DNA of 39,660 bases from Acanthamoeba castellanii str. Neff. Its lineage: Eukaryota > Discosea > Longamoebia > Acanthamoebidae. Positions 1 to 39,660 of this stretch are shown here, in pieces (position 1 is the stretch's first letter; each line of letters starts with the position of its first letter). Under the pieces are notes generated by a model, which had not been told where the DNA came from, did no database searches, and worked only from the letters and a program-made list of their open reading frames with translations. The stretch is taken from positions 180,677 through 220,336 of the forward strand of contig NW_004457596.1 of NCBI RefSeq assembly GCF_000313135.1, written 5' to 3'. A program made the translations under genes and the position numbers.

Positions 1-280
1 GGCCGAACATCTTGTTTGTTGCTCTGTCTTGTCGAGTGAGTTGTGCTGTTGGTCGAGAGTAAGCCAACAGGAATTGCACATGTTTGACATTTCTGCGCGA
101 AACTGAGAGTTCAGGCGGACATGTCAGATTTTAACCGTTATTTTAGGCTAATCTGTTATCATTTTGCAGGCAAGCAACACGACAAGAACTGCAACTCTGC
201 TGCCTTTGCTGCTTGGACGTACAGCGAGAGGGAGGGCAGAAGAGAGTGCAGATTGAGGCAGAGGCAAACGACGCGGAGAG

Positions 281-2288
281 ATGGGAGATCACTTCGCGGC
301 ATTCGCGATTTTGCACGCGAGCATCTCAAAGACGCTCAAGACCCTGAGAGATTTTTCGCGGGAGAAGAAGCACAAGACCATCTACGATCGTGCCGCCTTT
401 CAGGAGCTCATCTCACCCTTCGAAAAATGCGGTGTAGAGCTCCAGCAGCGCCTGGATACCGTCTCCGATATTTATGCATTCCTTGTAAGTTCGATTGCCC
501 GCCCCTTCTTGTCTTCTGCAGACTTCGCATTGCTGCATCCCATTGCCAATCACCTATGAAAGGCATTTCGGGCATTTCCACAGCCACCCTCAAATTTTCG
601 AAATCGTGGCGTGGTTGTCAAGGTGAGTGATCTGTGGATCGCGAAAAGAGAAATGACTCTTATTTATGGTGCAGGAGCATTTTGAAATCACGAGCGGTCG
701 GGCGGAGATGGGCCTGACAACGCCACCAGATGTCTTTCTCAAGCACCTGCCGAACATCCTTCCGAAAGTGGAGCCTGCCCTGATGCAGATCAACTCCTCC
801 GAACGTACTTTTCCTTCCTGCCTCTTCTGCGGGTGCGCTTTGTCGGGCACTCCCAGTGCGTTGGTGCTTGCCGCGCTCGTACCTTCAACGTTGCTCATGC
901 TCGTGTGCTCGCTTCTGCGTGTCTCCTCCAGTGAGCGATGAGGTCAAGCGCAAGCGCAAGAACGTGGCTTTCCTGCGGGCGCTGATTGAAGAATCCAAGG
1001 TCTCCAGCTCTGCCCCATTCGCTCTTCGTTCTTTTTGAAAACGAAAGCGAACGTTCTTCAACGTCTCACTGCTTGCATGTATAGTTCGGCGACAATGTGA
1101 GGTTGGCCGAAGCGATCATGAAGGACATCCTGTCGAATCCCTACTTCTCAAGCGAACCGGGCCTGGTCATGGCCTTTATCAACTACTCTCCTGCCTTCAA
1201 TCGAGTACGCGCCCACTTGTCCCGTCAGATCTGTTCGATCCTACTCCTTCGCATTGGTGACCATCTCTCTCTCTCTCTACTAGCTGCTGGCCAAGTACAT
1301 TTTCACAACGCGGCACTACCCCATGGAGATCATGCGTGAGTGGATCAAGAGCGTGGTCGAGAAGGGCGACGCCGACAGGGACATTTCCAAGTTTGTCCTC
1401 TCCAAACCGCCCTTTACCGAAGGACCCGACCCAATCAAGGTACCGGCACAAACAGGCCTTTCTGCGTAGCCGCATATATGCACAGTCGCCAAACGCTCCT
1501 TTCCCACGCCAGGATATGATCATCAAGCGCTGCATGGGCACCACAGGGCGTTCCATCGGCCCACAGGTACGTGTTATGAACTAACTACTACACTCAAGTA
1601 AATGTATGAAGCGGTGAGGGCGCAACTCAACTCGTCCATGGTGTGGGTGGGTGGTGCACGCAGCTCGAGTTGACGCCTGGTACGGTAATCAAGACGTCCG
1701 GATACAAGCTGAAGGTCCTATCGTGTGCTGGAAAGGGGAACACTGGCGCTGTATATAAAGTACGCTTGCGCCGCACGAAAGCGAAGGGCTCCAACGGACA
1801 TCACTGACACCGCGAGGTGTGCATCATGACAGGCACAAACAATGAATGGCAAGGGAGAACAGATCGTCGGGCTCAAGGTGTGTGTAAAGTACGAGCCCGA
1901 GGTGATCCTCTCGATGCAACGAGGTATCTTCACCATTCTCGAGACCACGCACACGCACACGCACACGACATCGCTTACGCTGAGGCGTGTGCGTCGAACA
2001 CAGAGAGCAAGAAGATGGCATTTTTGGAAGAGCTTCAAGTGTGCAAGTACACGGCTATCCTCGAGGCGGGTGACGATTACGCCGTGAAGGAGTGGGCCGA
2101 GGGCATCACCGGGGTGGAGTGGTTCAAGGTGTGGGAGATGGACGGCGCCAAGACGAGCGACGAGAGCTTCCGCAAGCTCATCCAGCTCTTCCGGAAGGTG
2201 GGCGAGAAGAAGATCTACCTCCAGAACTTCAAGCCGCACAACCTCCTCTGGGATCAAGAGCAGCGACTGTGGCAGGTAGAGGCGCGCG

Positions 2289-2322
<34 letters not shown>

Positions 2323-3589
2323 ATGCGCACGTACGCACGACACGAACAAATGCTGATCATCGGCCTTCGTCGTACAACAGGTGATCGATTATGGAGGGCA
2401 TAAGGCACTCAACACCCCCGAGGAGGTGGTGGAGAAGTACTACGAGAAGTTCGATGACATGTGGAATAAGAACAAGAAGCTCGTGCCCTCGTGCGCCGAG
2501 CTCGTGCGGCGGATGCAGAGAGAGGTACGCTGCCTTCGTGCGCAAAAACCCTCCGAGCAGTGGCTGACTCGTGTGTGTGTCGCATTTGCCAATGCAGGAA
2601 GCGCTGGAGAAGAAGAAGTTGGAGGACTCGCGACGAACAGCGTCATCGACATCCACACCGACGCCGACACCATCGCCGCTGTCGGGCGCGTCGATCTCCA
2701 CGTCGGCCTCTTCGTCGTCGATCCCCGCGCAGCCGTTCAACGGTGCCGCCAGTGTAAATGGTAAGGCGAAGGGAAAGGAGAAGGAGCAGCAGGAGAAAGA
2801 GAAGGAGAAGAAGGAGCAGCAGGAGCAGCGCGGGGAGAAGGAGAAGAAGGAGGAAGAGGAGGAACAGTCCGCGGCAGCAGCGGCGGCGCCAGGCAAGAAA
2901 GGTAAGAAGAGCACCAAGAAGGAGAAGAAGGAAGAGAAGAAGAAGGAGAAGAAGGAGAAGAAGAACAGCAGCAAGAAGGAGAGCATAGAGAGGAGTAGAT
3001 CGGTGGGAGAGAGTGAGGAGGGAGAGGAGGCGGAGGGCGGTGGAGAAGGAGGCGGCGGTGGTGGTGAGGGGGAGGCGAAGAAGAAGGGCAGTTTGCTAAT
3101 GATCAAAACTTCCAAATCCAAGAAGACGAAGAAGAGATGAGGAGGACGAAGGCGAAGGCGAAGGCGCGGAGGAGGAAGAAGCGACGAGAGCGAGCCGACG
3201 ATGAGGATGGACTGAAGAAGAAGGGCTCGAGCAAGAAGAAGAAGCGGAAGAAAACGATGAAGAACGCAGACGACGAGGTGGATGGCACGGAAGATGCGCG
3301 CCAGAACAAGGAGGAGGAGAAGAAGAAGGCGACGACGACGAAGAGCGAGGATGATGCGAAGGAGAAGAGGAAAGGCAAGAAGAGGAAGAGGGCGGAGGGC
3401 CAGGAGGAAACAGACGGAGAAGCAGCCGACGCTGATGAAGCGGGCAAGAAGACGAAGAAGACGAAGAAGCCGAAGCGGAGGAAGACGAGCGACGAAGGCA
3501 CCACACCTCCGCCGAGCGAGCAACCGAAAGAAGAAGAGGCGAAAAAGAAGAAAACGAAGACGAAGAACAAGAAGAAGGAGAAGCTGTAG
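281..3589 (+). CDS. Kinase-fold protein, probable pseudokinase, with Lys-rich tail
   Basis: About 12 exons join in phase: 281-484, 675-804, 932-999, 1085-1204, 1284-1439, 1513-1566, 1664-1759, 1833-1923, 2004-2275, 2381-2524, 2598-2901 and 3123-3589, giving about 701 aa. The N-terminal ~230 residues are helical and unrecognised. A kinase-like fold follows. It has a glycine-loop-like GKGNTGAVYK, a candidate VAIK lysine in IVGLKVCVKY, a catalytic-loop equivalent LQNFKPHN, and a DFG equivalent IDYGG. The catalytic Asp of HRD is Asn, while the metal-binding Asn and the DYG Asp remain, so weak or absent catalysis is inferred. The last ~240 residues are Lys/Glu/Ala repeats, suggesting nuclear or nucleolar binding. 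The ATG at 281 opens the first exon with a consensus donor; an upstream ATG at 121 leads to poor coding sequence. Without the last intron the protein would stop at 3140 (about 625 aa). Substrate and true family are unknown; a small-molecule kinase relative is also possible. Confidence 0.7.
2281..2322 (+). repeat. (CG)n(CA)n microsatellite in intron
   Basis: GCGC units followed by about 13 CA units just after the donor at 2276 in the kinase-like gene. Confidence 0.95.
2902..3122 (+). other. Predicted optional intron in Lys-rich tail
   Basis: A consensus donor (ggtaaga) at 2902 and an acceptor ending at 3122 (tccaag, after a ctaat branch-like motif) define a 221-bp intron. Removing it restores phase into the 467-nt frame ending at 3589. 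If retained, the frame stays open and stops at 3140. Both forms encode Lys-rich tails. Confidence 0.5.
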
Positions 3590-3722
3590 CGGGTGCCTGC
3601 CCCGGTCTCTGTTCTGGACCACCCAATTATTATTTATTATTTCACACACCATCCCCTCCGTGACCAGCGACAGTGTGATGAAGTGGGGCGGCGAGCCAGC
3701 AGAGCTTGCATGTGTGCTCGCT

Positions 3723-4971
3723 CTAACGGACGTGGAGATAGGCGAAGTAGGCCGGCTTGTGGAAGCAAGGAGGCGAGCTCTCGTCGCACGAGAAGCAGCT
3801 GAACTCCTGGCGTGTGCGTGCAGCAAAAAAGTGATTGTAAAGAAATACTATTACAGTGTGTAGAGGAAGTAGGTGTGTGAGGTACCCTGGTCTGGGTGGC
3901 GGCGGGGCGGTCGATCCTGAAGAAGTTGGTGCGCCAGGTGGAGCCCACGGGTGCGCCCACGATGCTGTGGAAGCCGTCGTGCTGCTGCTGCTCCGCCGTT
4001 CGGAACTTGTGCAGGACCGCCCACGGCAGGTCGATCTGGCCCCACCTACCAGGCGCCACCGCACACGCACACGCACACGCACGCGAGTGAGTGAGTGTCC
4101 ACAGTGCTGTTTGGTTCTCGCGGTGGGTGGGCGGGGGGCGAACGCACCAGATCTTGCGCGAGTCGAACCGCGTGGCCTTGTAGTTAAAGAGCGAGCAGGG
4201 CAAGTAGGTACCACTGATGGTCTGCAGGAAAACAAGTGTGTGCGGTCGTGCGGGTGGTCAGAGTTGCTCCGGGGGGACTGCCGTGTGGTGTGTGTGTGGT
4301 GTGTGCGTGTGTGTGCGTGCGTGTGTGTGTGTGGAGCAGGAGAGAGCGTACGCTGCACGTGAGGCCCGGGTTGGTGATGTTGGAGGCGAAGAGGACCGAG
4401 TTCGGGCTGAGCTCGATCTCCAGGTAGTTGGTGATGGGCTTGCCATCGACGCGCGCCGGCCCAATGAAGGCCTCGACCACGTCTGTGTGCCCCAGCTCTC
4501 AGTTCGTGTCGCGTCGCGTGTTGTTGTGCGTGTGCGTGCGGTCCGTTGCGCGCGTGCGACTGTACCTTGGTTGAAGAGCGGGTCGTTGCAGTTGCGGTAG
4601 TTCGACTCAACGTTGTCGTCCTTGTTGATGAAGAAGAGACGCAGGTGCTCGTTGTCGTAGCACGCCTTCACTGTCGTCTGCTGCCGGGCCGGGCCTGGTA
4701 ATGGTGACCACAATCGATTGAATTAATGAAAAAAAGAAGGATTGATTTTGCATTTATTTGCATTAATGAACTGAAGGAGAGTACCAGAGCAGTCGGAAAG
4801 GATGAAGCGGGAGGAGATGTCGTGCACGACATCCCAGTTGAGCGGTCGCGGGCATTCGTACACGAAGAACGAAGGCAGCGCGGCACCCGCACCGCCGTGC
4901 TCACTTGCCGCCGCCAAAACCGTGGTGGCCACTACCACCAACAAGAACAAGGTGGCCGCTGTCTTCATCAT
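3723..4971 (-). CDS. Secreted CBM9-like (carbohydrate-binding family 9-like) protein
   Basis: Six exons on the minus strand (4971-4785, 4694-4566, 4482-4352, 4221-4148, 4045-3886, 3806-3723) join in phase to give 254 aa. The N-terminus MMKTAATLFLLVVVATTVLA is a clear signal peptide. The mature part carries YLEIELSPNSVLFASNIT, followed by a WWGQIDLPW segment and a distal WRTNFFRID. This pattern resembles the CBM9-like/DOMON-type beta sandwich found in bacterial and protist carbohydrate- or haem-binding proteins. The C-terminus has a Cys cluster (FSCFSCDESSPPCF), probably disulphide-bonded. No catalytic domain is seen, so a sugar-binding extracellular or lysosomal role is inferred. It converges with the kinase-like gene to its left, with a gap of about 130 bp. 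The family call rests on pattern memory only. Confidence 0.65.
4282..4334 (+). repeat. GT-rich microsatellite in intron
   Basis: Interrupted GT/GTGC units in an intron of the minus-strand CBM9-like gene, so CA-rich in the sense direction. Confidence 0.9.
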
Positions 4972-5102
4972 TCGGAGATGATTGATTGAAAAGTAAGGAG
5001 CTCAAATAACCGAAGCAGGCCGACACAAGTAATTACAATGTACACATTTGGTTCACACACTACTGCGAGAACATAGTTTGTTTTTTATTTGCAGCTGATG
5101 CC

Positions 5103-6793
5103 TCACCACTTGGTGTCAAGCCACTGTGTAAGGTAGGGGCACTTGGCTGGCGTGACATCTCCCTCATCCTCGCACATGTAGAAGACCTGACGTAACGTAC
5201 AACGCACAGCACACACCACGCGACACATGTCAGCACGTCAGAGTACAACACACCACGATGCGGCGCTGGAGATGGCATGGTACGGGGCACTGGCCACAGG
5301 GCACTTGCGTGAGTCCGTTTGGCGGCGGTGCCACGCGAGATGGTTTGTACACATAGCTGGGCCGGCCCTGAGAGACGTTCATGCCGACGCGCGCGTCGAT
5401 GAGGGTGAGGGTGAGTTACACGCACCCGAGATCACCGTTCGCCTGTAAAAGTGAAACGTACGGGAATGGAGATGCCGGCGTCCTTGACCTTGTCCACCTT
5501 GCCATCGTAGATGAGGGTATCGAGGATCTGCTGCACGTCCTCATCCTTGAGCTCCACGTTCGACATTCCCGAGTTTCGCACAAACGACGCCATGCTCTCT
5601 GTACCGCGCAAAGGTGGTGAGCTAGAGAGAGCTACGCCGCACTGCGCGCTTTCTGACGTTTTTGGTACCAAAAAAGAAGCGTAGATCTAAGTGGAGAGTG
5701 AGTACCAAGGGTGACGGAGCCCTCCTGCTCGATATACCGATAACAGTGCTTGTTCAGCACGTTCACAAACTCACTGTCGAACACCCCGTCCTATCCATAT
5801 CCGGACGGAAGCGCACGCGGGCGTAAGTCTCTCCTCCGGCGCGTGAATGTACGACGTGTGACGTGCGCAGAGGAGAGTGTTGGAGGGCGGGTGTGTACCG
5901 GTGTGTAGAATGCGTTACCCTTGACCTTGACCGACGGCTCCAGATCGTAGAGCATGTACACCTTCCTGTTTCGACCCTGTGTGCGAGCGCTCGATGAGGC
6001 GCAAAGAAGAAGAAGAAGAAGGAAGCAAGAGAACAATGCGCGAGCGCGATGAGCGTCCGATGCAACGTACCGCAATCGACTTGACGGCCTTGATGAGTTT
6101 TCGGTTTTGTAGGGTCTTAAGGATCTTGTTGATGGTCGTCTGTTGCAGGTTGCTCCTGAATTTCATGTCCCTCGTCCACAACCCTGTGGAGGAGCCAAGA
6201 GAGGTGACGTGCATCAGTCTTCAAGTCACCAGTGCATTGATCAAACCACGAGGCAAGAGGCGCATCTGCGTTACCCATGTTGCCCTCCTTCTCGATGAGC
6301 GAATACACTAGTCGCTCTTCCTGTGTCAACCCTTTGAACCTGTGACACACACACGAGAGAGAGAGGTGCGTGAGTGAACCGCAGCCACGCCATCGCGTGC
6401 AGGCCTGCCTCGCACAAAGAGGAGGAGGTGATGGTACTTTTCAACCCTCTCGAACTCCACGGCCCTCCACACCAACGTCTTGTTGGGCTGTTGGAAGATC
6501 TCTGCTCGACCCTGCGTGCGCCAACCCAACACGTCAGACATGCAAACGAGAGGACGAGAAGAGATGCAGTACCTCCGTTGTGAGTTTGTTAAGGAGGGAG
6601 ACGAGCGCGGCACGATGAAGCTCTGGAAATTGGGCCATCAAGTCATCTGCAGATGAGCCCTACGACGCCGGAAAAAATTGAATCGATTAATAAAATGAGA
6701 TTTAATAATTCAACACGTGAAGCTGAACATTTCTACCTGGGGATTAGCCAAGAGGTACTTCCATATTTCATCCTCTCCTGGCGGACCCTCCAT
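5103..6793 (-). CDS. POLR3F: RNA polymerase III subunit RPC6/RPC34
   Basis: This is a subunit of the RPC3-RPC6-RPC7 trimer of nuclear RNA polymerase III, which helps melt promoters of tRNA and 5S genes. About ten short exons read on the minus strand from ATG at 6793 to TGA at 5105-5103. Diagnostic pieces, in order, are LTQEERLVYSLIEKEGNMG, RDMKFRSNLQQTTINKILK, NRKLIKAVKSIA, KVYMLYDLEPS, DSEFVNVLNKHCYRYI, VELKDEDVQQILDTLIYDG and the C-terminal PCGQCPVFYMCEDEG followed by CPYLTQWL. These match the tandem winged helices and the C-terminal four-Cys iron-sulphur site of the family. Overall length is near the family norm of about 300 aa. Exon edges near 6400-6660 are the least certain. It is head-to-head with the gene at 6901, with only 107 bp between the starts. 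Confidence 0.93.
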
Positions 6794-6900
6794 CTTTGTG
6801 TTCCGATTGTGCGTGCAGGTCGATAACCACAAAGAGTACTGAGAAAAAGAAGAGAAACATGAAAATTGAAAGATAAACAATAAATCCAATAAATCGAGAT
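6794..6900. promoter_or_regulatory. Bidirectional promoter, RPC6 / membrane protein
   Basis: Only 107 bp separate the divergent start codons. The segment is AT-rich compared with both genes and contains AAT-rich runs (6840-6895). No clear TATA box was picked out. Shared transcription start regions are inferred from spacing alone. Confidence 0.5.
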
Positions 6901-7685
6901 ATGGAGCAGCCCGACATCAAGAGCGGCGAAGGGGCGAATGATGTGGTGAGCAGCGTGCTCAGCGAGAGCCTCTACCGTGGCCTTACAGCATCCGTCGACC
7001 CCTACTTCGGCTTCCTCGCCAGCCTTGGTACGTGCCCCCCCCCTCTACAAACAGTGCGCTCGCCATCACGGCCCTCACACATGCGAACCCGGGCAGGCGC
7101 TGTGGGCTGGGCGGCGGTGCGGACGGGAGCTTGGCGGACGGTGCAGACCGGCGGGCCGTGGGCCTGGGCCTGGGCCGGCAGCGCGTGGCTCGGCGCGGTG
7201 GGCGCCACCTGGGCTCTCACCCGCACCGTACGCGGCATCGAGGAGGCCCAGAAGCTCGACTACTTCCTCCAGTCCGGCGCGCTAGTGCCGACCGCTGCTC
7301 TCCGGGACTTCATCGACGCCATGCGTCCGCGACCCCTCTGGAATGTCGCCGTACGATCCAGCCGCCTCTCGTGCTGCGCACTCACGCGGCGCCACCGCCC
7401 AGTCACATAGCGCGGGTGTTGTGTTTGGCCTGATCGCTGCGGTATGTGTGTGTTGTGTAGGTGTGGACGTCGTTCGTGGCGTCGGTGGGCTCTCTGGCGG
7501 TGTGGACCTACCGACTGCCGGCGGGCTGCACGGAGCGGAGCCTGGTGGGCGTGAGCGCGGCCTTCCTCGTCTTCGCCACGGCGCACCTGGCCCGCTTCGC
7601 CGCCGACCAGTCCGACGCCGAGCAGTGGACCCTCTTCCGCCTTCCCTCGCGGCGCGCGGGCTCTTCCACGGCCGGCGACAACTGA
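6901..7685 (+). CDS. Hypothetical multi-pass membrane protein
   Basis: Three exons, 6901-7027, 7097-7350 and 7461-7685, join in phase to encode 201 aa. Hydrophobic stretches occur in exon 2 (around WAWAWAGSAWLGAVGATW) and twice in exon 3 (TSFVASVGSLAVWTY and LVGVSAAFLVFATAHLA), suggesting three or four membrane segments. A hydrophilic N-terminus of about 35 residues precedes them. Third codon positions are very GC-rich in exons 2 and 3, which supports real coding. The first intron begins with a C tract typical of this window. No family was recognised. It shares a 107-bp divergent intergenic region with RPC6. Confidence 0.65.
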
Positions 7686-7913
7686 ACTGATGAACTCTCA
7701 AGCACACCCCCATCCACCTCCGCCTTTCCGTTCACACGAATTGAAGAGAAGCTCTTTACTGATGGTATGCAGCGTGCGCTGGTTACGTTCTCGCAAGTGC
7801 ACACGTCGCTGCCTAAACACAGCCAGAGGCCTCTTCGTCGCTCTTGTTCCTCGGTCTGTCTCTACACACTCGAAGAAGCCTCTCCCCACACACGTCTCGC
7901 CGCGGGTCCAGGT

Positions 7914-8289
7914 CTAGTAGGCGACGCCCCTCCTCCTGCGCCTCCTGTCTCGGAAGTGCTTGAGCGTGAGGACGCCGAGAACGACTACGAATATCTTCTT
8001 CCACATATCTGCAGCGCACACAACGAAGAACACGCAGCAGCGGTAAGGTGTCTGCCAACACGAGGACATGATCACAGTGGGCTGCACACCTTGAGTAACG
8101 AGCCGAGTTTGGTGGTGAGTGTTGGTGCAGTCAGAGGTTGTTGTTGTTTGTGTTGACGCTGGCCTGGCCGAGCTTATAAGTACCTGTCCGCTGAAGCAGT
8201 TCCACGTTGCATTCGCTACAATACTCGCGGAGAGCACACAGGGCTTCTATCACAACCCGACGCACTGAAAATGGCCCATCCCTCACCAT
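7914..8289 (-). CDS. Small single-pass membrane protein, unknown
   Basis: Two exons on the minus strand (8289-8184 and 8089-7914) with a 94-bp intron give 93 aa. The reading frame starts MVRDGPFSVRRVVIEALCAL and ends in a hydrophobic helix (IFVVVLGVLTL) followed by an arginine-rich tail, RDRRRRRRGVAY. Seven cysteines sit in the middle third, including CALREYCSEC. The last exon uses G or C at most third positions on the minus strand, whereas the overlapping plus-strand frame does not, which decides the strand. The basic tail after a C-terminal hydrophobic helix suggests a tail-anchored or small ER or mitochondrial membrane protein (inference). It is convergent with the gene ending at 7685. Confidence 0.5.
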
Positions 8290-8373
8290 CTTCCCCCTCT
8301 TCTCCTGGAATCTGCACTACTACAGCGCGATCTCCCCTCCCATCTCCATCTGCCAATCGTCTTCTTCACCTTC

Positions 8374-8838
8374 ATGGCACACGGCGTGTACCAGTTGGCT
8401 CGGTCGCTGGAGCGTAACCTACATTTCAGTTGAATTCCGTGTAACTACAAGTTCTGGTCCCCGCATCAGCTGGCCGCACACCAACCGCTTGCTCCCGTTG
8501 CTATCGGTGTACGGTGGGTTGGTACGCGTTGCTTGACATACTTGGCCTTCGCGTCTTTGGCCTCTCGACTATCGCCAGATCCATTCCCATCCTTCTGGTG
8601 GAGGTAACCCATTCCCTCCCATCTTCATTTCTTTTTATTTTTACACATCGTGAGGATATATCTTTTCCATCCCAATTACGCTCTCCATCATCTCCTTTCG
8701 CTGTCGATGTTGTAGCTCTTTGGCACGTTCGTGCTCTTTTTTTATGGGTGAGTGGTTGTTGATTGTTGGCTTGGGCGAGTTGCTAAAGCAACCCCCCCTT
8801 TCTTCTCGACCACCAGAGCCACGACCTACCAAACGTAG
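8374..8838 (+). CDS. Small hydrophobic protein, unknown
   Basis: Four tiny exons (8374-8413, 8470-8603, 8716-8747, 8817-8838) join in phase to encode about 75 aa starting MAHGVYQLARSLE. The exon 2-3 and 3-4 junctions have consensus donors (gtaacc, gtgagt) and acceptors (tgtag, caccag). The final exons read LFGTFVLFFYGATTYQT then stop. The middle is hydrophobic (WYALLDILGLRVFGL, RSIPILLVE), so it is probably membrane-inserted. The first intron acceptor could instead be at 8451, which keeps frame and adds six residues. The start is 84 bp from the divergent start of the gene at 8289, and the stop is 12 bp before the F-box gene ATG. No family was recognised. Confidence 0.45.
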
Positions 8839-8850
8839 CGCAAGATCAGG

Positions 8851-11345
8851 ATGCCAAGGAGAACGGTGAAAAGGAAGAGGGCGGCGGACGACAAGACCGA
8901 CGAGTGGCGAGAGGAGGAGCAAGAGGATCACGATGGCACGACGATCACGACCAGCAGCGCTTCTACTGCAACAACGTGCCATGGAAGCGAAGAAGGAGAA
9001 GGAGGACAAGAAGCAGGAGAGGATGGAGCTGAACACACGCAACCACAGACGCGGCACCAACAGACGGCAGCCAGAAAGAGACAACGCACCACTACGTCGT
9101 CTTCATCAAGCGGCGAAGAGCACCACCAGGAACCCATGATGGACAGCAGCGGGCCTGGCCTCTCAACGGGCAAACAAGTGCTGACGACGAAGCGCCGGCG
9201 AAGAGACGTCTCGCCGTTCGGCACGTCGGTGGCGATCGACGGCGGTGGCGGCGGCGCGACTCACGGCCAGTTCGTCAGCGCGGAGGATCTGAACCAGGCC
9301 GACGATGAGATCGACATCGACCACCAGCAGCACCCTGCGCACCACCACATGCACCACCACCACCACCAGAAGCAGGACGATGGTGACGAAGCGGAAGAGG
9401 CGATGACGACGGGCCGGGCGAAGAAGGCCAAGCCCAGCTCGGCCGCCGAGGCCGGGCTGATCTCGCCCATGCGGGCCTTCGCCGATGCCGAGGCTGCGGC
9501 CGCGGCGGCCGCAGCGGCCGGCGGTCCGTTGGGCAGCTTCGTGGTGCTGCCGGTCGAGATCATGCTCCACCTTCTCTCCTTCCTCTCGGGCAAGGACGTG
9601 GGCCACATCCGGCTCACCAGCTCCGAGTTCAATCGGTACCTTACCCTCCTCCGCGCCGGCCAACACAAACAACAACACAACGAAAACGATAAAGATGAGA
9701 TGACGATGACCTGATGGCGACGACGATGGCGACTTGCTCGCCGGCTAATGCTCGATTTGTTGTTGGCGGGTGGTCGATCGGTGGAATGTGTGATGTGCGT
9801 GCGCAGACTGGGAAAGGACCAACGCTGTGGAGGGTCATCTGCCTGCGCGAGTTCGCGCCCATCCCCAACCGTCTCTTTCAAGAACCCTTCGGAAAGACGT
9901 GGGAGTGGCTGTACAGAAGCAAAGCGGTACGGCCACTCTGTCCCTGTTCTCCCCTTCCTCCCCCCATTCCACCCCAATGCCCAAGAGTGGCCTCATGTGG
10001 CTCACCCTCGCCTCGTGTGTGTGTGTGTGATTGGTGTGTGTGTGTGTGTGTGTGGTGGTTTCTTCTCTCGCGAAAGGTGGTCCACAACTCCAAGGACAGC
10101 ATCAAAGACGGCGAGGTCTGTTGTTACCGGACGAAGGAGTGCAGGTACGCCGTCCTTTATTATTTATTATTTATTTGTTTTAATTATTTGTTTATTTATT
10201 TGTTTTAATTATTTGTTCTTTCCTATGAAGGTACGAGGGCGAGTGGAAGGAGAAAGAGCTGGACGGCTATGGGATAGAGCTCTGGTCGGACGGCGAGGAG
10301 TACGAAGGGTGGAGCACTCAGGGCAGACTCAACGGCTACGGCCGGGCCTCGTACACCTCCGGTACGCCGTCGCCCATTTCCGCACACTCCAGGCCTTGCC
10401 TCCGTGTCGCTGTTTGGCTCACCGTCGTCGTCGTCGTCATGTCTTGGGTGATCAGGCGACACATACATAGGCATGTGGAAGAACGGACTGCGAGACGGGG
10501 GCATTTATGTGTGGAGGTACGCGGTTCGCCTTCGTTCTTTTGTGCACACTCAATCCTCTCGTAACCGTGTTATCTCACCCACCCGGCGTTCTGGTGGTGC
10601 AGTGACGGGTGGCGGTACGAGGGCGAATACTCAGATGGGAAGCTCACTGGCCGCGGCACCCTCTTGTACGTTCCAGCTTCGACCCTTCATTGCGATGAGT
10701 GCGGTGAGACCGCCACAGCGGTCACCATTCTGACCGCTCTGTAATCGGCACGCGAACGTCGTGGCGACTTTACCAGATTCAAGAATGGAAGCAAGTTCAC
10801 AGGGCACTGGCTCGACGGCGAACGACACGGCCAAGGTAAGTAATCATCTCCCTTCGCGCGACGCTCTCTCTCTCTCTCTCGTCGTATGGTATCAGATCTC
10901 GCCTAATCGTAATCGATTGTGCACTCGGTCGGCAGGCACGATGATGTACTTTGATGGCAGCCGCTACGAGGGCGAGTGGAAGCACGACAAGCGGGAGGGA
11001 AGGGGCGTACTCTACTGGCCCACCTCCCCGCCCGCCAACCCAGCACAACAGTCTCCCTCTTCCTCTTCGCCTTTGCCCTCGCCCTCGTCCACCTCTACAT
11101 CTACGTCCTCTCCGTACACACCCTACCCAACGGCTTCTTTCGGCACGTCGCGGCGATCATCTTTCTCTGCGCCTCCATCCACTTCGACTCCACGTTCCGG
11201 ACTCGGCGACTCCTCTTCAGAGGCCTTGAAGCACATGCGGTACGAGGGCTTCTGGCGAGATGACCAAATCCTCGAGGGCGGCAAGGTCCTGTGGGACGAC
11301 GGCGCTGAGTTGTCACTTGAAGAAGCTCTCAAGCGTCTCAGGTAG
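8851..11345 (+). CDS. F-box and MORN-repeat protein
   Basis: Exon 1 (8851-9635) encodes a long polar leader with a nuclear-type KRKR start, His-rich runs (around 9340-9370) and Ala/Gly runs. An F-box follows (SFVVLPVEIMLHLLSFLSGK, continuing to SSEFNR). Exon 2 (9807 to about 9927) gives the LWRVICLREFAP and KTWEWLYRSK segments. Later exons carry MORN repeats in series: YEGEWKEKELDGYGIELWSD, YEGWSTQGRLNGYGRASY, YIGMWKNGLRDGGIYVW, YEGEYSDGKLTGRGTL, FTGHWLDGERHGQGTMMYFD and YEGEWKHDKREGRGVLYW, then YEGFWRDDQILEGGKVLW after a Ser/Pro linker. F-boxes bind Skp1 in SCF ubiquitin ligases, and MORN repeats bind lipid or protein, so a membrane-directed SCF adaptor is inferred. The exon 1 to exon 2 junction does not keep phase by the obvious sites. 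Confidence 0.85.
10013..10054 (+). repeat. (GT)n microsatellite in intron
   Basis: Two GT blocks separated by a short spacer in an intron of the F-box/MORN gene. Confidence 0.92.
10155..10217 (+). repeat. AT-rich TTATTTATTTG repeat in intron
   Basis: Repeated TTATTTATT and GTTTTAATTATTT units just upstream of the MORN exon; the motif TTTGTTTTAATTATTTG occurs twice. Confidence 0.85.
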
Positions 11346-11509
11346 TGAGTGGTGTTCTTCATAAACTTGATCGATAAGCTGTTGGCCTGTTCTTTTGTAA
11401 AAGTCGGGCGGAGCTGACCAATCGGGCTTTTGGCAGAGACAACGGGGGAGGGGCGGAAGAAGAGAGCGGAAGAAAACTGTTGTTGTTGGATAACCTCGCA
11501 AGGTGGCAG

Positions 11510-12478
11510 ATGCACGCCGACAAGGTGGTGCTCTGGGCGGTCTTGGTCTTCTTCGCGGGGTGGGCCACGGTTGCGGACTCGGTCGAGATGTGCGCCTGCC
11601 CCAACCCGCCCGCGTACGGCGTGGTCCCGCTCTTCGAGAAGGTCACATCGGCCCTCTGTGGCGCAGTCCTCTACGCCCCGCCGGAGCTCAACGCGCTCAG
11701 CCAAGGCATCAAGGCCGGCTGCGCCCAGCTGGCCGCCACGGAGCTCCGCGGCACGCTGACCCAAATATCGGAGCTGACCTCCACCACGCAGGAGCTGCTC
11801 AACTCGACCCTCCTGCCCAACTGCCAGCAGGGCCTGGCCCTCAAGCGCCAGTGGGACGCCACCTCCGACCCCGCCCAGCGCGCAGCGCTGGAGGCCGAGT
11901 GGGCTTCCGGCCTCTTTAATGTGACGGTCCACGTCAGTGCCGCACTTGTCCAGGTTCTCGGCCGCTACACCCAGACCCTGCTCCAGCTGCGGCAGAACCT
12001 GACGACGGCCGCCGTGGCCGACTTCGCGTCGGGCGGACTCGACGCCTGCAACCGGGTCAACCATAGCCAGACCCAGCTCGAGTCCGAGCTGGCCTACTGG
12101 GAGGCCGTGCTGAAGAACTGCAGCGGTGTGCCGGAGGTGTGCACCTACGCCAAGGAGCGCATCGCCAACGTGACGGCGCGCGTGGACGCGCTGGCGCCGT
12201 CGGTCCGGTTCTGCGCCGCCTTCGCGCCGGGCCTGACCCAGGCCTACCAAGGGTACCGAGCGGTGGACTTGGACCTGCAGCAGCTGATCAACGGCCTGGA
12301 GCTGGGCCTTCAGAACCCGCTTCAGTACGTGGCGACCATGCTGCAGCAGACCTGTGCCACCCTGTCGAGCCCCACCTTCCTCCTCGGAATGACCGCGGTG
12401 CTCTCCAACCTCAACGAGAACACCCGCACCGACATCCTGCGCCACGACATCTGCGTCATCGAAGCTGTGCCGTGCTAA
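11510..12478 (+). CDS. Intronless secreted Cys-containing glycoprotein, unknown
   Basis: A single uninterrupted reading frame of 322 aa starts at ATG 11510. The track-style start at 11480 is TTG and would spoil the leader. The N-terminus MHADKVVLWAVLVFFAGW is a signal peptide, followed by SVEMCACPNPPAYGVVPLFE. The mature protein is mostly predicted helical, with about ten cysteines and six N-glycosylation sequons (NST, NVT, NLT, NHS, NCS, NVT). No membrane segment or GPI signal is evident after the leader, and the chain ends IEAVPC. It is the only long intronless gene here, which could reflect retroposition or recent transfer, but its codon bias matches its neighbours. No domain was recognised. 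Confidence 0.8.
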   Translation: MHADKVVLWAVLVFFAGWATVADSVEMCACPNPPAYGVVPLFEKVTSALCGAVLYAPPELNALSQGIKAGCAQLAATELRGTLTQISELTSTTQELLNSTLLPNCQQGLALKRQWDATSDPAQRAALEAEWASGLFNVTVHVSAALVQVLGRYTQTLLQLRQNLTTAAVADFASGGLDACNRVNHSQTQLESELAYWEAVLKNCSGVPEVCTYAKERIANVTARVDALAPSVRFCAAFAPGLTQAYQGYRAVDLDLQQLINGLELGLQNPLQYVATMLQQTCATLSSPTFLLGMTAVLSNLNENTRTDILRHDICVIEAVPC

Positions 12479-12710
12479 GTTATCAATACACTCTCCTTGC
12501 CCAGGGTGAGGCGGCAGTTGCGTGTTGTCTGGCACAAGCACGTTTATTTTGTTGTTGTTGTTGTTGTTGCACTTCTCTCCTCGTCCTCATCAAATAAATA
12601 ACCACTCTCTCTTGCGCGCATGCGGGAACGAAGTCGTGACTGAGAAAATCTTTCCTTAGGGGGGCCGGTTCCCTCCTCCGGGTACCCGAGGTCAATCACA
12701 CGTGGTACTT
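12479..12710. other. Intergenic region with TTG repeat
   Basis: 232 bases between convergent stops. It contains (TTG)6-7 near 12549-12570 and an AATAAATAA stretch (12592-12601) that could serve as a polyadenylation signal for the plus-strand gene. Confidence 0.5.
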
Positions 12711-14648
12711 CTACAGCTCGGTCTTGTCGGACGTCGACGATTCGGCCGCAGCGGAGGATGAACCATCCTTCTTCTCCTTCTTGAGGAGCTTCTTGAAACC
12801 TGTGTAAGTCGTCGGGTGTCGGTGTCCGTCAGTGCTACGGAGCTCGGACAAGGAGGGCCGGAGGAAGAAGAAGACAAACAAGACGACACGTACCCTCCTT
12901 CTGCTCGTCGGTGACGGTGGTGGGGAACTTGACCGTGAACTCGACGTGCAGGTCACCGAATCGATCCGAGTCCTCATACATGGGCATACCCTCACCGGGC
13001 ACGGTCATGACGAGGCCTGTGCGTCGCGTCGCGTCGCGTGAGCGAAACTTGGGCACAGAACACGAAGAGAGGGGGGGGGGCTACGCACCTGGCCTGGTGA
13101 CGCCACTGCGCTCGATGGTGATGGCGTGTCCGTCCAGGTGCTTGTAGGTCTTCTTGAAGCCAACGAGGGCCTGCAGAAGGCTGATGGTGGCGTTCATGTA
13201 AAGATCGTTTTCCTTGCGGACGAAGCGAGCGTGGGGAATGGTCTTGATCCTGAACACGAGATCGCCGGGCTGGTAATCGGGGTGCTCGTGCGACTCGCCT
13301 TGGAAGCTCTGTGTTCCAGTGCCGGTGCGTGCCAAGGAGAGGGTCAGAAAGTCGTTGAATGACGAGCCACGCAGCGTAATTAGGCAAGCGACAGTCTGAC
13401 GAGTGAGCGTGGTGGTACACATACGATTTCGTGGCCCTCGCGCATGCCCTTCTCGACGATGACGGTGATGGTGTCCTCGCCGCTCTCCACCTTGTGGCCC
13501 TTGCAGACGGGGCAGGTGCCCTTAACGATCTTACCCTTACCGCCGCACTTGTCACAACTGCGTAGGGGCAGCGGCGCTGTTAGCAATGCAATGCGAGAGA
13601 AGAAGAAGAAGAAGAGACGGGTGTGTGGGGTAGAAGGAGGAGCGAAAGGTCGTACGTGGTCTGCGTCTGGGTGATGAAGCCGGGACCCAGCTGCTGGGTG
13701 ATGAGCCGAACGCCCGAGCCGCCGCACACGGGGCACTTGGTGACCTCGTCGGGGTTCTCCGCGCCGGTGCCGCGGCAGCGGTGGCAGAGGACCTGCTTCT
13801 TCTGGGTCACTGTGAGCGTGCGGCCGTTGTAGAGGTCCTCCAGCGTGGCCTCCAGGTCGACGTGCAGAGGCGGCCCGACGCGCTCCTCTGCTTGAGACAA
13901 GCGAAGGAGGAGAGAATTGCGAAAGGTGAGATGGCGAGTGGATGGAGAAGGTGAAGAAGAAGGTGCAGCAGACACGAGCGTTGGCGGTGGAGAAGGAGGA
14001 GGAGATGAGGAATGAAACCTTCGTGACGCTGGCCGCGCTGGCCACCAGGGAAGCCGAAGCCAAAGGAGTTGAAGAGATCGAAGGGATCGGTGAAGCCGCC
14101 GCCGCCTCGCTGGCCAGCCTGCTGCTTGAGACCCTCCTCACCGTACTGATCGTAGATGCCGCGCTTCTCCTTGTCCTTCAAGATCTCGTAGGCTACACCC
14201 ACAATTATAAAAAGGAATAGATTAATTATGGCTGTTCACTCCATAAAGCGCCAAATTGTCCTCACTCACCACTACTCACTCCTCCTCGGTCCCTTCACCC
14301 TCCTGATTTCTCCATCTTCGCGTAATCACCTCTAAATCGCGGTTAATCTGAGAAATCGCAAAAAAACGTAAAAAGATAAATGGGTAGGCTCGCACCGTGA
14401 GAGAGCTTCTGGAATTTCTTCTTGGCCTCCTCCTGATCAGCTCCCTTGTAGACGTCGGGGTGCCACTTGAGGGCCAGCTTCTTGTAGGCTCGCTTAATGT
14501 CAGCATCGGATGCGCTTCGGTCGAGTCCCAGCAGGCCGTAGTAGTCATCGCCGGCGCTCACCTCCCACGCGCACACCAGGAAGACCAGCACTGCCAGCGC
14601 CACGCCCACCGCCACCGATACACGCCATCCGGCAACCGCTGAACCCAT
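12711..14648 (-). CDS. ER-lumenal DnaJ/Hsp40 co-chaperone (Scj1/ERdj3 type)
   Basis: The gene reads on the minus strand from ATG 14648 to TAG 12713-12711. A signal peptide or anchor ([19 protein letters not shown]) is followed by a J domain ([20 protein letters not shown], with HPD in KWHPDVY). A Gly/Phe region follows ([20 protein letters not shown]). Four zinc-finger repeats are present ([32 protein letters not shown]). Substrate-binding beta domains then appear ([27 protein letters not shown]). The chain ends SDKTEL, a plausible KDEL-type retrieval signal. It would stimulate the ATPase of an ER Hsp70 (BiP) and hand over unfolded clients. About seven introns are present. It shares a divergent promoter with the BRO1 gene that contains a TGACGTCA box. 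Confidence 0.92.
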
Positions 14649-14873
14649 ATCTCACACGATCCTTCGCGTCGCAGCTCGGCCTCGTCTCCACAACTCTTGT
14701 TGTTGCAGCCAAAGTCCGTGAGCGACGCGGCTGCACACCATTGGTTACCTGAGAAATTTCGAAGCGCAGCGCTGACGTCACCAAAAATTGCTTTTTGATT
14801 TTCTTTAGGAAAGAGAAACAAAAAAGAAAAGACAACTCTGCGCCAGAAGTAAGGCGACGAAGACAAGCAGGAG
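14649..14873. promoter_or_regulatory. Bidirectional promoter with CRE-like box, DnaJ / BRO1
   Basis: A 225-bp gap lies between divergent starts. It contains the perfect palindrome TGACGTCA at 14773-14780, the core of bZIP (CREB/ATF) sites and close to unfolded-protein-response elements. This suits the ER chaperone gene on the left. Function is inferred. Confidence 0.5.
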
Positions 14874-16633
14874 ATGCAGAACTCGAGCGACGATGAAGCG
14901 GGTGGTGGCAAGGGCATGCAGCCGGTGATCGTGTTCCCCTTTCGGCTGCCCAAGGCTGGGGCGGTTGCCATCCAGCGCGCCCTCCACACCACGGACGGGG
15001 CCTCACGTGGACACGTCTCGCGCACCTCGGCCCTGCGCGAAGAGCTGGTCGCCGCGCTTACCCCCGCCGGGGGCGGCCAGGTCAGCACGGCGCTGGTGCT
15101 GCAAAAGGCCGAACGGTACCTGCCGTCGCTGTGCGGCCTCGCCTGCGCGCTCACCAACCAGCCGCGGCTGCACCTGAACGAGCCCCTCAACTTCAAGTGG
15201 ACGTCGTCCCTGCGCAAGACCAAGCACAAGACCACCGGGTCACGAAAAATGTACCTCGACTGGGACTTCAAGTTTGAGCTCGTCATGACCCTCAACGTAC
15301 GCCCCCCCCCCTCTAGGTGCTCTTCAAAGCCTAGGCCTGAGCGTGTGTCGTGTGTGCGGTGGTGCGTGTCTGTTGTTTGAACAGACGCTTGGGCTGGGCT
15401 ACGCTCGTCGTGCCAGCGAGGTGCTGTACTCTGGCGCTGGTGGTGGTCAGCCCGACGAGGACCTCAAGCTGGCGGCACTGCTCCTCCGCAAGGCGGCTGG
15501 CGTATTCACGCACCTGGCCGACACCGGTTTGCATGCTCGCGCCTGGCCCACAATGTGGGCGATCGCGCGTGTTGTACTCACTTCCTCCTCGTTGCAACTC
15601 ACGCAGAGATTCCGCGGTGGGTCGGTGTTGCGGACAGAGAAACTGCAGTCGAGTGCAACCACAACATTGCCAAGGCGCTTTCCATGTACTTTCTTTCTCT
15701 CTTATTCACGCGCGACACAGTAGAGGTGAGTGCTGATTGCGTTTCTTCAGCGTCTGCCTCGCTCTGGCACAACAGCTGACCATCAAGAAGGCTCTGGCGG
15801 ACGGCATGAAAAAGGGCATCGTGGCTAAGCTCTCCGCTGAGGTCCGCTCATTCTCTGGGGCATGGCCACACCAACCCGACTCACCGACTTATTCTCTTTT
15901 CTCCTTGGTTGTACCAGGTGTGCCACATGCTTGAAAATGCGCTCTCTCTTGCCAAGATGTACCCCAACCAGCGGCTCGTCAACAAGCACTTCCTCAAGTA
16001 TTTGGAGCTTCAGGTCAACCCCCCCCCCACAACGCAGCACGACTGCGCACGCACCACTTGCAATGCCTGACTCCTCGCTCTACGGTAACAGATAACCATG
16101 AACAAAGCCGTGTGCGGCCGGTTGCTGGCCGCCAGCCACTACGAGCAGGAGAAGCTGGGACATGCCGTTTCTTATGCCCGACTCGCTTACGACACCATTC
16201 AAACGATCAAGCCATTCGTATGCATTTCCATTCTTCTCTCACTGGAGAGTACGCTCACCTTTAACGCAACACACACCACACCACACACACCACACACACA
16301 ACAAACGAGCAGAAGGAGGCCAATCCTCTATTCCCGTACACGAGGGAGGTGCAGGCGGTACAGAACGACGTAGGGCACGTCTTCCGCCTGTATAACATGC
16401 AGAACAACCACGTCTGGGTGCAGAAGGTTCGTAGAAAGCCCCCCTCGTCACATGTGCCTTTCAGGCGGCCGCGCTCTTTCCTCGCTCCTCGCGCAACAAA
16501 CCGCACTCAATGTTGTTGTGCGTGGTTCGTGCAGGAAGTGGACAGCCGCGTTTTGGGTCTTCCCGAGGGCAAGTCGGTGGTCAAGATCGAACCTTTCCTT
16601 CTGCCCGAGCCCGAGTACACCGACATCTTCTAG
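14874..16633 (+). CDS. BRO1-domain protein, BROX-like
   Basis: About eight exons encode roughly 400 aa. The first exon (14874-15296) ends at a consensus donor. Diagnostic BRO1 features are the LNFKWTSSLRKTK segment early on, then DEDLKLAALLLRKAAGVFTH, AVECNHNIAKALSMYFLSLL, HMLENALSLAKMYPNQRLVN and YEQEKLGHAVSYARLAYDTI. These form the tetratricopeptide-like boomerang that binds ESCRT-III CHMP4. The C-terminus (VVKIEPFLLPEPEYTDIF) ends soon after the BRO1 domain, without the coiled-coil V domain of Alix or Bro1. It therefore resembles the stand-alone BROX or Rim20-like class. A role in endosomal sorting or nuclear-envelope repair is inferred from the family. Introns begin with C tracts. Confidence 0.8.
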
Positions 16634-17187
16634 AAGATGACGATGACGATGATGATGATGAGCAAACTCCCTCCCCTTTCTTCTTGTTTCCCTCCTTCGC
16701 TCCTGTCATGTGCTATGTGTGTCGTGCGTCGTGTCCTGTCGCGTGTTGCGTCTCGCGCGGTGTTTCTTTCACAGGGCATTTTCTTTTGTCTTCAATTTCC
16801 CACAGGTGTCGACGTTATTCTTTTCTTGGTCAGCAGCGGGAACGTGGACGACAAGGAGGCCTGAGCCATCTTCATCCCCGCGGGCCGCACTCCCCACCAC
16901 CCTGCCTCGTCTCGTACTCGCTGGAGCCCTACTCGTAGTGGTGAATCGGGGAAGCGACAAACGGACGAGAGACGTGGCGAGAAGCGAGAGAAGAGAACAC
17001 TCCGCCGTCGTCATCAGCTCATCAATTAGGGCGACCCAGCAATTCTTTTAATTGTGTTGTTGGAGATTGCGAAGGAAGCCAGAACCGCGCACGGGAGAGG
17101 AGGAGGAAGGAGATCGACGACATCCGCCGAACTCACACAAGCGAACATTGACCCTCCCCCCTCTTCCACGACTCGAACATCATCGAA
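16634..17187. other. Intergenic region BRO1 / RING gene
   Basis: The 554 bases contain a GATGAC/GATGAT repeat right after the BRO1 stop (16637-16664), then pyrimidine-rich sequence (16670-16830). No coding exon with good codon use was recognised. Short open frames on both strands look like noise. The last ~150 bases are the likely promoter and 5' UTR of the RING gene. Confidence 0.5.
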
Positions 17188-20100
17188 ATGCAAATCTTCG
17201 TGAAGGCCCTGTCGGGGCGGACGATCACGCTCGAGGTGGAGAGCGGCGACACGGTAGAGACTGTGAAGCAGAAGGTGCACGACAAGGAGGGCGTGCCCAA
17301 GGAGCTCCAGCGCCTCATCTGCGCTGGCAAGCAGCTCGAGGACGGCAGGTCATTGGCCGACTACAACATCCAGAAGGAATCGTGCCTGCAGCTCTTCGTC
17401 CGCATCTCCCTCTACGTCGAGAAAATCACCTTCTTCGTCAAAAATTTGGGCGTACTCGGCGGCGATGCGACGAATCCCTCGGCAGCGGTGGCAGTGGATG
17501 GATTGGGCGCCCACGCGCTTATCCATTCGCCGACCGGAGGCGAATTGTGTGCGGCGGCCCTGAAGGATCCCCGCGGCACGAGAGGCGCCCCCGCATGCGG
17601 CCATCTGCACCATCAACACCATCAGCACCTCACGCAACTTCAGCAACAGCAGCTTCAGCAGTACCATCCGCATTACCAACAGCAGTATGCCCAGCAGCAG
17701 CTTCCACTCGAAGTCGCGCTCGCCGCAGTGCCCCCGGCCTCCGCTCTTCCGTCCGACCTCGAGAGGAACCAGCGGTTCGCCTTCCCTCTCTCAGCAACAT
17801 TATATCTTCATTTTTCAATTTCTTCCATCGCCCCTTGCATCGTTCAATCACATCGCCATCCATCCATCTTCTCTACACTCCTTTTTTTCTCTCTGTGATC
17901 TCCTTCCACTTCGCAGCCAACGAAGCTGCTTGCTTTCGCGTGAGAACTGACAGACTGCCACCATGTTCTTCTTCTCTCCCACCACTTCGTGCACCATGCC
18001 ACAGGGAACGGATGCGCGACGCGAAGCGAAGGGAGCGGGAAGGCTACCAGGGCCTTGTCTACCGCCTGGAGGCCAAGACGTCTGACCCTATCGGCTCCGT
18101 CAAGCTGCTGATCGAGCAGAAAGCGGTGCGCCACAGCTCCCCGCCTGCGACATTCGTTCTCTGTGTCCACTCGTTCACTCACGCCACGACGCTACGCCAC
18201 TACAGGGCATCCGAGCGGAGAAGCAGCAGCTCTACTTCGAGAAGTATCAGCAGCCGCTGGAGGACCACGAGTGCCTGGGGCACTACCTCGTCAAGGTGCG
18301 TTTCCTCGCGGCCCTCGCGACACACACACGGCACACACACACACACACACACACGACACACACGACACCCGTGTCCAGAGCTGAACCCCAGGTGCACGTT
18401 GCGTCCACCGCAGGATGGCGATACGCTGTACCTGCTGCGCACGGATGCCGACGACGAGGACTATCACATGAAAGGTAAAAAGGGAAAGGAGGAGAAGGGC
18501 GAGAAGTTAGGTAAGCAAAGAACGCCACCTCATTCGCTTACGCTGCCCCTTCGACCGATTGCGTACATACTCACTAACCTCGGGCGACACAACAACACAA
18601 CACAACAGGCGAAGTGGGAACAGAAACAGAGAAGAAAGAGCGAAAACGGAAGGAAAAGAAGAAGGAGCGAAGAAAGAAGAAGAGGGAGCGGGAGAAGGAG
18701 AAGAAGGAGGAGGAGCGGTTGGAGCGGGAGCGGGAGAAGAAGCGATTGCTGCGAAGGGAACAGGCCAAACGGATGGAGATCGAGATGCGGGAGCGGGAGA
18801 AGGAGATCGAGAAGGAGGTGCTGCAGATGAAGATGATGGAGAAGCAGAAGAAGAAGATCAAGGGCCGCACCAAGCGGAAGCAGGACGCCAAGAAGCGGGA
18901 CAAGGAGAAGAAGGAGAAGGAGCGGGAGCGACGGCAGAAGGAACTCCTCCGGCGCGAGAAGGAGCGACAAATGAAGGCCACCGACCCACCGGCCAAGCCA
19001 CCATCAGCCGCCGCTGCTGCCGCTGCGAAGAGCCTCGCCGCCGCCGGGCAGCAGCCACAGGCGGCCGGCGCCGCCTGCGGGAAGCCCGCCGACGGCCTGG
19101 CGCAGCCCCGGGCGTTGAACGGCGCGGCAGCTGGCGGCGGGCTCCTGAACAGGGTCCCGTCGGCCAGGCGGCAGTCGTCGCCACCGGGGTCGATGGGGTT
19201 CGTGTCCGAGGCCGGGGACTGTATGCTGACCAAGGACGAGGAGGCCCTGCTGGCCGCCGCGGACGAGCGGGAGCTGACAGAGTCCGAGCACGAGTGGATC
19301 CGCGAGATGGAGAGCCGCGAGCGGCGCAAGCTGATGTGGCTCGAGGGCGCCAAGAGCGAGGGCAAGCTGTCGGCGGCCGAGCACCAGCACCTCCAACACC
19401 TCCAGCAGCAGCTGCAGCGCGGCGCCGGACACCTCGGACACCACGCGCATCCCCACGCGCACCTCCCGCATCACCACCCGCACGCCTACCATGCCAACAG
19501 CGCCGACCTCGACGACGACGACGACGATGAAGACGACGAGGACGACGAGGAGGAAGAAGATGACGAGGACGACGATGACGACGAGGAAGAGGAGCGGGAC
19601 TACGTCGGCGGCGGCAGCATCACCATCGACCCGGCCTCGCGAGCGCATCGGTTCGTCGACGCGCGAACGCTCGAGCTCGAGGAGAAGCGGAAGGGCCTGG
19701 AGGAGGAGCAGCAGCGCAAGATGCGAGAGATCGAGAAGAAGCGGAAGGAGATCGAGGAACGGATACGCATCGAAATGGAGGAGCGGCGCAAGCGTGAGCT
19801 GCGGGAAAAGGAGGAAAAGGAGCGGGCCGAAGCGGCGGCGGCGGCGGCGGCGGCGGCGTTGGCGGCCCAGCAGGCCCAGCAGCGGCTGCAGCTCGAGGCC
19901 AAGGAGCGAGAGCGCAAGGAGCACGAACAGCGGGAGCGGGAGAACGCCGCCCGGAAGCAGGCCGAGCTCGTCGCCCAACAGCAGCAGGCGCAGAAGCTCA
20001 AGGAGCAGCAGCAAAAGGCGGCCAAGGAGAAGGCTGCAGCCGCCGCCGCCGCTGCTGCAGCGGCCAAGGAGAAGGCCGCCGCCACCGCGCAGCAGCCAGC

Positions 20101-22351
20101 GCAGGTCAAAGCCACTGCCGCTGCCGCAGAGCCTCAGAAGGAGAGCCCGGTCGTCGCTGCCAACGGGACGCCGCCTAAGCAGAAGGCCGCACAGCCGCAG
20201 CCGGCGAGCGAAGCGCAGCCGAAGGAGAAGAAGAAGGTGAAGGTGGACCAGAAGGACGACCTCAAGAAGAAGGAGCGCGAGGTGGCCGAGCTCAAGGAGG
20301 AGCTCAAGCGGAAGGAGAAGGAGGTGCAGATGCTCGAGTCCATGAAGAAGGAACTCGAGATCGAGCGGGAGAAGGAGCGCGAGGTCAAGAAGGTCAACGG
20401 GGCCAGCCACATGTACGCGCACGCCACACACACACACTCTCTCTACTCTACTCTTTGGTGTATTCACGCTCTGTGTTTCTGGACAGCGACGGCGATGGCG
20501 AGATATTCGATGCCGTGATAGACGTCGATTTGGACTACAACGATGTGACGCAGACGATCGAGGCTCTCGCCTACTCGTCCTTCCTTCGAATCAACAAGCG
20601 GTGCGCAACTCCCCCAAAGACACGCAACACGCACCACCGCACACGCACACGCATGCGCACAGCTTGCTTACGCGACGCGTACAACAGGGAAGGGAGAGAG
20701 GAGGGGGATCAGGCCATCGACTATTCCCTGTTCTCGCCCGACTACGACTCGTTCTACTACTTTGGCCACTACATGGTGGAGAAGAGCGGCGGCGAGAACG
20801 AGAAGGAGAGCGGCGAGGACGACAACCACCACCAGCGCCGGCGCCGGCACGGCATCCTCGGTCCTGTCGTGGGCGACGACGACGACGATAGCGACACGGA
20901 CGAGGAGGGCAGCGAGGAGGACGAGGCCGAGCTCGACCGACGACGACGCAAGGCCGACGCCGCGGCGTCCAAGGCGACGAGCCCGCAGCAGCAGGTGTCG
21001 CCTCGGGTGGCGGTCCCTAGATCGTCGGCACCAGACCAGCATCCCTATGCCCAGATGCTGGCCCTGACGGCCGACATCGACAGCGCGAAGCAGCGGCCCA
21101 CGGCCGCCGCCGGTCGCAACGGCTATCGGAACGTGTCGTCGTCATCAACAACGGTCGACAGTGTAGTTGTCGACGCCCACAACGGCGGCCACCACGACGG
21201 CAGCGGCAGCGGCAGCGGCGAGGTGGGCAGCAGCGTCGAGCAGCAGGAGCGCAGCCTGTTCGCCGGCGACGAGTGGAGCATCGTCGACCACGACGAGAAC
21301 GACGACGAGGACATGACGGAGCGGGGCTACCTCATGATCATCGAGGAGCAGCGGCGTGCGCTCGAGCTGCTCATGCACGAGCTGGCCGAGCAGAAGGGCT
21401 TCCGCGACGTCGGCTGGACCAACGCCTACGCCGGCGCAGGCACTGGCGTCGACGCCCAACTGCAGCAGCAGCAGCAGCAGCAGCAGCAGCGCGACGAGCA
21501 CGCCATGGCCGCGGCCCGCGCCGACGAGCACGCAATTTTGAGGAGGGAGAACGAACGGCTCCGGAAAGAGAACAAGAAGCTGCGGCGGGAGAACGAGCGG
21601 ATGCTGGGCAATCCGACCGAGCTGGGGAGCATGTCGCTGCTCGAGCTGAAGGCGCTGGAGCGGCGAATGAAGACCAGCTACGACTTCATCTACGATCATC
21701 TCCTCCGGCGGATGGAGGGCCAGATGAAGAAGGCCGGTCTCGCCGCCCTGAAGGTGCGCTCTTCTTGACGGTAAAGTTGTCCACCACTCTCTCTTGTGTG
21801 TCGTTCGTCTTGTGTGTGTGTGTGTGTGTGTTCGATTGGTTCTATTCCTTGTGAGTTGTGTTTAGCGCGACCGCAGCAGTTGTCCTGACATACACCACCG
21901 CGTCTCGGTTGTTGATTCGTTCGCATGTGCAGGCAGCAGCGGCTGACTGCGCCCTTTGCCGGAGCAAGCGAGTGGAGAGCGTGTGCCTGCCGTGTGGACA
22001 CATCCCCTTCTGCAACGCCTGGTGCGCACCATCATCGACACCACCACCATCATCAGCATCTCTCTGATCATGACATTGTTTAACCCCCTCCCCCCATTAA
22101 TGTACACAGCTCGGGCCGTGTGACCATTGGCAGCGAGTGTCCCATGTGCAGCAAGCAGATACGGCACATCCACCGTATCGATTTTCAGTACGCACCTCTC
22201 ACTCACACAGCTACTCGTTCACCCCCCCCCCACATAGCTGACATACTCTCCGTCGTGTTTCAGTCGTCTCACTGCAGGAGAGCAGCGTCCGGTCGTCCAA
22301 GTGGACGAAGCGACAACGCCAGCGCCATCTGGAGCCCCTCACTCTGCTTGA
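17188..22351 (+). CDS. Tandem ubiquitin-like/coiled-coil/RING protein, putative E3 ligase
   Basis: Exons 17188-17774, 18005-18125, 18206-18295, 18414-18510 and a giant exon from 18609 join in phase. Further exons run from about 20486, from about 20690 to 21751, then three short 3' exons. The first ~75 residues are close to ubiquitin ([39 protein letters not shown]) but lack the RGG end, so the domain is not cleavable. A second ubiquitin-like fold follows, interrupted by a Gln/His-rich insert. More than 600 residues of Lys/Glu/Arg coiled coil come next, with Ala runs, an Asp/Glu tract and a Gln run. The C-terminus has an IAP-type [34 protein letters not shown]. It probably acts as an E3 that recruits proteasome or ubiquitin-binding partners through its N-terminus. 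The total is about 1,500 aa. The ATG at 17188 is fixed by the ubiquitin alignment. Confidence 0.8.
18322..18366 (+). repeat. (CA)n microsatellite in intron
   Basis: CA units with GACACA interruptions in an intron inside the second ubiquitin-like domain region. Confidence 0.92.
21805..21831 (+). repeat. (GT)n microsatellite in intron
   Basis: About 12 GT units in the intron before the RING exon. Confidence 0.92.
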
Positions 22352-22791
22352 GACCACATCATCCACCTCAGCACTCCTCTCTCAAAACCTCCTCCTACCT
22401 ACTATCTCCTCTCTTCCAATCTTCTCCTTCTGTGTTTGATTGAATCTTCCACCTCTTCTTCTCTCTTTCTCATCTATTCTGCACCGCTCTCTCTTCTCCG
22501 CGCGGAGAAGAGTGAGTCGCGCACTACCGCACGCGCGCGACCGCACTCGACCGATGAAGCACCCACCCAACCGAGGCTCGTGCCCGTCTTCTGCCCTTTC
22601 CCTTGGCAGACGACCACCCATGTTTCTGTACAAACCACAAGAACAACCAACAACGTTACGTCACCACTTTAAACACACACTCCCTGCGTGTCACAGACCA
22701 CTCGCATCGCCTTCTTACACTGTTGAGTTGTTGTGATTACGACTGGCCGACGAGATTGTACAAAGGAGCCCTTGGGCTGTCCAGGTCACCA
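22352..22791. other. Intergenic region between convergent genes
   Basis: The 440 bases between two stop codons are rich in CTCTTC pyrimidine runs (22375-22500). No credible gene was seen. It probably holds the two 3' UTRs. Confidence 0.5.
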
Positions 22792-24395
22792 CTAGTGGTC
22801 GGCCATCAGGTTGGACTGCAGCACGAACACTACGCACACAGGGTAAGAAAAACTGTACACCAGGTGGTGTGCGTGTGCGTGTGCGGTGTGCGTGTGTGTG
22901 AAGGTGGTAGGGAGGGAGCTGTCGTACGCTTTTCGAGAAGGGTGACGGTCTCTTCGATGTACTGGAGGTGGATACTCTTTTTGATGGATTTCTTGCAGAT
23001 GGACACGAGCGAGGCTCGCCCGTTCCGTATTCGGTGGATGAACACGATCTTCTCCGACATCTCCAGCGTGATCGACTGCGCCACGTCCTGCCGCTCCGAC
23101 ACTGCGCAGGCGGTCACCACGATTTGTTTGGCCTGGTGAGTTGTGTGCCACACCCCGACCAGCCATCGGCATCATCACCGGAACATGGGGGTGCGCGTAC
23201 TGATGCCATCCGAGAACGTGATGAGCGCCTGGAGGTTGGCCACCACGCCGACGTGGTCGTCGAGCTTGCCTGCAATCCGAGAAGGATTCAGCACGCGCGC
23301 GCACACGACACGACACACAGTGTCGGTAGGCACTGAGTGCTCCGGCCAACAATGGTGGGAGGGGGGCGGAGAGGGGGCACCTGATGTGACGGGCTGTTGG
23401 CCCTCGTCGAACAGGAGGAGGGAACTCACCAGGCCTTTGTGCTTCATTTTCACTGAATTGCAGAGAACGCACACACACACACGATGAGCTCCCCCCCAAG
23501 GTAAAGAAAAAACGGCGCAAGGCGGCGTACGTTGGTTGAGGATGGACTGCGTGGCGTTGGAGATGATGTCCACCAGCTTGTTGGCAAAATTGGTGAACTT
23601 CTGATTCTGAATCGATGGCTTGCGGGCCGCTGCACACGACACACGACACACGACACGCACGCTTAGCCGGGCGCTCCGTCGCACAGCATTGTGATGGCCC
23701 ACACCACACATGCACGGCACTTACCGGCGGTGAATTCGGGGTACTCCTTGAGGAAGCCCGCGAGGATGGCCTTGGCAATCAGCCGGCCAAAGTCTGGTCC
23801 CTGCGGCGGCACAGTGTTTTAGTGCGTGTGCGGTTGTGCGTGCGTGCGTGCGTGTACTGTGTGTCGCGGTGTGTGTGTGTGTCGCGGTGTGTGTCGCGGT
23901 GTGAAGCCGATGACAGTGCGCGATCGATCGCGGTGAGCCAGACGTACGTCGTCGATGTCATGAAACAGAGCGCACACCATGCTCGTCTTCTCGTAGTCGG
24001 CGTCTAATACTACCGTCACCGCCACTGCAAAGCAACGGGTTAAGCGAGATTCGCACGCGCTTGGACACGACGGCACGGGCGCGTAGAGAGATGTGGAGGG
24101 CAAGGTACCTTGGCCGTATTCGATGTACGAGGGGTGCATGGCGAGGCTCTGCTTGGACAAGGTCTGGATGGTGGTCAGCAGACCTCCGTACAGCGTTGCC
24201 CTCTGCCTCCGCCCCACACCAACCACAAAACATGTTAACAACAAATTTGTTTCCATAATGTGATTAATTTGTAGAGAGAATTCATGATTTGTATTTGGGA
24301 GAGGGTAAGCGTACGCCAGCGATGGTCTTGACCCACTCTTTCTCGAACACAACGCGCCCACTTGAGCCGATCAGCACCAGCAGCGCATGCAGCAT
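22792..24395 (-). CDS. Longin-like protein, unknown
   Basis: About eight or nine small exons on the minus strand start at ATG 24395 with MLHALLVLIGSSGRVVFEKE, a longin-like opening of a beta strand and hairpin. They continue with ATLYGGLLTTIQTLSKQSLA, VVLDADYEKTSMVCALFHDI and FGRLIAKAILAGFLKEYPEF. A second half follows, with KMKHKGLVSSLLLFDEGQQP, GVVANLQALITFSD and EMSEKIVFIHRIRNGRASLV, then the stop at 22792-22794 after LQSNLMADH. The pattern suggests one or two longin or roadblock-type folds of the kind used in vesicle-traffic complexes, but I cannot assign a family. Introns contain GT-rich microsatellites. It is head-to-head with PTPMT1, 125 bp apart. Confidence 0.6.
23822..23901 (+). repeat. 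GT and GTGTCGCG repeats in intron
   Basis: GTGC and GT units, then three copies of a TGTGTCGCGGTG-like motif, in an intron of the longin-like gene. Confidence 0.88.
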
Positions 24396-24520
24396 TGTGG
24401 CGTTTGTTAGATTAACTTATTTTTGTAATTATTTGTTTTTCATTTTCCCGTTGCTCTTTTGATTTTGTTGTTGGTTGAGCTCGCCAGCGACGAACAGAAG
24501 AAGACGGAAGAGAGACGCAC
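24396..24520. promoter_or_regulatory. Bidirectional promoter, longin-like / PTPMT1
   Basis: A 125-bp gap between divergent ATGs, AT-rich with T runs around 24418-24475. No named element was recognised. The call is based on spacing and composition. Confidence 0.45.
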
Positions 24521-25885
24521 ATGTCGGAACACGTACGGCCGAAGCACTACCGGAAGGAGCCGCTAGGATGGGCGCCCCAATTCATGGCGCTCTGGATCTC
24601 GCGCGTCCTGTTCTATCCGACCCTCATCTACAACGTCACGCTCTACTACCTCTGGCCCACCAAATTCCGTACCCGCCCCCCTCCAATTAGCGAGCGCTAA
24701 TAACATCGTCAACACATTGAACGCCAGCGCATCATTACCATAAATTAACAAATAAATCAATAAATAAAAATATTGATAATAATTCAACCGCTGCAGGAAA
24801 CTGGTGGGACCGTGTTGACGACTCCATCATCCTGGGCGCTCTTCCCTTCTACTGGTACCGTCGCACCCTCTTCCTGTTCGCCTCGTCTGTGTGTCGTGTC
24901 GTGTCGTGGCGCGTGTATCTCACGGCGCGTTTGTTGTCTCGAATTGCCCTTTGGCCGCTGATGGAATGTGCAGGCACGTACCTCTGCTGTACAACCAGGG
25001 CGTGAGGGGCGTGGTCAACACGTGCGATGAGTACGCCGGACCCGTTCAGACCTACGCGCGCTACGGCATCGAACAGCTCCGGTACCGGCTCTGCCCTCTT
25101 CTTTTATTGGGCGCCGTGTGCGTGTGCGTGTGCGTGGCTCGTGTGCGTATGTGGCAGCTGACCGAGTAGTACCTCTTCAGCGTCCCGATTGTGGACTACT
25201 TCCCGCCAACCCTGGAGGACGTGAAGGTGGCCCTGCGCTTCATCCGCAAGCACACCAACAACGGCGACAGCGTCTATGGTACATAGAACACATTTCTAGA
25301 GATTTGGCCCAGTTGTCCCCCCCCCACTTCGTCGGCTGATGTCACCTCCCCGCGCACAGTCCATTGCAAGGCTGGCCGAGGACGGAGCACCACCATCGTC
25401 CTGTGCTACCTCATCGAAAGGTAACGCACCACCGCACCACCGCACCACCGCACCACCGCACCACCGCACCACCGCACCACCGCACCACCGCACCACCGCA
25501 CCACCGCACCACCGCACCACCGCACCACCGCACCACCGCACCACCGCACCACCGCACCACCGCACCACCGCACCACCGCACCACCGCACCACCGCACCAC
25601 CGCACCACCGCACCACCGCACACGTGCATCACCTCACACGGTGAGCGCAGATATCCTGGGGTGAAGCCCGTCGAAGCCCAGACCCACTTGAACAAGAAGC
25701 GGCCGCAGGTGTCGCCCAACGTATGGAAGCGCCAGGTGGTGTTCGACTTCTGGGACACCGTGCCGCAGGACGAGGACGCGTCCGGCACGCCCGTGACCAT
25801 TCCCGAGCCCGGCACCAGCACCAGCACCAGCACCGCCATCACTTCAGCTGATGGTGGCGCCGATGACAACAAGAAGGACCAGTGA
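24521..25885 (+). CDS. PTPMT1: Mitochondrial phosphatidylglycerophosphate phosphatase, PTPMT1 family
   Basis: This dual-specificity phosphatase removes phosphate from phosphatidylglycerophosphate in cardiolipin synthesis at the inner mitochondrial membrane. Exons 24521-24668 and 24797-24854 join in phase into the family signature NWWDRVDDSIILGALPFYW. Later exons carry VRGVVNTCDEYAGPVQTYAR, FSVPIVDYFPPTLEDVKVAL and the active-site loop VHCKAGRGRSTT (CX5R, catalytic Cys and Arg present). They end with a Thr/Ser-rich tail and a stop at 25885. An N-terminal hydrophobic stretch (MALWISRVLFYPTLIYNVTL) fits a membrane or mitochondrial anchor. The intron after the active site (25421-25650) is filled by an 8-bp tandem repeat. 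The start is the first ATG after the divergent promoter. Confidence 0.92.
25425..25621 (+). repeat. 8-bp tandem repeat in PTPMT1 intron
   Basis: The unit CGCACCAC is repeated about 24 times without visible interruption. It fills most of the 230-bp intron 25421-25650 between the active-site exon and the last exon. Because 8 is not a multiple of 3 and the unit makes no stop, all six frames are open through it, which creates false ORFs on both strands. Confidence 0.97.
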
Positions 25886-26071
25886 GCGTGGTGTTTTTAG
25901 TGTTTTCTTTGCATTTTCTGCCAGAGCCTGTAAAAGAACACTTTTTTCTCTTTGTTCGGGAGGAAAGAAGGTGTCGACTGCTCGCACATCTCCCATTGAT
26001 TGCCCTTCTGCAGTGACAAAGTGCATAGAGAGACGCGTCTTTATTCAGCTCAAGGCTCAACCTCCGGTGCC

Positions 26072-28101
26072 ATGGAATCGGAAATCAATTCAGCTGAGGG
26101 GAGCGTTTTCGTTGGAGACGACATCGACTGGCAATCTCTTGGTGCGTCGCCCCCATCCTCCCCCTTCAACACTGTGACGCAGTGATTTGTGGTTGGGCGG
26201 AGCAACCGTGTTAAATTAAATCATTAATAAAGAACACAATAATCGATGCATGTGTGGTGAGAGCAGACAAGTCCAAGTTCTACGTCTGGTCTTTTGCGTT
26301 CTTCATGGGTGTGCGGACGCTGGTCTACCCGCCCATTCTTATCAAGACCAGGCTGCAGGTGCAGCAGGTACCGCACACCGACGCCACACGACACCACACC
26401 ACACACGCGCCAGCGAGCTGACTCCACTTGCTTGCGCGACCGATCAGGGGCGTTCGCAGTATCGAGGCACCTTTGACGCATTCCGCAAGATATTCAAGCT
26501 GGAGGGATTCAGAGGTATGTGAAGAGCCATGAACCTTAGCAAGCTGGTGTGCGTGCGTGCGTGCGTGCGAACTGACCTTCCTCTACTTACGACGCCAGGC
26601 TTCTACAAGGGCTTCCTCACCACATCGGTGGGCATCATTCCCGGTATGGAGTCGCTCACACGATGACGAAAGGAGTGGGTCAGTGTATGTTGCTGACCTC
26701 CCCTGTGCTACATGTCAATTCTTCTTGCAGGCCAGTTCATGTACATCACAGTCTACGAGTTTGTGCGACATCGAATCAAGTCATTTTTCCCTACAGACTC
26801 GTTGAGATACGGTGCGGCGCCTTGTCTCGCACACCACAATCATCAACTCCCTCCAGATTCATGTGTCCCTACATTACTCGAATACTCATCGACGCTCTCG
26901 TTGTGATGCTTCATTCGCCATCGAGTAGATGCTCTTCGCAACTTCATCGGAGGCGGCACGGCTTCGCTGGCCTCGTCCTTGGTGAGCGTGCCGCTCGACG
27001 TCATCTCTCAACTTCTCATGATCCAGGTCCGTACGAGAGGCCTGACACGCCCACCGTGTCGTCGCCTAGCACTCACTTCCTCGCCCTCTTTCTCCTTCAC
27101 TCGCACAACACAGGACGGAACGGTGAATAAGCGGAAGTACTCGGGCGGCATCAGTACGTAGTACCGACCTCGCGCAGCCGATCTTGCTTGCTTGGCTGCT
27201 TGCTGGTGTGGTGATCGCTCGCAAGCTCACTCATGTGCGCATCACCAGACGCGTTTTGCGAAATTTTGAAGACGGAGGGGGTGCGAGGGCTGTACCGCGG
27301 CTATACGGCGTCGATGATGGTCTACGTCCCCTCGTCCGGCATCTGGTGGGGCACCTACGCCAGCGGTACAATCATACCACTCACTGACGACTCTTTGGTT
27401 GTTTTCTCAAACCTTTTCTCTTTCGTTCTTTCGTTCTTTGATGTGTACGGTGGGGAAAAACCACAGTCAAGGGCAAGGCCGCCGCATTCATCAACGAACA
27501 GGGCGGGTTGCTCCGGCAGTTGGATGTGCTCGTGTTCGGGCTCTGTGGTATTCTTGCCGGCAGCACTGCCGGTACAGGCCTCACTCCGCTCGCTCTCGAC
27601 GTGTGTGTGTCCCACGGTAGATGATTGTGGATGTGTCTCACCGCACACGTCAAACGATCGCTCGTTGTTGCAGTGGTGGTGACCAACCCGATGGACGTAG
27701 TCAAGACCCGGCTCCAGGTGCTGGCCTACACCAACCCTCTTCCCCAGCGACTTCGGCCGAAGCAGCGCCGCCGCCGCCGCAGCAGCAGACCACGACCAGC
27801 AGCCAGCGGCCACCAATCGCCTCTTCAACTCGAAGTTATCAGAAGATCTCCATCTGGGCGACCGCCAAGCAACTGCTCCGAGAAGAAGGTGCCCTGCGTG
27901 GGTTGCTTTGTGCTGTGTTGCGTCATGTGTCTGAGAGCCCTTGAAAGCTCACACATACGGCCGTTATTCCCCATACACGTATCACTAGGTTGGCGAGCGC
28001 TGAAGAAGGGCATCACGGCGCGCATGATGTCGATGGCCCCCGTGTCCTTCCTCATGACCATCACCTACGAGCAGGCCAAGCGGCTCTCCGTCAAACAGTA
28101 G
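26072..28101 (+). CDS. SLC25A44: Mitochondrial carrier, SLC25A44 type
   Basis: This is a three-repeat inner-membrane transporter; mammalian SLC25A44 moves branched-chain amino acids into mitochondria. About ten exons start MESEINSAEGSVFVGDDIDW at 26072. Repeat 1 has KSKFYVWSFAFFMGVRTLVY, PPILIKTRLQVQQ, YRGTFDAFRKIFKLEGFRGF and YKGFLTTSVGIIPGQFMYIT. Repeat 2 has NFIGGGTASLASSLVSVPLD, VISQLLMIQ and GVRGLYRGYTASMMVYVPSS. Repeat 3 has VVTNPMDVVKTRLQ, then a low-complexity Gln/Thr/Ser stretch, then ISIWATAKQLLREEG and WRALKKGITARMMSMAPVSF. It ends YEQAKRLSVKQ. Carrier signatures in repeats 2 and 3 keep the acidic residue; repeat 1 lacks it, as in human SLC25A44. The repeat 3 exon boundary near 27718-27785 is uncertain. 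Confidence 0.88.
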
Positions 28102-28201
28102 CAGCTGGCGGCATCAAAGGAATGTTAAGAACATTTCTTAGATATTTAAATTCCAAACGGAAATTAAAAAACAAACTCGACAATATTACAACACTGTACT
28201 T

Positions 28202-31200
28202 ATGATGGAGATCGGATCGGGGAAAGATGGGGAGGCAGATGGAGGAGGTGTCTATACGATCGCGGTGGTGGGAGGAGGCGGGGTGGGCAAATCTTCCCTC
28301 ATCCGTCGATTTATCGAGCGGGTAGGCAACAAAAGGAACGATGAAGCGGAGGAAGCCATAGTCAAGACGGATGAGGGCGAAGGAGACGAATACGAACCCA
28401 CTCTACGCGATGAGTACACCATCCGCATCCACCTATCCGCTCAACGCTCCTGTACGCGCCTCCCTTCGCCTTTCGCTTTCGCTTTCGCCTTCGCTCTTCC
28501 CCCCCCCCTCCGGGGGACTCAACAGCCATGCCCCTTTCCGCCCTCACATGAGTGTCGTGTCGCCTGGTTCGTGTCTGGTCGTGAATGCACAAAGGCGTGG
28601 TGACGTTCATCGACACGGCGGGCCAGGAGCAGTACGTGGAGGCGCGACGCGAGGCCATCGGCTCGGCCCAAGGCTTCCTCCTCGTTTACGACGTCACCCA
28701 GCGGTAGCTCCCCCCCTATTCGTCGTAGACAAGCTGTTGGGGGCGGCTGCTGACGATGTTGGGTCGGACCGTTGCGTGCAGGATGAGCTTTGAGGAGTGC
28801 GAGGGATTCGTTGATGACGTTTGCCGCGCGAAGAACAAGGACTCGCGAGATCTGCCCATGCTCGTGCTGGGCAACAAGAACGACCGCCCCGCCGACAAGC
28901 AGGTACACCACCTCACCTCCTTGTGCTCGTGTGTGTGTGCGTGTGCGTGTGCGTGGCGTGTGCGCGCCCGCGCTCAGTCTCTGATTGCTGTGGCCGAGCA
29001 GGTGAAAACTGAAGACTTGCAATGTTTTGGCGATGACATCGGCTGCCCGTGGCGGTACGTTCACTGCCTCGCACCCCTAGCATGCCCCGGCGGAGGCTCA
29101 CGAAGAGACACGGCACGCGTGCACTATGACGTCGTCCAGGGAGGTGAGCGCCGCGGACGGGATGGGCGTGGAGGAGGCGCTGCGGACCCTGATCGAGCTG
29201 ATCGACGTGAGCTTCAGCCGGGGCAAGGAAGGGGTCCTGGCCATCACACCCAGCACCCTCAATCGCTGGAAGAAGGTGCTCGCACGGCACGCGCTACATT
29301 TCGCGACTTGACTTTCGGTCTAACTCGAACCGACACACACACACACACACACACAACGTTGCGTGGGGCTGGTGAACAGTACTGGTTTGTGCTGAAAGGC
29401 GACGAGCTCAACTACTTCAAGAGCACCAAGGGCATGCCGATCTTGTCCAAGCCCAAGGGCACCATCAAGTTGGTACGAGCCGCCCCTCGGGCACGCGTGA
29501 ATTGTATCCGCGGCTCATGCTCTTGGTGAACGCAGGAGGGCATGATCGAAGTACGACGAGCGCACAAGGATGTGGGACGCGAAGATGCCCTGGTGATGGT
29601 CATGCCCACCGGCACCTTCTACTTCGGAGCCAAAAGCAGGTGAACCACATTCCTCTCGCGGTGGTGTGCGTGTGTGCGTGTGTGCGTGTGTGGTGTGTGT
29701 GTGTGTGTGTGTGCATACCAACGTGATTTGGCGCAGGAAAGAGAGGGAAGAATGGCTCGGCGTGCTGAAACGGCACGTGCGAGCGGTGATGATGAAGAAG
29801 TTCAACTTCCCCTTCGAAGGGGAAACCGCGACGGAGATCGGCGAAAGCTGCACCAGCGATTTGGACCAGGGACGATACCTCACCACCACCGCCGGCGAGC
29901 GCGCATTGCTGTTCGAGAGCTCTGGCAAGATCAGGCGATCGAAGAAAAAGAGCACCAAGGCGAAGAGCGGCGATCTTTCGCTGAGCAGTGGCGACGTGCC
30001 GACCGTGATAGACAAGATAAGCAAGAGAGAGAAGCAAGAGAAGAAAGAGAAAATGAAGAAAAAGAACGAAGAGCGAGAAGGCATGCCGCTGGTAAGAGAG
30101 GACGAAGAGGAGGAAAAGAACGAAGCCATCGATGTCTTTACCATAGCCGTGTTGGGCGGTGGCGGAGTGGGCAAGTCATCACTCATCACACGATTCCTGG
30201 TCGATGATTTCTATGGCGAGGACACCGCCGACCCAACGTTGCAGGACGAGTACTCGGGCCGCATTGTGATCGACAACCGTGCTTGTGCGTCTCCCTCTCT
30301 GTTGTTTTTGTCGCTGTTGTGTGTTCGCTCAACATGCTGACGTGTGCGTTGCGCACAAAGGCGTGGTGACGTTCATCGACACGGCGGGCCAGGAGCAGTA
30401 CGTGGAGGCGCGACGCGAGGCCATCTGCTCGGCCCAAGGCTTCCTCCTCGTTTACGACGTCACCCAGCCGTACGTTTGACTCCCGAGCTCAGTCTGCATG
30501 CGTTGGCCTGAAGCGACAGTGATCATCTTTCCGTCCGTTGCGTGCAGGATGAGCTTCGAGGAGTGCGAGGGATTCGTTGACGATGTGTGCCGCGTGAAGA
30601 ATCAGGACTCGTCCGAGCTGCCCATGCTCGTGCTGGGCAACAAGAACGACCGCCCCGCCGACAAGCAGGTACACTCCTCGACAATCCGTCTTACTTCCGC
30701 ACATTCCACATGCATTCCCAAATTGATTTCTCTTCTTTGTGCTGCGTGCGGTTGTGCAGGTTTCAACTGAAGAGCTCCGGAAGTTTGCCGATGCTGCGGG
30801 GTGTCCCTGGAGGTATGCGGAATCTTACATGGTTTTTCTGTGTCGTTTGTTGACACACGACACACACACACACACACACGACACACACACGACACACACA
30901 CAGGGAGGTGTGTGCGGCATCGGGAGACGGCATCAAGGAGAGCCTGTGGGCGCTGATCGAGCTGATCTCCGTCAGCCGGAGCAACGGCAAGGGAGGAACG
31001 CTGTGGCTCTCGTCCAGCACCAACCCGCGATGGAAGAAGGTTTGCCCCATCTTCGTAGAGGGCCTTGCTCATGAATGGAATGCAAACCAACACAACATTC
31101 CTCTCTGCATTCCACAGCGATGGTGTGTGTTGAAGAAAGACGAGCTGCGCTACTACAAGCACTCAAAGGACGTTCTGTTCGGTAAGCAAGCCGGAGGTGT

Positions 31201-31831
31201 GAAACTGGTGCGTGAACTGAGCTTAACAACACAAACTCCTCCACCGTGCGCTAACCGATCGCTGGCTTGCAGGAGGGCATGATTGAGGTAAGAAGGGTGG
31301 GCAGCGAGGTGAAGAGAGAGCACTCACTTCAGATGGTCACCTCCCTCGGCACTCTCTTCTTCTCTGCCGAATCCGAGTACGCCATCATCTTCCTCGCAGA
31401 GATGTGTTACAGCTTTCAAGTCAACACACGACACTCATGACACACACGACACACACACACACGCACACACGCACACACACGCACACAGGTCCGAGCTCAA
31501 TGCCTGGGTGGACGTCCTCAAACGCCACGTGCGTGCTGTTGGGATCCGCAAGTACAACGTCACGCTCCACCCGGAGCGGGGCAAGGAAGGCAGGGACGGC
31601 GAGGGCGGGCCTGTCGCGATGAGCGACCGAAACGAAAGCGAAAGCGAAAATAAGAACGAAAGCGACGTCGAGGGAAGGAAGAAAAAGCAGACCTGGGCCG
31701 CGGCGGAAGATACCACCAATACGTCGAGCAACGACTCGTCGACCGACGGAAAGAAAGAAGACGTCGAAAGAGCGAAGAAGACCAACAACGGCGAGGAGAG
31801 CGTCAAGCGGAGCACCACAGCGGGACAGTAG
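28202..31831 (+). CDS. Tandem Ras-PH-Ras-PH protein
   Basis: Fifteen exons join without a phase error to give 789 aa. Module 1 has a P loop (VVGGGGVGKSS), an insert of about 20 residues, switch I (EPTLRDEYT), DTAGQEQY, NKND and a G5-like EVSAADG. A PH domain follows (YWFVLKGDELNYFK to the Trp of EEWLGVLKRHV). A basic/acidic linker leads to module 2: VLGGGGVGKSS, DPTLQDEYS, DTAGQEQY, NKND, EVCAASG and a PH domain (RWCVLKKDELRYYK to NAWVDVLKRHV). All five nucleotide-binding motifs are intact in both modules, so both may bind GTP. Internal exons have matching sizes: 109, 121, 53, 136, 93/90 and 104 nt. No CAAX box is seen; the PH domains probably provide membrane targeting. Both copies lie in one continuous frame across exon 29737-30284, so they are not two genes. 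Confidence 0.9.
29335..29355 (+). repeat. (CA)n microsatellite in intron
   Basis: About 10 CA units in the intron before the first PH exon of the Ras-PH gene. Confidence 0.92.
30853..30903 (+). repeat. (CA)n/GACACA microsatellite in intron
   Basis: CA runs separated by CGACACACA units; lies in the Ras-PH module 2 intron equivalent to the one ending at 29139 in module 1. Confidence 0.92.
31437..31488 (+). repeat. CA-rich microsatellite running to acceptor
   Basis: CACACA and ACGCACAC units run right up to the acceptor CACACAG used by the last Ras-PH exon at 31489. Confidence 0.92.
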
Positions 31832-32522
31832 TGCGAGAAAGGAGCGCCAGGAGAAGCGAAACACGCCGAGCAAGATGCTGATGACGTTCCTCCGCACCTC
31901 GCTCGCCAATCTCAAGGAGGGCAGCGGTGACGCGACCAACCGACTGGACAGAAGCCCAAGCTCAGGCGGCAGCAGTGACGAGGCTGCATCGCCGCTGTCG
32001 GGCAGTCCGTCGTCGTCGGGTCGCCGACGCAGCACGCTGTCGCTGGGCCGCAAGAGCGGAAGCATGTACGCACCGTCTCGATCGGCTCCGTTACCGGCCG
32101 TCGAGGAGCGCCAGCGGAGCCAGTCGGTCGCTCGGCAGGACCACGGCGATGGCACAACGGGGTCGGCGACCACCTCACTGCCAGGGTCACCGCAGCGAGC
32201 CGCTGTAAAGAAGGAGGCGACGCGGCGGAAGGCAAAGAGCGAAGACGACGACGAGTGGAAGAATGTCTTCGGCGCCGAGAAAGCGAAGACGGGAGAAGCA
32301 AAGAACGAAGAGAAGAAAAAGAACGAAGGCGAAAAGAGGAAACAGAAAAACGAGGACGACAAGAGCGAAGCAAATGAGACGAGCGATCTGGCTGCCTCCA
32401 AGACTCAAGTGGTGACCTCTCCGCGACACAGAAAGAAGAAGGAAAAGGAAGAGGAAAAGGAGGAGGCCGACAGCCACACCAAACTAACCAAGAAGAACAA
32501 GAAGGCAAAGAAGGAGAACTGA
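31830..32522 (+). other. Ser/Lys-rich open frame, probable tail of the Ras-PH gene
   Basis: Directly overlapping the TAG stop at 31829-31831, the +1 frame stays open for 230 codons to TGA at 32520-32522. It reads SSARKERQEKRNTPSKMLMT, then a Ser/Pro/Gly/Arg-rich region (31930-32190) and a Lys/Glu-rich end. An internal ATG lies at 31875. The composition continues that of the last Ras-PH exon. No promoter-sized gap or convincing intron separates them. It may be a tail reached by an unseen splice, a frameshift, or a sequence error, or a separate small gene. The stop lies only 24 bp from the convergent isochorismatase stop. Confidence 0.5.
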
Positions 32523-32546
32523 TCTATGTACCATAGCCATAAAAAA

Positions 32547-33231
32547 TCACACCGCCTTGACCACTTCGTCGGTGGTCACCACCCATGCGAACTCCCTGTG
32601 CAGATCGCTCAGACTGCACTGGTGCACGTCCTCCGCGCTCCACTTGCGCCCGTCGACCCCCACCCGATCGAAGGTGGCGCAGGCGTCGCCCACGAGATAC
32701 GTGTCGAAGCCCAGGTTGCCCGCCATCCGCGTGGTGGTGCTCACGCAGTGGTTGGTGGTCAGCCCGCACAGGACCAGTGTCGTGATGCCCCGCGCGCGGA
32801 GCTCCTCCTCGAGCGTGGTGCCGATGAAGCTGCTGTTGACGTGCTTGGTCAGCCGGCGCTCGCCCTCGATCGGCGCACACAGCGGGACGGCGGCGAAGCC
32901 CTCCGGGCTGAAGTCTGGGTTGAGCGGGCAGCCGGCCTCGAGGGAGTGGTGGTGGACGTGCCACACCGGGCGCTTGGCGGCCCGGAATGCGGTGAGGAGC
33001 GCGTAGATGTTGGTCTCGGCCTGCGGGTTGTTGCGTGCGCCGCCCCAGTGGGCCAACTCATCGAATCCTTTTTAATTAAAAATGTAATAAATAAATAGGC
33101 CAATAAATACTCATAAATAATAAGGTGTAAAGGGATGTGGAGGGAGGAGGCATACCATGCTGCACATCGATCACCACGAGTGCCGTAGCCTGCTGAGGCA
33201 GAGTGGAAGGGAGCGGCTGAGGCGTGGACAT
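32547..33231 (-). CDS. Isochorismatase-family cysteine hydrolase
   Basis: Two exons on the minus strand encode about 200 aa. A short first exon starts at ATG 33231 (MSTPQPLPSTLPQQATALVV) and a long one begins FDELAHWGGARNNPQ, with the stop at 32549-32547. The catalytic triad of the superfamily is visible: Asp in VVIDVQHG, Lys in LTKHVNSSFIGT and Cys in GLTTNHCVST. Family members hydrolyse nicotinamide, N-carbamoyl compounds, isochorismate and similar small molecules; the substrate here cannot be told. Length fits the family (180-220 aa). Such genes are common in bacteria and have spread among protists, so transfer is possible, but the intron and GC-rich codons show it is well settled. It is head-to-head with EFG1. 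Confidence 0.9.
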
Positions 33232-33449
33232 GTTGTCTGTTGTTGTGGGTTGAGTTTGTGGTGGTCGAGAAGCGGGCAAAGGGAGTGTGGGGGGGACATG
33301 TTGTGTCGCTGGCGGCAGATGGAACCTTCCATCAAATTTGGCCAAAGTTTCCGAATTTTCGAAACGCACTTGTATTGCCATTTCGGTTTTGGCCTTTTTC
33401 TTCATTCTACGCTCGATTGTAAAAGCTGTCAATCGCCAACACCACAAGG
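33232..33449. promoter_or_regulatory. Bidirectional promoter, isochorismatase / EFG1
   Basis: A 218-bp gap between divergent starts. It has GT-rich sequence on the left and an AT-rich stretch on the right (33340-33440). No specific site was identified. Confidence 0.45.
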
Positions 33450-35677
33450 ATGCCCAAGCAAACGGACAACAACGGAGAGGAGGGGCAGGACCGACGTGGT
33501 GGAAGGGGCAGAAGAGGCGGAAATCGCGGCCGATTGGGTCCCGCCAGGCGCGGTGCCGGCGCCATCACCAAGGATGGAGAGCCGCCCAAGAAGAAGGTCC
33601 GCACGGCTGACCTCATCCGCAGCACGCAGCGCCTCCTCCGAAACAAGGTACCTTGTGATGGCGAGATCGAAACGATTCGAAACGTTTAGATCACAATTGA
33701 AGATTAAATTAATTTAATCTTTTGCGATGAGCAGAAAGATATGCCGGAGGAGCAGCGGAAGGCAAAGGAGGCCGAGTTGGAGCGGCTCATCAAGCAGCGC
33801 CAGGTCGAGCTCCAGGAGAAGAAGAATGACCAGTATCAGCGCAAGTACAAGATGATCAAGTTCTTTGGTACAGATCGTGTGTCGTGGTGCACACGCGGTA
33901 GTGGAGCCTCACACCCTCGCGACTGCAATGGTGGTGTGTCGTCACTTTTACAGAGAAGCAGAAGCTGGACCGACAGCAGAAGACGCTCCAGAAGAAGCTC
34001 CTCGCCGCGACCACCGATGAGGAGAAGACCACTCTGCAGCAGCAGCTCGACAAAATCGCCGACGATCTGCTCTACGTCACTGTACGCTCCATCTCTCTCT
34101 CTCTCTCTCTCTTGTGTGTGTGCGTGTGTGTGCGTGCGTGCGTGTGTGTGGTCGTGTGTGTGTTCGATAATGTGATGTGTACGCGTGTGCGGTGGTGCGC
34201 TGACTTGTAAGGCCGCACAGTATTTCCCGCGCAACGAGAAGTACATCTCGATCGTGAAGGAAATGACCGACCCCAAGGTGCTCGAGAAGCGGAACGAGAT
34301 CAAGAAGCGGGTGCAGGCCTACGTCCAGGAGAAGAAGGACAAGGGCGAGGCTCTCACCGAGGAAAGCGAAGCCGAGGGCGAGCTCGAGGGCGCAGAACAG
34401 ACCGAAGCCGCCGCAGAAGCGGAGAACGAAGAGAAAGAAGAGGAGGAGGTGGATGAGGCCGCCACGACGAAAAAGAATGAAGACGAGGCCACTGCCGAGA
34501 ACGGCGAAGAGGAGCAAGAGAACGAAGACGAAGACGACTTCTTTGTGGAAGAGAAGGCGACGGAGGTGAAGAAGACCGATGCCAAGCCAGCCACGCCCGC
34601 CAAGGCCGCTGAGGCCAAGCCCGCCGCCAAGGCCAAGCCCGCCACTCCAGCTAAGGCCGAGGCCAAGCCCTCTACCACCCCGGCCAAGGCCAAGCCTGCC
34701 ACTCCTGCCAAGGCCAAGCCGGCCACTCCGGCCAAGCCCGAGACTCCCGCCGCTAAGACTGTGACAACAACACCAGCGAAGCCTTCGCCGGAGGCTGCCA
34801 CGGCCCCCAGCACGCCAACGGTGTCGACGACGACCGCCACCACCACTCCCACTGCGGCTACCGCTGGCGAAGCTCAACTGACGTCGGCGCAAAAGAAGCG
34901 GCTGAGGAAGAAGCGAAAGTCGGGCCAAATTGAGGGAGCCAAGGAGGAGACCACCGCCACGACTGCGACGACGACGACGACGACAACAAAGACGACGAAC
35001 ACGGCCGCCGCCGCAGTTGCACCTGCGACCCTCAAGGCCAATGCCATCCAGCAGGCCAAGGCCGACCTTGCGCCGCAGGCCGAGGCGGAAACGGTCTCGG
35101 AGACCACCACGCAGGAGGCCAAGGCCACCACCCCCGCCAAGAAGAGGAGGCGAAGCCGCGGCAAGACTGCCGCTAATCCTGCCGCCGCCGCCGCCGCGGC
35201 CGATGCCAACAAGATGGACGTCGTGCCGACCAAGGAGCCCGCGTCCAGCCCGGCCCAACCTACGAAGAAGGCAACGGCCAGCCCCGCGAAGAAGCAGGCG
35301 CCGAGCCCGGCTGCTGCCAAGAAGGGGACGGCCAGCCCCGCGGCCAACAACAAGCGAAAGGCCGCGGCTGCCGCGCAGCCCGTGAAGGCCGCTCCCGCTC
35401 TTCCCGCCGCGCCCGCCGAGGATGACACTGATGAGGTTACAGAGGTGCCCTCGCGCAAGAAGAAGAGAAGGTACCCTAATCCTCTTCTCTCTTCTTCTCT
35501 CCTTCTCTCACTCTCTTGCTGATGACGATTGCTTGTGTGGTGTGTGTGCGCCATCCCGATGTACGTAACAGCGGTGGAGAGTTCGACCCGAAGGTGGCCA
35601 AGAATCTGGCCAGCCGGCAGCAGGCCGCCGAAGCTGCCGCGCCGCTACCGGAGAAGAGCCACACCAAGTTCCAGTGA
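33450..35677 (+). CDS. EFG1: rRNA-processing protein EFG1 with extended tail
   Basis: The exons read MPKQTDNNGEEGQDRRGGRG, then LIRSTQRLLRNKKDMPEEQR, then ERLIKQRQVELQEKKNDQYQ, KYKMIKFFEKQKLDRQQK and YFPRNEKYISIVKEM. This is the order and spacing of the EFG1 family, nucleolar proteins required for 18S rRNA maturation within the small-subunit processome. The Arg/Gly start is typical of nucleolar proteins. Family members are usually 200-300 aa, but here a tail of about 400 residues follows. It is acidic at first, then has AKPATPAK-type repeats (34590-34760) resembling histone H1 tails, Thr and Ala runs and several basic KKRRR clusters. A last exon ends SHTKFQ at 35677. The tail may bind RNA or nucleosomes (inference). 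Confidence 0.85.
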
Positions 35678-35995
35678 GCCCCCAATCCTTGCGTTGTCCA
35701 CAACTAGCTTGATTGAACAACCAACGACCAACATCAACTCTACTCCCTGTCCACCTTCTTTGGTTTGTTGTGCTTCGACGGATGCGCCGGTTTATAGTGC
35801 GAAGGCACAACCTGAGTTGTTACATACGTCCTGGTGCGCAGGCAGAACGAGTGGTGTCTCCACTTGAATAGAAATGAGGGTTTACGGTGTCCCCGCCCAA
35901 GAGTGCACGAGAAAAAAATCACGAAAACTCTTTTTATTTTGCCTTATCCCTTTTCTTTCAAGAAATGCATGTATTATTTTAATTTGTGTTGCGGG
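35678..35995. other. Intergenic region left of transposon-like island
   Basis: 318 bases with falling GC content toward the right and a run of A and T from 35910 to 35985. No gene was seen. It could contain the left end of the inserted element, but no terminal inverted repeat was recognised. Confidence 0.4.
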
Positions 35996-36517
35996 ATGGA
36001 CGAGGAGGCGAGCGAGCGAGGCGATAAGCTGGACGAGGGCGAGGCGGCAATCAGTAAACGTAAATTGGTGATTGATGAAGCATTGGAGGCGAAGAAGAAG
36101 GTGAAATTGGAGAAGGAGGAGAATGGGAGCACCGCAAGCCAGGAGGTAAAGGCTGAGAGCAAAGAAGTGTGGTCAGGAGCAATCAGCTGGAAGGAGAACG
36201 AAATTGTACACATGAACAATGTCACAGTGCAAATCAAGTGGGCAACACTGCTACACAAGTTCGTCAACAGCATCAGCCCCCTCATCCACACACATCTGCC
36301 CCAGGAACGGGCACCACTTCCTATCAAGTTCTCCCTGCCAATCTGGGGGCTCCTCACACAAGTGCTGGCCTATCATCACATTATTGTCACAGCCAGGGCT
36401 GGCTTCTCAGATTGCATGACCTTGACCCCACACTTTGTCAGCAGAACACCTTCCATGGGGATGATGACATCAGGATCCTCCTGGACATCTACCATGATGA
36501 GGTGGAGCTGCAAATGA
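35996..36517 (+). CDS. Lysine-rich open frame in transposon-like island
   Basis: An open frame starts MDEEASERGDKLDEGEAAIS and is rich in Glu, Lys and Ala for about 60 residues. It becomes hydrophobic and His-rich after 36200 (KWATLLHKFVNSISPLIHTH, FSLPIWGLLTQVLAYHHIIV). Around 36390-36510 another plus-strand frame is also open (FHGDDDIRILLDIYHDEVEL), so an intron or frameshift may join them. The minus strand is open in the same stretch, so the strand is uncertain from 36380 on. Codon use is less GC-biased than in neighbouring genes. No family was recognised. It could be a second gene of the element to its right, or a host gene disrupted by it. Confidence 0.3.
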   Translation: MDEEASERGDKLDEGEAAISKRKLVIDEALEAKKKVKLEKEENGSTASQEVKAESKEVWSGAISWKENEIVHMNNVTVQIKWATLLHKFVNSISPLIHTHLPQERAPLPIKFSLPIWGLLTQVLAYHHIIVTARAGFSDCMTLTPHFVSRTPSMGMMTSGSSWTSTMMRWSCK

Positions 36518-36551
36518 GGGTATCAGTATAGCTACTATGTGTGTGGAACTA

Positions 36552-38538
36552 TCAGGTGTGTGAAGCATGTACCAGTTTCTTGAGGATTGCCATGATGGCG
36601 TGCAGGTTACAGGGGATGATCTGTGTGAGTGGCAGTTTGAAGATTGGTGTGGTGATGACCCCATGATGATCCTTAGCATAAGCATGTTTCCCACTCCCTT
36701 GGTGCTGTTCAACCTCCTCTGCCCACTTTTGCTGGTACTCCTCCACGTGGAATGGCCACTCCTCTTTGGTAAAGTCATTGATCTTGCTGATATAACATAA
36801 ATGATATCAATCAATCACTGCTCATCACTGTTGTACTGACAGGCTTTGTTTGTGGACATACATGTCCTTGCATGCGCAGAAGGGGCACTTGGACTTGGAT
36901 TTTGGGTGAAACACATCATAGAGCCCCATCAACTTCATGAGCGCCTTGAGATTGCAGGTGAGTATTGGCTTGATTGTCCATTCCTTCCCAGTGACAACAA
37001 GCTTCATGTTGGTCATAATGTGATGCACCGCCTGTTGGTTGATTAGTAATGAACTGTAGGTCATTGTCATATCCATGCACAGGGCTGTACCTCAATGGTG
37101 GACTGCAGTTCACACTGCAGCTCTTCTTCACTTTCACCGCCAATGTAGACAAGCCACACGTGGCAGTTCTTTGGCGACTTGATGGATGAGAGCGGTTCAT
37201 GTGGCTGGATGAACTGGAAGCCACTGAGCTCCTGTTGGGTGCATTTCTTTGATGTGATCGTTGCACCATCAAATGATAACTTCAGGAGAAGAGGAGTGCT
37301 TGAGGGAGATGACTCCAGTGGCAACTGCTGGAGATGCCACTTGAGGTAGGTGTGAAGAGGTATGTGGTAGCCCTGCCCCAAGGTTGATGTTGGGAGGATG
37401 GGTAGGGTGTTGTTGAGTGTGTGCTGATGCTGATGCAGCTTGTGGACAGTGCCATACTTCTCTAGCCTGAACGTCTGGACAACTTCCATCCACTGGACAT
37501 CTATAGCATGTGGTGAGTGTCAATCTGTGGTGATGGTGTACATGAGGTACCTGATATCCCCAGCTGATCTTTGAGTGCAAGCAATTCTGCTACTGATGGT
37601 CTCTTCTCCACTCCAAGTGGGCAGCCAGCCATGGCAAGCTTCTCACAGAGGACTTGGTCATTGAGCAGCTTCATGATGCCTTCAGCAATGTTGTCTGTCT
37701 GGTACACCTGCTTGATGGTCTGTGGAGATCAATAAGAGGTTAACACTGTGGGTGAATGTGATGGTGGACAGAGAACAGCAAGATGATGCTGCAGGCAATG
37801 ACAATGTGGGCAACAATGATGAGGTGCACCAAGGGGGAAGGCAAGGGTATGGGAGCACCTCTTTCACAAGCTCATCAGCATCTTCTTTGAATGTGGTGTA
37901 GGTCTTGTTCTTATGCTGGAGTCTGTTGTTGGTGCAGTAGCTTGTCTTGATGGCCGCCAGAAGCTTGTCAACCGCCATGTACTTGGTGGCACGTTTCTCC
38001 TCTAGGATTGCCTCCTCTCTCTCACGGTGCTCCACTCATGCCCTCTTTGCTGTGAGAATCTGTTCTGCGCTGCTACAGCCTTCACACCTCTCTCTCTGGC
38101 AGTGTGGTGTCTTCTGCAGGTGCTGGAGGAGGTGGGATGTGGTTGTGTAGGCTTTCATACACTGTGTGTGTGGGCAGGGATGTGGAGCTGATGCTGCTGG
38201 TGGTGCTGCGCCTAATGCCACCACATCAAATATCTAGGTATATGTTATTTTATATCAGTACAGGTACTTCAATACGCCCCTCCTGCCGCCCTGCTCCGCC
38301 TGGCCCACCCTGCCCTGCTCCACCCCATCTTACACCTCCCTCATCTCTTCTCTACACCATATTCACATACCTGGTTACACTCAGGACAGGGCCGTTCACA
38401 TGGAGAGTGGTGATGTTGAGCTTTGGTGTGGTGATGGTTTCGGTTGGAGGCACATTGGTATGGCCATCGCTGACCATTTGGTTGCAGGCGGAGGGAACAG
38501 TCTGTGTGCAGACAGGGGTAGCCTTGTGGTGTGGCCAT
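36552..38538 (-). pseudogene. Decayed transposon-like protein with C2H2 zinc finger
   Basis: On the minus strand, several exon-like blocks lie in order. MATPQGYPCLHTDC begins near 38538. A C2H2-like finger follows (CPHTQCMKAYTTTSHLLQHL). Then come a Glu/Arg helix (HREREEAILEEKRATKYMAV), MEVVQTFRLEKYGTVHKLHQ, LLKLSFDGATITSKKCTQQE, NCHVWLVYIGGE, GKEWTIKPILTCNLKALMKL, SKCPFCACKDMY and TTPIFKLPLTQIIPCNLHAI. The order (strand-like DGATIT, then a Lys/Leu-rich segment, then CPFC, then IPL..I.PCNLH) recalls a dispersed eukaryotic family of uncharacterised transposon proteins. The frame is broken by an in-frame TGA at 38038-38036, and further intron-like gaps occur. The region is less GC-rich than its flanks, which suits an insertion. 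Confidence 0.5.
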
Positions 38539-38640
38539 CAGGTTGAGAACAAGGCGGGCAGCTGGTTGCAGAAAGGTTCTCACCGCAGCAAACATGTGGA
38601 CGCGAATTATTTCCTTGAATATATTAAGAAATCCGCGAAA

Positions 38641-38773
38641 AGAAGTCGGCATAAAAGTGCAAAGTTGGGCGCGTGACGTCAGCATCGTGAAACCACAACA
38701 TCCCCGTGGAATGGCTGTCCGCTGGGCCAATGGGAAACCTCAGAAAGTCGACAAATAAGTGCAAAGTTGGGCG
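38641..38773. repeat. Direct repeat pair flanking CRE-like and CCAAT motifs
   Basis: AAGTGCAAAGTTGGGCG occurs at 38655-38671 and again at 38757-38773. Each copy is preceded by a similar GTCG(G/A)CA stretch, making an imperfect repeat of about 31 bp. Between them lie TGACGTCA (about 38675-38682) and GCCAAT (38726). Confidence 0.8.
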
Positions 38774-38798
38774 GCATTTTTTGGCCTATTCAAGTGCT

Positions 38799-39660
38799 CT
38801 ACTTGTTCCTCTTCGAGCGGAAGGCCCAGAGAACCTTGGCGGTCTCGTCGCCTCGCCTCTCCTTGCGCGCCTGCTCCTTGACGACCTTCTTGGCCTTGCG
38901 CTTCTCGGCCTTCTCCTCTTCGAACACGTCGTCATCCTCGTCCTCATCGGAGAGCGCCAGGCCCTCGTCCAACTCGCGCACCTTCACGCTCTTGAGCTCC
39001 GACTCCAGGACCCTCTGCTTGCTGCCCCACGCCGCAAACTTCTGCTTCTTATCCTCCGAGCCCATGGCCACCTTCCTCATCAACTTGGTGTGCGTGAAGT
39101 TCTCCAGGCGAGCTGCAATAAAGCAAACGAGACGAGACGGGCGTGGTTAGAGGCCAACAACGATCGCAGGTCAGCGCGAGCGAGCAAGCGGGAACCATAC
39201 CAGCGGTGTACTCGCCCTTCTGTGCGATCTTGGCAGACTTCTGCACGGCGTTGAGCCCCAGCACGTCGACGTTGGCGGCCAACTCGGCCTGCTCCCTGTC
39301 GCGGGTGGCCTTCTGCTCCCGCGAGATGATGCGGATGCACTTCATGCCGTCGAGCTTCGTGTAGCGGATCTGCACGCCGCGCGCATAAGAAAACGAGTTA
39401 GACTCTACTCTCAGCACCTGCTGGTACACCAATACAAGTACTTGATGTGAAGTGGGCTGTTGCTGCGTACCTGAAGCTGGAAGGGCAGAGCGCTCAGCTC
39501 AAGATCGATGCCCAGGGCCTTGGCCTCTTCGATGGGGCGCACGCCAAACTCAAAGGTGAAGGCGCTCTCGGTGGTGACGTTACCCACATCGCGCGTGATG
39601 AAGCTGTCCTTCGTGGTGGACTGCTCCTTTCGTCTTCACCGTCCTCAGCGCGGACAAGAG
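38799..39660 (-). CDS. 3' part of a gene, possibly VWA/Sec23-like C-terminal region
   Basis: The gene runs off the right edge, so only the C-terminal ~220 residues are present. Exons read, from the edge leftwards, DSFITRDVGNVTTESAFTFE (beta-rich), IRYTKLDGMKCIRIISREQK, DVLGLNAVQKSAKIAQKGEY and LENFTHTKLMRKVAMGSEDK. An acidic/basic helical tail ends AFRSKRNK at 38799. The strand-then-helix order with VTTESAFTFEFGVRP and a helix rich in Gln/Ala resembles the C-terminal part of VWA or Sec23-type proteins, including the VWA-bearing circularly permuted Ras proteins of amoebae, but this is only a resemblance. The kinase, GTPase or VWA core would lie outside the window. Confidence 0.55.

What the first reader, a model, noticed from the sequence alone, without database searches (positions are those of the whole stretch)
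28202..31831. Double-barrelled Ras-PH-Ras-PH GTPase in one chain
Seen: two complete Ras G domains (P loop, switch I, DTAGQ, NKND, G5) and two PH domains alternate in one frame. Exon 29737-30284 carries the end of the first PH domain, the linker and the P loop of the second Ras, so these are not two neighbouring genes. Known: Ras proteins are normally single-domain and use a lipidated tail. Inference: an obligate intramolecular GTPase pair with PH-based membrane targeting, perhaps a new signalling architecture in amoebae.
Basis: partly seen in the sequence, partly recalled or inferred. Interest (0 to 1): 0.88.

Follow-up and report, generated by a model that had tools for sequence, protein, structure and literature searches.

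The report
Two Ras switches in one amoeba protein
An Acanthamoeba gene appears to encode one protein carrying two copies of a Ras switch, each followed by a PH domain, made by doubling an older Ras-PH module; it would be an unusual way to wire two molecular switches together.

Summary
Fifteen exons (28202-31831, fourteen GT..AG introns) join without an internal stop into 789 aa with Pfam Ras, PH, Ras, PH. Exon 29737-30284 runs from the end of PH1 through the linker into the P loop of Ras2; linker GC3 is coding-like, and a relative's exon 8 differs in two residues. The seven intron phases repeat exactly, so a whole Ras-PH unit was duplicated. The host is Acanthamoeba (profilin II 125/125 identical to PDB 1f2k). 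The module is older than the tandem: the same genome holds a single Ras-PH-SH3 gene, two database proteins are single Ras-PH, and the five G domains form one clade (100/100). Corrections: G5 is degraded (SAA, CAA); unit 1 has a switch I insert; the stop at 31831 is probably not the native end, as four of four relatives read on for 226-236 aa; exons 2-3 and 9-10 look homogenised by gene conversion. 'Obligate intramolecular pair' is untested. Ten paper searches listed nothing on this architecture. No transcript evidence was available.

The parts
28202..31831 (+). whole gene as modelled: exons 28202-28451, 28595-28703, 28782-28902, 29002-29054, 29140-29275, 29380-29472, 29536-29639, 29737-30284, 30361-30469, 30548-30668, 30760-30812, 30904-31039, 31118-31207, 31273-31376, 31489-31831
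   Evidence: spliced translation without internal stop, all GT..AG
28256..29203 (+). Ras domain 1 (exons 1-5), P loop 28271-28296, net insert of 16 residues before switch I against unit 2
   Evidence: Pfam, alignment, pattern
29231..29788 (+). PH domain 1 (exons 5-8), ends approximate
   Evidence: Pfam PH, two stretches; ends by alignment to unit 2
29789..30136 (+). lysine/glutamate-rich linker, inside exon 8 together with the end of PH1 and the start of Ras2
   Evidence: open frame, GC3 0.74; relative P0049 182 of 184 residues identical over exon 8, edge residues from split codons included
30137..30967 (+). Ras domain 2 (exons 8-12), P loop 30155-30180
   Evidence: Pfam 425-587 of the protein
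30992..31531 (+). PH domain 2 (exons 12-15)
   Evidence: Pfam 596-690 of the protein
31532..31831 (+). C-terminal tail as read in the window; no CaaX end
31833..32522 (+). probable rest of the native tail, in another frame in the window; relatives read straight into it
   Evidence: open frame, GC3 0.74, P0046, P0047, P0048, P0050
28595..28902 (+). exons 2-3 with the intron between, near-copy of exons 9-10 (30361-30668); probable gene-conversion tract
   Evidence: 98% and 91% nt identity of the exons; four-fold sites equal 32 of 33 against 26 of 55 elsewhere

Best explanation
One gene encodes one protein with two Ras-PH units in a row. It arose by tandem duplication of a whole Ras-PH unit, introns included, in a family of CaaX-less Ras GTPases in which a PH domain follows the G domain. 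Shown: anatomy, intron pattern, sister relation of the units, single-unit relatives, intact G1-G4 residues in both G domains. Inferred: both G domains bind and hydrolyse GTP; the PH domains address the protein to a membrane or a partner instead of a lipid tail; the two switches work in cis as a paired or bivalent switch. Unit 2 keeps the family's ordinary switch I spacing; unit 1, with its insert and faster change, is the more specialised and perhaps regulatory one. Gene conversion keeps switch II to G4 (exons 2-3 and 9-10) nearly the same in both.
For: Spliced frame; Pfam domains; linker GC3 0.74 (its halves 0.80 and 0.68) against 0.77 and 0.80 for exons 1-7 and 9-14; exon 8 of relative P0049 identical in 182 of 184 residues, no gaps, while its intron read-through differs from the window's frame; repeated intron phases; unit 1 and unit 2 sisters 100/98 on the Ras tree and 98/96 with exons 9-10 left out; single Ras-PH-SH3 paralog with two introns at the same codon and phase; P0001 and P0002 single Ras-PH; KRas-equivalent G12, K16, S17, T35, D57, G60, Q61, N116, K117, D119, A146 kept in both units (KRas numbers recalled).
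Against: No transcript, peptide or assay was available. The G5 lysine is missing in both units (also in P0001, not in C48 or P0002). The PH domains only partly fit the phosphoinositide-binding motif that I recall. An open frame alone is weak here: antisense frames of 231 and 191 aa also lie over the linker. No tandem protein was found outside Acanthamoeba in 3 of 3 protein searches, so the tandem's conservation is known only from near strains, and no relative that I saw spans the whole gene. The Ras-PH clade sits on a long branch (1.57).
Confidence: 0.62

Rival explanations
1. Two neighbouring genes, each Ras-PH, with the linker serving as end of the first and start of the second.
For: Each unit resembles a single-unit relative; there is a conserved ATG in the linker (MPLVRED); the most AT-rich 60 bases of exon 8 (from 30011, 35% GC) come near the 31% GC of the stretch before the gene.
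Against: No stop in the linker frame and coding-like GC3; another in-frame linker ATG (MKKKNEE) is not kept in P0049; a first gene would have no stop in its frame before the second P loop.
Confidence: 0.12
2. One chain, but only unit 2 is a working switch; unit 1 is a regulatory, pseudo-GTPase-like domain, as those reported in p190RhoGAP (PMC5593906, abstract seen in listing).
For: Unit 1 evolves faster (branch 1.31 against 0.16), has a net insert of 16 residues before switch I and a changed effector loop YEPTLRDEY.
Against: Unit 1 keeps the P loop, switch I threonine, DTAGQ and NKND, and the exons for DTAGQ and NKND are kept nearly equal to unit 2.
Confidence: 0.22
3. The tandem is an assembly artefact.
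For: A draft of 250 contigs; the C-terminal frame is locally broken.
Against: Units are only 54% identical outside exons 9-10, introns differ, and P0049 from other contigs has the same PH1-linker-Ras2 junction.
Confidence: 0.03

Closest known systems
Single Ras-PH-SH3 protein of the same genome (C48:181083-183813; part listed as 'PH domain containing protein' of A. castellanii Neff, P0060)
   Same: CaaX-less Ras domain followed by PH; two introns at the same codon and phase
   Different: one unit, SH3 domain after the PH, P loop GGGATGKS
P0001 (JGI metagenome, 919 aa) and P0002 (EukProt transcript, 521 aa)
   Same: Ras then PH, four-glycine P loop, PTLxDEY or PTLxEEY switch I
   Different: one unit each; long charged tails (P0001) or an SH3 domain (P0002)
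Miro GTPases (PMC4810086, PMC4100572: starts of abstracts seen in listing)
   Same: two small-GTPase domains in one chain
   Different: EF hands between them and a mitochondrial membrane anchor; PH absent (recalled)
H-, K-, N-Ras
   Same: closest solved structures by sequence to unit 2: KRas, 107 bits over the G domain
   Different: single domain, lipidated CaaX tail, SAK in G5 (recalled; SAK also)
AGAP (centaurin gamma) proteins (recalled)
   Same: GTPase-like domain and PH in one chain
   Different: ArfGAP domain, absent here

Membership tests
Ras family small GTPase (PF00071) | Pfam match over the curated cut-off | tested here: met
   226 bits against 21.6, two stretches
Ras family small GTPase (PF00071) | G1 to G4 motifs | tested here: met
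   GGGGVGKS, PT, DTAGQ, NKND in both units
Ras family small GTPase (PF00071) | G5 SAK (varies among small GTPases, recalled; not decisive alone) | tested here: not met
   SAA in unit 1, CAA in unit 2; the alanine is kept
Ras family small GTPase (PF00071) | GTP binding and hydrolysis | not testable with these tools
   needs protein
classical H/K/N-Ras | CaaX tail | tested here: not met
   ends AGQ in the window, KEN or KENKN in four relatives
PH domain (PF00169) | Pfam match over the curated cut-off | tested here: met
   102 bits against 25.1, two stretches
PH domain (PF00169) | phosphoinositide binding | not testable with these tools
   not all PH domains bind lipids (recalled)
Ras-PH clade (defined here) | G domain groups with other Ras-PH proteins | tested here: met
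   five of five in one clade, 100/100, of 18 rows, on a long branch
Miro | two GTPase domains | tested here: met
Miro | EF hands | tested here: not met
   none among 15 Pfam families up to E 0.01
Miro | C-terminal membrane anchor | not tested
   no transmembrane prediction was run; the tails are charged
AGAP | ArfGAP domain | tested here: not met
   none among 15 Pfam families

The most novel reading that the evidence does not exclude
A cis-paired Ras: two working Ras switches on one lipid-tail-free chain, each addressed by its own PH domain, with the catalytic exons kept alike by gene conversion while unit 1's switch I diverges, so that the chain reads two activators or effectors at once. It would be a Ras signalling form for which no description was found here.
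Probability: 0.35. Interest if true: 0.78.

Novelty: new variant of a known kind. Interest (0 to 1): 0.56.

Why it matters
Ras dimerisation on membranes is a debated point (recalled). A natural chain that ties two Ras domains together, with a single-unit relative in the same genome, would let one ask directly what pairing does to a Ras switch. It also points to a small clade of Ras GTPases that carry a PH domain and no lipid tail, for which no description was found in the listings of the ten paper searches made here.

Tried and rejected
Two separate genes: rejected as the main reading (see rivals). Assembly artefact: unlikely. Structure: AlphaFold2 on P0002 as stand-in with a 37-row alignment gave a confident G domain (block means over 90 for residues 11-180 except three blocks of 73-83) but a poor PH part (about 37-69) and pTM 0.47, so nothing is concluded about how Ras and PH pack, and no fold search was made. 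The window's own spliced protein was not folded. Viral contigs hold no exact match to a 28-base stretch of exon 2. The Acanthamoeba genome paper (PMC4053784) was searched by terms only: 'Ras' once (in the word RASA), 'PH domain' and 'small GTPase' none. Tree: of nine Ras-like loci of the assembly prepared, L003 and L006 were left out as near-copies, and P0011 of the seven database proteins prepared there was left out; row P0070 was not trimmed to its G domain because the trimming rule failed. The PH-only tree gives the same sister pair (95/95) but puts P0001 with C48 (73/83), unlike the other trees. Searches of the protein database have limited recall: searches scored only the 7994 and 7991 candidates sharing most words, and one search did not list P0001 or P0002, although P0002 and a part of P0001 were in its query alignment. 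The own-genome search with PH2 did not find even the C48 paralog's PH, so it cannot exclude further distant Ras-PH genes. Own-genome searches with P0001 and P0002 gave, besides this gene and C48, many Ras-like loci that were not checked one by one for a PH domain.

Full report
Observation. The gene was rebuilt from the raw sequence. With 15 exons from 28202 to 31831 the frame is open from ATG to stop, 789 aa, and all 14 introns are GT..AG. hmmscan gives Ras (226 bits, two stretches) and PH (102 bits, two stretches). The order is Ras, PH, Ras, PH.

One gene or two. In exon 8 the used frame has no stop, the other two forward frames have 1 and 12; antisense frames of 231 and 191 aa are open too, so openness alone says little. 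GC at third codon positions is 0.74 in the linker (0.80 and 0.68 in its halves), 0.77 in exons 1-7 and 0.80 in exons 9-14; the stretch before the gene (28105-28201) has 31% GC overall, and the lowest 60-base window of exon 8, in the linker, has 35%, which is near it. A protein predicted from other contigs (P0049, JGI, 2 member sequences on 2 contigs) covers exon 8 with 182 of 184 residues identical (edge residues from split codons included) and no gap, then reads into an intron that differs from the window's. One of two methionines in the linker that could start a second protein is a threonine there; the other is kept. This favours one chain. No transcript evidence was available, so it is not proven.

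Host. An exon of the same assembly encodes a profilin identical in 125 of 125 residues to PDB 1f2k, Profilin II (that 1f2k is from Acanthamoeba castellanii is recalled). P0060, named by its source as a PH domain containing protein of A. castellanii str. Neff, is 100% identical over its match (57% of the C48 paralog). The window lies in contig C73 of a 38.4 Mb, 250-contig assembly.

Origin. The seven intron phases of unit 1 (1,2,0,2,0,0,2) recur in unit 2, so a genomic segment with its introns was duplicated. A tree of 18 G domains puts the five Ras-PH domains in one clade (100/100, on a branch of 1.57) and the two units as sisters (100/98) with P0001 next (90/83). Without exons 9-10, on five rows of G domain and PH, the units are still sisters (98/96), and unit 1 has the longer branch (1.31 against 0.16). 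Identity between units is 54% outside exons 9-10 (116 of 216) against 29-39% of either unit to the other three proteins.

Single-unit relatives. The same genome holds a gene with ten exons (C48) for a 647 aa Ras-PH-SH3 protein. Two of its introns sit at the same codon and phase as introns 1/8 and 2/9. Of 45 proteins (E up to 0.001), two carry both Ras and PH: P0001 and P0002; Pfam confirms Ras-PH and Ras-PH-SH3. Of 15 (E up to 1e-10), one (P0002). Of 54 (E up to 1e-5), none has both, and P0001 and P0002 themselves were not listed, so that search misses relatives. The tandem was seen only here and, by its junction, in P0049. A search of the own genome with PH2 gave six matches, four of them in this gene and two weak; it did not find the C48 PH either, so more distant Ras-PH genes are not excluded. 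The four-glycine P-loop pattern occurs twice in the assembly, both in this gene; the C48 P loop differs and is not matched by it.

Function by residues. Against KRas (unit 2) and the family alignment both units keep the P loop, the switch I threonine, DTAGQ with the catalytic glutamine, and NKND. G5 is SAA in unit 1 and CAA in unit 2. Switch I is YEPTLRDEY in unit 1 and ADPTLQDEY in unit 2, against YDPTIEDSY in KRas, so effectors probably differ from those of classical Ras. Unit 1 alone has a net 16 extra residues between helix 1 and switch I. None of the Ras-PH proteins seen ends in a CaaX motif. The reading that PH domains replace the lipid tail is inference.

Gene conversion. Exons 2 and 9 are 98% identical in DNA, exons 3 and 10 91%, the pairs 4/11 to 7/14 52-65%, compared without gaps. 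Four-fold degenerate sites agree in 32 of 33 cases in exons 9-10 and in 26 of 55 in the other exons compared. Intron 2/9 between them is only partly alike, most at its 3' end. Recent, exon-centred gene conversion is the simplest reading; it was not tested with other strains. It means that the likeness of switch II to G4 between the units does not tell the age of the duplication.

C-terminus. Four of four relatives that hold the last exon (P0046, P0047, P0048, P0050) read on past the place of the window's stop for 226-236 aa into a well-conserved tail; in the window this tail is open in another frame up to 32522 with GC3 0.74. So the end at 31831 is probably a local break of frame, either of this strain or of the assembly. 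Intact copies exist; no mend was made.

Literature. Ten searches of the open-access library listed no Ras-PH or tandem Ras-PH protein; seen were listings and starts of abstracts, in four searches only the top of a longer list (12 of 23, 12 of 44, 15 of 45, 15 of 399). In the Acanthamoeba genome paper (PMC4053784) term passages only were seen. Miro (PMC4810086, PMC4100572: abstracts in listing) is a well-known single chain with two small-GTPase domains. Papers outside that library were not searched.

Verdict. Real, correctly placed, and one chain in all likelihood. It is a duplicated member of a little-known CaaX-less Ras-PH clade: a new variant of a known kind, with an untested but testable idea of a cis-paired Ras.

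Noticed in passing
28595-28902 and 30361-30668: Exons 2-3 and 9-10 are near-identical also at synonymous sites while other exons and introns are not: probable gene conversion centred on exons.
   Followed up: partly
31800-32522: Frame break before a conserved tail; four of four relatives read through.
   Followed up: partly
L017:2584-5314: Single Ras-PH-SH3 paralog; the Neff entry P0060 (373 aa) is listed with PH and SH3 but no Ras domain, so the public gene model probably lacks the 5' exons.
   Followed up: partly
about 29332-29356, 29660-29714, 30855-30903, 31437-31488: Several introns carry long CA or GT dinucleotide runs, some right up to the 3' splice site.
   Followed up: no
27625-28101 and 32547-33071: Neighbours: end of a mitochondrial carrier gene (+) about 100 bases upstream, and an isochorismatase-family frame (-) downstream.
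   Followed up: partly
L009, L010, L011: The whole-genome protein search gives an open frame of 1229 aa for several exons of this gene, while the six-frame list gives 247 aa for the frame of exon 8; the reason was not found.
   Followed up: no
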